62,345 nucleotides of DNA from Spirochaetota bacterium (GCA_004297825.1 SCSX01000062.1:1-62345), one strand, 5' to 3'. Shown: positions 1 through 62,345, counted from the first letter of the stretch. Numbers and translations are program-made. The notes: generated by a model from the sequence alone, not told the origin.

Positions 1-4
1 TATG

Positions 5-628
5 TTAAAATATATTATCATTATAGTTTACAGGGGCTACTTGTGAGATGTACTCTCGTACTTTTTTTAAGTCAAATATATAATTTCTAAAACTAGCAAC
101 CCGGTCAAGAGTAACTTCAAAAAAAGATTTATTAATATCTTGAGATTTCGACTTTTCAAAGGTTGTTGATGATTCGAAGAGATCGTGTATCGATAATAAT
201 GAATTGGATGGATTGGAGATAAACTCACGAAGTTTTGCACAATCCCATATTTGAGTAGATTCAACATCTTCTCCTTTCGCCTTTGTCCTAAAAATGACTC
301 TATTGCTAAATGCAATACCACCGAGACGTCCGATACCCCTAAAACCACGATAGCCTCTTCCAGCTTTATTGCTACTTCCTATTCCGCTCAATACTTCTTC
401 TGCCTTGCGAGCCTTAATGCCCGGACCATTATCATAAATTACTATTCGTTTATCTTCTGGGAAAAGAGTGACATTAACTTGCTTGCCCCTTTTATCTAGA
501 CTCGCATCAATAGAATCTACTGCATTCTGAATATACTCGCGATAAATCGACAATGGATCATTATACATTCCAGAAGTTAATGTCTCAAGAAGGTACATAC
601 CAGCTTTAAACGATGATTGTGATTTCAT
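5..628 (-). CDS. GHKL (Hsp90-like) ATPase domain protein, probably truncated
   Basis: The 207-aa product carries the three ATP-binding boxes of the GHKL fold: the N box around residues 32-41 (EYIQNAVDSI), the G1 box DNGPGI near 66-71, and a glycine-rich G2 lid GYRGFRGIGRLGG near 92-104. Proteins with this N-terminus normally continue past a conserved Q-V-A-P-V segment into a long C-terminal part. Here the frame stops at a TAA (positions 5-7) eight residues after that segment, so the protein is either a free ATPase domain or a gene broken by a stop or frameshift at the window edge. It begins 9 bp after the radical SAM stop, with AGGA 8 bp before the ATG, so the two are co-transcribed. The DNA is AT-rich, unlike the backbone. 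Substrate and partner are unknown. Confidence 0.75.
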   Translation of the reverse strand: MKSQSSFKAGMYLLETLTSGMYNDPLSIYREYIQNAVDSIDASLDKRGKQVNVTLFPEDKRIVIYDNGPGIKARKAEEVLSGIGSSNKAGRGYRGFRGIGRLGGIAFSNRVIFRTKAKGEDVESTQIWDCAKLREFISNPSNSLLSIHDLFESSTTFEKSKSQDINKSFFEVTLDRVASFRNYIFDLKKVREYISQVAPVNYNDNIF

Positions 629-637
629 ATAGAATTC

Positions 638-2056
638 CTAAGCCTCTAAATCTAATAATGCACTGTAATCGTTCTTTTCAGGTCTTTTGGGGATATAATA
701 TGTAAGGATCGAATGTAATTTTTTATTTTTTATAGACGCAATTGAATTCATCAAACCTTTTCTCGATGGGTTGCCACATAAGATGGAAAGCAATTCATCC
801 CTTTCGTTCTGTGTTAGTTTTCTAAACTTATTCTTCCAATCGATCTCTGCCGTTTGTAGTTCCCTACCGCGATTCATTAATATTGATTCAGGCATGTAAA
901 GTATTTCTCGAAATTCTTTTTCGCTTTCACCAAATGCACGATAAAAGAAATCTTCTCTAGGCATCACTGCACCTTTTAATACATTAAGAATTCTTTGAAC
1001 TCCTCTAATGAACTGCCAATTCCAATTTGGGCTGCTAATATATTTTCTATTAGTATCCAACAGCGGAATATATTTCATAGGAAATGAATAAATATTTAAA
1101 CCGTATTTACGATTAAGCTGTATATTTATCTCAAGACGTTTCCACAATTCCTCTGGACTATCGTTATAATTATATAGAATATAATTAGAAAGGTTCTGAA
1201 TTCCGTTTTGTGCAGCAAGTTCTACACCTCTCCGATAAACACTTTCAAGCTTTATCGAATCAAATGCAATTCTAAGGGGATTTATAGCTATCTTTGCTAA
1301 CGTATGTATGTTTTTTTCATCAATTCTTCTGGCATCTACACCTTGGTTAAAATCGACATGCCTCTGTTTATTATTGAGCTTAGAATTTTTCTCAAATCCA
1401 AGTTCCATAATATCTCTAATTATTTTATTAAATGACTTTGATGCAAGGATATTGTTATCCATCAATACAAGATGCGTTTTTTCACCATACTTGTTTTTTA
1501 TGCCATTCACGTATTCTTTTATGTTTATATAGTCTTGAAATTGTGGCTCGATTTCAGGTACTCCACAAAATTTGCACTTATTTTTACAGCCGCGCGTGCT
1601 ATAACCCAGGTAACTATCGCCTACTAGTGAATATTTAAATGGCGTGTCATTGAATAGCGAATAGTCTGGGATTAGTTCATCAACTATAATTTCATTATCA
1701 TCTCCCAGCATGCCCGGCCTATTAAGAAGCCCCTTAATTGGTACAACGCCAGTAGCTTCCCATAAATCATCATATTTTAAAGTAGCTAATATCCCCCCAA
1801 CTTTAATCCTATCAATGTCATCAATGATAGCTTTGTAAAAATTAATCGTATCGACAGTAATTTTCCAATTATAGGTGAAAAGTGTTGAGATGTAAACTCT
1901 ATCCCACTGTTGCAAAAAGGGATAAGAAGCATTAATTCCCTTATGGAAAAAAACATTATCGCCTAGTTGTTTATGATAAGAAGAAATTTTCATGAGCCCG
2001 ACGGGAGGATACTTTGTCTTATAATCGGGCTCGACGAGCAGGATATTTCTATTCAT
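638..2056 (-). CDS. Radical SAM protein of unknown function in an AT-rich island
   Basis: A 472-aa protein with a radical SAM [4Fe-4S] motif of the C-x3-C-x2-C type (CKNKCKFC) near residue 155, followed by a TIM-barrel-like region. The roughly 150 residues before the cluster begin NILLVEPDY and contain a PPVGLM segment, as in the cobalamin-binding-domain radical SAM proteins, but no clear cobalamin-binding DxHxxG motif is seen. The family is therefore a B12-binding-like radical SAM protein and the substrate cannot be inferred. It is the first gene of a leftward operon with the GHKL ATPase. Its promoter (TTGACG, 17-bp spacer, ATTATT) has a 20-bp palindrome in the spacer, so it is probably repressed by a ribbon-helix-helix protein. 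No clear ribosome-binding site precedes the ATG. Confidence 0.85.
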   Translation of the reverse strand: MNRNILLVEPDYKTKYPPVGLMKISSYHKQLGDNVFFHKGINASYPFLQQWDRVYISTLFTYNWKITVDTINFYKAIIDDIDRIKVGGILATLKYDDLWEATGVVPIKGLLNRPGMLGDDNEIIVDELIPDYSLFNDTPFKYSLVGDSYLGYSTRGCKNKCKFCGVPEIEPQFQDYINIKEYVNGIKNKYGEKTHLVLMDNNILASKSFNKIIRDIMELGFEKNSKLNNKQRHVDFNQGVDARRIDEKNIHTLAKIAINPLRIAFDSIKLESVYRRGVELAAQNGIQNLSNYILYNYNDSPEELWKRLEINIQLNRKYGLNIYSFPMKYIPLLDTNRKYISSPNWNWQFIRGVQRILNVLKGAVMPREDFFYRAFGESEKEFREILYMPESILMNRGRELQTAEIDWKNKFRKLTQNERDELLSILCGNPSRKGLMNSIASIKNKKLHSILTYYIPKRPEKNDYSALLDLEA

Positions 2057-2129
2057 ATTTGAAAGACACCATCATTCAATATCATTTTATAATCAAGTAT
2101 TTTAAAGTGATATAAATTAAATCAAATCG

Positions 2130-2158
2130 AATAATACGTATTTACGTAAATACGTCAA
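2130..2158 (-). promoter_or_regulatory. Promoter of the radical SAM/GHKL operon
   Basis: On the minus strand TTGACG (2158-2153) and ATTATT (2135-2130) are separated by exactly 17 bp. The spacer is almost wholly occupied by the palindromic operator at 2136-2155. Transcription would start about 65 bp upstream of the radical SAM ATG. Confidence 0.55.
2136..2155. promoter_or_regulatory. 20-bp perfect palindrome, likely ribbon-helix-helix operator
   Basis: ACGTATTTACGTAAATACGT reads the same on both strands and contains three ACGT cores at exact 8-bp spacing (2136, 2144, 2152). Tandem 8-bp half-sites are typical of MetJ/Arc/CopG-type repressors, and a small protein of that look is encoded 62 bp to the right. 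Because it lies between the -35 and -10 of the leftward promoter, binding would block RNA polymerase. The regulator assignment is inference. Confidence 0.65.
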
Positions 2159-2181
2159 GCAAAATTCGAAAATATTCATGA

Positions 2182-2210
2182 TTGACATTGATTTAATTGG
2201 CAGGTATTTT
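2182..2210 (+). promoter_or_regulatory. Promoter of the small RHH gene, probably giving a leaderless mRNA
   Basis: TTGACA (2182-2187), a 17-bp spacer and TATTTT (2205-2210) lie directly before the ATG at 2218. The expected transcription start is at about 2217-2218, so the message would begin at or next to the start codon. This fits the lack of a ribosome-binding site. Confidence 0.5.
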
Positions 2211-2217
2211 CGCATTT

Positions 2218-2391
2218 ATGAAAGAGAAGAATCCTAAAGAAGAAAAGCTGATAAGACCAACAGTCGCTTTCTCCGCAGAAGAAAATAAGCTGATAGATTA
2301 TTATTGTATAGATTTTGATATTAATAAGGGAGAATTCTTAAGAAGGGCTGCGCTTTATTGTATCACTAATAAAATCGACCTTAGAAAATAG
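2218..2391 (+). CDS. Small ribbon-helix-helix-like DNA-binding protein
   Basis: A 57-aa, lysine-rich protein. A short strand-like segment (RPTVAFSAEE) is followed by a helix, a turn with INKGEF and a second helix (LRRAALYCIT), which is the order of a MetJ/Arc/CopG ribbon-helix-helix domain. A TTG 21 bp upstream is in frame, but the ATG at 2218 fits better with the promoter, which would put the transcript start at this codon. It is divergent from the radical SAM operon, with a 20-bp palindrome of 8-bp half-sites between them, and is the natural candidate for its repressor. The fold call comes from pattern only. Confidence 0.6.
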   Translation: MKEKNPKEEKLIRPTVAFSAEENKLIDYYCIDFDINKGEFLRRAALYCITNKIDLRK

Positions 2392-2416
2392 TTATAAATC
2401 AATAAACATAATAAAT

Positions 2417-2650
2417 CTTTCCCTAAGCAAGCTCCACCATACAGCGTATGACGGGAATTTCCTGGGCATCAACCCGGACTACCGGATAGAAATCCGCGCC
2501 GACATACTCAAGGAGCAAGACGGCCCTATGCTGAAACACGGCTTGCAGGGCTTGCATGAAACAAAGATCATCCTTCCCTACCACGAGAGCGAACGCCCGG
2601 ACCAGGGATTTCTTGAGAGGCGCTATGTGCAATTCAAGAAGGCGGTATAA
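2417..2650 (+). pseudogene. C-terminal remnant of an HNH endonuclease
   Basis: An open frame without a start codon reads HHTAYDGNFLGINPDYRIEI and continues through a DGPMLKHGLQ-LH segment to a TAA at 2648-2650. This is the C-terminal end of a known type of HNH (restriction-like) nuclease, in which the HH and D-x-N-x-LGI residues belong to the HNH site. Everything N-terminal is missing, and AT-rich DNA begins just upstream at about 2415. The fragment therefore marks an insertion or deletion junction and is not expected to be active. Confidence 0.7.
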
Positions 2651-2698
2651 ACAGGAATCGCATGCCCCTGCGCAAGCAATCTACAAAGGGTTTTCCTG

Positions 2699-2726
2699 TT
2701 GACATCCCCTCATCAACCGATACAAT
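2699..2726 (+). promoter_or_regulatory. Sigma-70-type promoter of the MNT gene
   Basis: TTGACA (2699-2704), a 16-bp spacer and TACAAT (2721-2726) lie 28 bp upstream of the ATG at 2754, with a purine-rich GGGAAG ribosome-binding site between. Confidence 0.6.
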
Positions 2727-2753
2727 TCGAATCGCAGCGGGAAGAAATACCCC

Positions 2754-3098
2754 ATGACCACCCTTACGGAAACATCGATCGATCCGAAAATCAAGGCGGC
2801 CCTGAAAGCCGCCAAGGCGAAGATCACCGCGCACTTCGACGTCGAGACCATGATTCTCTTCGGCTCGGTCGCCCGGGGTGATGGCGACGAAGAATCGGAC
2901 GCGGATATTCTCGTCCTCACCAGGCGACTTCTTACCCGGGAAGAGCGTCATGGAATTACCGACATCGTGTTCGAAATCAACCTGGAAATGGGTACGAACC
3001 TCTCGACCGTGGTAGTGGACAGCGAATCATGGGAACATGGCATGTATTCGGTGCTTCCCCTGCGCAGTGAAATCCGCAGAGACGGCATCCTCATATGA
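2754..3098 (+). CDS. MNT-family minimal nucleotidyltransferase (antitoxin type)
   Basis: A 114-aa protein with the nucleotidyltransferase signature GSVARGDGDEESDADILV near residues 37-54: the GS-x-ARG turn followed by the metal-binding D-x-D. MNT proteins of this size pair with HEPN-domain RNases; the MNT enzyme AMPylates and neutralises the HEPN toxin. The pairing is visible here because its stop overlaps the ATG of a HEPN-like frame (ATGA, 3095-3098). That partner is cut short after 33 residues, so this antitoxin appears to be left without an intact toxin. It has its own strong promoter. Confidence 0.85.
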   Translation: MTTLTETSIDPKIKAALKAAKAKITAHFDVETMILFGSVARGDGDEESDADILVLTRRLLTREERHGITDIVFEINLEMGTNLSTVVVDSESWEHGMYSVLPLRSEIRRDGILI

Positions 3099-3196
3099 CC
3101 CTTGACTCCCTTCGCGAAAAGACCATTGCATATTGGCGTAATGAAGCTGTCCTGTGCATGGAATCCGCCCGTCGCGAACTGGACGCGGGTGCGTAA
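3095..3196 (+). pseudogene. Truncated HEPN-domain toxin remnant
   Basis: The frame opens at the ATG overlapping the MNT stop and encodes 33 residues (TLDSLREKTIAYWRNEAVLC, then a short helix) before a TAA. This matches the first helix of HEPN proteins that partner MNT enzymes. HEPN domains are about 110-130 residues with an R-x4-6-H active site further on, which is absent. The next gene follows after 16 bp, so the rest has been deleted. Confidence 0.6.
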
Positions 3197-3212
3197 CCAC
3201 GGATCACCCACC

Positions 3213-4079
3213 ATGAAACTACTCAAAATCATTACCGTAGCTACAATCACAATTCTCCTCACCCTCCCCCTCCACGCCGACATGGTCTTCATGCTCTACG
3301 GCTTCAAGATCGGGCAGAACATTTCCAATCCCACGAACCAGCTTGGCGCGCCGATAAAAACGCATAAGTTCGACGACGGGTACGTGTCCCACGTGTATAA
3401 AATGAGCGACCACGTCCTGATAGTCACCGCCGATAACACCAGGCCCGAGCTCATATGGGCGATCCAGCTCGAGGGGAAGAGCAATCCCCGGGGGCTGGGG
3501 CTGGGCGGGATCGACCTGGGCGATCCCGTGCGCACGGTGATCGAAAGATACGGACAGCCCGATAAAAAAACCCCGGCGGTGGACGAGGCCACCGGGAAGC
3601 CCGTGGAGAACGTCGTCTACTATGCGTACCACCGGAACGGCAACTTCAGCCTGGAAGCCAGGGACGACAGGGTCACGAGCATCAAGATCGCGTACAACGG
3701 CCCCGACGCGAAGAGGACCGATAAAATCGATTTCAGGAAATTTCTGGAAACCGTGCGCGCGAAGGACCTGAACGCGATAGGCCGCTACATCTATGCGGAT
3801 TTCGCCCTGAACACCCCGACCGAATCCCACCGGATACGCACGTCGATCATCCACGCGCTTGCGAACGATCCCGCGATCCGCGAAATCTTCTTCGACCCGG
3901 ACCACGGCGTGGCGTCGCTCCGGGACGGCGACGTCGTCTCCTCGGCCCTGCGGATCCAGATGAATCCCGGCAACACGGGGTACGTGTACAAAGTCACGAA
4001 GAACGGGCGCAGATACGAGCTCTTCTTCGTCGACGGCTACGAAGGGTGGGTGCTGAAATATATCTACGTGGAAAAATAA
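3213..4079 (+). CDS. Secreted protein of unknown function
   Basis: The 288-aa product starts with a clear Sec signal: a positive MKLLK, a hydrophobic stretch with ITVATITILLTLPL, and a likely cleavage after LHA. The ATG at 3213 was chosen because it begins this signal; the longer upstream frame overlaps the HEPN remnant. The mature protein has an N-terminal part with GFKIGQNISN and LGLGGIDLGDPVRTVIERYG segments, which resemble a repeated beta-strand-rich surface module, and a C-terminal part of about 120 residues starting at FRKFLETVRAKD. No catalytic motif is recognised. A periplasmic or envelope location is likely. Confidence 0.75.
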   Translation: MKLLKIITVATITILLTLPLHADMVFMLYGFKIGQNISNPTNQLGAPIKTHKFDDGYVSHVYKMSDHVLIVTADNTRPELIWAIQLEGKSNPRGLGLGGIDLGDPVRTVIERYGQPDKKTPAVDEATGKPVENVVYYAYHRNGNFSLEARDDRVTSIKIAYNGPDAKRTDKIDFRKFLETVRAKDLNAIGRYIYADFALNTPTESHRIRTSIIHALANDPAIREIFFDPDHGVASLRDGDVVSSALRIQMNPGNTGYVYKVTKNGRRYELFFVDGYEGWVLKYIYVEK

Positions 4080-4165
4080 CCGTCTATAAAGGCCCGTCGT
4101 ATCCGCATGGTCCGATACGCTTTCCTTAAAATGCTTGCCGGTCGCACCTTATTCCGTACCATGTG

Positions 4166-5260
4166 ATGTTCGGATATTTGAATGGAGAACCCAATTTGAC
4201 CCACCCCCTCGACATCCACACTATCTTCATCGAGTTGACGAACAAGTGCAACTTCCGGTGCAACTTCTGCCCCATCGACCGGACCAACCGCGCCCCGGGT
4301 GAGATGGATTTTACTCTTTTTAAAAGGGTCATAGACGAGATCGCCGATACACGAATTTCCGGGAGGATCGCCTTTCACCTGCTGGGCGAACCGCTCATGG
4401 CGGAAAACATATACCGGGCCATCGAGTACGTGAAATCGAGGGGCCTGGAGGCCGCGCTGTGCACGAACGGATCGCTGCTTACCCCGGACGTTACCCGGCA
4501 GATAATAAATGCCCATCCCGATACCCTGAGCATCTCCCTTGAAACGACGGACGCCGGGGAGCACTCCTCGCGGGGATCGGTTGTGAAGTTTGAAGACTAT
4601 TACGCGGCAATCCTGGACGCGCTGGCCCTTATGCACGGGAACGCCCGCTTTCCGGTCACCCTCACCCTCATGAACACCTCCTCCAGGAAGTTCTTCGACC
4701 TGGACGGAACCATAGGGGTGAACGTGCGGGAAACGAGGTTCAGGGAGAAGCTGGTCTCACTGGCGGGCGACGTGAGACGGACCCTGCACGAAGAACACGA
4801 TGCGGGCCGCGTCGACCGGCTTCTGCGGAAATTATATTTGAACAGGTCCAGGAACCTCTGGATCAACGACAGGATTAAGATTTACATCCAGCTCATCGCC
4901 GACTGGGGAAACGCGTTTACCGCGAAAAAGATCCATCCCGTCAGGATCGGTTGTTGCGGGTACACGTTGAACCGGATCGGGGTTTTGCAGGACGGCAGGG
5001 TGACGCTGTGCTGTGTCGACTATGACGGAAAGACTTCAATCGGGAACGTCAACGATTCCCCCCTGAACGAAATACTGCGATCGAATCTTGCGCACGAGAT
5101 CAGGGAAGGATACAAAAGGAACAGGGTGGTCCATCCGCACTGCCGCGTGTGCATGGGCGATCCCAGCCGCGTAAAGGCCGCGATAAAGGGGCTGCTCAGC
5201 ATCTACCTCTTCAAGCTGCGCGCGCACCCCCTGGACGCCGCGGACGTGAGATTGTGGTGA
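4166..5260 (+). CDS. Radical SAM/SPASM domain protein
   Basis: About 364 aa. The radical SAM cluster motif CNFRCNFC lies near residue 30, followed by the barrel with HLLGEPLM and CTNGSLLT segments. Near the C-terminus the cysteines of a SPASM-type auxiliary cluster are visible (RIGCCGY, LCCVDYDG, and CRVC about 70 residues from the end). SPASM proteins typically modify peptides or proteins or mature enzymes, but no precursor peptide is obvious next to it. The start is uncertain: GTG 4163 and ATG 4166 lack a ribosome-binding site, while an in-frame TTG at 4196 has GGAG 8 bp upstream and would still leave the cluster about 20 residues from the N-terminus. Confidence 0.85.
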   Translation: MFGYLNGEPNLTHPLDIHTIFIELTNKCNFRCNFCPIDRTNRAPGEMDFTLFKRVIDEIADTRISGRIAFHLLGEPLMAENIYRAIEYVKSRGLEAALCTNGSLLTPDVTRQIINAHPDTLSISLETTDAGEHSSRGSVVKFEDYYAAILDALALMHGNARFPVTLTLMNTSSRKFFDLDGTIGVNVRETRFREKLVSLAGDVRRTLHEEHDAGRVDRLLRKLYLNRSRNLWINDRIKIYIQLIADWGNAFTAKKIHPVRIGCCGYTLNRIGVLQDGRVTLCCVDYDGKTSIGNVNDSPLNEILRSNLAHEIREGYKRNRVVHPHCRVCMGDPSRVKAAIKGLLSIYLFKLRAHPLDAADVRLW

Positions 5261-5474
5261 CGCGTGAGGGAATGGAGACACGGGCGGAGCCTTACCATTT
5301 CAATCCCGAAATATTCTCCATTGTTCTATTCATGCGCATGGCGACCTCCCCGGCGGCGCTTCCCGTCGCGGAGGATATTCACACCCATAGCGGCAAAACC
5401 CGGAAAGGCAAGGAAAGTGGATGCTGAATATAGGCGGTGTGGGCGGCAAATATTTTTGCGGCTGTCGAGTCGAG

Positions 5475-5485
5475 GGGGGGCCGAT
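5475..5485 (+). repeat. Dispersed motif GGGGGGCCGAT, copy 1
   Basis: An exact copy lies 7 bp beyond the glnS stop codon, continuing as GCGCC. Confidence 0.5.
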
Positions 5486-5491
5486 GCGCCC

Positions 5492-7186
5492 CTACTTCGC
5501 ACCCTGTGCCGATTTCGTCCACGAATCCTTAAGGCTTACGGTCCTGTTGAATACCGGGCGCTCCTTCGTGGAATCTGGATCCATGCTGAAATAGCCCAGG
5601 CGTTCGAACTGGAAGATCGCCCCGGGACCGTATTCTTTCACGGAAGGCTCGACGAGACCGGTGACGGTCTTCATCGAATCCGGATTGAGGTTTGTCGTGA
5701 AGTCGACGCCCTCCTGGGTCGTGGCGGGGTCCTCCTTGGTGAACAGCCTGTCATAGAGGCGTATCTCGGACTCCACGGCGGTGGGGGCCGATACCCAATG
5801 AAGGGTTCCCTTGACCTTCCTGCCGTCGGGCGCATCCCCTCCCCGCGAGGCGGGATCGCAGGTGCATCGTATTTCGGCGACCCCCCCTTTTTCATCCTTT
5901 ATAACTCCCGTGCAGGTGACGAGGTAAGCGGCCCTGAGGCGCACCTCTTTGCCGGGTGAGAGGCGGAAGAAGCCCTTCACCGGATTCTCCATGAAATCCT
6001 CGCGCTCTATGTAGAGGGTGCGCGAGAACGGGACCTTGCGCGTCCCCATCGATTCATCCTCAGGGTTGTTTTTGACCTCGAATTCCTCGGTCTTGCCTTC
6101 GGGATAATTTTCGATAATCACTTTAAGCGGGTTGACGACGCCCATGACGCGGCGGGCTTTTTTATTCAGGTCGTCGCGCACGCAGTGCTCAAGGAGCGCC
6201 ATATCGACGACCGTATCGCGCTTGGCGACGCCTATCGTCGCGGCGAACGCGCGCAACGACTCGGGCGTGTAGCCGCGCCGCCGCATCCCGGCAATTGTGG
6301 GCATGCGCGGATCGTCCCAGCCCTTGACGAAGCCCTCCTTCACGAGCCGGAGCAGCATGCGCTTGCTCATCACGGTATAGGTGAGGTTAAGGCGCGCGAA
6401 CTCGATCTGCCGCGGGCGAATCTTCCCCGGCTCCGCGATCTGATCGAGGAACCAGTCGTAGAGAGGCCGATGCACCTCGAACTCGAGGGTGCAGATGGAA
6501 TGCGTGATTCCTTCAATATAGTCAGATTGGCCGTGGGCGTAGTCGTACATCGGGTAGATGCACCACTCGCTGCCGGTGCGGTGGTGTTCCGCGCGCTTGA
6601 GGCGGTACATGACCGGGTCGCGCATATGCATGTTGGGAGATGCCATGTCGATGCGCGCGCGCAGGACCTTTGCGCCGTCGGGAAATTCGCCGCGCTTCAT
6701 CCTCTCGAAGAGTTCGAGGTTTTCCTCGACGCTGCGTTTCCTTCCCGGGCTTTCCGCGCCCGGCTGGGTGGGCGTTCCGCGCGTCGCGGCGATTTCCTCG
6801 GCGCTCATGTCGCAGACGAAGGCCTTGCCTTTCTTTATAAGCATCACCGCCCACTCGTAGAGCTGTCCGAAATAATCGGATGCGTAGAACGGCTCCGCGT
6901 TCCATTTGAATCCCAGCCACTCGACGTCCTCCTTGATGGAGTCGACGTATTCGACGTCTTCTTTATCGGGGTTGGTGTCGTCGAACCGTAGGTTGCACTT
7001 TCCCGTGTATCTCTTCGCAAGGCCGAAATTCAGGCATATTGATTTGGCGTGTCCGATATGAAGGTAACCGTTGGGCTCGGGCGGGAAGCGGGTAAGCACC
7101 GTGTCCCCGTTCTTGCCGGTACGCAGGTCCTCCTCGATGATCTCCTCGATGAAATTGAGCGATCTGGGAGAGCTTTCCATTTCCAT
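5492..7186 (-). CDS. glnS: Glutaminyl-tRNA synthetase
   Basis: A class-I aminoacyl-tRNA synthetase of about 564 residues that charges tRNA-Gln with glutamine directly. The N-terminal catalytic domain has [15 protein letters not shown] with the HIGH motif around residue 43, and the KMSKS loop as VMSKR near 272. The GlnRS-specific [20 protein letters not shown] segment and C-terminal anticodon-binding beta-barrels ([12 protein letters not shown] to GYFSMDPDS) are present. Length matches the family. GTG at 7195 opens the frame, but ATG at 7186 has GGAACGG 8 bp upstream and was preferred. It stands alone on its strand. GlnRS is scattered in bacteria; many spirochaetes use GatCAB transamidation instead, so transfer in the past is possible. 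Confidence 0.95.
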
Positions 7187-7472
7187 TGCGGGCACCGTTC
7201 CAAGGCTGTATTTGAGCCGTCTGCCTATCGAGCAATCGATTTACCTTTCGCGCCCGATTGTCAAGAAATTCAGCTGAAATTTTTCGATTTAATCGGACCC
7301 CAACCCCTCGCCGTGATCGTGCGCCCGGGATAAGCGGGGCTAATCGAGCATACAGGGGTACGATTAAAAGCTATTCCGGTTTTTGTATCCGGATATGCTT
7401 TTCTTCATCATTTTTCACTCCCCGATCGGATGAAGGATATGCGGTTGGAAATCAGTCCCGGAGAAGGACGCC

Positions 7473-7955
7473 ATGCTGAGGACATCGCTTAATATCCATT
7501 TCGACGTGCTTGACAGAATCAGCGCAGCGGCCGTGCGCCTGGACATTCCTCGCCGGGAGGTGATCATTCGCCTGCTCATGCGGGTCGTCCGCGATCACCA
7601 CCGATACCCTGGAGGGTTTTCGCTCGTGAAGTACCAGGGGCACGACCCGGAGAAGCGGTGGCACTGTTTTCCGATGTATTACTCGAAAGCGGAGAATGAG
7701 CTGGTTACGGATTTGCGTAAGTTTGGTAAATTCACTGTCTCGAAATTCGTGGCGATTGCAGTGTATCGGTACTTGGACGAAATCGTACAGGAAATAGAAG
7801 TGGGCAGGTATAACTATGTTCGGCCCTCTGGCTGGTCGCTCGGGCAAAAGCTCGTGAGCGGGTCGATCTGCTGGGAGATTTGCTGGAAAAATAAAAAACA
7901 AGACCGGAACCTTCATAAACAGGGAACAATTCTTCGAAGTATCGGCATGTACTGA
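7473..7955 (+). CDS. Unknown protein, first copy of a two-copy family in the window
   Basis: A 160-aa protein preceded by GGAGAAGGA. It is clearly homologous to the partial protein starting at 61908: both begin MLRTS, share an N-terminal helical segment ending in LL-RV-RD, a core with GGF-LV-YQ, DP-KRWHCFP, ENE and DRK, then VS-VAIA-RYL-E and a C-terminal NYVR-GQ-G-CWE. The N-terminal part and the VSKFVAIAVYRYL segment each resemble the second half of a ribbon-helix-helix domain, so nucleic-acid binding is possible but unproven. The conserved Trp, His and Cys in KRWHCFP are the most striking residues. No known function is recognised. The last 25 residues are not shared with the paralogue. Confidence 0.75.
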   Translation: MLRTSLNIHFDVLDRISAAAVRLDIPRREVIIRLLMRVVRDHHRYPGGFSLVKYQGHDPEKRWHCFPMYYSKAENELVTDLRKFGKFTVSKFVAIAVYRYLDEIVQEIEVGRYNYVRPSGWSLGQKLVSGSICWEICWKNKKQDRNLHKQGTILRSIGMY

Positions 7956-8132
7956 CCCCATGCTTCTGTACGCGGTATGGCATTACTTCCCCAGGGCATT
8001 TCCCCGCCCGCCGCTACGCGCATCAGCCCCCATCGCCTTCGCCGCCCCTGCCGGTTTATGTATGTTGACATTCAGCCGCATTCAGTTTAGAATCCGACAT
8101 TCGCGCCTTTTTCACTCGCAAGGGAGGAATCC

Positions 8133-10541
8133 ATGAAGCCGAAAATAAAAAAGATACTCGTCATCGTTTCAGGCATCGTCGCCGTTCTCGTCGTCGCACT
8201 AATAATTTCAATACAGATATTTTTCAGGATACGCATCCCCTCCTACTCGGGAACCGAAACGCTGGAGGGACTCAAGGCGAAGGCGGAGGTCAGGACCGAT
8301 GAACATGGCATCCCCCACATCTTTGCCCAATCCGATGAAGACCTTTTCTTCGCGCAGGGGTACATCATCGCGCGGGAACGGCTTTTCCAGATGGACCTCA
8401 CGCGCCTCGCGGGCCGGGGCGAGCTCTCCACGCTCCTGGGGAATGCCACCGTGAAAACCGATAAATACTTCAAGACCATGGGCTTCTACCGCGCCGCCCA
8501 GGGAGAGTACACGCGCCTGGACCCCGCCTCGAAATCGATCGTGGACGCCTACACCCGCGGGGTGAACGCCTGCATCGCGTCGGGGAAAAATCTCCCCAGC
8601 GAGTACGTGATACTCCGCGCGAAACCGCAGCCCTGGCTCCCCGCGGACAGCATCGTCTGCGGCCTGCTCATGTCGTACCGGCTGAACGCGCAGAGGGAAG
8701 TGAAGCCTCTCCTCTACCAGATTTTCAAGAACACGGGAAGCGAGGTCTTCAGGCAGCTTCTGCCCTGGGTCCCCGCGGATGCGCCGATGGTCTCTTCGGG
8801 CGAGTCGAAACCCCTGCCGATCGCGCGCTGCGACGTCCCGGAGGGCGCTCCCATAGTGACCGTCACCGATACCCACGAGGAATTATATCTGCCCTATCCC
8901 ATGAAGGTGCGCGCGAGCAACTGGATGATCTTCGCGGGTTCGCGCACCACGACAGGCAAGCCCGTCTTCACCGGGAGCCCGGACCTGGAGGCGGCGATCC
9001 CCTCGCTCTTCTATCTTGTGCACTTAAAGGGGGGAGCGCATGACGTACTGGGGGGTTCGATACCCGGGTTGCCCGGCGTCCATGCCGTCGGGTTCAACGG
9101 GCATTTCGCATGGAGCATCACCGTGGGTAACGGCGACAACCTCGATTACTTTACCGAGAAGGTGAACCCCGACAACCCGAAACAGTACCTGACCGAGAAC
9201 GGCTGGAAGGAATTCACTATAATAGAAGACACCATACGCATCAAGGACGGCTCCGACTTCAAGGAAGAGAAAATCGTGGTACGGATTTCGCGTCACGGCC
9301 CCGTCATCTCCGAGGTGGTGCCGGGGATGCCCGAAAACTGCACCATGATGTGGGCGGGGCTCCAGGGCGACTGCGGCGTGATGCAGTGCTTCCTCCAGCT
9401 CAACCGGGCGAAGAACTTCAACGAGTTCCGTGCGGCGCTCGCGGTCGCGCGCGGCGGGAGCGTGCACGTGGGCTACGCAGATGTATACGGGAACATAGGC
9501 TACCAGTACATCACGACCTTCCCGGTTAGGAAAGCCGGAGCGAATCCCCTGCCTCGCCCGGGCGAAAAGGGAGAGTATGACTGGACGGGCTATGTCCCGT
9601 TCGAGCGCCAGGCGTATTCATTGAACCCGCGCAAGGGATACCTTGGCTCGTTCAACCAGATGCCCGAGCCCGCCGACTTTTACGCGACCTCCTATTTCTT
9701 CTTCGCGCGCCCTTACCGCTTCGAGCAGATGGCCGGCGCGAAGGAAAAGTTCAGCCCGGACGAGATCCGCGCGATGCAGCTCGATACGGTCTCGAACGTG
9801 GCGCAGCGCTGGGTTCCACATATAGTAAGGATATGCAAGGGAAAGGAGGGGCTCGACACGTACGTGGCGCTCCTGGAAAAATGGAATTGCGCGATGGAGC
9901 TCGAGAGTGTTCAGGCCGCGCTCTTCAACGAATTCTTTACCTTTCTCATGAAGAACCCGCTCGATAACCGGATCGGGAAAAAGCAGGTGGAGGAGCTTTT
10001 CAAGGACCTCCACTCGACGATACCCGCGCAGTGGCTTATCAGGTACATGGATGACAACGCGAATTTCATCTGGGACGATCCCGTAACCGCGGCCAGGGAG
10101 ACCCGGGACGACCAGGTGCTCAAGGCGATGAAAGACGGCGTCGCCTCCCTCACTGCGCGCTGCGGCGCTAATCCCGCAAAATGGGCCTGGGGCAGGGTGC
10201 ATACCATGACCATTCGCCACCCGCTCGGGAAGGTCCTCCCCTTCTACAATCTGGATCCCGTTTCCTATCCCGGCGACGATTTTACGATCCACGCGGGATG
10301 GTACGAACGGGCGCGTCCCTTCGAGATGAACAGCGGCGCCGCCATCCGCATCGTCGTCGACATGGCCGACCTTGATTCGATCACGGTTATCAGCCCGCCC
10401 GGCCAGTCGGGGCATTACAAGAGCCGCTGGTACGCCGACCAGGCCGATACCTGGGCCGCCGGGAAGCAGGTGAAGGCGCATTTCCGCGACGCAAAGGACC
10501 TGAAAGAACTGCTGGTGCTGGAGCCGGCGGCTGCGCGTTAG
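8133..10541 (+). CDS. Penicillin-acylase-family N-terminal nucleophile hydrolase
   Basis: An 802-aa protein with one N-terminal membrane anchor (about residues 8-31), then the penicillin amidase fold: an alpha-chain region with DEHGIPHIFAQSDEDLFFAQGY, and an autocatalytic cleavage point before Ser262 in RASNWMIFAGSRT, where the SNW sequence is the conserved nucleophile start of the beta chain. GSIPGLPGVHAVGFNG-FAWSIT and the later beta-chain segments follow in the normal order. Family members hydrolyse amide bonds in beta-lactams, acyl-homoserine lactones or N-acyl amino acids after self-processing in the periplasm. The exact substrate cannot be read here. GGGAGG lies 6 bp before the ATG. Length is usual for the family. 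Confidence 0.92.
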   Translation: MKPKIKKILVIVSGIVAVLVVALIISIQIFFRIRIPSYSGTETLEGLKAKAEVRTDEHGIPHIFAQSDEDLFFAQGYIIARERLFQMDLTRLAGRGELSTLLGNATVKTDKYFKTMGFYRAAQGEYTRLDPASKSIVDAYTRGVNACIASGKNLPSEYVILRAKPQPWLPADSIVCGLLMSYRLNAQREVKPLLYQIFKNTGSEVFRQLLPWVPADAPMVSSGESKPLPIARCDVPEGAPIVTVTDTHEELYLPYPMKVRASNWMIFAGSRTTTGKPVFTGSPDLEAAIPSLFYLVHLKGGAHDVLGGSIPGLPGVHAVGFNGHFAWSITVGNGDNLDYFTEKVNPDNPKQYLTENGWKEFTIIEDTIRIKDGSDFKEEKIVVRISRHGPVISEVVPGMPENCTMMWAGLQGDCGVMQCFLQLNRAKNFNEFRAALAVARGGSVHVGYADVYGNIGYQYITTFPVRKAGANPLPRPGEKGEYDWTGYVPFERQAYSLNPRKGYLGSFNQMPEPADFYATSYFFFARPYRFEQMAGAKEKFSPDEIRAMQLDTVSNVAQRWVPHIVRICKGKEGLDTYVALLEKWNCAMELESVQAALFNEFFTFLMKNPLDNRIGKKQVEELFKDLHSTIPAQWLIRYMDDNANFIWDDPVTAARETRDDQVLKAMKDGVASLTARCGANPAKWAWGRVHTMTIRHPLGKVLPFYNLDPVSYPGDDFTIHAGWYERARPFEMNSGAAIRIVVDMADLDSITVISPPGQSGHYKSRWYADQADTWAAGKQVKAHFRDAKDLKELLVLEPAAAR

Positions 10542-10572
10542 GCGGAAACCGCGTCCTTCGTTCAAGTCTTTT

Positions 10573-10839
10573 TCACAGCTCAAGTCGGGCGGGAGTCCCA
10601 TTCAGGCACGTGCGGGAGGTCACGCCGTTCTCCCGCGCATGCTTCTGCCGCCCCTTCGCGATTCGGAGTATCACCGCGGCGATCGCGGACGCCATGAAGA
10701 AATAGATGATTCCCGTGGCGGTGAATCCCGCCCTACAGAGCGTTACAGACCATAAGATTTGTTGCGCGATACGCGGCTGCGCCGATGCGAAACCGGACAC
10801 CAGCCACAAGAGCAGCGCGATGCTCAGGTTGAGGCGCAT
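10573..10839 (-). CDS. Small membrane protein of unknown function
   Basis: An 88-aa product with two hydrophobic stretches (about residues 3-20 and 40-60) and a basic, polar C-terminal tail. The first stretch ends with ASAQP and could be a signal peptide. It starts 10 bp after the stop of the histidine kinase on the same strand and is probably translated from the same message. There is no strong ribosome-binding site and no family is recognised, so it may be a chance frame. Confidence 0.45.
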   Translation of the reverse strand: MRLNLSIALLLWLVSGFASAQPRIAQQILWSVTLCRAGFTATGIIYFFMASAIAAVILRIAKGRQKHARENGVTSRTCLNGTPARLEL

Positions 10840-10849
10840 GTCTGCCGGC

Positions 10850-13087
10850 CTAGTCTATCGGAACCTTGACCCGGAATTCCGTCTTCGCGCCCCGCTCGAA
10901 CGTGAACGAGCCCGCCAACTGCTTAACGAGCATCCGTATTATCGTGAAGCCCAGGCCCGTATGCGCCCCCGGGTCGAAGCCCTCGTGCATCCCGACGCCG
11001 TCGTCGCTCACGGTGAGCTCGAAATCGGCCCCCCGATTTTCCAATGTCACCTCCACCGTGCCGGCCCTTCCGCCGGGAAATGCGTACTTGAGCGCATTCG
11101 TCAGGAGCTCGTTCAGGATGAGCCCCGCGGATGTCGCCGATTTCACGTTCACCTGGACGGGAGAAATGCGGTTCGTTATCGCGACCCCGCGCGACCCCGA
11201 GAGGTACATCCGCCCCAGCGATGCGATCACCCGGCGATAGTATTCGTCCAGGGCCACCCGCGCGGTCTCGCCCGACGGCTGGAGCATCGCATACAGCTCG
11301 TTCAACGACCCGATCCTGCCCAGCAAATCCTCGAGCACCGTGCGTACCGCACCCGAACCCGCCCTGCCCGATTCGATCTGGATGAGCGAGGAGATCATGG
11401 CGAAGGTATTCTTGACCCGGTGCTGGAGCTCGCGCAGGAGCGCCGCTTTTTCCTCGAGGGCGCCTTCCAGGTCCCGTTCGATACGTTTGCGCCCGGTGAT
11501 GTCCATGATGGTGCCGGCCACCTTTACGACACGGTTCTCCTTTACTACCGGCATACCCGAGGTACGAATCCACTTGCGGGCGCCGTCCATTGCCGTGAAA
11601 GGGAACTCCAGATCGTAGGCCACGGCCTCCCCGGTACAGCGTTGAAATGCGTCAAGTATCACCGGACGGTCATCCACATCATAGCATTCAACGCTTTTTT
11701 CTATGTGCGCAGTGGACCCTTCTCCGATGCTCGCAGAATCTAATCCGTGTATCCGGTACGTCTCCTCGGTCCAGTACATCGCCTTGCATACCGTGTCCCA
11801 CTCCCATCCACCCACGCCGGAAAGCCGCTGCGTCGCGTTCAGCAGGGCTTCGCTCCTGCGCAGTTTTTCCGCGGCCAGCTTGTGCTCGGTGATATCGTAC
11901 CCGATCGCCTGGAAATGTGTTATGGAGCCGCGTTCGTCGAAATAGCCGCGGTTTGTCCACTGCTGGTATAGCGCGCCACCGTGCCCTGATTTCTCGAATT
12001 GCTCATGCCGTTCCACGGGCGAATCAGCCGTCAGCGAGCCCAGGCGTTCTTTCACCATGGTGCGCACGTCTGCCGGCATGAAATCGAAGACGTTCATGCC
12101 GATCATCTCCGATTGGGACCTGCCGGCATGGTCGGCAAGGGCGCGGTTGACGTAGGTAATCGTACCGTCCGCGAGAAAAGAAGTGATGAACGCGGGCATG
12201 TCCTCGGCGAGGGTGCGGTACTGCTCCTCGGCCTTGTGCAGGGCCCGCTCCGCCTTCATGCGCTCGGTGAGGTCGTCCCTGAGCCTTTCCTCGTGATCGC
12301 GCAGGGATTGTTCCATGCCCACGCGCGCGGAGACATCCTCGAATACGACGAGGTAACTCGCCGGCCCCTTTCCCACCGCGGGCAGCGCGGCGACGGCAGT
12401 ATTGGCCCAGACCGTCGAGCCGTTCTTGTGGAGGTAGCGCCGTTCCCTGGCGAGCTCCTCTAATTCGTAGTGTGTGACCTTTGAGCGTTTCTTGAGATCG
12501 CGTTTTTTTTCCTCGGGATGCACCAGGTCGTTGAACACGAAGCCCTGCAGCTCATCGGCGCCATGTCCCATGATATCGCAAAGCCTGTTGTTGACGGTCA
12601 GAAAACGTCCCGTACGGGCGTCGACCTCGGCGACACCCACGGCTGCCTGTTCGAAGAAAGAGCGGAATTTCTGCTCGCTTTTTGTTAATTTCTCGTGCGC
12701 CTCGAACAGCTTGAGGGCCATCCTGATCGACGCGTCGAGCACGGCGGGACCGGTATTCTTCACCACGTATCCATACGAGGCTATTTTCCGGGTTTTCCCG
12801 ACGATTTCCGGATCCGTATGGCTCGAGAGGAATACCACGGGCACGTTGCGCACGCCAATCACTATCTGCGCCGCCTCCGTTCCGTCCATTCCCGGTCCAA
12901 GGTCCACGTCCATGAGGACGAGATCTATCGCCGGCTTTTCGCGTGCGGTCTCGATCGCTTCCTCTCCACTCGCGGACGTAAGCACCCGGTAGCCGAGCTT
13001 TTCGAGCGTGGATGCCATGGCCAGGGCGATATGAAACTCGTCCTCCACCAACAGGATGTGTTTCGCGCCTGACTCGTCCATGTGCAT
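10850..13087 (-). CDS. Receiver-PAS-PAS-PAS histidine kinase (HisKA_2 type)
   Basis: About 745 aa and soluble, with no membrane segment. The N-terminus is a response-regulator receiver (ILLVEDEFHIALAMA, phospho-acceptor Asp at about 60 in LVLMDVDLG, conserved Lys in GYVVKNTG). At least three PAS domains follow between about 130 and 530, joined by short coiled coils. The kinase core has the phosphorylatable His at about 556 in LQHRVKNTFAMISSLIQIES, the HisKA_2 form, and an ATPase domain with N box NELLTNALKYAFP and G1 box DDGVGM. A receiver ahead of the sensors suggests control by another kinase. The frame extends upstream, but ATG CAC ATG at 13087/13081 follows GGAGAGG and was preferred. Confidence 0.92.
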   Translation of the reverse strand: MHMDESGAKHILLVEDEFHIALAMASTLEKLGYRVLTSASGEEAIETAREKPAIDLVLMDVDLGPGMDGTEAAQIVIGVRNVPVVFLSSHTDPEIVGKTRKIASYGYVVKNTGPAVLDASIRMALKLFEAHEKLTKSEQKFRSFFEQAAVGVAEVDARTGRFLTVNNRLCDIMGHGADELQGFVFNDLVHPEEKKRDLKKRSKVTHYELEELARERRYLHKNGSTVWANTAVAALPAVGKGPASYLVVFEDVSARVGMEQSLRDHEERLRDDLTERMKAERALHKAEEQYRTLAEDMPAFITSFLADGTITYVNRALADHAGRSQSEMIGMNVFDFMPADVRTMVKERLGSLTADSPVERHEQFEKSGHGGALYQQWTNRGYFDERGSITHFQAIGYDITEHKLAAEKLRRSEALLNATQRLSGVGGWEWDTVCKAMYWTEETYRIHGLDSASIGEGSTAHIEKSVECYDVDDRPVILDAFQRCTGEAVAYDLEFPFTAMDGARKWIRTSGMPVVKENRVVKVAGTIMDITGRKRIERDLEGALEEKAALLRELQHRVKNTFAMISSLIQIESGRAGSGAVRTVLEDLLGRIGSLNELYAMLQPSGETARVALDEYYRRVIASLGRMYLSGSRGVAITNRISPVQVNVKSATSAGLILNELLTNALKYAFPGGRAGTVEVTLENRGADFELTVSDDGVGMHEGFDPGAHTGLGFTIIRMLVKQLAGSFTFERGAKTEFRVKVPID

Positions 13088-13268
13088 TCCTCTCCAAATA
13101 ACACGCCACGGCCGGTTTCCGCAGGGGCGGTTCCTGCCGGTCACCCGTCGAATCGGAACTTGAGCGTATATCATGTCGCCGGACTTTTTTTAGTTCCAGG
13201 CGATGCCAGTGCGCATGAGCGGGAGACTGTAAATGAAGGTGATTGCATCATGATACGGATCTATGACG

Positions 13269-13297
13269 TTGTCAAGCGCCCAATTCCGGATTAATTA
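13269..13297 (+). promoter_or_regulatory. Possible promoter for the DinB-fold gene
   Basis: TTGTCA (13269-13274), a 17-bp spacer and TAATTA (13292-13297). It lies about 170 bp before the gene; the match is fair only. Confidence 0.3.
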
Positions 13298-13335
13298 AGC
13301 AGGGCTATCGTCACCGCGCTGGACCGAACGTCTTT

Positions 13336-13345
13336 GGGGGCCGAT
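13336..13345 (+). repeat. Dispersed motif GGGGGCCGAT, copy 2
   Basis: A ten-base copy (five G) in the kinase/DinB intergenic region. Confidence 0.45.
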
Positions 13346-13463
13346 AAATCGCTCGACTTATTCACCTAAACTTCATATTCTTTCATTACTGTTAAATTGG
13401 AGGTCGCATCCCGTCCGTTCAAGAGCCGCGCCCGGTGTTGCGGCCGGCGCAGAGGAGGAAACC

Positions 13464-13946
13464 ATGCAGCTGGACCTTGAAGGCATAATACTTTCCCTGG
13501 AAAAATCCCCCGGGATCCTGCGCGAGCTTGCGGGTTCCATCGCCCCGGGGGAGGCGGCCGCGCGCCGCAGGCCGGGCTTCTGGAGCATCGGCGAGCACGT
13601 CGAGCACCTCGCCCAGACACAGCCCATGCTCCATGGCCGCATCATCCGCTTCAGGGACGAGAAGGCCCCGGCGTTCGTGCCCTTCATTCCCGACGATTCG
13701 AAACCGGTCGCGAAGGCGGAAATCGTACTATCGGACTCCCTCGCCAAATTCGACGAATGGCGGAAGCGCCAGCTCGACGCCATCCGCACCCTTCACCCCG
13801 CCGATTTCGCCAAGGAGGGGAGCCACCCGGAGTACCGCCAGTACACCCTTCCCATTCTCATCCGCCACATCCTCATGCACGACCACTGGCACATGTACCG
13901 GATCGAGGAGCTGTGGCTCACGCAGGAGGAATACCTCGGCCCGTAA
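13464..13946 (+). CDS. DinB-fold metal-dependent protein
   Basis: A 160-aa four-helix-bundle protein of the DinB/YfiT type. The family's metal-binding histidines are visible: HVEHL at residues 45-48 in helix 2, and a His-rich last helix HILMHDHWHMYRIEE at 135-149. Members act as bacillithiol- or mycothiol-type S-transferases or are uncharacterised stress proteins, so the precise reaction is unknown. GGAGGAAACC precedes the ATG. It is followed after 240 bp by the riboswitch-controlled KimA gene but is not obviously in the same unit. Confidence 0.85.
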   Translation: MQLDLEGIILSLEKSPGILRELAGSIAPGEAAARRRPGFWSIGEHVEHLAQTQPMLHGRIIRFRDEKAPAFVPFIPDDSKPVAKAEIVLSDSLAKFDEWRKRQLDAIRTLHPADFAKEGSHPEYRQYTLPILIRHILMHDHWHMYRIEELWLTQEEYLGP

Positions 13947-13993
13947 ATTCCCATTTGACTTGACTTTTCGACGCGGATAGTTTAATGAACTTT

Positions 13994-14125
13994 CTCACAG
14001 CCTAAATCCATGCAAAGCATGGATGCGGAGGACCCACCTTTTCGGGGCGAATTCATTTGGATAGGGTACTTCCATGCCCGAGCCCGTCAGCTAACTTCGC
14101 AGGCTTTTGGAAGGGCATTCGACAG
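13994..14125 (+). promoter_or_regulatory. ydaO/yuaA-type c-di-AMP riboswitch
   Basis: The leader contains, in order, the conserved blocks of the ydaO riboswitch: GGAGGACCCACC, GGGGCGAATTC, a variable stem starting near ATAGGG, CCCGAGCCCGTCAGCTAACT, TCGCAGGC and GGAAGG. A small hairpin (ATCCATGCAAAGCATGGAT, 14006-14024) sits at the 5' side. The class binds cyclic di-AMP and turns genes off when the ligand is high. The terminator at 14131-14156 follows directly and the downstream gene is a KimA-type potassium transporter, the classic target. TTGACT and TTTAAT boxes at 13960-13986 may be its promoter. Confidence 0.85.
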
Positions 14126-14130
14126 TGATT

Positions 14131-14156
14131 AAACTGCCACGCCGGCGGTTTTTTTT
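14131..14156 (+). terminator. Intrinsic terminator of the riboswitch expression platform
   Basis: An 8-bp stem AAACTGCC / GGCGGTTT with loop ACGCC is followed by a run of eight T (overlapping the stem end). It lies between the aptamer and the kimA ribosome-binding site, so ligand binding would end transcription here. Confidence 0.75.
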
Positions 14157-14187
14157 GCGCCCGCAGTCCCTTCGGGAGGATAGAGTT

Positions 14188-16170
14188 TTGAGCAACAACA
14201 GTCCCGACAATAACCAGCCATTTTTAAAAAAGCTTTCCCTCGCGGTATTCGGCAAGCCGCGCGATTTCAACGATCCCGGTATTTTCCACAAGCTTGCGCT
14301 CATACCCTTCTTCGCATGGATAGGGCTGGGCGCGGACGGCCTTTCCTCGTCGGCATACGGCCCCGAGGAGGCGTTCAGGTCGCTTGGGGAGCATGCCTAC
14401 CTGGCGATGTTCCTCGTAGTCGCCACGTCCCTGACCGTATTTATCATATCCTATGCATACTCGCGGATCATCGAGCATTTTCCCCACGGCGGGGGCGGGT
14501 ATATCGTCGCGACCCATATGCTGGGGAAACGCGCCGGCGTCGTTTCGGGGTGCGCCCTCATCGTCGACTACATCCTGACCATCACGGTTTCGATCGCATC
14601 CTGCGTCGATGCGCTCTTCAGCTACATGCCCCTTGAATTCCAGCGGTTCAAGATACTGACCGCATCGGTCCTGATCATAGTGCTGATAATCCTGAATATC
14701 CGCGGCGTCAAGGAATCGGTCAGCATCCTCGCCCCGATCTTCCTCGTGTTCATCGGCACGCATATGGTCATGCTCGGATACGGCATTTTCAGTCATGTCG
14801 GCGAAATCGCCCCGGTGGTAAGCACCGTACGCGAGGGATTGCACCATGACATGTCGGCCATAGGCGGCATCGGGGTTTTGATGTTATTGCTGCGCGCATA
14901 TTCGCTGGGAGGCGGCACCTACACCGGGATAGAGGCAGTCTCGAACGGACTGCAGATCATGCGCGACCCGAAGGTGCAGACGGGCAAGCGTACCATGCTC
15001 TACATGGCCACATCGCTTGCGGTCACCGCAGCGGGACTGCTTCTGTGCTACCTGCTTTGGAATGTAAAACCGATGGAGGGCAAAACGCTGAACTCCGTCC
15101 TGGCCGATGCGATGTTCGGCGGCTCGGGACTCGGCTACACGCTGGCGGTCGTCACGATTTTTTCGGAGGGCGCCCTGCTCTTCGTGGGCGCGCAGGCCGG
15201 TTTTATCGACGCCCCCCGGGTCATGGCGAACATGGCGGTCGATTCATGGTTCCCGCACCGGTTCGCCGCCTTCTCCGAGCGGCTCACCATGCGCAACGGC
15301 GTCGTGATGATCGGCATCGCCGCGCTCTGCCTCCTTCTCTATACCAACGGGTCCATATCGGCATTGGTCGTTATGTACTCGATAAACGTGTTCCTGACGT
15401 TCTCGATCTCCGAATTCGGCATGGCGCGCTTTTTCATAATGCATAGGGGTAAAGAAGCCAAATGGAAGCGGCACCTGGCCGTACACCTCACGGGACTCAC
15501 CCTCTGCTGCACCATCCTTCTCATCACCGTGTTCGAAAAATTCACCGAGGGCGGGTGGATGACGCTGGTCATCACCTCGGTCCTGATCCTGCTCTGCTAC
15601 TGGATACGCCGGCACTACGGCCGCATCCAGTCCGACATGCGCAAGCTCGACGAGCTCCTGAAAGACGTGCCCACGATCAGGAAAATGAATACCGATCCCG
15701 TAGATAATAAGCACATGACCGCAATCCAGCTCGTGGGGGGCTACAGCGGGTTTGGCGTCCACACGTTCCTCAATATCAACAGCTCGTTCCCCGGACTCTA
15801 TAAAAATTTCATCTTCATTTCCGTGGCGGTGATCGACCAGGGGCTTTTCAAGGGCGAGGACAAGCTGGATGACCTGAAAAGATCGGTGGAGGACTCGCTC
15901 AATAAATATGTCGGCCTCGCGCGGCGACTCGGCTTCCCGGCGGAATACCGCATGGGCGTGGGTACCGACGTCGTGGACGCCGCCACCGGCCTTTGCCTTG
16001 ACGTGAGAAAGGAATTTCCGCATTCGACCGTGTTCAGCGGACAGCTCGCGTTCCAGCTGGAGAAATTTTATCACCGCCTGCTGCATAATGAAACCGCGTT
16101 TGCCATCCAGCGAAGGCTCCAGTGGAGCGGCGCGACCAACGTCATCATGCCGATACGCATGGACACGTGA
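14188..16170 (+). CDS. kimA: KimA-type high-affinity potassium transporter
   Basis: An APC-superfamily carrier of about 660 aa with roughly 12 membrane helices in the first 460 residues and a soluble C-terminal domain of about 190 residues. Signature segments match KimA (YdaO): GLGADGLSSSAYGPEEA, HFPHGGGGYIVATHMLG, LIVDYILTITVSIASCVDAL and ILNIRGVKESVSILAP. The serine-rich SSSAYG turn and GGGGY loop belong to the ion-binding core. KimA imports K+ with H+ in the inner membrane. The frame is open from 14107, but that overlaps the riboswitch; TTG at 14188 with GGGAGG 8 bp upstream is the likely start. Expression should fall when c-di-AMP is high. Confidence 0.88.
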   Translation: MSNNSPDNNQPFLKKLSLAVFGKPRDFNDPGIFHKLALIPFFAWIGLGADGLSSSAYGPEEAFRSLGEHAYLAMFLVVATSLTVFIISYAYSRIIEHFPHGGGGYIVATHMLGKRAGVVSGCALIVDYILTITVSIASCVDALFSYMPLEFQRFKILTASVLIIVLIILNIRGVKESVSILAPIFLVFIGTHMVMLGYGIFSHVGEIAPVVSTVREGLHHDMSAIGGIGVLMLLLRAYSLGGGTYTGIEAVSNGLQIMRDPKVQTGKRTMLYMATSLAVTAAGLLLCYLLWNVKPMEGKTLNSVLADAMFGGSGLGYTLAVVTIFSEGALLFVGAQAGFIDAPRVMANMAVDSWFPHRFAAFSERLTMRNGVVMIGIAALCLLLYTNGSISALVVMYSINVFLTFSISEFGMARFFIMHRGKEAKWKRHLAVHLTGLTLCCTILLITVFEKFTEGGWMTLVITSVLILLCYWIRRHYGRIQSDMRKLDELLKDVPTIRKMNTDPVDNKHMTAIQLVGGYSGFGVHTFLNINSSFPGLYKNFIFISVAVIDQGLFKGEDKLDDLKRSVEDSLNKYVGLARRLGFPAEYRMGVGTDVVDAATGLCLDVRKEFPHSTVFSGQLAFQLEKFYHRLLHNETAFAIQRRLQWSGATNVIMPIRMDT

Positions 16171-16192
16171 AGGAAGGAGCCGCCTGGAACTC

Positions 16193-16852
16193 TCAGCCGT
16201 TCTCCCCGGCAAGCCTCTTTAGCGGCGGCAGGAACAGGTAGGTCATCGTTTCCTTCACCCATGCGCGGTACTCTTCGTCCCTTCCCTTCATCCCCAGGAT
16301 GATCATCTGGCACGACCCGGCCCCCAGGAAGTTAATGAGGAGGTTATTGAAGGCGTAGTGGTAGCGCGCGGTCTCGCCCGGCGGCGCGGGGACGGGGAGG
16401 GCCTCCTCGAAGGTCGCGCGCGTGCGCGTGAGGACCTCGGGGATGCGCCGATAGCCGGGGATCGCGTCGGGGCGGTCGGCCAGCGCGATGTTCAGCATGA
16501 TGATCCTGAGCGCGGCGGGATCCTTGAAGTGAAAATCCAGGAACCGGTCGAGGTACCGCGCGAGCGCCTTGTCCAGTGGAATGCCGGTAAGTCCCTCCAG
16601 GCACGACCGGTTGACGGCGACGAGCTCTTCGCACACCTCCCCGAGAAGCGTCCCGAAAAGCCCGGCCTTGGTCGGGAAATGGTAGCGGATGAGGGCATGG
16701 TCGAATTTTCCCGCGCGCCCGATCATCCGCATGCTCGCGGAGTGATAGGGATGGTGCGCGAAGACCGCGCGCGCCGCCGCCATGATGCGCTCCCTGGTGA
16801 GCTCCCGCTTGGGACGGGTCCCCTTTCCCGTGCGAATCGATGTCCCCTTCAT
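16193..16852 (-). CDS. TetR/AcrR-family regulator
   Basis: A 219-aa protein with an N-terminal TetR helix-turn-helix: LTRERIMAAARAVFAHHPYHSASMRMIGRAG then LIRYHFPTKAGLFGTLL, where the YHFPTKAGLF recognition helix is typical. The remaining 150 residues form the variable ligand-binding domain. It is divergent from the acetoacetate-decarboxylase/acyl-CoA dehydrogenase operon, and two nearly identical operator-like sites lie between them, so it probably represses that operon and releases on binding an acyl-CoA or related metabolite. Ligand identity is inference from the neighbours. Confidence 0.9.
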   Translation of the reverse strand: MKGTSIRTGKGTRPKRELTRERIMAAARAVFAHHPYHSASMRMIGRAGKFDHALIRYHFPTKAGLFGTLLGEVCEELVAVNRSCLEGLTGIPLDKALARYLDRFLDFHFKDPAALRIIMLNIALADRPDAIPGYRRIPEVLTRTRATFEEALPVPAPPGETARYHYAFNNLLINFLGAGSCQMIILGMKGRDEEYRAWVKETMTYLFLPPLKRLAGENG

Positions 16853-16913
16853 ACCCGGGCCGGCCTCCTCACCCGCTATACTTCTAGCAGGCCCCGCCGC
16901 CGGAGATCAATAC

Positions 16914-16936
16914 TTTTTTTACGATCGTATAAAAAT
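16914..16936. promoter_or_regulatory. TetR operator-like site 1
   Basis: A T-run, the perfect 10-bp palindrome TACGATCGTA (16920-16929) and an A-run. The pattern TTTT-ACG-TCGT-AAAA is repeated at site 2. It lies just upstream of the rightward -35 box. Confidence 0.55.
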
Positions 16937-16939
16937 TAT

Positions 16940-16968
16940 TTGACAGCGAAGGCCCGGGCGCGGATTAT
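16940..16968 (+). promoter_or_regulatory. Promoter of the decarboxylase/dehydrogenase operon
   Basis: TTGACA (16940-16945), a 17-bp spacer and GATTAT (16963-16968). Operator-like sites flank it on both sides, site 2 overlapping the -10 and start region. Confidence 0.55.
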
Positions 16969-16986
16969 TTTCACGGTCGTAAAAAT
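16967..16986. promoter_or_regulatory. TetR operator-like site 2
   Basis: ATTTTCACGGTCGTAAAAAT, an imperfect palindrome with the same core as site 1. It covers the -10 box and expected transcription start of the rightward operon. Confidence 0.55.
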
Positions 16987-17016
16987 ATGGGTCGCGCGGC
17001 GGCCCGGGAGGCGGTC

Positions 17017-17799
17017 ATGAAGGGGGATCTTTTCAAGGGCATCATGCAGTGGGAATTCGGCATGCCGAAGTCGAAGCTGAAAAAAAAGGAGTTCAGGCTC
17101 CCCGTATTCTACTACGACAACAGCTCGCTCACCGCGATCTTCACGGCGTCCACGAAGAAGGTACTGCCCTTCCTTCCCGACCCGCGTATGCACCCGGCGG
17201 AGGTAATGCCCGGCCGCTGCCTGGTCGCATTCACCGCCTTTGAATACCGCAAAACCGACATCGATCCCTACAACGAGTTCAGCATCGCGGTCATCGTGTC
17301 CTATGGAAAGAGACCCATTCCGGGCCTCACGGTTCTCTCGCAGATGCGGCGCAAATGCTATGACGCGTACGTATGGCACCTGCCGGTCACCACGGAGATC
17401 GCGCGTTACGGCGGGGTGGAGCTCTACGGCTACCCGAAGATACTCGCGAAGATCGACATTACCCGCGGCCGCGACGCCGCCGAGTGCGTCCTGTCCGAGA
17501 AAAAGACGCACATCCTCACCCTGCGCGGACCCGTCCTCCACACAAAGCCGGGCGGCATCATTCGCTACCGGACCTACCCGGTGCGCGAGGGGGTCACCCT
17601 CTGCGGGAACGTTTACTCCCTTCACCACCAGTTCGCAGAAACCCGAAGCACAAAGGGCGTGAGCCTTACCCTGGGAACCGACCACGAGATATGCCGCCAG
17701 CTCCGGTCGGTCGGCCTTTCGGAGAAGGCGCTCATGTACCAGTACAGCCCGCTGAACGAGAGCATCCTCTTCGGCCCGCACAACCTGATCGACGACTGA
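17017..17799 (+). CDS. Acetoacetate decarboxylase family protein
   Basis: A 260-aa protein with the acetoacetate decarboxylase fold. The active-site segment ELYGYPKILAKID holds the Schiff-base lysine at about residue 141, within the family motif GYPK. Canonical members decarboxylate acetoacetate to acetone; many relatives instead act on other keto acids. It is the first gene of a rightward operon with two acyl-CoA dehydrogenases and an SDR, so a role in handling a beta-keto acid released from acyl-CoA breakdown is plausible. An in-frame ATG at 16987 sits at the predicted transcription start; ATG 17017 with GGGAG 6 bp upstream was preferred. Confidence 0.85.
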   Translation: MKGDLFKGIMQWEFGMPKSKLKKKEFRLPVFYYDNSSLTAIFTASTKKVLPFLPDPRMHPAEVMPGRCLVAFTAFEYRKTDIDPYNEFSIAVIVSYGKRPIPGLTVLSQMRRKCYDAYVWHLPVTTEIARYGGVELYGYPKILAKIDITRGRDAAECVLSEKKTHILTLRGPVLHTKPGGIIRYRTYPVREGVTLCGNVYSLHHQFAETRSTKGVSLTLGTDHEICRQLRSVGLSEKALMYQYSPLNESILFGPHNLIDD

Positions 17800-17807
17800 G
17801 CGTGTCC

Positions 17808-19322
17808 ATGAAAATTTCCCGCACGCATATGGACGTCCTCCTCGCGCGCGACCCCCGGGTGGAGGACGTGATGAACGGCATACAGGCGCTGTCGCGCCTG
17901 CCGCGCCGCGCGTACCGCGACATGCGCCGCACGGTCGCCCTCGCGCGCCGGTTCGTCGACGAGGCCGTGCGTCCCGTGTATAATGAAATCGACCTCGCGG
18001 GGTTTCGCGACCCCGATTATATTCCGGAAAATTTCATCCGCGAGGCCGGCCGGCGTGGGATCTTCTCCCGGTGGATCCCCAAAATGTTCGGCGGGGGCGG
18101 GATGGATTTCATAAGCCTGTATCCCTTCCTCGAGGAGATCGCGGCGACCTGCACGGGGCTCGCCAATGTGATAGGGGTGCACTACCTTGGGGTGGGAACG
18201 CTCTGCGCGAGCTGGAACATTCCCGTCATCAACCGCGTACTCCGCGAATCGTGCCGCGGCGACCGGATGGGAACGCCCTGCCTCATCTCCCTCGCGATCA
18301 CCGAACCGGAGGCGGGCACCGACGTCGAAGAGCCCATCCTCCTCGCGCGCGCGCGTATCGGCACCACGGCGACGCGCGCGGACGGCGGCTACATCCTGAA
18401 CGGGCGCAAGGTATTCATCTCCAACGGCCACGTCTCGACCTGGCACATGGTGATCGCCTACGCCGACCGGAAGCACCCGGCCGACACGACCGTCATGGCC
18501 GCGGTGAAAACGGGAACGAGCGGATTCAGCTTCGGGCGGAAGGAAAAGAAGATGGGCCAGAAGGCGTGCGTCGCAAGCGAGCTCGTCTTCGAGGACTGCT
18601 TCGTGCCGGACGCGCTCATCTGCTCCGCGCCGGAACAGCACAGGAAATCCGGGAAGCCGCAGGGCGTCATCGCGCAGTACCTCATCGACTTCGTCGTGTC
18701 CTCGTCGCGCGCGGGCGTGGGCGCCTTCGCCGCGGGAGCGGCGCGCGGGGCGTACGAAACGGCGCTCGCGCACTGCCGGCGCACGCGCATCGGCGGGGAG
18801 CTCCTGATCAACCGCCAATGGGCGCAGGTCACGCTCGCCGAGATGTACCGGAACGTGAACACCGCGCGCGCACTCTACCTCGAATCCGCCCTCGCAAACG
18901 CGATGAAGGGAATGTACAAGCTCATGTACAACCGGTTCATCTTCACCCTGCTCGCGCTCCTGCCGCGCTGGTACTTCACGGCGTTCGTCGCGCCCTTCCT
19001 GAACATGCGCGCCGCGACCAGGCTCTTTCGAAACATCTACTTCGAAAAATACACCGCCGAGGAGGCGCAGGTGACCTCGGGCTGGGCGTCGCTTTCCAAG
19101 TTCGCGTGCAGCGACATCGCCGTGCAGACGGCGTCCATGGCCGTCGACCTCATGGGCGCGGACGGCACGCGGCATGACACGGGCGCGGAAAAGTTCTACC
19201 GCGACGCGAAGCTCCTCCAGATATACGAGGGAACGAACCAGTTGAACCGGCTGAATCTCTTCAAGAACCTGGTCGCGCGCGATATCCCGGAAGCGGAGCT
19301 TTTCAAACGGGAGGGGGCATGA
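17808..19322 (+). CDS. Acyl-CoA dehydrogenase with hydrophobic insertion
   Basis: A 504-aa FAD-dependent acyl-CoA dehydrogenase, longer than the usual 380-400. It has the flavin/substrate loop AITEPEAGTD (164-172), the middle beta-domain with NGRKVFISNGH, and the C-terminal helices ending in YRDAKLLQIYEGTNQLNRL, where Glu474 is the expected catalytic base. Unusually, between about residues 368 and 412 there is a hydrophobic stretch (RFIFTLLALLPRWYFTAFVA) inside the C-terminal helical domain, which suggests membrane association. It starts 8 bp after the decarboxylase gene and overlaps the next dehydrogenase by ATGA. It would oxidise an acyl-CoA at alpha-beta. Confidence 0.9.
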   Translation: MKISRTHMDVLLARDPRVEDVMNGIQALSRLPRRAYRDMRRTVALARRFVDEAVRPVYNEIDLAGFRDPDYIPENFIREAGRRGIFSRWIPKMFGGGGMDFISLYPFLEEIAATCTGLANVIGVHYLGVGTLCASWNIPVINRVLRESCRGDRMGTPCLISLAITEPEAGTDVEEPILLARARIGTTATRADGGYILNGRKVFISNGHVSTWHMVIAYADRKHPADTTVMAAVKTGTSGFSFGRKEKKMGQKACVASELVFEDCFVPDALICSAPEQHRKSGKPQGVIAQYLIDFVVSSSRAGVGAFAAGAARGAYETALAHCRRTRIGGELLINRQWAQVTLAEMYRNVNTARALYLESALANAMKGMYKLMYNRFIFTLLALLPRWYFTAFVAPFLNMRAATRLFRNIYFEKYTAEEAQVTSGWASLSKFACSDIAVQTASMAVDLMGADGTRHDTGAEKFYRDAKLLQIYEGTNQLNRLNLFKNLVARDIPEAELFKREGA

Positions 19323-20449
19323 GCACGACACGCGCCGGGGGCGCCGATATACTGGAGTCCTTCTCGGGGCTTGCGTCCGCCTTCGCCAAAAAGGAGCTTA
19401 CCGCGGCGCGCGAGGCCCACGACCGCTTCCCGTTCGCCCCCTTCTGGTCGGACGTACTGGAGAAAGCGATCGGGGTCGGGTTTTTCGGGATAACCCTCCC
19501 GGCCGGATACGGGGGCCTGGGCCTGGACGCCGATGCGCTCGTCCCCGTCGTGCGCATGCTCGCGCGCGCCGACGCATCGCTCTCCGCGCTCGTGTGCACC
19601 CACGCCGCCGCGCTCCAGGTCATCGCAGAGTCCGCGGGCGATACGGGCGCCGATCCCGCATACCGCATGATCGGCAAAAGCCCCGGGAAACCGCTCGCCT
19701 TCCAGTCCTTCACACACCCGGACGAGCTCGAGATGCCCGTTGCCGTTTCCGATGGAGACGCGTATCGGCTCACGGGAAGCGTGCGCTTCCTGGCCGCGGG
19801 CGCCGTCGCGGATTTCGCCGTGGTCGCGGGATCCGGTGGCAGGTCCGGTGAGTTCTCCTATTACCTTATCGCGCTCAACACGGGTGCCGTGAGCGTATCG
19901 GAACCCATATTCACCCTGGGACTTCACGCCTGTCCCGTAGTGGACGCGAGGCTTGACGACGCCCTGGGAATTCTCCTTGGCAAAAAAGGCGGGGGAATCG
20001 AATACTGCCGGCGCGCGTGGCCGCGCCTTTCCCTCGCCTCCGCGGCGATCCCGCTTGGAATCCTCGAGGGCTCGCTCGACGAGGCGAAGCGTTACGCGGA
20101 AGAGCGCGTCCAGGGCGGACGCGTCATCATCGAGTGGCCGGAGGTGCGCATGATCCTCGCGCGGATAGCCGGGGACGTTCACGTCGCGCACGGCGCGCTC
20201 GCGGAGGCATGCCGCATGTTCGCGGCGAACGAACCGGGATGGGAGGCTGCATCGGTCGCGGCGGCGCTTTCGGCCGGGGAGGCGGCGGCGCGCGGCACGG
20301 TGGACGGCGTGCAGGTCCTGGGCGGCAACGGCTACATGACCGATTACGGTCAGGAGAAGAGGATGCGCGACGCGAAGCAGGCGCAGTTTCTCCTGGGGAT
20401 GCCCGCGCTCAGGAGACTCGAGCTCATGGGTCTCCCCGCGCAACGGTGA
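19319..20449 (+). CDS. Acyl-CoA dehydrogenase-like subunit without the usual catalytic Glu
   Basis: A 376-aa protein with the acyl-CoA dehydrogenase layout: an N-terminal helical domain (GITLPAGYGGLGLD), a middle domain and a C-terminal bundle with LGGNGYMTDYGQEKRMRDAK. In ordinary members this is followed by QIYEGT with the catalytic Glu. Here it reads AQFLLGMPALRRLEL, so that Glu is missing, and the S/T-E-P-x-AGSD flavin loop is replaced by FQSFTHPDELEM. Its ATG overlaps the stop of the first dehydrogenase. Two-gene heteromeric dehydrogenases with one catalytically incomplete subunit are known from actinobacterial steroid catabolism, and this pair fits that plan. Confidence 0.85.
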   Translation: MSTTRAGGADILESFSGLASAFAKKELTAAREAHDRFPFAPFWSDVLEKAIGVGFFGITLPAGYGGLGLDADALVPVVRMLARADASLSALVCTHAAALQVIAESAGDTGADPAYRMIGKSPGKPLAFQSFTHPDELEMPVAVSDGDAYRLTGSVRFLAAGAVADFAVVAGSGGRSGEFSYYLIALNTGAVSVSEPIFTLGLHACPVVDARLDDALGILLGKKGGGIEYCRRAWPRLSLASAAIPLGILEGSLDEAKRYAEERVQGGRVIIEWPEVRMILARIAGDVHVAHGALAEACRMFAANEPGWEAASVAAALSAGEAAARGTVDGVQVLGGNGYMTDYGQEKRMRDAKQAQFLLGMPALRRLELMGLPAQR

Positions 20450-20469
20450 ACGACGGGACCCGTACGCGC

Positions 20470-20479
20470 ATCGGCCCCC
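20470..20479 (-). repeat. Dispersed motif GGGGGCCGAT, copy 3
   Basis: On the plus strand it reads ATCGGCCCCC, followed by TCCCCTTTTATTAATTAACG. The copy before dnaE (50069) continues with a very similar C-rich then TTATTAATT tail. Confidence 0.5.
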
Positions 20480-20514
20480 TCCCCTTTTATTAATTAACGC
20501 ATAGAGGACGACAC

Positions 20515-21324
20515 ATGAAACGATTTCCGGGAAAACGCATTTTCATCACCGGGAGCGGCAGCGGCCTGGGCAGGGCGCTTGCCCTGCGGTTCGCGCGCGA
20601 GGGATGGCGCGTGGGCGTCTCCGATATCGACGCCGCGCGCATGGAGGAGAGCGCTCGGCTCGTGCGCGAAGCGGGGGGATCGGCGCTTTCTATTGCGTGC
20701 AACGTCACGGACGCGGGAGACCTCGACCGAGCGGCGCGGGCCGTCGCGCGCGAATGGGGCGGGCTCGACATCCTGGTGAACAACGCGGGCGTCGCCGCCG
20801 GGGGGCTCTTCGAGCGCGTGCCCCCGGACCGGTGGGATTGGATTTTCGCCGTGAACTTCCGCGGCGTCGTCCATGGCTGCCAGTCGTTTATCCCCATGTT
20901 CAAGGCGCAACGCAACGGTCATATCGTAAACGTCGCCTCCTGCGCCGGGATCGTGTCGCTCCCCGAGATGGCGAGCTACAACGCGACGAAGGCCGCCGTG
21001 ATCTCCGTATCCGAAACGCTCCGCACGGAGCTCGCGGCGTACCGTGTGGGGGTCACGGTCGTGTGTCCCACGTTCATTAAAACCGGCCTCATGGAAAGCT
21101 TCCACTCTCCCGACGAGCTGCAGCGTGCGCGCGCGGAGCGATTCTTCGATGCCTCGCGCTATTCGCCCGAGCGCTTTGCGGACTTCACCTTTCGCGCAAT
21201 TCGAAAGAACCGGCTCTATGCGTTTCCGCAGTTCGACGGGCGCATGGCGTGGAGGATGAAGCGGCTGTTCCCGGAACTCTTCTATCGCTATATCGCGCGG
21301 CGTTATGCGAAAGAGGGAAGGTGA
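20515..21324 (+). CDS. Short-chain dehydrogenase/reductase
   Basis: A 269-aa classical SDR. The nucleotide-binding motif TGSGSGLG (12-19), NNAG (89-92), the catalytic Ser near 142, and Tyr155/Lys159 in YNATK are all present. The acidic residue after the second strand (SDID) suggests NAD rather than NADP. The C-terminal 50 residues are basic and aromatic (RMAWRMKRLFPELFYRYIARRY), possibly a membrane-contacting tail as in relatives acting on lipids. It lies 65 bp after the second dehydrogenase on the same strand and probably oxidises or reduces the hydroxy/keto intermediate of that pathway. Confidence 0.9.
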   Translation: MKRFPGKRIFITGSGSGLGRALALRFAREGWRVGVSDIDAARMEESARLVREAGGSALSIACNVTDAGDLDRAARAVAREWGGLDILVNNAGVAAGGLFERVPPDRWDWIFAVNFRGVVHGCQSFIPMFKAQRNGHIVNVASCAGIVSLPEMASYNATKAAVISVSETLRTELAAYRVGVTVVCPTFIKTGLMESFHSPDELQRARAERFFDASRYSPERFADFTFRAIRKNRLYAFPQFDGRMAWRMKRLFPELFYRYIARRYAKEGR

Positions 21325-21397
21325 GGGAGTCCTTCCCGGGGGCGGGGGCCATCGGTGCAGGGAATGAAAAAATATTTTCAGCCGGGTAATTTCGGTT

Positions 21398-21426
21398 TTG
21401 CATCGGCAGGGGATGTGCTTTATAAT
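21398..21426 (+). promoter_or_regulatory. Promoter of the second SDR gene
   Basis: TTGCAT (21398-21403), 17 bp, and a perfect TATAAT (21421-21426). The start codon follows about 90 bp later. Confidence 0.55.
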
Positions 21427-21515
21427 TGAAGTAATATCGGCGCAGCCATAATGGAATCGACCGACCGGGACGGGCGTAATCGGCATGATCGGAAATCGCT
21501 GCTCAAGGAGGCCGT

Positions 21516-22301
21516 ATGCTTAAAGGAAAGACAATTCTTATCACCGGCGCGTCAAGCGGCATCGGGAGGGCGTTCGCCCTGCGCTTCGCGCGGGAAGGGT
21601 GCGATCTCATCGTCGTCGCCAGGAGGGAAGACCGGCTCAAATCCCTGAAAGGGGAGGCGGAGGCTGCATACGGGGTCAAGGTGGAGGTAATCGCTATGGA
21701 CCTGGGAAATGAGGATTCCGCGGAAAAGCTGTTCGGCAAGGTCGAAAAGAAACGCATCCCGGTGTTCGGCCTTGTCAACAACGCCGGCTTCGGCTGGAAC
21801 GGGGTTTTCGATACGCAGCCGGCGGATAATATCGACACGATGATCGCCGTGAACGTGCTCACGCTCACGAAATTATGCCGCCTGTTCCTGCCCGCGATGC
21901 TGAAACAAAACGGGGGGCTGATACTCAATGTCTCCTCGATGGGAGGCTTCCAGCCCGTTCCGTACTTCGCCGTCTACGCCGCCGCCAAATCGTACGTGCT
22001 GAATCTCTCGGCCGCGCTGAGCGCGGAATTCCGGAAGACGAAGGTGCGGATATTCGCCCTGTGCCCGGGCGTGACCGACACGGAGTTCCAGGCGGTCGCC
22101 GGCATGCCTTCCCAGGGTTCGCAGCCGGTCGGCGCACAGACCGCCGAACAGGTGGTAGACTTCGCGTTCAGGAAGATCAAGGGGAGCGCTTACCTGGGTG
22201 TCCCGGGACTCATGAACAAGATTATGATCGGTTTCAGCCGGATTACGCCCATGAAGTGGTCTGCCATTATCAGCAGTACCATGTTTAAGCCGGGGAAGTG
22301 A
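21516..22301 (+). CDS. Short-chain dehydrogenase/reductase (DltE-like)
   Basis: A 261-aa SDR with TGASSGIG (10-17), an ARRE segment after the second strand (Arg suggests NADPH), NNAG (88-91), the catalytic Ser near 140, and Tyr154/Lys158 in YAAAK. AAG-G-GG ribosome-binding sequence AAGGAGG lies just before the ATG. It resembles the DltE/YqjQ type of broad ketoacyl reductases. It has its own promoter and need not be part of the upstream operon, though function in the same lipid-related pathway is possible. The backbone GC content drops sharply after its stop. Confidence 0.88.
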   Translation: MLKGKTILITGASSGIGRAFALRFAREGCDLIVVARREDRLKSLKGEAEAAYGVKVEVIAMDLGNEDSAEKLFGKVEKKRIPVFGLVNNAGFGWNGVFDTQPADNIDTMIAVNVLTLTKLCRLFLPAMLKQNGGLILNVSSMGGFQPVPYFAVYAAAKSYVLNLSAALSAEFRKTKVRIFALCPGVTDTEFQAVAGMPSQGSQPVGAQTAEQVVDFAFRKIKGSAYLGVPGLMNKIMIGFSRITPMKWSAIISSTMFKPGK

Positions 22302-22429
22302 GGACAGGCACGCAAGGAGCGACGACCATTAAGCGACCAAGTTTATATAGCATTGTACATGCCGGCGAAATTACCGGAGGATGCAACCGGCATTTTACTG
22401 ACTATTGGCAACAGGAAGCTTGCCGGGAG

Positions 22430-22864
22430 CTAGATGGTAATACCCATCATTTCTTTGAAATCATCGCTAATGGTCAAATCTTCTGCAATTTCTTCAATAA
22501 CTTTCGTCAATTCCTCGGGGTGTAGAGTGCGAATTATCTGCAAATCATCCCTATCATATTTTTCCTCTAAGTCCTGAACACTACACAGGCCAATTTTTCT
22601 AATCTCTATAACATCATAGTTCTCTGGTGCTTTTGGATTAGGAAGTTTTACAACAGGAATAAATGACCCCTTATATGTAGTGGCTTGACTTGTAGTTAGA
22701 CAAAATACAAAAGCGGTATTTTCCAGCACTGGCGATGATAAAATTAATAAATGTTTGGGGGTTGGTTCATTTGGGTCATCTGAAAATACAAAATTTCTAT
22801 CCCGAATAATAACACCCGCACGGAGGGTGGAAAGAAATACAGCCCATGGGATTTTTAATGGCAT
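22430..22864 (-). CDS. Unknown protein, probable toxin of a Panacea module
   Basis: About 144 aa. Its start (ATG 22864; TTG 22870 also in frame) overlaps the end of the Panacea-domain gene, so the two are translationally coupled. The sequence has alternating hydrophobic strands (KHLLILSSP, TAFVFCLTTSQ, GSFIPVVKLP) and a helical C-terminus (EELTKVIEEIAEDL). This outline is loosely like PemK/MazF-type SH3-barrel RNases, but no signature is convincing. Panacea antitoxins are known to pair with many unrelated toxins encoded next to them. The DNA is AT-rich, in line with recent acquisition. Confidence 0.65.
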   Translation of the reverse strand: MPLKIPWAVFLSTLRAGVIIRDRNFVFSDDPNEPTPKHLLILSSPVLENTAFVFCLTTSQATTYKGSFIPVVKLPNPKAPENYDVIEIRKIGLCSVQDLEEKYDRDDLQIIRTLHPEELTKVIEEIAEDLTISDDFKEMMGITI

Positions 22865-23469
22865 GTACAATTATTTTCAAGTGCCTGTAAATCTCTCTCC
22901 ATGCTTTCTATTTCTTTATATTGTTCAGGGGTAACTTTATCTATCGCGAATAGTTTAATATCAATTTCATCACCGTTATTTACTGCCGATTTCCATGGCG
23001 CTTCCAAATGTGTCTGTCTGCTAAGCTGAGTTGCGGTAGTACTAAAATACTTCTTTGCGACTTCATTCATTATTTCCCTTTCGGATTGTGAAAACCACTT
23101 TCCTTCAAACTCTTTTTTAGGAACCAGGCGGTGAAGTATATATTCTTTTTCATTTTCTTCATACTTTAATTTTTCTACCTTGATAGCGATGTACTCGCTC
23201 ATAAAGTTTTCTGAATTATCGTATTCCTGTGCATCTACTAATGCATGTACAGCGTGGTATGCTTTGTGCGGGACAGGCCCTTCAGCGTCTTTGTTATACG
23301 TGTCTTTTAATACTTTGCGGCCATATTTGATTAAATGATGACAATCTAAATAGTATAGTAATTTATTGGCTTTGACTGCGCCGCAGTTCTCAGTATTTTT
23401 TGCAAAAAATATCAGGGCATTCGCAAGCCTTTTGTTTTCTCTTTCATCTTTATAGGCTTTGATGTCCAT
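22855..23469 (-). CDS. Panacea (SocA-like, DUF4065) domain antitoxin
   Basis: About 204 aa. The N-terminal half has the Panacea signature: KANKLLYYLDCHHLIKYGRK, followed by a short GPVPHKAYHAV loop. These domains serve as neutralising modules of toxin-antitoxin pairs and resemble the SocA proteolytic-adaptor antitoxin. The C-terminal half is charged and helical and probably carries the toxin contact. GTG 23478 opens the frame, but ATG 23469 has GAGAGGG at proper distance. The promoter (TTGATT, 17 bp, TTATAT) overlaps an inverted repeat, which suggests autoregulation. It lies upstream of, and overlaps, its likely toxin. Confidence 0.8.
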   Translation of the reverse strand: MDIKAYKDERENKRLANALIFFAKNTENCGAVKANKLLYYLDCHHLIKYGRKVLKDTYNKDAEGPVPHKAYHAVHALVDAQEYDNSENFMSEYIAIKVEKLKYEENEKEYILHRLVPKKEFEGKWFSQSEREIMNEVAKKYFSTTATQLSRQTHLEAPWKSAVNNGDEIDIKLFAIDKVTPEQYKEIESMERDLQALENNCTCH

Positions 23470-23495
23470 ACTCGCCACCCTCTCTATCTATATAT

Positions 23496-23527
23496 ACTAT
23501 ATAACGGTATAGTACACGAAAAATCAA
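23496..23527 (-). promoter_or_regulatory. Promoter and inverted repeat of the Panacea module
   Basis: On the minus strand TTGATT (23527-23522), a 17-bp spacer and TTATAT (23504-23499). The inverted repeat ACTATA-N6-TATAGT (23496-23513) covers the -10 box and is a likely operator. Confidence 0.5.
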
Positions 23528-23646
23528 GAACAATTATCTTGTCAACCCTAAATAGTGATATTTAAATTGCGTTGAAAATTATTTCAGGTTAGTTGTGTAT
23601 TGTAGTTTATTCATTTTATCCTTCCGACTACGGAGGCCCATCTCTC

Positions 23647-24030
23647 ATGCACATCTTCAACAAAGCAAACTCCCGCGATACGGGCGACCTGGAAATTCTC
23701 ACCTCCCACATGCTTATTGGCAGCCGGAATGTCGGGAACGCCGGCATCTCGATCCAGGTTTCTTCCATCCCGGTCGGTTCCGAGCAGCCCCTTCACCGTC
23801 ACGCGCCCGAGCAGTGCTATTACATCATACGCGGGACGGGGCTCATGGTCATCGAGGAGGAGCGGGAGACCGTTAATACGGGGGACGCGATATATGTTCC
23901 CGGAGATACGATGCACGGGATTAAAAACACGGGGAGCGAAGTCCTGGAATACCTGACGGCGAATGCACCTGCTTTTGATGCGCAGTATGAGGACAGGCTA
24001 TGGCCGGGGCATCCGCACAAGCAAAAATAA
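23647..24030 (+). CDS. Cupin-domain protein
   Basis: A 127-aa single-domain cupin. Motif 1 reads G-x-EQPLHRHAPEQCYYIIRG, with metal ligands HxH, the glutamate replaced in context by E of PEQ, and motif 2 is GDAIYVPGDTMHGIKN with the last His ligand. Small cupins of this kind act as isomerases, dioxygenases or sensors of small molecules; nothing here fixes the substrate. The frame is open from 23593, but ATG 23647 with GGAGG 10 bp upstream fits the family's N-terminus. Confidence 0.85.
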   Translation: MHIFNKANSRDTGDLEILTSHMLIGSRNVGNAGISIQVSSIPVGSEQPLHRHAPEQCYYIIRGTGLMVIEEERETVNTGDAIYVPGDTMHGIKNTGSEVLEYLTANAPAFDAQYEDRLWPGHPHKQK

Positions 24031-24143
24031 AGTTTCAAATTTATTCCCGTCCCTCCTGAAAATCGATTGTTATTACAAGCTCGTTCTCTACCATTTTCGA
24101 ACCGGCTGAAATCACGATTCTTGAATAGGCGAAAGGATATCGC

Positions 24144-25160
24144 ATGAAAAAGCTCTTATTCACCCTGTTGACCTTGCTGTTCCTGTCCGCACCCCTTGCC
24201 GCCCAGGTCCCGGCCGGGGTGTATTTCCTGGAGAACCCGGACGAGCCCTTTATCTATTATTATCTCTCGATTCTGGAGCTTGGCTCCAGGCCGGATGCGA
24301 TACTCTGCGCGGAGGGAAGCGCCAACGCCCCCGGCTATTTCGGCTTCGAGTACGAGGCGAGCATTCAGGCTGCAAAAACCGGCGGCGACTTCACGCTTAC
24401 GCTCAGGCTCGTAAAAAACATAAAGACTCCCAAAAAGTTCCTCCCGCCGCCGCAGCTTACCCTGACGCTCAATGAAAAAGAGCGCGCCCTTACGATCAGG
24501 AACAAGAAGCACGCCCTGAAAACGCTCGCCCCGAGAAGCTTCGTGTATTTCGAGGCCATGCTGGACTGGATCAAGGACGACATCATCATGGTCAACGCCG
24601 ACAGGGATAAAAGAGAATATTACGATTTTCATCCCGTCGGCGACGACCTCCAGGTCTTTACATTCACAAAAGCAAAACAGGACAGGGTTGCGCTGGGCGC
24701 GCACAACCGGCGGGTGACGCTCAACGGCGATGTCGATTCGGCATACGCGAACGACCTGCTTTCGTTCCGGATGGACCTGGCCTTTCCCGATAAAACGTCC
24801 CGCCAGATCGAATTCGACATCGAGCGTCATCCCATGTCGTGGCTTGGGGCGCGCCTGCACGTCGCGGGGAAAAAACCCCTCCGGCTCTGGCACTTCGAGC
24901 CCATCCAGGAGTATTACCTGAACGGCAACAGGAACGCCGGCGAAAAAATGTTCGGTTACCGCATCGACACCACGGAGGAGATGCGCTACTGGTCCCCGGA
25001 ATATCCCGGGGGAATATTCCTGAACGTCGACTGGGAAAAGAACGAGATCTTTTCTGCGGACAGGAAATTCGTGATCAGGATGAAGGTCGAGAACGATTTC
25101 AACACGCTGATCCTTCGCTTCCCCGACGGGAAGGAGAAGGTGTTCATGAACGAGCAGTGA
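24144..25160 (+). CDS. Secreted protein of unknown function
   Basis: A 338-aa product with a strong Sec signal (KKLLFTLLTLLFLSAPLAA, cleavage near residue 20 before Q-V-P). The mature part is rich in beta-strand-like stretches and charged residues, with no recognised catalytic motif. GAAAGGATATCGC precedes the ATG. It is followed after 16 bp by a sodium:solute symporter gene, so the two could share a message, but a functional tie is not evident. Confidence 0.7.
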   Translation: MKKLLFTLLTLLFLSAPLAAQVPAGVYFLENPDEPFIYYYLSILELGSRPDAILCAEGSANAPGYFGFEYEASIQAAKTGGDFTLTLRLVKNIKTPKKFLPPPQLTLTLNEKERALTIRNKKHALKTLAPRSFVYFEAMLDWIKDDIIMVNADRDKREYYDFHPVGDDLQVFTFTKAKQDRVALGAHNRRVTLNGDVDSAYANDLLSFRMDLAFPDKTSRQIEFDIERHPMSWLGARLHVAGKKPLRLWHFEPIQEYYLNGNRNAGEKMFGYRIDTTEEMRYWSPEYPGGIFLNVDWEKNEIFSADRKFVIRMKVENDFNTLILRFPDGKEKVFMNEQ

Positions 25161-25176
25161 GGCTAGGACACGCGCC

Positions 25177-26652
25177 ATGGACCGCTTTCTCGACTACACC
25201 ATAATCGCGCTCTACCTCACCGGGGTCACTGTCTTCGGGATCATCTCCGGCGGGAAGCAGCGCACCGTCACCGATTACTTCCTTGGCGGGAAGGCCATGC
25301 CCTGGTGGGCGGTGGGATTCTCGATCGTCGCGAGCGAAACGAGCACGCTCACCTTCATAAGCGTGCCGGGACTCGCATACAAATCCAACATGCATTTTTT
25401 ACAGGTGGCGTTCGGCTACCTCGCGGGCCGGCTCCTCGTAAGCCTCGTCTTCATCCCCGCGTACTACCGCGGCAACATCGAGACCGCCTACGATTTCCTG
25501 GGAAAGCGCTTCGGACTTTCGCTCCGCAAGTTCGCGTCGTCAGTCTTCATCGTCACGCGCGTGCTCGCCTCGGGGGTGCGGCTCTTTGCGACGGCCATCC
25601 CCGTGCACATCATCACCGGCTGGGACTACGCCGCGTGCATCCTGGTCATAGGCGGCTTCACGCTCGCCTACACCTACCTGGGCGGGCTCAAGGCCGTGGT
25701 CGCGATGGACGTGGTCCAGCTCTTCATCTACCTGGGCGGGGCGGGGGCGGCCATGTACCTCATCCTCGCGGCGCTCCCGGGCGGGTGGAGCGACGTTGTG
25801 CGATACGCCTCTGCCGGCGGCGCGGACAAGTTCCAGGTCCTCAACCTTAATTGGGGCGGGGGGCCGATAGCCTTCCTGGCCTCCCCCTATACCCTTTTAG
25901 GCGGGGTGCTCGGCGGGACCTTCCTCACGATGGCGTCCCACGGCACCGACCAGCTCCTGGTGCAGAGGCTCCTTGGCTGCAGGTCGAAACGCGACAGCCA
26001 GAAGGCGCTCATGCTGGACGCGTGCTTCATTGTCCTCCAGTTCGCATTTTTCCTGGTACTGGGCCTGTGCCTGTACGCCTTCTACCAGGGTGCGCCGCTC
26101 GCCGAGCTCGGGCTAAAGTCCTCGGACGAGATATTCCCGAAGTACATCGTCGAAAACCTTCCGGCGGGGCTCTCGGGCTTCGTGATCGCCGGGGTGCTCG
26201 CATCCGCGATGGGATCGCTCTCTTCTTCGATAAGCTCGCTCGCCTCGTCCACATACCTGGACCTTTTCAAGCAGTCCGCGGCGGGCGGCGGGGTGTCCGA
26301 TACGCGGGGTGTCTTATGGTCGCGCGCCTTCACGCTCTTCTGGGGAATCCTGCTTATCGGCGGCGCGCTCCTCTTCACGAGCACGACGAACCCGGTGGTC
26401 GAGCTGGGCCTCAAGATCGCATCGGTCACCTACGGGGCGCTCCTGGGCACGTTCTTCCTGGGGCTCATCCCCTCGCGCATAAACACCGCCGACGCGTACG
26501 CGGGCTTCGTCACGGCCCTCGCCGTCATGTGCGCGGTGCTCTTTCTCACGAGGATCGACTTCACATGGCACACGCTCATCGGCTGCGCCTCGTGCCTCGC
26601 GGCGGGACACGCGAGCATGGGCGTGCGGAAATTTATTTCCACACGCCTGTAG
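25177..26652 (+). CDS. Sodium:solute symporter (SSS family)
   Basis: A 491-aa inner-membrane protein with about 13 hydrophobic helices. The family hallmarks are seen at the N-terminus (DYFLGGKAMPWWAVGFSIVASETSTLTFISVPG) and in the middle (GGLKAVVAMDVVQLFIYLGG), the latter matching the SSS signature. Members use the sodium gradient to import sugars, amino acids, carboxylates or nucleosides. The substrate cannot be read from sequence alone. It lies 16 bp behind the secreted-protein gene, and a DUF2867 gene follows. Confidence 0.9.
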   Translation: MDRFLDYTIIALYLTGVTVFGIISGGKQRTVTDYFLGGKAMPWWAVGFSIVASETSTLTFISVPGLAYKSNMHFLQVAFGYLAGRLLVSLVFIPAYYRGNIETAYDFLGKRFGLSLRKFASSVFIVTRVLASGVRLFATAIPVHIITGWDYAACILVIGGFTLAYTYLGGLKAVVAMDVVQLFIYLGGAGAAMYLILAALPGGWSDVVRYASAGGADKFQVLNLNWGGGPIAFLASPYTLLGGVLGGTFLTMASHGTDQLLVQRLLGCRSKRDSQKALMLDACFIVLQFAFFLVLGLCLYAFYQGAPLAELGLKSSDEIFPKYIVENLPAGLSGFVIAGVLASAMGSLSSSISSLASSTYLDLFKQSAAGGGVSDTRGVLWSRAFTLFWGILLIGGALLFTSTTNPVVELGLKIASVTYGALLGTFFLGLIPSRINTADAYAGFVTALAVMCAVLFLTRIDFTWHTLIGCASCLAAGHASMGVRKFISTRL

Positions 26653-26718
26653 GGGACTGAAGCTTCACGGAAACTGAGGCATAAGTAAAGGCGCAGATTG
26701 CAATTTCATCCCGAGGTT

Positions 26719-27222
26719 ATGATGAACACACAATCCTTCCCCGAGCTTTCAGATCTCCTCAAGGACTGCGACCACGTCGATGTAAAGACGGTCGAATCGA
26801 CGAACGACATGCGGGCGTTCATCGCGGGCATGCTCAACTACGCTCCGCGATGGATGGTTTTTCTATTCAGGGTGCGCGGGGTGTTGGCCCGCCTCCTGGG
26901 CTTGCGCCATGAGGATTCGCCTGGGCCGCGCCGATGGGAGCCCGACGAAATTCCCTTCAAAAAGGGCGCCTCCCTCTCCTTCTTCACCATATACGACGCG
27001 AAGCCGGACCGGCACTACATCGCGTACGCGCGCGACACACATCTTGTCGGTTATCTCGCGATTATCGCCGAACGGTTGCCGGACGCGGTCAAACCGTGGA
27101 GATATCACGTGGTCACGATCGTGAAGTACCAGCACTGGACCGGGCCCGTGTACTTCAACGTAATCCGTCCGTTCCATCATATCGTCGTGCACTATATGGC
27201 CGCCGCGGGGGCCAAATCCTAA
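26719..27222 (+). CDS. DUF2867 family protein
   Basis: About 168 aa. It matches the DUF2867 pattern: an FRVRG-LARLLGL segment near residue 50, a D-HL segment (DTHLVGYLAII) near 110, then VVTIVKYQHWTGPVYFNVIRPFHHIVV at the C-terminus, where V-PFH is the family's best-conserved block. The function of the family is unknown; some members are fused to NAD-binding epimerase-like domains. Two adjacent ATG codons (26719, 26722) follow CCGAGG. The stop lies 7 bp from that of the convergent aminotransferase gene. Confidence 0.75.
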   Translation: MMNTQSFPELSDLLKDCDHVDVKTVESTNDMRAFIAGMLNYAPRWMVFLFRVRGVLARLLGLRHEDSPGPRRWEPDEIPFKKGASLSFFTIYDAKPDRHYIAYARDTHLVGYLAIIAERLPDAVKPWRYHVVTIVKYQHWTGPVYFNVIRPFHHIVVHYMAAAGAKS

Positions 27223-27231
27223 ATCTCATCG

Positions 27232-28617
27232 CTACAGCAGGTGCGGCGTCTTTTCCTTTATATACGGCATTAAAAATTCGAAACTCTCCTTCACCTTCCG
27301 CACGCACACGTCGACGTCCTTTTCCGTCATGGGCGTCGAGATGACGAACTCGTTGCGGCTGGCCGAGAAGATGCCGCGATTGAGCAGCTCCACGTGCAAC
27401 AGCGTCTGGAGCTCCAGGCACGGAATGAGTGCCGTGGCGTAGTCGAGGGCGTTTGAAATTTCTTTGTCGCTGAAGTTGATGTTGCATTGCGATCCCACTC
27501 CCGTCGCCTGGCACCGGAGCCCCAGCTCCCTGAATACGCCCGTGAACCCGTCCATCATTCTCTTCCCCAGTCCGTTCGCGTACTCCACGGCCTTCGCGTC
27601 GAATTTTCTCATCGCGGCAAGACCTGCCGCCATCGTGACCTCGTTGCCGTTGAAGGTCCCGGCCTGGGTGATCGCGTCTGGATTGAGCATGTCGAGCGTG
27701 AAGCGCTCCATGTTTTTCCGGCTGGAACCGACCGCTCCCACCGGATATCCTCCGCCGATAATCTTGCCCACGGCGCTTATGTCGGGTATCGCATTTTCGC
27801 GGACCTGCATCCCGCCCGTGCTCGCCCGGAACGACTGGACCTCGTCAAATATGAGCAGTATGCCGTAGCGGTCGCACAGCGCGCGCAATCCTTTGAGATA
27901 CCCCGGGCGGGGGACAATGGTTCCCATGCTCGCCAGGTAGGGCTCCACGATCATCCCGGCAAGCGTGTCCCCGTGGCGCTTCATGAGGATCTCCGCCGCA
28001 TCGAGGTTGTTGAAGGGCGCGATCACGATGTTCTGGAGCGTGCTCCGCGGAATGCCCGCTCCCTCCAGGTGCGGTTTCGGCAGGTCTCCCGGCGCAAAGT
28101 CCGGGATCAGGGACACCTTCGCGTCATCCTGTGTTCCGTGGTACGCACCCTCGATCTTTATTAGCATGTCCTTCCCCGTCACCGCGCGCGCGACCCGCAT
28201 CGCGAACATGGTCGCCTCGGTGCCCGAGTTGGTGAACCTGATCTGGTCAATGGACGGTATGCGTCCGCACAGGAGTTTTGCCAGTTCCGTCTGGAGCACG
28301 GAAGGGGTGCAGAGGACCGATCCCTTTTCAAGCTGCGCGGCGACCGCGGCCGTGATGTCGGGATCGCAATGCCCGTGGATAAGGGAGGTGTAATTATTGA
28401 GGAAATCGATGTACTCGTTGCCGTCTATGTCCGTAATCCGGCATCCCCTGCCGCGCTCGATGAAGGCCGCATAGGGCTTATAACTGACCGAATCCCTCGT
28501 GTGCCCCCCGGGCATGTACCTGGCTGCTTCCGGATGAAGCGCCGCGGACTTCACGGTCCGTTCCCTGAACCTGCGCATTACCTCGTTGACAATCCTGTCG
28601 CTCTCTGTTCCCGGCAT
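27232..28617 (-). CDS. Class-III PLP-dependent aminotransferase, glutamate-1-semialdehyde-mutase-like
   Basis: A 461-aa PLP enzyme. Visible motifs: SGTEATMFAMRVAR (131-144), the phosphate/ring contact EGAYHG (156-161), D258 in LLIFDEV contacting the pyridine nitrogen, and the Schiff-base Lys285 in SAVGKIIGGGYPVGA. These place it near glutamate-1-semialdehyde 2,1-aminomutases, but no tetrapyrrole genes are nearby, so it more likely acts on another amino acid or amine. GGGAGG precedes ATG 28617. The promoter TTGACA (28696-28691) touches a 34-bp palindrome, and the divergent TetR gene is the likely regulator. Confidence 0.88.
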   Translation of the reverse strand: MPGTESDRIVNEVMRRFRERTVKSAALHPEAARYMPGGHTRDSVSYKPYAAFIERGRGCRITDIDGNEYIDFLNNYTSLIHGHCDPDITAAVAAQLEKGSVLCTPSVLQTELAKLLCGRIPSIDQIRFTNSGTEATMFAMRVARAVTGKDMLIKIEGAYHGTQDDAKVSLIPDFAPGDLPKPHLEGAGIPRSTLQNIVIAPFNNLDAAEILMKRHGDTLAGMIVEPYLASMGTIVPRPGYLKGLRALCDRYGILLIFDEVQSFRASTGGMQVRENAIPDISAVGKIIGGGYPVGAVGSSRKNMERFTLDMLNPDAITQAGTFNGNEVTMAAGLAAMRKFDAKAVEYANGLGKRMMDGFTGVFRELGLRCQATGVGSQCNINFSDKEISNALDYATALIPCLELQTLLHVELLNRGIFSASRNEFVISTPMTEKDVDVCVRKVKESFEFLMPYIKEKTPHLL

Positions 28618-28692
28618 GATGATGCCTCCCTTTATTCGTGATGTGCGTCGATCGGGGCGCACGGATATCATTGCCAATTTATTTTAATATTG

Positions 28693-28726
28693 TCAAATAT
28701 ATTTTAATATATTAAAATATATTTGA
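28693..28726. promoter_or_regulatory. 34-bp perfect palindrome, probable TetR operator
   Basis: Starting TCAAATATATTTTAATA and mirrored exactly over 34 bp, this AT-only core (C and G only at the ends) lies midway between the divergent aminotransferase and TetR genes. Its left end overlaps TTGACA of the leftward promoter on the minus strand. A rightward promoter (TTGACA 28744-28749, CAAAAT 28767-28772) follows on its right. Confidence 0.7.
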
Positions 28727-28799
28727 TACACTTCATTATAGTGTTGACAAGGTCCCCGCGCTTCCCCAAAATAGTGGGCAGCGGAAGGAGAATCACCGT

Positions 28800-29486
28800 A
28801 TGGCGCCCGTAAAAAACACGTCGGTAAAGGAAGAGAGGAAGGAATGGGCCCGCGCCCAGCGCCAGGAAAGGATCATCGGCATGGCCGCGCAGCTCCTGGC
28901 CAAATGCGACATCGAGGAAATTACGCTCGAAGACGTGGCGAAATCCTCCGGCTATACCATCCAGAACCTGTACCAGTATTTTAAAAACAAGGACGACCTG
29001 TTCGCCGCCGTATTGCTGAAAAAACTGAAGGTCATGTACGCGGACGCGGAGAGTGCGGTCGAGCGCACGACTTTGGGCATAGACCGTATCATCACCCTGG
29101 GCGATAAATACGTGGATTTCTGCCTCAGGAACAAAAGGTATTTCGATCTTCAAATGCATTTCGAGCGGAAGTTCTGCGCGTACCACAAGCTCACCGCGAA
29201 GAAAACGCGTGGTGATTTTATCGTTCAGTGCCAGGGCGTAATCGACCAGGTGAGCGACCTGGCGATCGATGCCATAAAATCCGGGATTGAGGACCGCTCC
29301 ATCAAAACGCATCTCAAGCCCCTGCACCTCATGCTCCTCCTCTGGGCGCAAATGCTCGGCGTGATACAGGTCATCACCATGCGCCAGAGGTATTTTAAGG
29401 AAATCTACGAGCTGACATCGGAAAAATTCCGCAGGGATTTCAAAGACTCCATCCAGGCATATCTGTCCTCCGGCCAGGGTAAATAA
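28800..29486 (+). CDS. TetR/AcrR-family regulator
   Basis: A 228-aa regulator. The N-terminal domain has RQERIIGMAAQLLAKCDIEEITLEDVAKSSGYTIQNLYQYFKNKDDLF, a textbook TetR helix-turn-helix with the YQYFKNKDDLF recognition segment. The C-terminal half is an all-helical ligand domain. It is divergent from the aminotransferase, sharing a 34-bp palindrome, and is followed by a sodium:solute symporter 145 bp downstream. A regulon of transporter plus aminotransferase is plausible, the inducer being the transported amine or amino acid; this is inference. Confidence 0.9.
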   Translation: MAPVKNTSVKEERKEWARAQRQERIIGMAAQLLAKCDIEEITLEDVAKSSGYTIQNLYQYFKNKDDLFAAVLLKKLKVMYADAESAVERTTLGIDRIITLGDKYVDFCLRNKRYFDLQMHFERKFCAYHKLTAKKTRGDFIVQCQGVIDQVSDLAIDAIKSGIEDRSIKTHLKPLHLMLLLWAQMLGVIQVITMRQRYFKEIYELTSEKFRRDFKDSIQAYLSSGQGK

Positions 29487-29631
29487 CGCGTGTCCTTCAA
29501 ATGCTTGACGTTTTCGACGACGAAGTAATACTTCATACCCATCGGCGCGTGTAAAAGAAGGGGAGGGGTGGGGATATCTCCCATGAAAGGCGCCCGCGGA
29601 AAAAGCTTAAAATTACTGTAGAGGTCCCGCC

Positions 29632-31413
29632 ATGCAATTGACCGTCGTCGATTTCGTCGTCATCGCGCTGTACTTCCTGTTCAACCTGGCGATCGCGCTG
29701 TGGCTGCGGAAGCGGGCCACGAAGAGCGTGAGCGATTTCTTCGTCTCCGGCGGAAAGGCGAGCTGGTGGCTGGCGGGGACCTCCATGGTCGCGACCACCT
29801 TCGCCGCCGATACGCCCCTCGTCGTGACGGGGCTCGTCGCGAAGAACGGGATCGCGGGAAACTGGATATGGTGGAGCATGGTTTTTTCAGGGATGCTCAC
29901 GGTCTTCTTCTACGCGAAGCTCTGGCGCCGCGCGGGCGTGCTCACCGACGTCGAGTTCGCCGAGATCCGCTACGCCGGGAAGCCCGCGGCGTTTCTCCGC
30001 GCATTCCGCGCGGTCTACCTGGGGCTGCCCATCAACCTCATCATCATGGGATGGGTCAACCTGGCGATCGTGAAGATCATGATGACGGTGCTGGGCGTCT
30101 CCAAGGTGGAGGCGCTGGGCATGACGATCATCATCATGGTCCTCACGGCGTCCATCTCGACGATATCGGGACTGTGGGGCGTGCTCTGGACGGACCTCTT
30201 CCAGTTCGTGCTCAAGATGGGCATGGTGATCGCGCTCGCGGTCTTCGCGGTGGGCGCGAGCGGCGGCATGGGGACGCTCCTGGACGACCTCCGGAAGATC
30301 GACGCCGCGCGCGATCCCGGAAGCTCCATCCTCTCGCTCGTGCCCGACGTCAATTCCGCGTGGATGCCCATGATCACCTTCTTCGTCTTCATCGCGGTGA
30401 ACTGGTGGGCCTCATGGTATCCCGGCGCCGAACCGGGGGGCGGGGGCTATATCGCGCAACGCATCTTCTCCGCGAAAGACGAGAAGCACTCGCTCCTCGC
30501 GACGCTCTGGTTCAATATCGCCCACTACGCCCTGCGTCCCTGGCCGTGGATCCTGGTCGCGCTCGTCGCCGTGGTGCGCTACCGGGACGACCCGCAGTTC
30601 GCCGCGGACCCGGAGTCCGGCTACATCCGCATTCTCGTGAGCGACCTCCCCGCGTACCTGCGCGGCCTCATGCTCGCCGCCTTCGCCGCGGCGTACATGT
30701 CGACCATAGGCACCCAACTCAACTGGGGGGCGAGTTACCTCGTCAACGACGTCTACCGGCGCTTCATCGCCAGGGAAAAGGCCGAGCCGCATTATGTGCG
30801 GATCTCGCAGGCGGTCACGATGCTGCTCATGCTCCTCTCGGTCGTCGTGACCTTCTACATGGAATCGATCGCGGACGCGTGGAAGGTGCTCATGGCGCTG
30901 GGCGCGGGGACCGGGCTCGTCTACATCCTCCGCTGGTTCTGGTGGAGGATCAACGCGTGGAGCGAGATCTCCGCGATGAGCGCGGCCTTCGTCACATCGC
31001 TGGTTCTACAGTTCGTCTTCAAGATGGACGAGGGCGACCCGCGCTCCTTCGCGTACCTGCTCCTCATCACGGTCGCCGTCACCTCGGCCACCTGGCTCGC
31101 GGTAACCTATCTCACGCGGCCCGAGCCCATGGATACCCTTGTCTCGTTCTACCGGAGGGTGCGCCCCAACCCCGCGCTCTGGGGCCCGGTCGCCGCGCGG
31201 GCGACGGACGTCGTTCCGCAGAAGGACGGCGTGTTCAACCTTTTCAACTGGCTCCTGGGCGCCGCCATGATCTACGCGTTCCTCTTTGGCGCCGGAAAGA
31301 TACTGCTGGGAAGCCCGGTCACGGGAGTCGTCTTCCTCGCGTGCGGAATAGCGGCAGGGGGTCTGATATACTTTAACATCAACAGGCGCGGTTGGGAATC
31401 CGTGGGGCGCTGA
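29632..31413 (+). CDS. Sodium:solute symporter (SSS family), large form
   Basis: A 593-aa membrane protein with about 13-15 helices. The N-terminus (SVSDFFVSGGKASWWLAGTSMVATTFAADTP) and GLWGVLWTDLFQFVLKMG match the SSS family. It is about 100 residues longer than the first symporter; the extra part is a C-terminal extension beyond residue 470 with two more hydrophobic stretches. Related long forms with YPGAEPGGGGYIAQRIFSAKDE occur in many Gram-negatives and are uncharacterised or described as amino-acid or carboxylate carriers. GAGG lies before the ATG. Its position after a TetR gene suggests ligand-controlled expression. Confidence 0.9.
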   Translation: MQLTVVDFVVIALYFLFNLAIALWLRKRATKSVSDFFVSGGKASWWLAGTSMVATTFAADTPLVVTGLVAKNGIAGNWIWWSMVFSGMLTVFFYAKLWRRAGVLTDVEFAEIRYAGKPAAFLRAFRAVYLGLPINLIIMGWVNLAIVKIMMTVLGVSKVEALGMTIIIMVLTASISTISGLWGVLWTDLFQFVLKMGMVIALAVFAVGASGGMGTLLDDLRKIDAARDPGSSILSLVPDVNSAWMPMITFFVFIAVNWWASWYPGAEPGGGGYIAQRIFSAKDEKHSLLATLWFNIAHYALRPWPWILVALVAVVRYRDDPQFAADPESGYIRILVSDLPAYLRGLMLAAFAAAYMSTIGTQLNWGASYLVNDVYRRFIAREKAEPHYVRISQAVTMLLMLLSVVVTFYMESIADAWKVLMALGAGTGLVYILRWFWWRINAWSEISAMSAAFVTSLVLQFVFKMDEGDPRSFAYLLLITVAVTSATWLAVTYLTRPEPMDTLVSFYRRVRPNPALWGPVAARATDVVPQKDGVFNLFNWLLGAAMIYAFLFGAGKILLGSPVTGVVFLACGIAAGGLIYFNINRRGWESVGR

Positions 31414-31552
31414 GTTTGGATATCACCGCGAGTGTGTAAGCGTGGGAAAGATGATACGCATTAAGCCCCCTGAATCCCCCTGAGGGAGACTTGAGTATAT
31501 CATCCTTCGTTATGATTATGAAAACCGAAAGTTTTGCTAAACTATTGTCTTG

Positions 31553-31586
31553 CCCCCTGCGGGGGTGCGGGGGCCGCTCCTGCGGC
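31553..31586. repeat. Two adjacent GC-rich hairpins
   Basis: CCCCC-TGC-GGGGG (31553-31565) and GCCGC-TCCT-GCGGC (31573-31586) stand side by side ahead of the SemiSWEET gene. There is no T-run, so they are not a standard terminator. Confidence 0.4.
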
Positions 31587-31623
31587 GGCACAGTGTAAGT
31601 ATCCGGAAAGGAGGGTTACGACC

Positions 31624-31890
31624 ATGCTCGAATTCATAGGTATTTCCGGATCGCTGCTTCTTTCGCTGTGCGGCCTGCCCCAGGCGGTGCAGAGCCTGCG
31701 GAACCGACACAGCCATGGGATCTCGTACGGCTTCATCTGGATGTGGGTCACGGGCGAGATCGCGCTCCTCATCTACGTCGCCGGCACCACCGCCGACCTG
31801 ATCCTGATCGTTAACTACCTCTTCAACCTGCTCATAGGCGGGGTCATCCTCTGGTTCAAGCTGTTTCCCGCGAAGACCGCGGCCGATTGA
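31624..31890 (+). CDS. SemiSWEET-type PQ-loop sugar transporter
   Basis: An 88-aa protein with three membrane helices and the PQ-loop signature in the first: SLCGLPQAVQSLRNRHSHGIS, where the Pro-Gln pair and the following S-x-GIS turn are diagnostic. SemiSWEETs dimerise to move sugars down their gradient. The upstream frame is open from 31534, but ATG 31624 is preceded by AAAGGAGGG and gives exactly the family length. The gene stands alone, so the substrate is not indicated. Confidence 0.85.
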   Translation: MLEFIGISGSLLLSLCGLPQAVQSLRNRHSHGISYGFIWMWVTGEIALLIYVAGTTADLILIVNYLFNLLIGGVILWFKLFPAKTAAD

Positions 31891-31937
31891 TCCCGTGCCC
31901 GCAACCGCGCCCCCGATAATTCATTGGCAATTATAAT

Positions 31938-31948
31938 GGGGGGCCGAT
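31938..31948 (+). repeat. Dispersed motif GGGGGGCCGAT, copy 4
   Basis: An exact copy between the SemiSWEET and lipoprotein genes. Confidence 0.5.
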
Positions 31949-31990
31949 ATACTTGGTCTTCGAAAATTATTCACCTGAAGGAGCCGGGCC

Positions 31991-32626
31991 TTGAAGATTC
32001 GACTTACCAAAACGGCCGCACTCATTTTCCTGCTGACGATCCTTTCATTAATGGCCTGCGCCACCGCCCCCAAGACCCACAATGACTACGTCGATCTCTT
32101 CCGCGACGAGTTTCCGAACCCGGTCGTGCGCGTGAGCGCGAGCCCGCTCCCGCAGTTCTCCGTGTGCTCCGTCTACGACAAGTCCTGGGAGGCCGAGGAC
32201 CCGCTCATCCCGCAGACCTGGATCGCGACCGCGGACGGGAAAATATTCCGCGGCTTCGAAATCGAGAAGGCGCTCCTGCACGCGGGCTACGAGGCGAAGA
32301 GCGCGCAGGACGCGATGATGCTCCTGGAACTCTACATGATGGTGAGCGACGGGCTCACGCTCATACGGGACCCGGACGACGAGTACTTCAAGCCGATCAT
32401 ACCCGCCGCCGAGCGCGTGAAGATCAGGAAGCCCTCGTGCGAGCGGCTCGCAAACGCGTGGGTGGTGCGATGCCACGCGCTCTCCAGCAACGCCCGGCAG
32501 GTGCTCTTTCGGAACAAGCCGGTAATCTATACGCTGGAGGCTGTAACCCTGCGCGCGGACGGCCGCTCATTCGCGCACGAGCGGCGCCCGGTATGGAGCT
32601 CCGCGTCGGGCACGGAGCCGGAGTGA
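31991..32626 (+). CDS. Lipoprotein of unknown function
   Basis: A 211-aa product starting at TTG with GAAGGAG upstream. The signal peptide ends in the lipobox LMAC (Cys at about 23), so the mature protein is lipid-anchored. The mature part carries several cysteines (in FSVCSVYD, KPSCERLAN and VVRCHALS) that may form disulfides. No domain is recognised. It ends 16 bp from the convergent methyltransferase gene. Confidence 0.7.
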   Translation: MKIRLTKTAALIFLLTILSLMACATAPKTHNDYVDLFRDEFPNPVVRVSASPLPQFSVCSVYDKSWEAEDPLIPQTWIATADGKIFRGFEIEKALLHAGYEAKSAQDAMMLLELYMMVSDGLTLIRDPDDEYFKPIIPAAERVKIRKPSCERLANAWVVRCHALSSNARQVLFRNKPVIYTLEAVTLRADGRSFAHERRPVWSSASGTEPE

Positions 32627-32642
32627 CGGCAGGAAGCCACGC

Positions 32643-33356
32643 CTACCGCCCTTCTACCTTCCGGCACCGGTAGGTCGCCATGCAATGGTCGCCATATGCT
32701 GCGTCGATGATATCGAAACCCGCCCGGTAGAGCATCTCCTCCATAATCCAGTCATAGGTCGAGAATTCCTGGCGGATGTGCCGCTCGAAATTGCGCGCGG
32801 TTTCGTCGCCGGCAACCTTCCGAAAATCCTCCACGGCGAACGACAGCGCCTTTTCGTACGAGTCGAGCTTGACCGAGAACACGATATCCCTCAGGTACAG
32901 CATGCCGCCGGTAACCAACATGTCCGCGATGCGCCTGAGCGCGACGAGCTTCCAGAAGTCAGGGAGGTGATGGAGCGCGAGTTCGGTCACGACGGCGTCG
33001 AGCGGCGGCCCGGCGTGTTCGCAGGTAAGAAAACCGGCGTGCACGAAGGTGATATTGTCCAGGTCGCGGGCTGCCGCTTTCTTCTTCGCGTACGAGATCA
33101 TCACGGGAGAAATATCGACGGCGATCACCTCCCTGCAGAACTCGGCGGCCCGCATGGCAAACTCCGCGGTACCGCAGCCGATCTCCATGATCCGGTGATC
33201 GTATTCGAGCTTGAGCGCCCTTATAATTACATCGACCTCCGCCGCCCGGTCTCGAAACGCGCCCATCCGCTCATCGTACCGGCGGACCTCGTCCTCATTC
33301 TCGTAGTCGGTTCCGATCTGCTTCATCTCGTCGTACTGCCACGCGGGTATGGTCAT
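32643..33356 (-). CDS. Class-I SAM-dependent methyltransferase
   Basis: A 237-aa Rossmann-fold methyltransferase. Motif I reads IMEIGCGTAEFAMRAAEF (about 57-74), the acidic end of strand 2 is VIAVDISPVMI, and the post-motif D-VVTELALHHLPDFWKL is the UbiE/ArsM-like helix. The acceptor is unknown. The frame is open far upstream, but ATG 33356 follows CGGAGGGG and begins the expected short N-terminal helix. Confidence 0.88.
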   Translation of the reverse strand: MTIPAWQYDEMKQIGTDYENEDEVRRYDERMGAFRDRAAEVDVIIRALKLEYDHRIMEIGCGTAEFAMRAAEFCREVIAVDISPVMISYAKKKAAARDLDNITFVHAGFLTCEHAGPPLDAVVTELALHHLPDFWKLVALRRIADMLVTGGMLYLRDIVFSVKLDSYEKALSFAVEDFRKVAGDETARNFERHIRQEFSTYDWIMEEMLYRAGFDIIDAAYGDHCMATYRCRKVEGR

Positions 33357-33632
33357 GGTCCCCTCCGGTACTGTGTTCTGGTGGATCGGGTTCCGGATTA
33401 ATCCATCCCGCATCCCGGGGCAAGCGCTATTTCTGCTTCGCAGGCCCCATGAAGTGCGTCCGCGGAAGGAACCTCCCGGCGAAAGCGCAAGGAATGGGTG
33501 AGGTGGGCCGTTACGCCCGCGGGAGAAAGCATTGCGCGCCGCGCGCATTGACAACCGGCCGAACTTCCGCGATATTATTTTCATGGCGGCGGAAACTCGC
33601 TCGTTCGCCGCGAAAGGATATGGAGGCATCCC

Positions 33633-34394
33633 ATGAAAAAAAATTTAGCAGTGTGCGCGATTCTCTGCGCGGCCGCGCTTGCGGTCGCGACCGGGTCCCG
33701 CGCCGAGGACGCGGCGCTCCCCGGCAAAACGGAGGCGCCCGCGTTCCAGGATTACGCGAACCGCCTTGAAGTGTATCTGACCCCCGGCTTCTCGTATTTG
33801 TACGGCCGCGACTCATTGAACGACCGGCTCGCGGCGAACGGCTACCCCGGCGTTCGTCCCGCGTACGCGGCGTCGGGGGGCGGCATCCGGATAGGCATGG
33901 ACCGATTCATCCTGGGCATGGAGGGATACGGCTTCTCGGGCAGGCCCCGCCAGAGCGCGACACACACGGTTACCGCGGCCGGTGGCTTTGCGACGCTCAA
34001 CATCGGCTACGCGGCGCTCGTGACCGGGAATTTCCGGCTCTACCCGCTCCTGGGACTGGGCGCGGGCGGGACCGTGCTCACGATCGAGGAGCGCGGCACC
34101 CCCACCTTCGATGAAATCATGACCGATCCCGGCAGGGGCGTCACGGTGACCACGGGCGGGCCGCTCGTGAACGCATCCCTCCAGGCCGAGTACTTCATCC
34201 GGCTCATCAACCGGGGCGGCATCGTGATCGGCGTGCAGGCGGGCTACATGTACCAGTTCTACGATCCCGGCTGGTTCCTCGCCGGAAGCGGCGGCGGCCG
34301 CGACATGCGCGACCGCGAAGCGGACGGCGGGCCCGCGTTCAGGCTGAACGGTCTGTACGGGGGACTCAGGATCGGGTGGTCGTTTCTATTTTAG
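33633..34394 (+). CDS. Predicted outer-membrane beta-barrel protein
   Basis: A 253-aa protein with a Sec signal (KKNLAVCAILCAAALAVATGSRA, cleavage near residue 24). The mature part alternates hydrophobic and polar residues in repeated strands rich in Gly and Tyr (RFILGMEGYGFSG, FATLNIGYAAL, GGIVIGVQAGYMYQF) and ends with GLRIGWSFLF. A terminal Phe is the usual barrel-assembly signal of outer-membrane proteins. GGAGG precedes the ATG. No specific porin or adhesin family is recognised. Confidence 0.75.
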   Translation: MKKNLAVCAILCAAALAVATGSRAEDAALPGKTEAPAFQDYANRLEVYLTPGFSYLYGRDSLNDRLAANGYPGVRPAYAASGGGIRIGMDRFILGMEGYGFSGRPRQSATHTVTAAGGFATLNIGYAALVTGNFRLYPLLGLGAGGTVLTIEERGTPTFDEIMTDPGRGVTVTTGGPLVNASLQAEYFIRLINRGGIVIGVQAGYMYQFYDPGWFLAGSGGGRDMRDREADGGPAFRLNGLYGGLRIGWSFLF

Positions 34395-34440
34395 GGGAAT
34401 GCAGGCTGCGTATCCGGCCGGAATATGCTCCGGATTTTCA

Positions 34441-34469
34441 TTGACAGCGCGTGACTCCTTACCTATATT
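34441..34469 (+). promoter_or_regulatory. Promoter of the AbrB/PIN toxin-antitoxin pair
   Basis: TTGACA (34441-34446), a 17-bp spacer and TATATT (34464-34469), 23 bp before the antitoxin ATG with AAGGAG in between. Confidence 0.65.
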
Positions 34470-34492
34470 GAAATTCGTAAGGAGATACGATC

Positions 34493-34726
34493 ATGTTCTC
34501 GAAAATTACGGACAAGTTCCAGATAACGATTCCCAGGGAAATACGCGAGCTCTTGAAGCTCTCGCGTAACGATTCCCTGGAATGGAAATATAAAAAGGGC
34601 GTCGTCACGGTGAGCCCCGCGAAGAAGTCCTTCCTGGCATTCGAGGGAACCGTCAAAACAGGTCCCGGCGACATCGAAAGGGATATCGAGAACGCGAAAC
34701 GGGCGCGCGCGAAGGGCGCGAAATGA
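34493..34726 (+). CDS. AbrB/SpoVT-type antitoxin
   Basis: A 77-aa protein with the swapped-hairpin AbrB domain: FSKITDKFQITIPREIRELLKL, then SLEWKYKKGVVTVSP. The basic C-terminal 25 residues likely wrap the toxin. Its stop overlaps the toxin start by ATGA. As in other pairs of this type it should bind its own promoter and the PIN toxin. Confidence 0.88.
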   Translation: MFSKITDKFQITIPREIRELLKLSRNDSLEWKYKKGVVTVSPAKKSFLAFEGTVKTGPGDIERDIENAKRARAKGAK

Positions 34727-35136
34727 AAAAGTACGCGCTCGATACCAACGCGCTGGTTTCATTCGTCACAGACCGGGACGAGCGCCAGCGGGCCAAAATT
34801 TTCCCTTACTTTACAAAAGCCGCCGGGATGGGCTGCGCGCTTGTCGTGACGGAAACGGTGTTGAGCGAATTCGTGTACGTCCTGTCGCACGTCTACTCGG
34901 TGGAGGAGGCGGTGATCGCGGAGATGATCAAAGCGCTCGCGGCCATGCCCGGCATTTCAACCGATACCGCGTTCGATCTCGATGGCATTCTCGAGTTATG
35001 GCCGGGGAAGATAAGGGACTACGGCGATGCCGTCCTGGGGCATTATGCCGGAACACGAGGGATTCCCGTCCTTTCGTTCGATAAGAAACTTATCTCTCAA
35101 TTGAAAAAATGCGGCATATCAGCCGAATCGCCTTAA
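34723..35136 (+). CDS. PIN-domain RNase toxin (VapC-like)
   Basis: A 137-aa PIN-domain protein. The acidic metal-binding residues are visible: Asp in ALDTNAL near residue 6, Glu in LSEFVYVL near 47, Asp in YGDAVLGHYA near 106, and Asp in SFDKKL near 123. PIN toxins cleave RNA, often tRNA or rRNA. It is coupled by ATGA to the AbrB antitoxin, a common pairing, and the set is therefore a complete module. Confidence 0.88.
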   Translation: MKKYALDTNALVSFVTDRDERQRAKIFPYFTKAAGMGCALVVTETVLSEFVYVLSHVYSVEEAVIAEMIKALAAMPGISTDTAFDLDGILELWPGKIRDYGDAVLGHYAGTRGIPVLSFDKKLISQLKKCGISAESP

Positions 35137-35185
35137 TCGTTGCTGCAGTGCCCCTCCGCGGTGATCTTCCATGCCGCGGCAAGCC

Positions 35186-35836
35186 TCACCCCGCCCCCTT
35201 CTTCATGATCGCCGCAAGCTCCAGCGCCCGCGCGATCATGGCCGACGCCGCGTGCAGGCCCGCGGCGTCCTGCTCCACGCCCAGCCGGACCTCCCGGTCG
35301 AAGAGCCCCGACCCGTCCCTGCTCGCGACGCCCGACGCACCCAGCGGGCTTACGCAGTGATGCACGCTCACGGGAATCATCTCGAGCGTGAGGAAGGCGT
35401 AGATGTGCGAAAGGTGCGTGGTCTCGAGCCCCCCGTGCCGCGCCCAGGCGACCGCCGCGCTCAGGCCCACTTTATTTTTCAGTTTGCCGCCCGCGAGGTT
35501 TCCGAACACGAACACGCGTAAGCGGTCGATGAACGAGGCCATCATGCCGCTCGTGCGCATGAAGTAGACGGGGCTCGAGAGGAGTATGACGTCCGCCGCC
35601 TCCAGCATTTCGAAAACCGGCTGGGCGTCATCCTTGATCGAGCAGTATCGGCCCGGGGCCTGCTTGCGAAGGCAGAAATTGCAATGGACGCAGTCGCGGA
35701 TTTCCAGCTCCGCCAGGCGCACGGCCTCGAACAGCGCACCAGCTTTTTCAGCCTCGGCCCGGAGATGATCCAGGTACGCGTTCACGTTCCCCTTTTTCAC
35801 GGGGCTCCCCGATACGGCGACAATGCGCACTTCCAT
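35186..35836 (-). CDS. NADPH-dependent FMN reductase / iron-sulfur flavoprotein family
   Basis: A 216-aa flavodoxin-fold protein. RIVAVSGSPVKKGNVNAYL at the N-terminus binds the FMN phosphate, and a cysteine set (CVHCNFCLRK...C) around residues 49-65 resembles the compact cluster motif of iron-sulfur flavoproteins. LLSSPVYFMRTSGMMASFIDRL is the second flavin contact. Members reduce quinones, metals or oxygen species. Upstream reading frame exists, but ATG 35836 after GGGAGG matches the family N-terminus. Confidence 0.87.
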   Translation of the reverse strand: MEVRIVAVSGSPVKKGNVNAYLDHLRAEAEKAGALFEAVRLAELEIRDCVHCNFCLRKQAPGRYCSIKDDAQPVFEMLEAADVILLSSPVYFMRTSGMMASFIDRLRVFVFGNLAGGKLKNKVGLSAAVAWARHGGLETTHLSHIYAFLTLEMIPVSVHHCVSPLGASGVASRDGSGLFDREVRLGVEQDAAGLHAASAMIARALELAAIMKKGAG

Positions 35837-35902
35837 GGCCCGGCCTCCCTGGCTTGAATGGTACCCATAGCTTTCACGGACCGCGGGCGCTGTCAAGAAT
35901 TT

Positions 35903-35913
35903 GGGGGGCCGAT
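35903..35913 (+). repeat. Dispersed motif GGGGGGCCGAT, copy 5
   Basis: An exact copy in the divergent region between the FMN reductase and pdxJ genes, continuing as GCGCC like copy 1. Confidence 0.5.
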
Positions 35914-36019
35914 GCGCCGGTCGGCGCCCAGTCGGGCGGAATGCGCGGACCGGGCCGGGTGCGACGTGCAGGGATAAATCGTTGACATTTTGCGCACGCC
36001 CGGGAATCCTCGGGGGAAC

Positions 36020-36733
36020 ATGACAAGATTAAGCGTAAACATAAACAAGATCGCCACCATCCGCAACGCCCGCGGCGGCACCGTGCCCGACGTCGTCAAG
36101 GCGGCCGTCCTTTGCCAGGGATTCGGAGCCCAGGGCATCACCGTGCATCCGCGCCCGGACGAACGGCATATCCGGTTCCAGGACGTCAGGGATATCCGGC
36201 CCGTCATCACGACCGAGTTTAATATGGAAGGATATCCCTCGCGGCAATTCCTCGACCTGGTGCGGGAGGTCAGGCCTCACCAGGTCACCCTGGTGCCCGA
36301 TTCGCCCGACGTCCTGACATCAAACCAGGGATGGAACGTTACGCGGCACGAAAAATTCCTTGCCGACATCGTCGCCGAACTGCGGGGGTATGGGATAAGG
36401 ACATCCCTCTTCGTCGACGCGGACCCGGACCAGATCGAGCGCGCCGCCCTTACCGGGACGAACCGTATCGAGCTGTACACCGAACCGTATGCCGTCCAAT
36501 TTCCCGTCGATCCCTATGGGGCTGTCGCCCCCTTCGTCCGGGCGGCCGTGAAGGCGGCGGAAGCCGGGCTGGGACTGAACGCGGGACACGACCTGAACCT
36601 CGAAAATCTAAAATTTTTCAAAGAACATATTCCCGGCCTGCTTGAAGTCTCAATCGGTCACGCCCTGATTTCGGACGCGCTTTACCTTGGACTTGAAAAG
36701 ACCATCCGGCTTTACCTGGAACAAATAGCCTGA
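36020..36733 (+). CDS. pdxJ: Pyridoxine 5'-phosphate synthase
   Basis: A 237-aa TIM-barrel enzyme that joins 1-deoxy-D-xylulose 5-phosphate and 3-amino-2-oxopropyl phosphate to make pyridoxine phosphate in vitamin B6 synthesis. The N-terminal [17 protein letters not shown] and [18 protein letters not shown] blocks are the family signature, with catalytic Glu in TTEFNMEG near residue 70 and the phosphate loop [11 protein letters not shown] and VSIGHALI near the C-terminus. GTG/ATG alternatives exist upstream; ATG 36020 follows GGGGGAAC. No other B6 genes are adjacent. Confidence 0.93.
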
Positions 36734-36785
36734 CATTGTTCATTCCCTCTGCGGTTGAAGCACCGCACGCAATCTTTTCAATCGA

Positions 36786-38309
36786 TCAGTACGGGGGAAG
36801 CGCGACCGTGACGCGGAACGCGTCCTCGAACACGCGGAGATTTTTCTTCAAGGCCCAGTTCACGAGGGTGAAGTCCCCCTTCCCCCGGTAGTGGACGGTT
36901 ACGACGGGACCCTGCCGTCCAAGCACTACTTCCCTGACATGCTGGTTGTGCTCCCTGTCAAGGGCGTCGGCGATCCTCAGGATGGCCGCAAGCTTTATCA
37001 CGATTTCCCGCTCCCGCAACGAAAGCTTCATGAACAGCTCGTGCCGCTCCTTCGGGGCGGATTTCCTGTGATAGCGGGCGATATTGGCCACGATCAGCAT
37101 CTCACCGTCCGTAAAGCCGGGAAGCTCGGACTGGGAGAGAATATAGAGGGAATGCTTATGGTGGCCCTTGAAGCTGATGAAGCTTCCTACATCATGGAGA
37201 AGGGCCGCTGCCATGAGCATCCTCCTCTCGCCGTGGCCCAGCCCGTGAAGCGCGGAAGCCTGGTCGAACAGGGAGAGGGCAAGCCGCTGCACGTGCGCGC
37301 CGTGAGCCTCGTCGAAAAGGTATCTCCTCCCCAGATTTGTCGCGGCGCTCAACACCGCGTCCTCGACGTGTTTCCGGTGACCCCGGCCCGACATGAGCTC
37401 GTCGGCGATGTCGTAGAGAATGCCCTCCTTAACCCCCACGCCCGGCGCAAGGATCTCCTTCGCGCCGGTCATGCGCGCGATGCGCTCGTACACCACGGCG
37501 GCGGGTAAAATCACATCGGCGCGGTCCGGCCTGAGCTTGAACTTCTCGACCCGTTCCCGGAAGGACATCCCCCAGAGCGTTTTGATCGCGGCACGCAGGG
37601 ATACCGCCTTGATGACGCGCACACCGCCCTCGCCCGTCGCGGCCCCCGTAAGCGTGGCGAGCTCCTCGATGTTGCCGCCCGTGGCAACGAGTCCCGAGGG
37701 TTTCCTGTGCCGCGCGGCCGAGGGTATCCTGAGCGTCGATACGTATTCCGTAAGGAGGCGATTGAAGCGTCCCGGCTCTTCCGAGGAGAGGGACAGCTCC
37801 TCCAGGAGCCGAATGGTCCCCATGGTGTGGGACTCGCTCCAGAGTACGCCCCCGGAATCGCACAGGGAGACCTCGACACTGCCGCCGCCGATATCGACCA
37901 GCAGCCACTGCTTCTCACCCAGGTTTATCCTGCGTCGCACCGCAAGGTGCACGAGTCTCGCCTCTTCCGATCCGCTTATGATGGTGACTTCGATTCCGGA
38001 TTTTTTCTTGATTTCCTCGACCAGGCTGCTGCCGTTCCTGCTATCCCTGACGGCGCTCGTTGCGACACAGCGGAAATGACTTATCCCGTCCCTCTTGATC
38101 CGCCCGGCGGCGTTTTGCAGAACCTCCACGGCCCTGTCCATCGCGGTCCTTTCCATGGCGCCGCTCAGGAAAACGTCGTGCCCCAGCCGCACGGGGTAGC
38201 GTTCCGATTCGATGACACTGTAGGATACTGGAGAGGTAAATGCGGCGGATACGTACCTTATGGCATTCGAACCGATGTCGATGCCTGCGATTCTAAAGGG
38301 CGTGTGCAC
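36786..38309 (-). CDS. ppx: Exopolyphosphatase / guanosine pentaphosphatase (Ppx/GppA) with HD domain
   Basis: A 507-aa protein starting at GTG after GGAAG. The N-terminal ASKHA ATPase-fold domain has IAGIDIGSNAIRYV, a central LLVDIGGGSVEVSL and LVATGGNIEEL motifs that bind phosphate chains. From about residue 325 an HD-type domain follows (AALLHDVGSF, then HHKHSLYIL and RYHRK), as in long Ppx forms. It removes terminal phosphate from polyphosphate or hydrolyses pppGpp. It is the last gene of the leftward polyphosphate operon, 11 bp behind the unknown 201-aa gene. Confidence 0.92.
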   Translation of the reverse strand: MHTPFRIAGIDIGSNAIRYVSAAFTSPVSYSVIESERYPVRLGHDVFLSGAMERTAMDRAVEVLQNAAGRIKRDGISHFRCVATSAVRDSRNGSSLVEEIKKKSGIEVTIISGSEEARLVHLAVRRRINLGEKQWLLVDIGGGSVEVSLCDSGGVLWSESHTMGTIRLLEELSLSSEEPGRFNRLLTEYVSTLRIPSAARHRKPSGLVATGGNIEELATLTGAATGEGGVRVIKAVSLRAAIKTLWGMSFRERVEKFKLRPDRADVILPAAVVYERIARMTGAKEILAPGVGVKEGILYDIADELMSGRGHRKHVEDAVLSAATNLGRRYLFDEAHGAHVQRLALSLFDQASALHGLGHGERRMLMAAALLHDVGSFISFKGHHKHSLYILSQSELPGFTDGEMLIVANIARYHRKSAPKERHELFMKLSLREREIVIKLAAILRIADALDREHNQHVREVVLGRQGPVVTVHYRGKGDFTLVNWALKKNLRVFEDAFRVTVALPPY

Positions 38310-38320
38310 GGCTTCCGGTA

Positions 38321-38926
38321 CTATTTTTTATCGTCCGTTTCTAGCGGGTTCGCTTCGGACTGGATGTAGCGAAGCCGTTCCGCCGCGCCGCGGGCCTGCT
38401 GGATATCGTTTGCCTTGACCGCCTGGACGAGAATGCTGGCGGATCTCAGGTATTCCTCGAGAAAGGTGTTCCCGTCATTTTCAAGCAGGACAAGGGATTC
38501 GCAATCATTGTAGAATTCGTCGGCGAGATCGGTATCGGGAATCGATCCCGCAGCGATTGCAGACGATAATATCTCGAGGGTTTTATCCATTCTTTTTTTC
38601 AGCTTCTTCAGGGATGGCTTTTTCTTCTTCCCCTTTTTCTCGATGAAGATGGTCTTCGTCTGGACATCGGTCCCACTGGGGTTTTCCGGCTCGACCGCAT
38701 ACTCAAAGTGAATCCTCGTCCGCACTATGTTCTGGTAGTCGTTATATTTAAAGAGCAGTTTTAACGACGATAACGACTCGATGTTGAGGTTTTCCGAAAG
38801 GGGCACCTTCCCTTTTTCGATGATATCGGCAAGCGACCTCAGGTGCTGGGGCAGATCCTGCATGGCTATGGTATTCTTGAATTTTTCTTTTCGGCGCTTC
38901 TTGGCTTTATCCGATTTCTTTTTCAT
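38321..38926 (-). CDS. Unknown 201-aa protein in the polyphosphate operon
   Basis: A lysine-rich soluble protein. Residues 1-18 are strongly basic (KKKSDKAKKRRKEKFK); a segment of about 25-80 (LPQHLRSLADIIEKG, then LKLLFKYNDYQNIVRTRIHF) loosely resembles the small amphi-Trp/GAK-system type domain; a basic KKGKKKKPSLKKLKKRMDK stretch near 100 leads to a helical C-terminus. Basic patches could bind polyphosphate, in line with its place between PPK2 and Ppx/GppA, but this is inference. Its ATG lies 182 bp after PPK2 without a clear ribosome-binding site. Confidence 0.7.
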   Translation of the reverse strand: MKKKSDKAKKRRKEKFKNTIAMQDLPQHLRSLADIIEKGKVPLSENLNIESLSSLKLLFKYNDYQNIVRTRIHFEYAVEPENPSGTDVQTKTIFIEKKGKKKKPSLKKLKKRMDKTLEILSSAIAAGSIPDTDLADEFYNDCESLVLLENDGNTFLEEYLRSASILVQAVKANDIQQARGAAERLRYIQSEANPLETDDKK

Positions 38927-39107
38927 GGTTTATTGCTGTCCCCGATGGTTTGCCGGATTGCATATCGATTCCGAAGCCGGGACGGCGGAGGTCTCGCCCT
39001 TATCCCTGTTCCAACGCTATGGTCTCTCGATTAATATTAACATTTTATCAATAAAATATCAAGAAATCCTGAATAGTTCCGTGCGGGTGGATGCGGCGGC
39101 ACGCGGC

Positions 39108-40598
39108 TCACCCCCCTTCAAGTTTCCTCTCCAGCGTGGCGATAATAGTCTCCATGGTCTTAATCCTGGCAAAGTATTTTGAGTTTGATTCCACAATTGT
39201 CCATGGCGCGCTGGGCGTGCTGGTGCGGAAAAGCATCTCGTCCACGGCTGCCCGGTAATTGTCCCATTTTTCGCGGTTGCGCCAGTCCTCTTCTGTTATC
39301 TTCCAGTTCTTATGGGGGATCGACTTGCGCTCCTCGAAGCGGCGCAGCTGCTCGTCGCGGTCGATCTGGAGCCAGAACTTGACGAGGACCGCGCCGTAGT
39401 TCACCAGGTGCTCCTCCATCTCGTTGATCTCACGGTAGGCGCGCTTCCAGTCCCCCTCGGGGCAAAATCCCTCAACGCGCTCGACGAGAACCCTGCCGTA
39501 CCAGGTACGGTCGAAGATGGTGATGTGCCCGGCCTTGGGAATATAGTTCCAGAAGCGCCACAGGTAATGGTGCGCGCTCTCGATGTCGTTAGGCGCCGCG
39601 ACCGGGATCACCTCGTAGCCGCGGGGGTCCATCTCCTGGATCACCCTCCTGATATTCCCTCCCTTGCCTGCCGCATCCCATCCCTCGTAGAGAATGATGA
39701 GGGGAATGCGCCGCATGTAGATCTCGTGCTCCAGCTCCCGCAACCTCTCCTGGCGGTCGTCCAATTTCGCGGCATACTCGTCCCGCGAGAGCGACAGGGA
39801 AAGATCCACGCGCGCCAGGATCGAAGAGTTCAGGTTCTCCACGGGCGGGGCGGTGAGCGCCGCCGGTGCCATCTTTTTCTGCGCGCCGCCCTTCCCGATC
39901 CCCCGCTCGACGGCATTGATGAAGGTCTGCATGATCTTCACGTTGGCGAACCTGCCGTCCATCGCCTCTACCACCGTCCAGGGCGCGTACTCGAAATCGG
40001 TCTTGCCGATCATGTCGTCGACTACCCCGAGATACTCGCCGTAGAGTTTGTGATGCTTCCAGTCCTTTTTGGTAATGCGCCATGCCGTCGACTTGTTCGC
40101 CTCAAGCTTCTTGAAGCGCTTCTTCTGCTCATTCTTGTCTATGTGCAGAAAAAACTTGATGATCACCGCGCCAGAATCGGCGAGCTGGCGCTCGAATGCG
40201 CCGATATCCCGTAGCGCCAATACTCCCTCCTCCTCGCTGATCTTCCCACTCACACGCTTCTCTATATGCTGCGTGTACCAGCTCTGATCGAATATTGCGA
40301 TGCGCCCCCGGGCCGGCGTTTTCGTCCAGAACCGCCACAGGAAGGGCCGCAATTTCTCGTCCTCGGTGGGCTTGCGGATGGGGTGGACCCAGAAGTTTCG
40401 GGGGTCGATAGCCTGGATCAGGTCATTGATGCGCGATCCCTTGCCGGCGCCGTCCAGCCCCTCGAAGGCGATGATAACGGGGACCCCCGCTTCCTTTACG
40501 GCCCTCTGGAGCACGCTGATCCTGATCGAAAGCTCCGCGGCGATCTTCCTGTACTCTTCCCGGGAGATTTTCTTGTCGAGATCGATCGTTTCAAGCAT
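39108..40598 (-). CDS. pap: Two-domain polyphosphate kinase 2 (polyphosphate:AMP phosphotransferase type)
   Basis: A 496-aa class-II PPK2 with two P-loop kinase domains: Walker A GLDGAGKG at 47-54 and GWDAAGKG at 306-313, each followed by a FDRTWY / FDQSWY block and a lid with KNW-ITEEDW. The duplicated form normally phosphorylates AMP to ADP with polyphosphate; the N-terminal copy has drifted (FDQSWY), and the C-terminal one keeps the usual residues. ATG 40598 overlaps the PPK1 stop (40591-40593), so translation is coupled. Together with PPK1 it links polyphosphate to nucleotide charge. Confidence 0.92.
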   Translation of the reverse strand: MLETIDLDKKISREEYRKIAAELSIRISVLQRAVKEAGVPVIIAFEGLDGAGKGSRINDLIQAIDPRNFWVHPIRKPTEDEKLRPFLWRFWTKTPARGRIAIFDQSWYTQHIEKRVSGKISEEEGVLALRDIGAFERQLADSGAVIIKFFLHIDKNEQKKRFKKLEANKSTAWRITKKDWKHHKLYGEYLGVVDDMIGKTDFEYAPWTVVEAMDGRFANVKIMQTFINAVERGIGKGGAQKKMAPAALTAPPVENLNSSILARVDLSLSLSRDEYAAKLDDRQERLRELEHEIYMRRIPLIILYEGWDAAGKGGNIRRVIQEMDPRGYEVIPVAAPNDIESAHHYLWRFWNYIPKAGHITIFDRTWYGRVLVERVEGFCPEGDWKRAYREINEMEEHLVNYGAVLVKFWLQIDRDEQLRRFEERKSIPHKNWKITEEDWRNREKWDNYRAAVDEMLFRTSTPSAPWTIVESNSKYFARIKTMETIIATLERKLEGG

Positions 40599-42672
40599 GG
40601 CGATTACCACCTTCGTTGAGTTTTTTCAAGTACCCGAACATTTCCACCTGGAGCCTGTTCTTCACCGATCCCTCCACGGCGCGGTAGCCGTTGTCAAATT
40701 GTCCGCTGATCACGCGGGCCTTGACATTGTCGCTCCACGCGAGATCGAATATATCCCTCAGTTGCTTCTTCAAGTCGGCGTCAAGCACGGGACAGGTCAC
40801 CTCGATCCGCCGGTCGAAATTTCTCGGGAGCCAGTCGGCCGAGGATATGAAGTATTTCGGGTCGCCCCCGTTACAGAAAATGAAAAACCTGCTGTGCTCG
40901 AGATACCGGTCGACTATGCTCACCGCCTCGATGTTTTCGCTCAACCCCTCGACCCCCGGCACCATCGAGAACATGCCCCGGCAGATAATACGCACCTTCA
41001 CGCCGGCGTCGCCGGCGCGGTAGAGCCTGTTGGCGATATCCGGATCCGCAAGATTGTTGATCTTGATATGAATGTACGCGTCCCTTCCGGCGGCGGCGTT
41101 TTTCATCTCGGCGGCGATCATCTTCTCGACCCGCTCACGCAGGGAGAACGGGGATACCGCGAGGTATTTAAATTTGCCCAGTTTGTAAGGGGCCTCGAAA
41201 AACTCGAACAGGTGATACACCTCGTCCGTTATGCGCTTGTCGGCGGTAAAGAGGAAGTCGTCCGTATACTGGTTGGCGGTCACCTCATTGAAGTTGCCCG
41301 TACCGACCACGCAGTAATTCACGGTATGCGTGTTCTTTTTTTTATCAGTGCTCTCCTGGCGGGAGATCAGGCAGAGTTTGGAGTGGACCTTCAGTCCCTG
41401 GACGCCGAATATGACCTTGATCCCCTCCTCCTCCAGGCGGTTGGCCCAGTGGATGTTCGCCTCTTCGTCAAAGCGCGCCTGCAGCTCGAGCACCACGACG
41501 ACCTTCTTCCCGTTCCTGCGGGCATTGATGAGCGCGTTGATGATGCTCGAAAATTTCGCGAGCCGGTAGAGCGTCATCTTGATGTGCGTGACCCGCGGGT
41601 CCAGCGCGGCCTCGCGCAGCAGGTCGATCACCGGGTGGAACGAATGGTAGGGAAGGTGAATGATGAAATCCTTTCTTTTCATCGCCGCCAGGATGCTCTT
41701 CGTGTCCTCGAGAGCGGGATGGGGTATCTTCGCCTCCGCGGATGAATCCCGTTCGCCCAGTATATCGGGAAATTTCATGAAGTCCCTGGTGTTCTGATAT
41801 CGCCCCGCGGGAATGGTGGAATCGTCCTCGTCAATGGACAATTTTTCCAGGATGCCCTTGAGTATCTCCTCGGGGAATTCCGCGTCGTAGCTGAAGCGCA
41901 CCGTTTCCCCGAGTTTCCTCTTCTTGAGACCCTTGTTCACTTTCTCGATATAGCTTTCCATGATGTCGTCCTCGATATCGAGCTCGGCGTCGCGGTTGAT
42001 CTTGAACTCGTAGGCCTCGAAGGTCTCGTAATCGAAGAACGCGAACATCTCGCGAAGCTCGTGGCGTATTATGTCGTCGAGCATGATGATGTACTGCGTG
42101 CCGCCTATTGACGGCAGCTCGACGAAGCGGGGAAGCACCTCGGTGGGCACATGGAGGATGTAATAGTGGGGCTTGTGCTGGTCCGCCTGCTTCATCTGGA
42201 CGGCGAGATAGAGGTCCCGGTCGTGCAGGTCCAGCGTTTCGACCCTCTTGTCGATCCTGATCGGGAAGATGTGAGGGCGCACCTTCTCCAGAAAAAAATC
42301 GCGTACGAAGGGCAGGTGCTCCGGCAGCACCCCCTTCTCGTTGATGAGGAAAACGTTTCTTTTTTCAAGCTCCTTTATCAGCCCGCTGTATATCTCCATC
42401 AATTGCCCGCGCTGCTGGAACACGATCCCTTCGATCTGTTCGAGCACATCCCTGGGCGGGTGGTCGAGCTTCTTCATGTCCTTTTTCTTTATGCGGGCGA
42501 GACGCTTCAGCGTCGCCACGCGCACCTCGTAGAATTCGTCGAGGTTGGAGGAGTAGATGCCCAGGAACTTGAGGCGGCTGACAAGGGGTACGTTCGGGTC
42601 ACCCGCCTCCTGCAACACGCGGCCGTTGAAATAGAGCCAGCTCACTTCCTTGGGGATATGTTTTTTTACCAT
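40591..42672 (-). CDS. ppk1: Polyphosphate kinase 1
   Basis: A 693-aa enzyme that makes polyphosphate from ATP at the membrane. The N and H domains contain SWLYFNGRVLQEAGD and FLGIYSSNLDEFYEVRV. The phospholipase-D-like catalytic halves hold the autophosphorylated His430 in GLKVHSKLCLI and the second His593 in RYLEHSRFFIF, with YVGTGNFNE-type VVGTGNFNEVTA between. Length fits the family. ATG 42672 gives the standard N-terminus; the open frame continues 17 codons upstream. It lies 58 bp after the metallophosphoesterase and overlaps the PPK2 gene by 8 bp. Confidence 0.95.
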   Translation of the reverse strand: MVKKHIPKEVSWLYFNGRVLQEAGDPNVPLVSRLKFLGIYSSNLDEFYEVRVATLKRLARIKKKDMKKLDHPPRDVLEQIEGIVFQQRGQLMEIYSGLIKELEKRNVFLINEKGVLPEHLPFVRDFFLEKVRPHIFPIRIDKRVETLDLHDRDLYLAVQMKQADQHKPHYYILHVPTEVLPRFVELPSIGGTQYIIMLDDIIRHELREMFAFFDYETFEAYEFKINRDAELDIEDDIMESYIEKVNKGLKKRKLGETVRFSYDAEFPEEILKGILEKLSIDEDDSTIPAGRYQNTRDFMKFPDILGERDSSAEAKIPHPALEDTKSILAAMKRKDFIIHLPYHSFHPVIDLLREAALDPRVTHIKMTLYRLAKFSSIINALINARRNGKKVVVVLELQARFDEEANIHWANRLEEEGIKVIFGVQGLKVHSKLCLISRQESTDKKKNTHTVNYCVVGTGNFNEVTANQYTDDFLFTADKRITDEVYHLFEFFEAPYKLGKFKYLAVSPFSLRERVEKMIAAEMKNAAAGRDAYIHIKINNLADPDIANRLYRAGDAGVKVRIICRGMFSMVPGVEGLSENIEAVSIVDRYLEHSRFFIFCNGGDPKYFISSADWLPRNFDRRIEVTCPVLDADLKKQLRDIFDLAWSDNVKARVISGQFDNGYRAVEGSVKNRLQVEMFGYLKKLNEGGNRHA

Positions 42673-42730
42673 GCCGTCTTCTCTCTTATGTCTCCGGATG
42701 CATGATGCCTTTATCAAAGACAACCGATTA

Positions 42731-43444
42731 TCAGTGTCCTATCCCATGCAGAAACTGCTCCGCGAAAACCGGCGGAAGGCCGCTGTCGATTACTGCCGCG
42801 TAAAGCCTTTCCACGTCATAGGCGACCCTTACGATCTCGCCTGAAAGCCCCCCGCCGTCGCTGACGATCACATAGGATACATCGGGGGATCCCTCCACGG
42901 GCTTTCCGGCGCTGCCGCAGCCCGCGACATGGATCGATCCCCTGTCCACGAAAAAGGGAACGTGCGTATGCCCGGTGATGAAAAGGTCGGGTACGCGATC
43001 CATGAGCAAACCGGCAAGCTCCCGGGCGGTCGTGGCTTCAGGAATGTAATCCTTGTAGCTCCTCATGCTGCCGTGCGCCATCAGGACGGCTACGCCGTCG
43101 ATTGTTTCTTCGTATGAGAAAGGAAGGGAGGAAACAAATTCACGGTTTTCTTCAGTCAGGTGTTTGTATGTCCATTTGAACGACTGGTAACTCTCGGTAC
43201 GTTTTTTTCTTTTGTACGCGGCCTTTTTCCGCGGAAACTTGAGCACCTTCGCATCGTAGTTGCCCATCACCGTAGGGATGCCCCTCTCGCGCACGAGGGC
43301 GACGGTCTCGTTGGGGAAGGGGCCGAATCCCAGCAGGTCCCCGGCGCAGAGAATTTTCCGAATACCCCGGCCATCAATATCCCGGAGAACCGCATCGAGG
43401 GCCACGGCATTCCCATGTATGTCCGATATGCAGGCGATGATCAT
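42731..43444 (-). CDS. Metallophosphoesterase (YfcE-like)
   Basis: A 237-aa calcineurin-like phosphoesterase with all five metal-site blocks: ISDIHGN (D-x-H), CAGDLLGFG (GD), MGNYD (GN[HY]D), MAHGS, and ITGHTHVPF (GH-x-H). It could act on nucleotides, polyphosphate or related phosphoesters. The start overlaps the stop of the HD gene by ATGA (43441-43444), and it sits two genes above PPK1 in the operon. Confidence 0.9.
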   Translation of the reverse strand: MIIACISDIHGNAVALDAVLRDIDGRGIRKILCAGDLLGFGPFPNETVALVRERGIPTVMGNYDAKVLKFPRKKAAYKRKKRTESYQSFKWTYKHLTEENREFVSSLPFSYEETIDGVAVLMAHGSMRSYKDYIPEATTARELAGLLMDRVPDLFITGHTHVPFFVDRGSIHVAGCGSAGKPVEGSPDVSYVIVSDGGGLSGEIVRVAYDVERLYAAVIDSGLPPVFAEQFLHGIGH

Positions 43445-44040
43445 GGCAGCCCGCTGACCCCGGTCAGAATCGTTTTCCCGAACACTTCCTCGAAGAGGCC
43501 CGACTTCTTCGCCATGCCGCCGATTTCGACGTCGACGGGGGTTGATGCGATAAGGTCGAGGTGTACAGAAGATTTATTTATCGATGCCGTGAGGTCCCTT
43601 ATGACGGACCGGTGGCTCCTGTCGAGTCCGTCGGCGATCTGCAGCATCGCGCTCAGTTTCCCGATCACCGTCCGATCGGCGCGGGGCAGGGCGGCGAAGT
43701 CCGCGTGGGATTTTTTGGGTCCGCCCTTGCGATGATAGCGCGCGGTGAACGCGACGATCCTGAGCTCCCTGCGGTTGAATCCGTCGATACCCCGGTCCAC
43801 GATGAGCAGCGCGGAGTGTTTGTGATGCCCGGCCGACCCCCTGGAATACCCGATATCGTGAAGGAGCGAAGCGGCCTCCAGGCAGTCCCGGTATTCCTCA
43901 CCCAATCCATGAAGTTTTTTAAGTCCGTCGAAGAGCCGCAGGGCGATAAAGCGCACCTGTTCGGCATGAAGCGGGTCCCGATCCAGGAGCTTCATGAGAC
44001 GCCGGGCGTTTTCAACCCTGTGCCTGTCCATCGCGCTCAT
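43441..44040 (-). CDS. Stand-alone HD-domain protein homologous to the Ppx/GppA C-terminus
   Basis: About 199 aa. It has the HD metal residues AASLLHDIGYS near residue 58, then AGHHKHSALLI and ARYHRKGGPKKSH, and ends with LQIADGLDRSH. The same order and near-identical blocks appear in the C-terminal half of the Ppx/GppA protein in this operon (HDVGSF, HHKHSLYIL, RYHRKSAPKERH, LRIADALDREH), so the two are paralogues. Ppx-type HD regions usually lie fused; here an extra copy is free. Start ATG 44040 lies inside the CHAD gene (29-bp overlap), after GAAGG. Confidence 0.85.
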   Translation of the reverse strand: MSAMDRHRVENARRLMKLLDRDPLHAEQVRFIALRLFDGLKKLHGLGEEYRDCLEAASLLHDIGYSRGSAGHHKHSALLIVDRGIDGFNRRELRIVAFTARYHRKGGPKKSHADFAALPRADRTVIGKLSAMLQIADGLDRSHRSVIRDLTASINKSSVHLDLIASTPVDVEIGGMAKKSGLFEEVFGKTILTGVSGLP

Positions 44041-44893
44041 TGGCCGTACCTTCGATAAATTTATCCGGAGCGATCGCCGCGAGCTCATCGTCCAGGATGC
44101 TCAAAAACCGCGCGTTCATTTCCCTCCGAAGTTTCCGGAGCTTCCGGAGGGAGTTCCTGATGTTGGAGACTTCGTATTTCGTTCGCTTCTTTCGTCGCGA
44201 GAAACGCGCAAGTATTTCAATGAGAACATCGAAATCGTGAATATCGCCCAGGAGGGTCTGCATCGCATGTATTCTTTTCAGCAGCCGGGCGGCGCCGTCT
44301 CCCAGGATCGGCCGGAGAATTTCGACGGTGTACCGATATTTTTTCACGGAAATACGCATGCAGTGGAGATGGGCGGCATTGTTTGCGGCGGACGCGCCTT
44401 CCTTCATCCCGGTCAGCTCGCCGTAGAGCCCGGAAAGGAGGGTGCCCGATATTTCGGTGAATCGCGCTTCATCGTAGGTCGCCGGAAGGGCAAGGATGCG
44501 ACCGTGGAGCGCTGCGCAGGCAACAGGGCTGTACCGGGCGGTCAAAGCGATTATTTTTTTCTGTAAACGCTTTTCCCTGGACCACAGGCGCTTCAGGTAC
44601 TCGTTGAGGCCGGGGCCGATTAATGAAAAGATTTTTTCGATCCATTCCACCTGGACGTGAACGTCGCGCAGCTTCCCCAGCGGCTTCATGAGGAGCTTGA
44701 GCTCCCGCGCGCACTCGTTGACCATGATCGTGGGGTCGAACTGCTCAATTTTTACGAGGACGGCGTTAAGGCGCCGGATCGAGACGCGCAGGTCATGCAC
44801 GCCCTCAAGCGAAGGGTGATGGCGGCACTTCGCGAGCTCCGCGCAGAAGGTCTCATAGCGTTCCTGGAGAGAGTCTTTTATGATCGGGTGCAT
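44012..44893 (-). CDS. CHAD-domain protein (polyphosphate-binding)
   Basis: A 293-aa all-helical protein with the conserved histidine-alpha-helical domain: VHDLRVSIRRLNAVL near residue 32 and MRISVKKYRYTVEI near 178, each His/Arg/Lys-rich, forming a basic pore. CHAD proteins bind inorganic polyphosphate and locate on polyphosphate granules. It is the first gene of the seven-gene leftward operon and has a good promoter (44935-44963). GAGGACC precedes the ATG. Confidence 0.9.
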   Translation of the reverse strand: MHPIIKDSLQERYETFCAELAKCRHHPSLEGVHDLRVSIRRLNAVLVKIEQFDPTIMVNECARELKLLMKPLGKLRDVHVQVEWIEKIFSLIGPGLNEYLKRLWSREKRLQKKIIALTARYSPVACAALHGRILALPATYDEARFTEISGTLLSGLYGELTGMKEGASAANNAAHLHCMRISVKKYRYTVEILRPILGDGAARLLKRIHAMQTLLGDIHDFDVLIEILARFSRRKKRTKYEVSNIRNSLRKLRKLRREMNARFLSILDDELAAIAPDKFIEGTANERDGQAQG

Positions 44894-44934
44894 CGGCCCG
44901 GGTCCTCGATGAAATTTATTTCGCGTCGATTAAT

Positions 44935-44963
44935 AGAATACATGGGCGCGGTCCGCCATTCAA
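44935..44963 (-). promoter_or_regulatory. Promoter of the polyphosphate operon
   Basis: On the minus strand TTGAAT (44963-44958), a 17-bp spacer and TATTCT (44940-44935), about 42 bp before the CHAD ATG. Confidence 0.5.
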
Positions 44964-45165
44964 GGATAATTTATATTTTCATTACCGGTCCCTATTATAC
45001 CTGACAGGCTTGAGAGAATTCCCTGGCATGGCCGCCGATATCTGTCCGAGGAAAAAATATCTTGTCGTGCGACACGTCGTTTGATATACAGGGATGCACA
45101 ATTCTGCAAGGCTGACAAACGTACCCGTGCACGCAGCCGATTAACACGTTTCCGGACTCGATTTC

Positions 45166-46419
45166 ATGGTAAATACTACACGCGTCTCTGCACCGCATTA
45201 CGGCATCATCGTGCTCGCGCTCATCGTGTGCGCGGTCTTCACCGCGCTGGGACTCGCGCGATTCGGCTACACGAGCATCCTGCCCGCCATGCAGGAAGCG
45301 CTCGATCTGACGAACACGCAGACCGGCGAGCTCCAGACGCTCAACCTTCTCGGTTACCTTCTCACGGTCGTCTTCGCCGGGATGCTTGCCACGCGTTACG
45401 GCCCCCGCGTCGTCATCTCGATCTCCCTGCTCGTGGTGAGCCTTGCGATGATCCTGACGGGAATCGTCCCCTCGTTCGGCGCGGCCTGCGCCGGCCGCTT
45501 CCTTGCGGGCGTGGGCGGCGCGGGCGCGAACGTTCCCGCCATGGGCCTGGTCTCCGCGTGGTTCGGGGTGCGCAGGCGCGGACTTGCGGCCGGGATCGGC
45601 GTCGCGGGCTCGAGCTTCGCCCTCATCGTGACCGGCCCGCTCGTGCCGGCGATCGTGAGCGCATACGGGGCGGACGGCTGGCGCGTCAGTTGGTACGTGC
45701 TCGGGGCCCTGGGGCTTGTCGCGTGCGGGTTATGCACCGTCTTTCTCCGCAACCGGCCCTCGGAGATGGGGCTCGCCCCGCTCGGTGAACGCGAATCGGA
45801 AACCGCGAAACGCGGCGACGTGCGCGGCACCGCGGCCATGAACTGGGGACTCGTGTACAGGTCGCGCAGGCTCTGGCAGCTTTCAGCCATTTACTTTGCG
45901 TTCGGATTTTCCTATATCATCTATTCGACATTCTTTATCAGGCACCTTGTGCGGGAGGGCGCGTTCACCGCGGCCGGCGCGGGCGCGCTCTGGATGAAGA
46001 TCGGCATCGTGTCGCTCGCCAGCGGCTTCGTCTGGGGAGGAATATCGGACCGCTTCGGAAGGCGCTTCGCGCTGGTGTGCGTGTTCACCCTGCAGGGGAT
46101 TTCATTCGCCGTGTTGGGACTCGGCCATGACCTTGCGGCGGTCTACGTCTCCTCCGCCCTGTTCGCCCTCACCGCCTGGAGCGTTCCCGCGCTCATGGCC
46201 GCAATCGCCGGTGACGCGTTCGGTCCGCGGCTCGCCCCGGCGGCGCTGGGCCTCATGACGATCGTGTTCGGGATCGGGCAGGCCATGGGGCCCTGGTTCG
46301 CCGGCGCGATCGCGGACGCGATGAGCTCGTTTTCACTCGCATTCGTAATCGCCGGTGCTGTCGCGCTGGTGATGGGCGCGGGCGGTTCGATCGTACTGAG
46401 AGGGGACTGGAAACAGTAA
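45166..46419 (+). CDS. Major facilitator superfamily transporter (YbfB/OxlT-like)
   Basis: A 417-aa inner-membrane carrier with 12 hydrophobic helices. The N-terminal half has GLARFGYTSILPAMQEALDLTNTQTG, typical of the YbfB-type MFS group, the loop motif ATRYGPRVVI, and a glycine-rich RFLAGVGGAGANVPAMGLVSAWF; the second half repeats with GGISDRFGRRFAL. Substrate is unknown. It stands alone, divergent from the CHAD-led operon. Confidence 0.9.
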   Translation: MVNTTRVSAPHYGIIVLALIVCAVFTALGLARFGYTSILPAMQEALDLTNTQTGELQTLNLLGYLLTVVFAGMLATRYGPRVVISISLLVVSLAMILTGIVPSFGAACAGRFLAGVGGAGANVPAMGLVSAWFGVRRRGLAAGIGVAGSSFALIVTGPLVPAIVSAYGADGWRVSWYVLGALGLVACGLCTVFLRNRPSEMGLAPLGERESETAKRGDVRGTAAMNWGLVYRSRRLWQLSAIYFAFGFSYIIYSTFFIRHLVREGAFTAAGAGALWMKIGIVSLASGFVWGGISDRFGRRFALVCVFTLQGISFAVLGLGHDLAAVYVSSALFALTAWSVPALMAAIAGDAFGPRLAPAALGLMTIVFGIGQAMGPWFAGAIADAMSSFSLAFVIAGAVALVMGAGGSIVLRGDWKQ

Positions 46420-46559
46420 TCCCCCTGACGGTCTTGCCGACGGAACGGTTTTCCCTTCGACCGTGAAGATCTTCGAACAGACGCCCATCAGGGCGGAGAA
46501 CGGCCTCGGGCGCAGATATTTCAACCGGCGAATCGTGCCGTCGGTCCACGGAGGGGAAG

Positions 46560-47522
46560 ATGAAAAAGATCGAAAGGGTGTACCTGTCGGGCCTGGGCGC
46601 CGTGGGATGCGTCTACGCGTCGATGATCCATGACACGGGGAGCGCGCAACTTTCCGTGATTGCCGACGAGGACAGGATCAGCCGTTATACGCGAGACCGC
46701 ATCACGATAAACGGGAAGGAGTACGGGTTCAACTTCATTCTTCCGGCCTCGGACAACCCTCCCGCCGATCTCATCCTGATCGCGGTCAAGCAGCACAACC
46801 TCGACGAATCAATTCGCGCGATAAAAAATTTCATCGGGACGGATACGATCATTCTTTCTCTTCTCAACGGCATCTCGAGCGAGGAGATTATCGGTCGTGC
46901 GTACGGCATGGATAAGATTCTCAGGGCGTTCGTACTCGGTACGGATTCGCTGCGGGAAGGCACCCGTGTCAGCTTTACGAATTCGGGGAAGATCGTCTTC
47001 GGGGCGGACAGGCTTATCGGTCCCAATTCGAAAATCGAATCCGTAAAGGACTTGTTCGACCGCACGGGCATCGCGCACACCGTTCCGGACGATATCGTGC
47101 GCGAGCAGTGGTGGAAGTTCATGATGAACGTGGGAATCAACCAGGTTTCGGCGATCCTCAGGGCCCCGTACGGGGTATTCCATTCTTCGGCGGAGGCGCA
47201 GGAGCTGCTCCGGATGGCGTCCATGGAGGTCCTGGCGATCGCGCACAAAAAGGGGGTCAACCTTGCTGCCGCCGACATCGCGAAACAGCTTGATATTCTC
47301 CGCACGCTATCACCGCAGGGAAAAACTTCGATGCTGCAGGACGTCGAGGCGGGAAGGAAGACCGAGGTGGAGATTTTTTCCGGCGCGGTGATGGCCCTGG
47401 GCAGGGAACTCGGCGTACCCACGCCGGTGAACGAAATTCTTTATAAAATGATCCGTACGCTCGAAGGGATCCCTACTGCATCTTCCTCACCCGCACCTCG
47501 GTACCCTTGCGGTCCTTCATGA
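46560..47522 (+). CDS. panE: 2-dehydropantoate 2-reductase (ketopantoate reductase) family
   Basis: A 320-aa NADPH-dependent reductase. The Rossmann motif is VYLSGLGAVGCVYA (GxGxxG) near residue 10, the conserved Lys/Asn site is in WWKFMMNVGINQVSAILRAPYG near 182-204, and SMLQDVEAGRKTEVEIFSGAV near 262 is the substrate-binding Glu block. In coenzyme A synthesis PanE reduces ketopantoate to pantoate; related family members act on other 2-keto acids, so the symbol is likely but not certain. GGAGGGGAAG precedes the ATG. Its last 50 bp overlap the end of the convergent gene. Confidence 0.8.
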   Translation: MKKIERVYLSGLGAVGCVYASMIHDTGSAQLSVIADEDRISRYTRDRITINGKEYGFNFILPASDNPPADLILIAVKQHNLDESIRAIKNFIGTDTIILSLLNGISSEEIIGRAYGMDKILRAFVLGTDSLREGTRVSFTNSGKIVFGADRLIGPNSKIESVKDLFDRTGIAHTVPDDIVREQWWKFMMNVGINQVSAILRAPYGVFHSSAEAQELLRMASMEVLAIAHKKGVNLAAADIAKQLDILRTLSPQGKTSMLQDVEAGRKTEVEIFSGAVMALGRELGVPTPVNEILYKMIRTLEGIPTASSSPAPRYPCGPS

Positions 47523-48210
47523 GGGCCAGAAGCCTCGAGACATCCGTCTCTCCGTAGTGGTAGGGATAAAGGATCCCCGGTTTCAGCATGAGTGCCGCAT
47601 CGGCGGCCATCTCGGGGGTCATCGTGTACGGGAGGTTCATGGGGATGAAGGCGATATCGACGCCCGCGAGCGCCTTCATCTCGGGGATATTCTCGGTGTC
47701 CCCCGCGACGTAGACGCGCTTTTTGCCGAACGTGATCACGTATCCGTTACCGGCGCCCTTCGGGTGAAAGGGCACGCCCGCCGACCGCATGTGGACCAGG
47801 TTGTAAGCGGGGACCGCCTCGACCTTGAAATCCCCGACCGTCTTCGTGTCGCCGTTCTTCATCACGGTGCCGCCCTGCACCTCCTTCGCGCACGCCTCCG
47901 TGAGCAGGATCGCCGTGTCCTTCGTGCGCAGCTTCGCGATCGCCTCCTTGTCCATGTGATCGCCATGCTCGTGTGTTATAAGCACGAGGTCCGCCCTCGG
48001 GAGGGCGCCAAAATCCGCGAGCTTGCCGAAGGGATCGACATAAACATTTTTTCCATTGAACGAGAAGAGAAGGCTCCCGTGTCCTATGAAGGCGATTTTC
48101 AGGTCGCCCTCCGGCGCGGGAAAGGTATCGGACTCGAACCTGTCCTTCGCGCAGGCGGACCACGCGGCGGCAAATACGATGAGCATGAGCGGCAACACGA
48201 TTTTAATCAT
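47473..48210 (-). CDS. Exported metallo-beta-lactamase-fold hydrolase (UlaG-like)
   Basis: A 245-aa protein starting at ATG 48210 behind GGAGG. An N-terminal signal (LPLMLIVFAAAWSAC) precedes the enzyme; the Cys at 20 could be a lipid-anchor site although the box is imperfect. The metal motif THEHGDHMD (His80, His82, Asp84, His85) and later AGDTENIPEM and PYHYGET (His) fit the short UlaG/UPF0173-type MBL group. The substrate is unknown. Its 3' end overlaps the panE gene on the other strand by 50 bp. Confidence 0.87.
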   Translation of the reverse strand: MIKIVLPLMLIVFAAAWSACAKDRFESDTFPAPEGDLKIAFIGHGSLLFSFNGKNVYVDPFGKLADFGALPRADLVLITHEHGDHMDKEAIAKLRTKDTAILLTEACAKEVQGGTVMKNGDTKTVGDFKVEAVPAYNLVHMRSAGVPFHPKGAGNGYVITFGKKRVYVAGDTENIPEMKALAGVDIAFIPMNLPYTMTPEMAADAALMLKPGILYPYHYGETDVSRLLALMKDRKGTEVRVRKMQ

Positions 48211-48292
48211 GAGATGACCTCCACGGAATGTTCGGGAAGCGAGCGCTTTCCTGGTTAAAAATTTATTCATTCACGCGGGGAAAGGCAAGCGG

Positions 48293-48334
48293 ACAAAACG
48301 AAGGCGCGGAAACGTTTCCGCGCCTTCGTTTTGT
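48293..48334. terminator. Perfect 42-nt hairpin, bidirectional-type terminator
   Basis: Two 21-nt arms beginning ACAAAACGAAGGCGCGG are fully complementary with no loop beyond the turn, giving a GC-rich stem flanked by A-runs on one side and T-runs on the other. It lies downstream of the tocopherol-cyclase-like gene on the minus strand, where it can end that transcript. Confidence 0.75.
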
Positions 48335-48448
48335 TCATCTCTTCCATCTCTTTAATCCCCACCTCTCCGCATAAGAGGCGCGCTCATAGTGCACATTCTT
48401 CTTCCATGATTCGCGTCGCGCGATGAGCGCCCGGAAGCCGCCGGCTGC

Positions 48449-49441
48449 TTATCGGCCCCCCTCCGCCTCCCAGAGACCCGCCATGTCGCCCACGTCCTCG
48501 AACCCCGCGCGCGGCGACTCGCCGCGGAAGACGAGCGTCCCCGCGCGGTCGCGCAGCTCCACAGAGGCGGTGGCGTCGATGCTCTCCTTGATGATGCGCT
48601 CCATCCTGCCGGTTTTGGGCGCGAGGAGCTTTCCGTGGCCCTCCGCCTTCACCTCGATGGATATCGCATAACGCGCGTTCGCGAGGCACGCGCGTAAAAT
48701 GCCCCCGTCGACGCGGAGCGCCTCGATGCGGGACCGGTTGTAGGTCATGAAGCGGTAGAATTCCCCGCCCGCGTACAGGAAGCAGAGAAAGCCGGAAAAG
48801 AAGCGCCCCCTCCAGGGGATCTTCGCGACCGAGAGCATGACCGAGGCGTCGCTCCCGGAAAACGAGTTCGCCTGCATCCAGATCCAGCGCTCCGGGAAGG
48901 AGACGCCCCAGTCCTTCTCAATGTAGCCCCTCCCCTCGCCGAAATCATAGTTTTTCCCGTTCACGCTCACCGCGCCGCGCGCCGCGTGCGTGACCGAGAC
49001 GACGCCGTGGTAGCACTCCATGACGGGGATATAGGAGTACCAGCCCATGATGCCCGGGGCCAGGAGCGATCGCGGGTAACGCGTGAAGTGGCCGTATTCG
49101 AAGCGTCCCTTTATGGGCGCGCCCTCCCCCTCCAGGTCGAGCTCGATCCCGCGTTCCGAGAACCGGTTGGGACCCACGCGAAGCTCGAAGCGCTCCGGGT
49201 CGGCGGAAAATTCGCCTATCGGGTACTTGTAAAAGGTGGTCTTCCCGCGCTTCCCGTCGATGAACTGCACGAAGGCCATTTTCTCGTCGGCGAGCGAGAC
49301 GCCCGGGATGAAGGACATCACCTCGGAGGCATCGTGCGACACGTGCTTGAAGTACCATCCCTCGAAATAGCCCTCGCGCGAAAGGTCGCCCTGAAAGATC
49401 GCGGGATTATAGAGGCGTTTCAGATATCCGGTCCTACTCAT
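48449..49441 (-). CDS. Tocopherol-cyclase-like family protein
   Basis: A 330-aa protein of the tocopherol cyclase fold. The diagnostic N-terminal block is LYNPAIFQG then YFEGWYFKHVS, followed by FIPGVSLADEKMAFVQFIDG, and later GYIEKDWGVSFPERWIWMQANSF, which matches the central W-x-W part of the family. Plant enzymes close the chromanol ring of vitamin E, but bacterial homologues are common and of unknown substrate. No quinone genes are near. GGCGGC precedes ATG 49441; the longer open frame starts at 49516. Confidence 0.82.
   Translation of the reverse strand: MSRTGYLKRLYNPAIFQGDLSREGYFEGWYFKHVSHDASEVMSFIPGVSLADEKMAFVQFIDGKRGKTTFYKYPIGEFSADPERFELRVGPNRFSERGIELDLEGEGAPIKGRFEYGHFTRYPRSLLAPGIMGWYSYIPVMECYHGVVSVTHAARGAVSVNGKNYDFGEGRGYIEKDWGVSFPERWIWMQANSFSGSDASVMLSVAKIPWRGRFFSGFLCFLYAGGEFYRFMTYNRSRIEALRVDGGILRACLANARYAISIEVKAEGHGKLLAPKTGRMERIIKESIDATASVELRDRAGTLVFRGESPRAGFEDVGDMAGLWEAEGGR
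48451..48461 (-). repeat. Dispersed motif GGGGGGCCGAT, copy 6
   Basis: The copy is part of the last codons and stop of the tocopherol-cyclase-like gene (G-G-R-stop), in that gene's sense. Confidence 0.4.
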
Positions 49442-49572
49442 GGGTAGCCGCCTTTTTGATTTTTGATTTGCACAAAGGAAGTCCTGAAATATACCATACG
49501 AAGCGGGCGCGGGCAACCACGAAAATGCGATTCCCCGTGCGGATCTTCGAAAAATGGCTCATAGGAGTGTGC

Positions 49573-49956
49573 ATGAAATTCAAGGGGTCATTCGTGCTGC
49601 CGGCGCTCATCTTCCTCGCGGCGCACGGATACGCCTTCACTGCCGACGATCTCATGGGGAAATGGGCCGTCGCGGGAAGCGCGTACGCCTATATCTACGA
49701 ATTCCAGTTCAGCGGCGCGGCGGAAAAGCGCATGATCCTGGGAGGCGACATGGTCGTGTGGACGGGGACGGGAAGCTTCGCGGTGAAAGGGAATACGCTC
49801 ACGGTGACCCTGGATTCTACAGCGAGCAACACGCCGTTGAGCGAGGTCTTTATAATCGAATCATTTAATGGAACGAAGCTTGTCCTGCGCGGCAAGGGCC
49901 GCTATTTCAAGGATATCGATGCGGACCGGGTGGAGTTTGTGCGGATACCGGATTAA
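49573..49956 (+). CDS. Small secreted protein, lipocalin-like outline
   Basis: A 127-aa product with a signal peptide (KFKGSFVLPALIFLAAHGYA, cleavage near 21). The mature part begins ADDLMGKWAVAGSAYAYIYEF and continues in short strands (GSFAVKGNTLTVTL, LVLRGKGRYF), the pattern of small secreted beta-barrels in which G-x-W opens strand 1. No family is firmly recognised. AGGAG precedes ATG 49573; the frame is open from 49456. Confidence 0.7.
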   Translation: MKFKGSFVLPALIFLAAHGYAFTADDLMGKWAVAGSAYAYIYEFQFSGAAEKRMILGGDMVVWTGTGSFAVKGNTLTVTLDSTASNTPLSEVFIIESFNGTKLVLRGKGRYFKDIDADRVEFVRIPD

Positions 49957-50068
49957 TTGCGAAGGGAGCCAGTCCCCTAGGCGCTTTACATGGGAGAGAG
50001 GGGGATGGAAGAGATGATGAGATAAAGGCGTTATTTCGGCCACAAAACCCGAATTCGGCCGATAACGT

Positions 50069-50079
50069 ATCGGCCCCCC
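50069..50079 (-). repeat. Dispersed motif GGGGGGCCGAT, copy 7
   Basis: On the plus strand ATCGGCCCCCC, followed by GCCCCTTAATTTTTTATTA. It lies 75 bp before dnaE, and resembles the sequence following copy 3. Confidence 0.5.
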
Positions 50080-50153
50080 GCCCCTTAATTTTTTATTAAT
50101 TTTGTCTTGAAATTATGTCCCGTCCTGATTTCATTGATATCGTCGTATCCGCC

Positions 50154-53100
50154 ATGAAGTTCATACACCTGCACAATCACTCGGACTATTCCATACTGGA
50201 CGGCTCCATAACCGTCGACCGTCTCATCGCGCGCGCGGAGGAGCTGGGGATGCCCGGTGTCGCGCTCACCGACCACGGGAACATGTTCGGCATGATCGAG
50301 TTCTACCAGAAGGCGCGCAAGAAGGGCATCAAGCCCATCATGGGCCAGGAGTTCTACGTCGCGCCGCGGTCGCGCAGGGAACGCGGCGAGGGACGCGCGG
50401 GACAGAACGGCAAGGAAACCGCGCACCACCTGATCCTCCTCGCGAAGAACCTGAAGGGCTACAAGAACCTCCTCAAGCTCTCGTCCGAGGGATTCCTGGA
50501 GGGCTTCTACTACAAGCCCCGCATCGACCTCGAGTATCTCGCGCAGCACGCCGAGGGGCTCATCTGCTCCACCGCCTGTATCGGCGGGGAGGTGCCGTCG
50601 CTCGTGATCCAGGGAAAAATGAAGGAGGCGGCCCAGGCTGCAGGGCGCTTCAACGAGCTTTTCGGCCGGGGGAATTTTTTCCTGGAACTCCAGGACCACG
50701 GTATGGAGGAGCAGAAAACGGCGAACAGGGGTCTGATACAGCTTTCGGAGCAACTGGACATCCCCCTCATCGCGACGAACGACTGCCACTATTTGAAGAA
50801 GGAGCATTCCTTTTCGCACGAGGTGCTGCTATGCATCCAGACGGGCAAGACCCTCGAGGACGAGGGACGGATGCGCTTCTCCGCCGACCAGTTCTACTTC
50901 AAGACGCCCGAGGAGATGTTCGCGCTCTTCAAGGACTATCCCGACGCGCTCGCCAATACCTACCGCATCTACGACATGGTGGACTGCGAGCTCGACCTCA
51001 ACAACCCGATACTCCCGAACTTCAAGGTGCCCCCTGGCTTCAACCTGGACTCGTACCTCCGCAGCCTCGTGATGGAGGGCGCGGCGGCGCGGTTCGGCGC
51101 GCAAGTCCCGGAGGAGGTGCTCACGCGCATCGAGTACGAGCTCGGGGTCATCACGCACATGAAGTTCTCGGGCTATTTCCTGATCGTATGGGACTTCATC
51201 AAGTACGCGCGGAGCAAGGACATCCCCGTGGGACCGGGCCGCGGCTCCGCCGCGGGCTCCATGGTCTCCTACTGCCTGGGCATCACGAACCTTGACCCGC
51301 TCAGGTACAATCTTCTCTTCGAGCGCTTCCTGAACCCGGACCGCAACGAGATGCCCGACATGGACATCGACTTCTGCGCGAACCGCCGCGAGGAGGTGAT
51401 CGATTACGTGAAGGAGAAGTACGGCGCCGACCACGTGAGCCAGATCATCACCTACAACAAGATGAAGGCGAAGGCCGTCGTGAAGGACGTCGCGCGGGTG
51501 CTCAACATTCCCTTCGCCGAGGCAAACGAGATCTCGAAGCTCATCACGGAGGACTCGCTCGACAAGGCGCTGCACGCCTCCGCGGAGCTCAAGAAGATCG
51601 CGGAGTCCGGCCAGAAGGGGAAGATGCTCATCGACATCTCCCTCACGCTCGAGGGGCTCGTGCGCTCCGCCGGCAAGCACGCCGCGGGCGTGGTGATCTC
51701 GCGCGAGCCGCTCACCGAATACGTGCCGCTCTACAAGGACACGAAGGACGGGAGCGTATCGTCCCAGTACGACAAGTTCGCGCTCGAGGCCGCGGGACTG
51801 GTGAAGATGGACTTCCTGGGGCTCAAGAACCTCACGATTATAGATCATTGCCTGAAGCTCATCAAGAGGCACCGCGCGGAAACGGTCGATATCGACGCCA
51901 TCCCCCTGGACGACAAGGAAACCTTCGGCCTGCTGCAACGGGCGAACACCATGGGCGTGTTCCAGCTTGAAAGCGGCGGCATGCGGAACATTTTACGAAA
52001 GCTGGGCCCTACCGCGTTCGAGGACATCATTGCGGTGAACGCGCTCTACCGGCCGGGGCCGCTCGAATCCGGCATGGTGGACGACTACATCACCCGCAAG
52101 CGCAACCCCGTGGAGGTGGAATACCCGCACCCCTCGCTCGAGCCGGTGCTCCGTGACACCGTGGGCGTCATCATCTACCAGGAGCAGGTGATGCTCATCT
52201 CACAGGTCATGGGAGGCTTCTCGCTCCCCGAGGCGGACAAGCTGCGCAAGGCCATGGGCAAGAAGAACCCTGAGATCATGTACCAGCTCGAGGAAAAGTT
52301 CCTGAACGGCGCGAAGGGAAAGCATTACGCCCCGAAGCTCGCGAAGAGCATCTACGACCTCATCATCAAGTTCGGCGGCTACGGTTTCAACAAGTCCCAC
52401 TCCGCGGCGTACGCGCTCGTCTCGTACCAGACGGCGTACCTGAAGGCGCATTATACGCCCGAGTACATGTGCGCCCTCCTCTCCTGCATCGCCGACAACC
52501 AGGACGATGTGATCAAGTACACGAACGACTGCCGCGCGAACGGCATCGCGGTGCTCCCGCCCGACATCAATCACAGCGAGAAGGACTTCTCGATCGAGGG
52601 AACCTCCATCCGGTTCGGGCTCTCGGCCATAAAGGGCCTGGGCGAGAAGGCGATCGAGGCGATCATCGAGGCGCGCACGGCCACCGGCGGGTTCGCGCAA
52701 CTGCGCGATTTCCTGGAGCACGCCGACATCCTCACCGTGAACAAGGGCGTGCTCGAATCGCTCATCAAGGCCGGGGCCTTCGATTCGCTGCACAGGAACC
52801 GCGCGCAGCTCCTGGTCTCGGTGGACCTCCTGCTCGACAGCGCGCGGCGCCTCCAGGAGGACCGCGCCTCCGGACAGGGGAACCTCTTCGGGGGACCCGC
52901 CGACGCCGCGACGCCCGGCACGGACATGCTCGACCTTCCCGACGTGAAGTTCTGGCACGACAACGAGAAGCTCGCGCGCGAGAAGGAGGTGCTGGGGCTC
53001 TACGTCTCCGGCCACCCGCTCGCGAAATTCGAGAAGGAGATCAAGACCTTCGCCTGTACGCCCATCGCCGAGCTCGCGGAGCGCCGCCCGCAGGGCGACG

Positions 53101-53606
53101 TCTCCGTCGTGGGCATTGTCGCGAATTTAAAGGTGCGCATGTCGAAGAACGGGCGCCGATTCGCCGTGGGCATGCTCGAGGACATGGAGGGAAGCATCGA
53201 GGCGCTCTTCTTCCCCGACACCTTCGGCAAGTTCGAGAAGCTCCTCGCGACTGACACCCCGCTCCTCGTGCGCGGACAGGTCGAGTACGACGAGGGGGCG
53301 CCGCGCAAGATCATCGCCAATGACGTAAAGACGCTCAAGGACCTGCGCCGCGAGCACATCGCCTCAATTCATATCCGCCTGGAGCAGGTGGGCTTCGACG
53401 ATGAGACGCTCGCGCGCATCCGCGCGGTCATGGAAAAGAACAAGGGGACCTGTCCCGTGTACTTTCACATCCGCGAGCTCCGGGGCGACGAGAAGATCGT
53501 GAAGGCCCACCAGAGCTACAACATTACGCCCTCCGACCAGCTCATCGCGGAGCTCGGAAGTCTCGTGGGGGAAGAGGCGATCAGGTACGCGACGAGGGGG
53601 TGCTAG
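50154..53606 (+). CDS. dnaE: DNA polymerase III alpha subunit
   Basis: A 1150-aa replicative polymerase of the DnaE1 type. In order: the PHP domain (FIHLHNHSDYSILDG, TDHGNMFG); the palm with catalytic carboxylates Asp402 and Asp404 in EMPDMDIDF and a third in KMDFLGLKNL near 560; GPGRGSAAGSMVSYCLGIT; fingers with IYQEQVMLISQVMGGFS; the helix-hairpin-helix region (IKGLGEKAIEAIIEA); and a C-terminal OB fold (VSVVGIVANLKVRMSKNG-RRFAVGMLED). Length is usual. The homologue N-terminus supports ATG 50154 rather than the frame opening at 50115. It makes the chromosome's leading and lagging strands and stands alone. Confidence 0.96.
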   Translation: MKFIHLHNHSDYSILDGSITVDRLIARAEELGMPGVALTDHGNMFGMIEFYQKARKKGIKPIMGQEFYVAPRSRRERGEGRAGQNGKETAHHLILLAKNLKGYKNLLKLSSEGFLEGFYYKPRIDLEYLAQHAEGLICSTACIGGEVPSLVIQGKMKEAAQAAGRFNELFGRGNFFLELQDHGMEEQKTANRGLIQLSEQLDIPLIATNDCHYLKKEHSFSHEVLLCIQTGKTLEDEGRMRFSADQFYFKTPEEMFALFKDYPDALANTYRIYDMVDCELDLNNPILPNFKVPPGFNLDSYLRSLVMEGAAARFGAQVPEEVLTRIEYELGVITHMKFSGYFLIVWDFIKYARSKDIPVGPGRGSAAGSMVSYCLGITNLDPLRYNLLFERFLNPDRNEMPDMDIDFCANRREEVIDYVKEKYGADHVSQIITYNKMKAKAVVKDVARVLNIPFAEANEISKLITEDSLDKALHASAELKKIAESGQKGKMLIDISLTLEGLVRSAGKHAAGVVISREPLTEYVPLYKDTKDGSVSSQYDKFALEAAGLVKMDFLGLKNLTIIDHCLKLIKRHRAETVDIDAIPLDDKETFGLLQRANTMGVFQLESGGMRNILRKLGPTAFEDIIAVNALYRPGPLESGMVDDYITRKRNPVEVEYPHPSLEPVLRDTVGVIIYQEQVMLISQVMGGFSLPEADKLRKAMGKKNPEIMYQLEEKFLNGAKGKHYAPKLAKSIYDLIIKFGGYGFNKSHSAAYALVSYQTAYLKAHYTPEYMCALLSCIADNQDDVIKYTNDCRANGIAVLPPDINHSEKDFSIEGTSIRFGLSAIKGLGEKAIEAIIEARTATGGFAQLRDFLEHADILTVNKGVLESLIKAGAFDSLHRNRAQLLVSVDLLLDSARRLQEDRASGQGNLFGGPADAATPGTDMLDLPDVKFWHDNEKLAREKEVLGLYVSGHPLAKFEKEIKTFACTPIAELAERRPQGDVSVVGIVANLKVRMSKNGRRFAVGMLEDMEGSIEALFFPDTFGKFEKLLATDTPLLVRGQVEYDEGAPRKIIANDVKTLKDLRREHIASIHIRLEQVGFDDETLARIRAVMEKNKGTCPVYFHIRELRGDEKIVKAHQSYNITPSDQLIAELGSLVGEEAIRYATRGC

Positions 53607-53681
53607 GGGGTGGCTGATATATTCACTAAAATATAAGAAACCAACTTCTAAACGCGCTGCTACCTCCAGAACCGCCCCTCC

Positions 53682-54080
53682 TTATTTCGTCCAGTTTTCG
53701 ATTTTCAATCCTTTGATCCTGGCAAAGTGTTTCTCGTTATTGGTGACCAGGATCGAGTTAGTGGTAAGGGCTGTCGAGGCGATCAAGAGATCGAAATCAT
53801 CGATGATTGAACCGGTTTTATGTGAATTCACTTTCAATTCGCTGAATGTTTCAATCACGGCTTTATCTATGTCTATGATGGGGAATAGCTCTTTTATTCG
53901 ATACACAATGGCACTGTTCTTTTCTACGTTCCTCGATTTCCTTGCTCCAAATAATAGTTCTCCATAGGTGATGACGGAAATAGCCTTGGGAATTTTCTCA
54001 TTTTTCAGGAAATTATCGTGAACAATGGAATTTCCTTTTATGCTGTATATGATGATGTTGGTATCAATCAAATATGACAT
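53682..54080 (-). CDS. vapC: VapC-type PIN-domain toxin
   Basis: A 132-aa PIN-domain RNase. The N-terminal Asp is in YLIDTNIIIY, the Glu in SVITYGELLFGARK near 45, and acidic residues in GSIIDDFDLLIASTAL near 97 and TNNEKHF near 119. The set matches VapC toxins that cut tRNA. It overlaps the end of its antitoxin gene. A 54089 start is also in frame. The DNA is AT-rich. Confidence 0.88.
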   Translation of the reverse strand: MSYLIDTNIIIYSIKGNSIVHDNFLKNEKIPKAISVITYGELLFGARKSRNVEKNSAIVYRIKELFPIIDIDKAVIETFSELKVNSHKTGSIIDDFDLLIASTALTTNSILVTNNEKHFARIKGLKIENWTK

Positions 54081-54342
54081 CTTTTGCATTAAACCGTTTG
54101 GTTCCCGTGCGGGATTTATTGATGGAATCGATTATTGCATCGGCGTTTCGTTCATCGTCCCACGATCCGGAAAGTGCGATAAACTCCTTAGTGGGATTAT
54201 TTTTATACACCATGGGGTTCGATAAGTATTTTTCAATAATGGAAATGACTTCCTGGCTGATCGATCTGTTTTCGCTCTTCGCGATGGTTTTTAAAGACGC
54301 GTATAATCGATCATCGATATCCCTGACTTGCAGAATTGCCAT
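54064..54342 (-). CDS. vapB: Ribbon-helix-helix antitoxin (FitA/VapB-like)
   Basis: A 92-aa antitoxin. The first 42 residues are a ribbon-helix-helix DNA-binding domain, AILQVRDIDDRLYASLKTIA then NRSISQEVISIIEKYL. The polar C-terminal half is the likely toxin-binding tail. It is first in the pair, its stop overlapping the toxin start by about 16 bp. ATTG-N3-CAAT at 54355-54365 in its leader may serve as operator. Confidence 0.85.
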   Translation of the reverse strand: MAILQVRDIDDRLYASLKTIAKSENRSISQEVISIIEKYLSNPMVYKNNPTKEFIALSGSWDDERNADAIIDSINKSRTGTKRFNAKDVIFD

Positions 54343-54564
54343 ACATATACCTCGATTGTATCAATGTACCGGGTATTCATGAAAAATCAAGCATAATTCA
54401 TGAGTTTTGAACCAAAAGTTCCATCACCAATCCCCGGGAAAGGCATGTGCGGAATGAACACGTGCTCAAAGGGCTCATTCCAGCTAAAACATAAAATAAA
54501 TAATTCTCATTTCCATCCCTCCCGTCCGATTAATTAATCAAACAGACAAAAGAGGGCACCCGTA

Positions 54565-55341
54565 ATGATCATCACCGATTTCAGCAGCCTCGCACGCTTT
54601 GCGGAAACCAAAACCGAACCGGCAAAAAGCATTAAGCCCGACAAAAAGGACGCGCCGGAGCCCGCGAAGGCTTCCTCAGACTCCGTCGACCTCTCGGTCT
54701 CCGCGAAGATGACCTCCCAGCTTTATGGCCTCAAGGAGGCGCTGGAAAACATCCGCAAGGGCATAGGCCTGGTCACGAGGACCGACAGCTACCTCTCAAC
54801 GACCGAGGACGCGATCCAGAAGATCCGCGCACTGGCCGTGAAGGGCGCGAACGGCACATTCACCAACACCGACCGCCAGCATTTCCAGGTCGAGGTTTCC
54901 GCGCTCATCGACGAGGTGGACCGCATCGCGTCACAGGCCGAGTTCAATCGCTTCAAGCTCCTCACCGGCTCCTTCTCGAAAAACAATCCCTACGCCTCCA
55001 TGTGGCTGCACGTGGGGCCCAACATGAACCAGCGCGAGCGTATCTATATCGGCACCATGACCGCGCGCTCCCTGCACCTCAAGGACAATTCGGGCAGGAT
55101 CACGGCAAGCGTCTCGACGCCCTCGGGCGCGAACCAGAGCATAGGCGTGATGGATAGCGCGCTCCAGAGCATCGCCAAGCAGCGCGCCGACATGCTCGGC
55201 TACTCCGAGCGGCTCAAGGTGACCTCGCAGGAGGTCATGCGCTCCATGAACGCGATTCTCAAATCCGGCGACGCGAAACTCGATCACGATGCGGCCGCGG
55301 AGCTCATGGAGACCATCAAGTATCTCAAGTTGGACAAGTAG
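54565..55341 (+). CDS. Divergent FlaB-type flagellin-like protein
   Basis: A 258-aa protein with the D1 core of spirochaete FlaB: SVSAKMTSQLYGLKEALENI (47-66), IQKIRALAVKGANGTFTNTDR, EVSALIDEVDRIASQAEFNRFKLLTG, and MWLHVGPNMNQRERIYIGTMTA near 147. The ends differ from filament proteins: the N-terminus is a lysine/proline-rich stretch in place of the usual M-I-I-N-H-N-x-S-A helix, and the C-terminal D0 helix that makes the filament core is missing. It is thus unlikely to polymerise like FlaB. It is followed by another, still more divergent copy. GAGGGCACCCGTA precedes the ATG. Confidence 0.85.
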   Translation: MIITDFSSLARFAETKTEPAKSIKPDKKDAPEPAKASSDSVDLSVSAKMTSQLYGLKEALENIRKGIGLVTRTDSYLSTTEDAIQKIRALAVKGANGTFTNTDRQHFQVEVSALIDEVDRIASQAEFNRFKLLTGSFSKNNPYASMWLHVGPNMNQRERIYIGTMTARSLHLKDNSGRITASVSTPSGANQSIGVMDSALQSIAKQRADMLGYSERLKVTSQEVMRSMNAILKSGDAKLDHDAAAELMETIKYLKLDK

Positions 55342-55347
55342 CGGCGC

Positions 55348-55358
55348 GGGGGGCCGAT
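55348..55358 (+). repeat. Dispersed motif GGGGGGCCGAT, copy 8
   Basis: An exact copy 7 bp after the stop of the flagellin-like gene, like copy 1 after glnS. Confidence 0.5.
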
Positions 55359-55417
55359 TCGCATACGGGCGCATCACGATGCGCGGTCCACGGACGAAGC
55401 GGAAACGGAGGAAAACA

Positions 55418-56023
55418 ATGCGGACGAACATAAAATCGACGGCCATGATCACGATGATGCTTTGCGCGGGACTCCTCGCGCTTCCCGAACGCGGGAATCC
55501 CCAGGGAGCCGCGCAGCCCGTCGCCGAATCGCGCGCCGTCCTCAAGGCCGCCGACATCCATCTCTCGGTCATGACGGACATCTTCCAGAAGATTCGCGCG
55601 CTCGCCGTCCGCGCCTCAAACGGGACCTACTCCGCGACTGACCGGGAGCTCATGGAGCTTGAATGCAAAGAGCTTTTCAAGGAATTCGTCCGGATATGGA
55701 ACACCGCCGCGTGGAAGGGGACGCCTCTGTTCAACAGCCGCGCATCCGGATGGAAAAAGTCGCTGGACGTTCCCGTGGGCGCCCAGACCCTTTCGGTCGA
55801 GATGCCGCACGTCACCCTCGACGACCTTGGCATCAATCCCGCGAAGGAGGACTACTCGCGAATCTACGCGAGTGTCGCCACCGGCGAATCGGCCAACCGG
55901 ACCATCGGCGTCATGGACGAGCACATAAGCCGTCTCGCCACGGAGCGGGCGCGCCTCAGGGCGTTCTTCATCCGCCTTGGCTTCATCGAGCACCTCCAGC
56001 AATCGCTCGCCGCGCTCAAGTAG
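55418..56023 (+). CDS. Flagellin-related protein with a Sec signal peptide
   Basis: A 201-aa product. ATG 55418 follows GGAGG by 6 bp and begins a Sec-type signal (RTNIKSTAMITMMLCAGLLA). The rest aligns with the preceding flagellin-like protein: FQKIRALAVRASNGTYSATDR against IQKIRALAVKGANGTFTNTDR, and ANRTIGVMDEHISRLATERARL against ANQSIGVMDSALQSIAKQRADM. Between these the M-W-H-G signature is replaced. Flagellins normally leave by the type III system without a signal peptide, so a Sec-routed version would be periplasmic. It may have arisen by duplication and gain of a signal. Confidence 0.75.
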   Translation: MRTNIKSTAMITMMLCAGLLALPERGNPQGAAQPVAESRAVLKAADIHLSVMTDIFQKIRALAVRASNGTYSATDRELMELECKELFKEFVRIWNTAAWKGTPLFNSRASGWKKSLDVPVGAQTLSVEMPHVTLDDLGINPAKEDYSRIYASVATGESANRTIGVMDEHISRLATERARLRAFFIRLGFIEHLQQSLAALK

Positions 56024-56043
56024 CGCGGCCGGGGCGTTCAGCG

Positions 56044-57063
56044 TCAGCCTCCTGACGCATCCACATTCATAAGGGCGTCTATCTCCGCGGAAAATACTTC
56101 CACAAGTTCTTTTTGTTCGGCTTCATCCATCCAGGCCGTCCTGACTGAGTTCAGAATGATATCGCATATTCCCCTGCGTGAAATCCCGAAGCTTTGCTCG
56201 ATCATCCGGTATTCATCCGCGAGCAGGTTTCCGAACATCGCGGGATCATCGGTGTTTATCGAAAAGTGTGTGCCGTATTCCATGAAGACCAAGAGCGGGT
56301 ATTCCCGATGCGACCCGACGGCTCCGGTCCTCACGTTCGACAGGGGACACAGCTCCAGGGCGATGGCGTGTTCCGCGCAATGGCGCAGCAGGGCGGGGTC
56401 GCGAGCCGCGCTGGTCGCATGACCTATCCGGTCCGGGTGAAGCGACCTGATCGCGCCCCAGACGCTTCCCGGACCGGCAGCCTCCCCTGCATGGACGTCC
56501 GTACGAAATCCTAATTTCCTTGCCCTCTCGTACAACCCGCTGAAGGGCTCCGGCGGATATTCGTGTTCCGAGCCGCCTATCCCTATCCCCAAAATCCCCA
56601 GGTGCTTCACCTCGTTAATCTCGTACAGGGTCGTGATCTCACGCTCGGGCCCGTAATCACGGACGAGATCGACCACGAGTTGAATTCGTACGTCGTTAGC
56701 CTGGCGGAGACCGCGATGGATTGCGTGGATGATCTCCTGAGGGCGCAGGCCTGATTTTCGGAATAGAGAAGGCGAGACGAACATCTCCGCGTAGCGGATA
56801 TTCTGCGATGCGAACGCGCGAGCCACGTCTGCGGCGATGAGCGTGAAGTCCTCGTATTCCCTTAAGAACCCGTTTTTCCATGTCCAGGTGTCTATGAAGC
56901 CCGCAAAGTCCCTGTAGACGAACCTGCGCCTGAGATCATCGAGCGAGCCGACCGAGGGATCGCCCCCGTATTTATTGATCAGCGACCACATCGTCCCGGC
57001 GGGGATTGCCCCCTCAAGGTGGACGTGAAGCTCGATTTTCGGGACGCGATCATAAATATCCAT
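56044..57063 (-). CDS. add: Adenosine deaminase family protein
   Basis: A 339-aa TIM-barrel amidohydrolase. The metal and catalytic residues of adenosine/AMP deaminases are visible: ELHVHLEGAI (His13, His15), TDVHAGEAAG near 194 with the His and catalytic Glu, RIGHAT near 221, LELCPLSN near 245 and FSINTDDPAMF near 276 with the two Asp. It converts adenosine, or possibly another aminopurine, to the keto form. ATG 57063 matches the family N-terminus; the frame extends to 57111. Its stop is 20 bp from the convergent flagellin-like gene. Confidence 0.9.
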   Translation of the reverse strand: MDIYDRVPKIELHVHLEGAIPAGTMWSLINKYGGDPSVGSLDDLRRRFVYRDFAGFIDTWTWKNGFLREYEDFTLIAADVARAFASQNIRYAEMFVSPSLFRKSGLRPQEIIHAIHRGLRQANDVRIQLVVDLVRDYGPEREITTLYEINEVKHLGILGIGIGGSEHEYPPEPFSGLYERARKLGFRTDVHAGEAAGPGSVWGAIRSLHPDRIGHATSAARDPALLRHCAEHAIALELCPLSNVRTGAVGSHREYPLLVFMEYGTHFSINTDDPAMFGNLLADEYRMIEQSFGISRRGICDIILNSVRTAWMDEAEQKELVEVFSAEIDALMNVDASGG

Positions 57064-57150
57064 CTCGTATTTTCCCCTGACCCGCAGTATTCGAATCCAC
57101 GATCCCAACAATGACCAAAATCGTAAATCCGGGCCCGCGGAACGCGGCCC

Positions 57151-57858
57151 TCACTTTGCCATGGCGCTCTTCTTTAATTTCTCCGGCATCTTCTCGATCG
57201 CGTAGCGCAGCGCCGTCCGCGGCATCGCCGCCTTGTTTTTCATGACGTATTCGTGGACGGGATTAAGATGCGCCTGGCTCGCGGCCTTGAGCATCCAGCC
57301 GTACCCCTTCTGCACCAGGTCGTCCCCGTCCGCCAGGAGAATATCGGCGATCTCGAAGATGTCACCGAGGAACATTCCCCGGCGCGCGGGGATGATGAGG
57401 GAGACCGCCGCCGCCCGACGCATCCAGCGGTTTTTCGAGCGCGCCCATTTTTTTAAATTGGAAACATACGCCGGGTATTTTTCCACGAAGGCGCCCACGG
57501 TGTGATTGCAGAGCGTATCGCAGGAGGCCCAGTTGTCCACGTGCTCTTTCACCCATTTCTCGAACACCTTGAAATCACGCGGCTCGTAGTCCTTCCGGAG
57601 CGCATACGCCCAGTCGCAGGCGATGAACGATTCCTCCATGGCGCCCGACTGCCACAGCGCATCGCACATGCCGAATATCTCCTCCTTTCCCTTCCCCTTG
57701 ATTTCCTTGAAATAGCCCCGGGCGATCCGGGTGACATCGGCGGTCTTCACCCCGTAGAGCGTGACGTCTTCCTTGAAAAAGCGCTTCCCGCTCTCGCGGG
57801 TTTTTTCGTCGGCCAGCAGTTTCAATTCCTTGCGAATATTCAGAATGACAGGGTTCAT
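57151..57858 (-). CDS. AlkD-like DNA alkylation repair (HEAT-repeat glycosylase) protein
   Basis: A 235-aa all-helical protein of the AlkD type. ETRESGKRFFKEDVTLYGVKTADVTRIARGYFKE opens the HEAT-like repeats; W and D residues near the surface (DWAYALRKD, WASCDTLCNHTVG with the catalytic-type Asp, and NRWMRRAAAVSLI with basic DNA contacts) follow in the normal order. AlkD removes bulky or cationic alkylated bases. AGGAGCTGTC precedes the ATG. It is a single gene. Confidence 0.88.
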   Translation of the reverse strand: MNPVILNIRKELKLLADEKTRESGKRFFKEDVTLYGVKTADVTRIARGYFKEIKGKGKEEIFGMCDALWQSGAMEESFIACDWAYALRKDYEPRDFKVFEKWVKEHVDNWASCDTLCNHTVGAFVEKYPAYVSNLKKWARSKNRWMRRAAAVSLIIPARRGMFLGDIFEIADILLADGDDLVQKGYGWMLKAASQAHLNPVHEYVMKNKAAMPRTALRYAIEKMPEKLKKSAMAK

Positions 57859-58010
57859 GACAGCTCCTTCTCCACATAGTATCCGGAAACCGGGTCCGGC
57901 ATTTTATACGCGTCTGATTTAATAAAGCTCATGATTCCGCCTAACGCGAATTCGGTGCGCGAGCGGACGGCGCGACCGACGGCGGCCGCGCGTGTATCGC
58001 ACGCCCGCGT

Positions 58011-58020
58011 ATCGGCCCCC
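58011..58020 (-). repeat. Dispersed motif GGGGGCCGAT, copy 9
   Basis: A ten-base copy directly at the stop codon of the large sensor kinase (sense TAGGGGGCCGATACGC). Confidence 0.45.
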
Positions 58021-60551
58021 TATATCCTTTCCGAATAGAGCTCCGGGTTGAACCGGATTACACACCTGAAACCGTCATGTTCGGGAAACTCGATGGAGCC
58101 CTGCATCTGGTGCCGCACGATGGTGGTGATCATAGCGATCCCGAGCGTCTTCACGTGCGCGAAATCGAAACCTGGGGGCATGCCCACGCCGTCGTCCGCG
58201 AACCCGATCTCGATCTCCCCGCCGGGAAGCCGCCGCAGCGATACGCCCAGCGTCCCCCGCGCGCCGTCGGGAAATGCGTACTTGAGCGTGTTCGACACGA
58301 GCTCGTTCAACACGAGCCCGCACGGAATCGCGGCGTCGATAAGCACGTCCGCACTCTCCAGGGCGTATTCCTGGTTCACCGCGCCCCCGGCCAGGCCGTA
58401 GCTGCTTATCAGGAGCGGGACCAGCTCCTCGATATAATCCTTCAGGTCTATGCGCGAAAGGTTTTGTGACTGATAGAGCTTTTGGTGCACGAGCGCTATG
58501 GAGCTGATCCTGTTCGCCGTTTCCTGAAACACCCGGGAGACGGATTCGTCGGCGGCGCGCGCGGACTGGAGCGCGAGCATGGAGATGAGGACCTGCATGT
58601 TGTTCTTCGTGCGGTGATAGAGCTCCTTCAGGAGCGTCTCCTTCTCGGCCAGGGACGCGCGGAGTGCCTCCTCCCCGCGCTTGCGTCCGGTGATGTCGCG
58701 GATAAAGGCGAGCGTATGCATCTCGCCGTTGAGCGGGAACGAGGCCACGTGTAATTCCGCGAAGAGCTCGGTACCGTCCGCCCGGAGCACCTTCGACTCG
58801 TAGCTCAGGGAATCGGTTTCACCCCCTGCCCTCCTGCGTATGTCCTCGCGCACCCTTGCGTGTTCCGAGGGGGGAATCATGTCGAACACGGGGCGGCCTT
58901 CTATCTGCGCCGCGGTCTCGTATCCGAAGAGCCGTACGTGCGCGGGATTCACATAACGGTTGATCCCGTCCTTCGAAACGCTGATCGCGTCCAGCGAATG
59001 CTCGAAGATCGCCCTGAAGCGCGACTCGCTCTCCCGGACCTCCCGGTAATTTTTTTCCAGGTCCTGCTGCGAGCGGGTAAGCTCATCGAGCGTGGCAGCG
59101 AGCTCCTCGTTGGTGGCGTTGAGTTCTTCGTTTGCGGCTTCAAGCTCGAGGTAGGCATTGCGCAGCGCGTCCTCGGATATCTTGCGCTCGGTGATGTCGC
59201 GGGCGATACCGCGCGTTCCCTTCATTACGCCGCCGGCGTTCACGGCCGAGGCTTTGAGCTCGAAGAAGAAGGTCGTGTTGTCGGGCCTGCGGCCCAGAAG
59301 CTCCGCCATGAAATCGGTGTCGAGGCCGCCCGCGACGAAAGCCGCGAAGCGCGCCACGGCCTCTTCCGTGCCTGTCTCGTCGAAGAACCGGGAGAACCCC
59401 CTGCCCGTCATGTCCTCGGGCGCGGGCAGGCCGAACATGTTCGCGAGCGCGCCGTTGGCGAACGTGATCACGCCGCGCGTGTCGGTCATGAAGAACCCGT
59501 CGCGCATCTCCTCGACCAGGGAGCGGTACTTCTTCTCACTCTCCTCGAGCGCCGCGCGGCTCCTGTTGATCATGTCCACGTATTCCCGGATGATACCCGC
59601 CGAATGCCGGAAGGCGGACTCGAGATCGCGTATCTCCTGGTAACGCAGGAACTTTTCGGGGATCGATGGAAGCCCTCCCTCGATCTTCCACCTCCGTATG
59701 GCGGCGCTGAAATCGCCGAGCGGCCGGATGATGAGCACGTTCTGCCATGAGACCTTGAGGGCGACGATGATCACGAGCACCACGAGCGCCAGGTACGCGA
59801 TGAGCTTGGTTGTGCGGATCAGGACATACGCGGCCGCCATGGGGGAGAAGATCACGATGTCGTTTTCGATGGCGGCGAAATTTTTCCGGTAAAAGGCGTA
59901 CGCGGTCTCCCCCAGGTCCATGACGCCGCTCGATTCCGCGGGGAGCACCTGCAGCGGGAATGGGGCGCGCGTCCCCGCAAGCACGAACCCGTCCCTTGAC
60001 GCGAACACGATGACGCTTTCCGTGGAGACCGCAATGCTTTTCAGGTCGTTCATGAACTGGTCCAGGCCTACCCTTCCCACGAGCCACCCCTGGCCCCCCT
60101 TGTGAACAAGGTACACCGAAAGCTCCCCGTTCTCGACGGCACGGAACATGGGCGAGCGGGAAACCGGGCCTTCCGCCACGCCGGCCAGGAAGGCCCCCGG
60201 CGCGCTCGCGGCAAGGTCGTAGCCGGGGAATATAAGGCTTCTCCCGCCCTTGATGAGGATCCGCTGGATTTTCCTGTCGTTCCCTACGACGTAGAGATCA
60301 TCGAATTCATGCATCATCGCGACAGTGCCCGCGCTTTCCGGCATCGTTACAAAATGTTCGAGATCGTGCGCGGGCCCCCCTATGAGCACCTCGACGATTT
60401 TCTCGATCCTGTCGATCTCGGTTTTATGGCTGCGGATATAGTCGTCGCGTATGGCATCCTGGAGGGTCATGAACACGATGACGAAAAAAACGATGACGAC
60501 GGCCAGGGTGGCCGCCTCCATGAGCGCGAAGTTGATGCGTACGGAGCGCAC
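58020..60551 (-). CDS. Membrane sensor histidine kinase with PAS domains (HisKA_2 type)
   Basis: An 843-aa protein starting at GTG. One membrane helix at about 9-30 and another at about 255-275 bracket a periplasmic sensor of about 225 residues. Then come a linker, a PAS domain (about 340-455), a long coiled coil (YLELEAANEELNATNEELAA and on), a second PAS (about 510-630) and a kinase core with His646 in LKELYHRTKNNMQVLISMLAL, N box NELVSNTLKYAFP and G1 box DDGVGM. It starts 2 bp after the binding-lipoprotein gene and should signal on its ligand. No response regulator is nearby. Confidence 0.92.
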   Translation of the reverse strand: MRSVRINFALMEAATLAVVIVFFVIVFMTLQDAIRDDYIRSHKTEIDRIEKIVEVLIGGPAHDLEHFVTMPESAGTVAMMHEFDDLYVVGNDRKIQRILIKGGRSLIFPGYDLAASAPGAFLAGVAEGPVSRSPMFRAVENGELSVYLVHKGGQGWLVGRVGLDQFMNDLKSIAVSTESVIVFASRDGFVLAGTRAPFPLQVLPAESSGVMDLGETAYAFYRKNFAAIENDIVIFSPMAAAYVLIRTTKLIAYLALVVLVIIVALKVSWQNVLIIRPLGDFSAAIRRWKIEGGLPSIPEKFLRYQEIRDLESAFRHSAGIIREYVDMINRSRAALEESEKKYRSLVEEMRDGFFMTDTRGVITFANGALANMFGLPAPEDMTGRGFSRFFDETGTEEAVARFAAFVAGGLDTDFMAELLGRRPDNTTFFFELKASAVNAGGVMKGTRGIARDITERKISEDALRNAYLELEAANEELNATNEELAATLDELTRSQQDLEKNYREVRESESRFRAIFEHSLDAISVSKDGINRYVNPAHVRLFGYETAAQIEGRPVFDMIPPSEHARVREDIRRRAGGETDSLSYESKVLRADGTELFAELHVASFPLNGEMHTLAFIRDITGRKRGEEALRASLAEKETLLKELYHRTKNNMQVLISMLALQSARAADESVSRVFQETANRISSIALVHQKLYQSQNLSRIDLKDYIEELVPLLISSYGLAGGAVNQEYALESADVLIDAAIPCGLVLNELVSNTLKYAFPDGARGTLGVSLRRLPGGEIEIGFADDGVGMPPGFDFAHVKTLGIAMITTIVRHQMQGSIEFPEHDGFRCVIRFNPELYSERI

Positions 60552-60553
60552 CC

Positions 60554-61636
60554 CTAAAACTCCTTCGCGATATCGGTCACGAAGTAGAGCGGGATCGTGA
60601 CGTCGCCGTACTCGTCGAATCTCACGTCGAGGAAATCGGTGTGGAACGTCTTCTTCTCGAGTATGAAGCTTTTAATCTCCTGCGGCGTGCGGCGGCCCGC
60701 GTCGATGGCCTGGCTGAGAATCTGGAGCGCGATGTACATGTTGATGCTGATGAAGGTGGGCGAGTAACCAAAGCGTCCGTGAAAGGTTTCGACGTAACGC
60801 GCGATGGAGGCGCTCTGACCGCGCGGGGGATAATGGGAGGGCAGCACGCAATCCCTGAGCGCGTCCCCCCCCGCCTCCACGAGCTGGGGGCTTTTAACCC
60901 ACGGGGTGAGCATGATGCGCGCCGCAGGGAAACGGCGCTTCACCGCCTGCGCGATCGCCCCCGCGGCAAGGCTCTGGTATCCGCCGATTAACAGGTAGGC
61001 CTTGTCGCAGCTCACACCCGCGAGCCGCGCCTGCAGGGCGGGAAGGTCGAGCATATCCGCCCTTACCTCCATTATGCCGCAGATTCGCGTGCGCAGATAC
61101 TGCTTCACGTATCCGAGCGCGGGCTCCGTATATCCAAAGTTCATTGTGTCCCGGATGATGAGCAACGATTCGCCGGGCATCCGGTCGATCTCTCCCGCGA
61201 TGTGCTCCTGCTCGCGCGCGACGTCCAGGACATTGCGGAACATGAAGTCATCCTTCTTCGAGAGCCGGTCCGTCGTCGCGCCCGTCACGAAGGTGATTAT
61301 GGGCGCGCTGTTGATCCGGTCCATGATCGCGAGGGCGCAGGTCGAGGTATGGCTCGTGATGAGTATTCGTATCCCCTGCGCCAGTATCTCCTCGAGCGCC
61401 TCCCTGGAGCGTTCGGGATCCCAGTTGTCGTTAACCGGGACAACTTCAATGCCGGTGACGCCGCGCTGCTCCATGAACAATTTTGCGGCGTTGATTTCGC
61501 TCGTACCCACCGTGGAACCCGCCTCGAGCTTGGTCATGACCGCGATGCGTACTTTCTCCCCCTTCAAACACGACGCGAGCATGCAGAGACCCGCACACAG
61601 CGGCAGGAGAATCCATGCGGCCCCGGCTTTTCCCAT
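60554..61636 (-). CDS. Periplasmic-binding-protein-type lipoprotein
   Basis: A 360-aa protein. The signal peptide ends with the lipobox LASC (Cys near 23). The mature part is a two-lobe type-I binding fold (Leu/Ile/Val-receptor type): VRIAVMTKLEAGSTVGTSEINAAKLFM, ILITSHTSTCALAIMDRI, PIITFVTGATTDRLS and LLIIRDTMNFGYTE. No ABC permease or ATPase is present, but a sensor kinase gene follows 2 bp later with its ribosome-binding site inside this gene. The protein is therefore likely a ligand receptor for that kinase rather than a transporter part. GGAGGTGG precedes ATG 61636. Confidence 0.85.
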   Translation of the reverse strand: MGKAGAAWILLPLCAGLCMLASCLKGEKVRIAVMTKLEAGSTVGTSEINAAKLFMEQRGVTGIEVVPVNDNWDPERSREALEEILAQGIRILITSHTSTCALAIMDRINSAPIITFVTGATTDRLSKKDDFMFRNVLDVAREQEHIAGEIDRMPGESLLIIRDTMNFGYTEPALGYVKQYLRTRICGIMEVRADMLDLPALQARLAGVSCDKAYLLIGGYQSLAAGAIAQAVKRRFPAARIMLTPWVKSPQLVEAGGDALRDCVLPSHYPPRGQSASIARYVETFHGRFGYSPTFISINMYIALQILSQAIDAGRRTPQEIKSFILEKKTFHTDFLDVRFDEYGDVTIPLYFVTDIAKEF

Positions 61637-61763
61637 GTCCACCTCCGTTCCCGTTCCCCGAAGACCGATCGAGCCTCCCGCCCGCGGTGAAGGCGAACGG
61701 TTCCGGGGCATGCCCCGGGTACGGGCCATTTTCAGTATGGTCCTCCGCGCGGGTAACTTCAAG

Positions 61764-61787
61764 AAAAAAAGCCCGCCCAGGACGGGC
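61764..61787 (-). terminator. Terminator-like hairpin in the leader of the lipoprotein/kinase operon
   Basis: On the minus strand GCCCG-N7-CGGGC is followed by seven T. It stands about 128 bp upstream of the lipoprotein ATG, where no leftward gene lies before it, so it could be an attenuator. Confidence 0.4.
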
Positions 61788-61907
61788 GCCCCCCCGGGGT
61801 GTGAATTAGTTTTATGGCCCCGGATCACAGCCTAGAAAACCGTTCATATTTTCCATGCCCTATTCGTATCCATTTTGGACCCTCACTCTTGTCCCGGAGG
61901 ATACGGA

Positions 61908-62345
61908 ATGCTTCGCACTTCTATTAACATGAGCCACATCGTCTTCGTGAATATCGCCCTTGCTGCGGCAAAGCTCAAAACAAGCCGCCAGGCTGTCGTC
62001 ATCATGCTCCTGAAACGCGTTCTGCGCGATATTGATCGGTTTCAGGGAGGGTTTACTCTGGTGAGGTATCAGCCCCGTGATCCCTGGAAGAGGTGGCATT
62101 GTTTTCCGATTCGCTTCAGGAAGAACGAGAATGAGTTCGCGTCGGATTTCCGTAAGTTGAGCCGGTTCTCGGTCTCGTATCTGGTAGCCATTGCGACCAA
62201 GCGCTACCTGCACGAGTTGCTGTGCGATTCGGCCGGAAGGCATAATTATGTTCGGTTCCCCCATTATGCCATCGGCCAAAGGAGCGCAGGGGGCATTCTG
62301 TGCTGGGAATTCTACTGGGGGGACACCGAAAACCACCCTACAAGA
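61908..62345 (+). CDS. Unknown protein, second copy of the two-copy family (runs off the window)
   Basis: An open frame from ATG 61908, behind CCGGAGG, to the window end (146 codons, no stop). It begins MLRTSINMSH and carries the same blocks as the 7473-7955 protein: GGFTLVRYQ, DPWKRWHCFP, KNENE, VSYLVAIATKRYL, NYVRF and GGILCWEFYW. The bases before both starts are alike (GTCCCGGAG). The frame on the other strand is a shadow. Nothing outside the window can be said about its C-terminus; function unknown. Confidence 0.75.
   Translation, partial: MLRTSINMSHIVFVNIALAAAKLKTSRQAVVIMLLKRVLRDIDRFQGGFTLVRYQPRDPWKRWHCFPIRFRKNENEFASDFRKLSRFSVSYLVAIATKRYLHELLCDSAGRHNYVRFPHYAIGQRSAGGILCWEFYWGDTENHPTR

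Follow-up and report, generated by a model that had tools for sequence, protein, structure and literature searches.

A radical SAM protein with a GHKL ATPase partner as a candidate DNA-marking unit of restriction-modification-like systems

What might a radical SAM enzyme do next to a chaperone-like ATPase on AT-rich DNA? The question is raised by the left end of a 62,345-nt stretch from a Spirochaetota bacterium (GCA_004297825.1, SCSX01000062.1:1–62345), analyzed here at full length and referred to as the window. A preliminary description, made from sequence alone, had noted the co-transcribed genes of a radical SAM protein of the B12-binding-like type (rSAM) and an Hsp90-type GHKL ATPase on AT-rich DNA, and had read them as a mobile pair with a possible role in defense. 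Gene identities and coordinates were confirmed (Table 1), the intergenic gap being 9 bp. So was the claimed sharp difference in base composition: GC content is 33.5% over bases 1–2400 vs. 58.9% in the remainder, the lowest 2.4-kb stretch elsewhere reaching 44.8%. The supposedly broken HNH nuclease at the boundary is indeed a remnant, 71 residues of which align with the C-terminal ends of four proteins annotated as HNH endonucleases (40–44%). By-eye inspection of the 1-kb junction stretch on the opposite side, on contig C19, revealed no HNH N-terminal half, which would have demonstrated insertion into a single HNH gene. The rSAM family was found in only 1/296 Spirochaetota genomes (E 1e-40), as would fit an acquired cassette.

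What had been overlooked is that the window constitutes one complete contig (C62), so that the GHKL gene is truncated by the contig edge, with further parts of the system lying on a different contig. Searching the same genome with a profile built from seven GHKL homologues assigned the N-terminal part to the window and the C-terminal part to the extreme start of C19; the two pieces match residues 8–214 (60% identity) and 317–442 (47%), respectively, of one 453-aa homologue from locus L019. As these are successive parts of the same protein, the GHKL stop codon at window positions 5–7 is premature relative to homologues, and might be either a contig-end artefact or a genuine lesion. C19 has a GC content of 30–41% over its first ~4.4 kb before returning to 48–62%, and the AT-rich stretch carries ParB, nuclease and SNF2 helicase genes. 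If the join between C62 and C19 is accepted—it was inferred from both contig ends, not sequenced—C19 496–4404 (locus L132) would be the other half of the system. The reading of the pair as mobile was supported, but rSAM and GHKL likely form just one end of this larger set.

Table 1. Features of the AT-rich island on the window and, by inferred join, on contig C19
Feature	Position	Strand/orientation	Remark
AT-rich acquired DNA	1-2400	.	33.5% GC; right-hand part of the island, continuing on C19:1-4420
GHKL (Hsp90-type) ATPase	5-628	(-)	N-terminal 207 aa of about 450 aa; C-terminal rest at C19:3-410
rSAM ORF	638-2056	(-)	472-aa radical SAM protein, B12-binding-like N-terminal domain; candidate DNA-modifying enzyme
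Predicted rSAM-GHKL promoter, TTGACG-16-TATTAT	2131-2158	(-)	Overlaps palindrome; consensus match only
Perfect 20-bp palindrome ACGTATTTACGTAAATACGT (10+10)	2136-2155	.	Candidate operator
Predicted promoter of small divergent gene, TTGACA-17-TATTTT	2182-2210	(+)	Just upstream of the gene; consensus match only
Small divergent RHH-like protein, 57 aa	2218-2391	(+)	Candidate repressor, weak support
HNH endonuclease C-terminal remnant	2435-2650	(+)	At right edge of AT-rich island
Second ParB	C19 496-1479	convergent to GHKL	AT-rich C19 stretch
SNF2 helicase	C19 1472-2962	convergent to GHKL	AT-rich C19 stretch
PD-(D/E)xK nuclease, 144 aa	C19 2962-3396	convergent to GHKL	AT-rich C19 stretch
ParB	C19 3397-4404	convergent to GHKL	AT-rich C19 stretch

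The rSAM protein carries the cluster motif C157-x3-C161-x2-C164, whose three cysteines are retained in 52/52 homologues, establishing the presence of the radical SAM superfamily motif; its Pfam Radical_SAM score lies slightly below the cutoff (26.4 vs. 29.5 bits). An AlphaFold2 model (mean pLDDT 93.3) retrieved radical SAM enzymes in Foldseek searches (E about 1e-10), and VIA-align ranked AprD4 (Z 19.5), MgmA (19.1), MiaB (17.2) and TsrM (16.9) as structural neighbors over 317–352 residues. The model aligns to AprD4, TsrM and MgmA from residue 1–4 onward, revealing an N-terminal B12-binding-like domain. Cobalamin users are among the best matches, and cobalamin binding by rSAM would be an inference from the fold alone; AprD4 itself is not known to use B12. 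While the overall fold is the same as in AprD4, MgmA, TsrM and MiaB/RimO, identity to these proteins amounts to just 12–18% and the substrate of rSAM is not known. The three radical SAM cysteines are the sole conserved ones across the 52 sequences, which therefore lack auxiliary-cluster cysteines. Sulfur insertion of the MiaB type was rejected, as the three extra conserved cysteines of MiaB/RimO methylthiotransferases are missing, and so was a viperin identity, given the absence of a PADLOC viperin match and a structural match (Z 9.7) covering merely the barrel.

The ATPase scored 42.6 bits for HATPase_c_3 (cutoff 25 bits; E 7.7e-11), and its closest solved chains belong to HtpG/Hsp90 (E 2.6e-10 for HtpG), in agreement with an ATP-binding N-terminal domain. 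Sequence matches to Hsp90 chains stop by profile position 147; the resemblance is thus seen for the N domain. As to the 144-aa C19 protein, the model of a homologue from locus L032 was confident (pLDDT 92.8) and its structural matches fell mainly among nucleases of the restriction type or related ones (BspD6I, NucS/EndoMS, Can2, VRR_NUC, FokI, EcoT38I; Z 5.5–7.4). Each individual match remains below Z 8. Together with a conserved PD...ExK signature, in which P51-D52 and E67 are invariant and K69 nearly so, the model predicts a PD-(D/E)xK fold.

To survey conservation, an rSAM alignment was queried against 84,980 species genomes, yielding 447 relatives, of which the best-scoring 80—bacterial and archaeal—were kept; since these are the top-scoring loci, the frequencies given below lean towards the query. 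The same alignment retrieved 30 loci from viral and prophage contigs, where the single rSAM protein as query had found no match. Two pairs of loci (L024/L025 and L048/L049) possess identical rSAM proteins and neighborhoods despite assignment to different phyla, and are likely to reflect mis-binned metagenome contigs.

The preliminary description had proposed to check whether an adjacent GHKL ATPase recurs, and this was borne out. GHKL is the direct neighbor of rSAM in 66/105 loci, mostly overlapping it or lying no more than about 30 bp away, and is not adjacent in the other 39. Further neighbor clusters comprise ParB (47 loci), SNF2 (44), the small nuclease (35) and DGQHR/DndB-like proteins (27), and most rSAM loci contain restriction-type genes. 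Among 72,556 plasmids, rSAM was detected with near-full coverage in 12 records, and a reverse search with GHKL returned exactly the same 12. The nuclease query hit six records, all within the rSAM set and with the two genes no more than ~5 kb apart; no nuclease was detected in the remaining six. Nuclease without rSAM was hence never observed in plasmids, while rSAM often occurs without nuclease, an asymmetry expected if the nuclease needs a mark. That the 6/6 linkage serves protection of self DNA is, however, an inference. Complete or near-complete copies exist in sequenced, cultured strains. For instance, Rhizobium leguminosarum WSM1325 plasmid pR132505 encodes a 339-aa protein, nuclease, helicase, ParB, DGQHR, rSAM and GHKL in a single run, and pNL1 of Novosphingobium aromaticivorans encodes DGQHR-rSAM-GHKL.

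rSAM was found together with five named backbones. Backbone A is the ParB-nuclease-SNF2-ParB arrangement, often with DGQHR added. Backbone B consists of PbeA-PbeC(DndD-like)-DndE-like (PADLOC: PbeA 5e-225, PbeC 8e-164), and backbone C of the DISARM genes drmA (4e-165) and drmB (1e-52), usually with GHKL as well. Backbone D combines a HerA-type ATPase, a 383-aa protein and GHKL; here, naming rests on sequence inspection and existing annotation, PADLOC and Pfam having given no clear family. In backbone E, a PD-Lambda-5_A homologue (E 4e-60 in L046) adjoins rSAM (L040, L043, L046, L112, L114). Mapped onto the rSAM tree, a quick maximum-likelihood reconstruction with SH-aLRT support only, a minimum of 12 changes is needed to account for the backbones and of six to account for GHKL presence, showing that rSAM has switched backbones repeatedly.

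Comparison of homologous operons also showed an exchange of genes in one position. On a plasmid of the haloarchaeon Haloprofundus (L135), PbeA-PbeC-DndE-like is followed by an N6_N4_Mtase gene (E 3.5e-36), whereas rSAM occupies this methylase position in L022–L025, L030, L033 and L035, the PbeA proteins being 39–41% identical between L135 and the rSAM-bearing operons. Another homologous Pbe operon (L134), without rSAM, carries dndCDE. The clean exchange of methylase for rSAM depends on a single methylase-bearing plasmid, L135. Motif scans identified almost no DNA-methylase motifs near rSAM in homologous loci, and none in the DISARM-type loci L056, L062, L084 and L087, which by this criterion lack drmM. 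Exceptions are L046, with true DNA methylases, and L040, with a motif-bearing methylase, so the methylase is not always displaced. Nine of the 12 DndD-bearing loci lack an adjacent GHKL and three have both; GHKL may serve DNA engagement as DndD does in Pbe-type loci. Gene content and linkage, conservation, fold, slot exchange and repeated backbone switching are what our data show directly.

Several loci possess additional neighbors. On the viral contigs L108 (6312–10615) and L117, an rSAM family member has two notable neighbors, one a gene with weak Cas7/RAMP similarity and the other encoding a further radical SAM protein. In several alphaproteobacteria (L011–L014, L095, L139), a PIN_8-like protein and a second GHKL ATPase adjoin the cassette, and might represent an added effector. 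An unannotated contig of a human fecal 'Bacteriophage sp.' (MT836743; L016) encodes, consecutively, a 383-aa protein, a HerA-type ATPase, GHKL, rSAM and a protein of the Schlafen/AlbA type.

Radical SAM chemistry also serves small-molecule synthesis and the modification of proteins and RNA, and the structural neighbors of rSAM point several ways: AprD4 is an aminoglycoside dehydratase, MgmA a protein methylase and MiaB an RNA enzyme. It is the location of rSAM in the self-marking slot, its varied restriction partners and the failure to find the nuclease without it in plasmids that lead us to read it as a DNA modifier. We favor, with a probability of roughly 0.6, an acquired restriction-modification-like system against invaders, whose self mark on DNA comes from rSAM, mostly acting together with GHKL. 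Accordingly worded as a model, rSAM would modify host DNA, in most cases assisted by GHKL, which would act as a DNA clamp or in licensing, and the module of ParB, PD-(D/E)xK nuclease, SNF2 helicase and second ParB would attack or block DNA without the mark, a task that would elsewhere fall to modules of the Pbe, DISARM, HerA or PD-Lambda-5 type. The rSAM(-GHKL) unit would then be a portable substitute for a DNA methyltransferase or the Dnd phosphorothioation genes. DNA as the substrate, the mark as a sign of self, the role of GHKL, repression and an anti-phage outcome are all inferred; no modified base has been measured and the chemistry is unknown. The defense role suggested earlier is thus supported as a reading, yet remains an inference from gene context.

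A bolder reading, for and against which we see the balance as level, holds that this is a widespread new self-marking class: rSAM, which an Hsp90-like GHKL clamp would often load, would install an undescribed DNA base or backbone modification by radical chemistry, and would have been recruited by at least five restriction backbones in place of methylation or phosphorothioation.

Alternative explanations fared less well. rSAM might make a small-molecule or nucleotide product, either an alarm signal or a chain terminator of the viperin kind, by which the nuclease/helicase module would be armed while DNA is left untouched. Viperins are a precedent for radical SAM enzymes that yield antiviral nucleotides, and the rSAM barrel does match viperin, but this match ranks far below those to AprD4, MgmA and MiaB and has no counterpart in PADLOC. 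Moreover, the position in which a DNA methylase or dndCDE can take its place is one for modification genes, and movement between five different backbones would be surprising for an enzyme that makes a signal. We hence consider this possibility unlikely. Similarly improbable is an action on invading DNA, in which rSAM would, for instance, remove or alter lesions or the base modifications that protect phage DNA, thereby exposing it to the nuclease. The DNA-centered gene context would fit, the nuclease linkage would also be explained, and spore photoproduct lyase provides a precedent for a radical SAM enzyme acting as a DNA lyase; however, the exchange with methylase and Dnd genes is left unexplained, and there would be no reason for Pbe and DISARM types to lack a self mark. 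Nor is it likely that the target of rSAM is one of the system's own proteins (ParB, GHKL or the nuclease) or else a peptide, along the lines of RiPP maturation or of glutamine methylation in MCR. Although the protein methylase MgmA is among the top structural matches, no protein partner is common to all backbones: GHKL is missing next to rSAM in the 39 loci mentioned above, and the Pbe, DISARM and HerA types have neither ParB nor the nuclease. A conserved precursor peptide did not come to notice either, albeit without a dedicated search for one. Finally, an ordinary metabolic or housekeeping pair without a role in conflict is very unlikely, as we found no evidence in its support and it is contradicted by gene neighborhoods, the rarity within the phylum, the AT-rich island, plasmid and prophage copies and the constant linkage with restriction-type genes; homologues standing alone or in housekeeping operons without the ATPase, named beforehand as the refuting case, are the opposite of what was observed.

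Our preferred reading, a DNA self mark supplied by rSAM, invites comparison with known systems. Relatives with backbone B share PbeA, PbeC and DndE-like genes, in the same order and followed by a candidate modification gene, with the DndCDEA-PbeABCD phosphorothioate defense (Xiong et al. 2019, PMC6459918), but with rSAM occupying the place of DndCDEA or of a DNA methylase. PbeA and PbeC are absent from the system on the window itself, and no DndC sulfurtransferase, DndD or DndE was found among the island genes scanned. Relatives with backbone C share DrmA and DrmB within one operon with DISARM, of which a DNA methyltransferase is typical (PMC9142583); in them, rSAM(-GHKL) replaces the DrmM methyltransferase. 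While drmA and drmB are found in L056, L059, L062, L084 and L087, they are missing from the window's island. With Dpd, which inserts 7-deazaguanine in DNA, similarities concern the SNF2 helicase, resembling ZorD and DpdE, and the DGQHR/DndB-like neighbor of many relatives, resembling DpdB; the scanned island genes, however, include no DpdA-type transglycosylase, rSAM being the candidate modifier there. A PD-Lambda-5_A homologue is common to backbone E and PD-Lambda-5 (Vassallo et al. 2022, PMC9519451), the published system being labelled by a methyltransferase match whereas rSAM adjoins here. With drmA/drmB, DndCDE and DpdA missing, membership of the window's own system in classical DISARM, Dnd or Dpd was rejected, and the classical restriction-modification criterion is not met either, as there is no DNA methyltransferase among the island genes scanned.

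In the literature searched (supplements excluded, subscription papers mostly not covered), an association of radical SAM proteins with DISARM, ParB/SNF2, DGQHR or DndE is undescribed, and neither of the two closest surveys, a 2024 Dnd reappraisal and a 2025 YprA-helicase preprint, mentions it in the main text. The placement of rSAM-GHKL in the methylase position hints at an undescribed way by which bacteria mark their own DNA as 'self'. If rSAM does mark DNA, many bacteria and some archaea would harbor an unknown natural DNA modification installed by radical chemistry, plus a nuclease module reading it. If true, this would also provide a candidate partner for methylase-less DISARM-like loci and for some 'solitary' PbeAC pairs, an open point in the literature: 165/553 PbeAC pairs have no nearby Dnd or methylase genes, and pairing with other modifications has been suggested (Xiong et al. 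2019, PMC6459918).

As for regulation, a palindromic operator beside a divergent ribbon-helix-helix (RHH) gene had been proposed to act as a switch. The palindrome is real and perfect over 20 bp, arms of at least 10 being reached in only 12/5000 dinucleotide shuffles of the intergenic region; its role as an operator remains a candidate one. Promoter-like matches occur at background number, so both predicted promoters rest on consensus alone. The RHH switch is plausible, with weak support: profile matches of the small divergent protein to DUF6290 (E 0.0083) and RelB (E 0.019) are both below cutoff, and in the closest three relatives (L019–L021) the region upstream of rSAM showed no RHH gene. 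Two small RHH-like ORFs were noticed by eye in L099, of which the one scanned matched weakly (E 0.38). By inference, the divergent protein would probably repress the rSAM-GHKL operon via the palindrome in the source genome.

Beyond the cassette itself, genes for MNT-like nucleotidyltransferases flank the island on both sides (window 2754–3098; L132 4796–5170), and might mark a hot spot or be leftover toxin-antitoxin modules. Lastly, a second AT-richer stretch of the window (22430–23478) encodes a SocA/Panacea antitoxin-like protein (Pfam E 8.9e-19) and a 146-aa partner, and is likely a toxin-antitoxin island.
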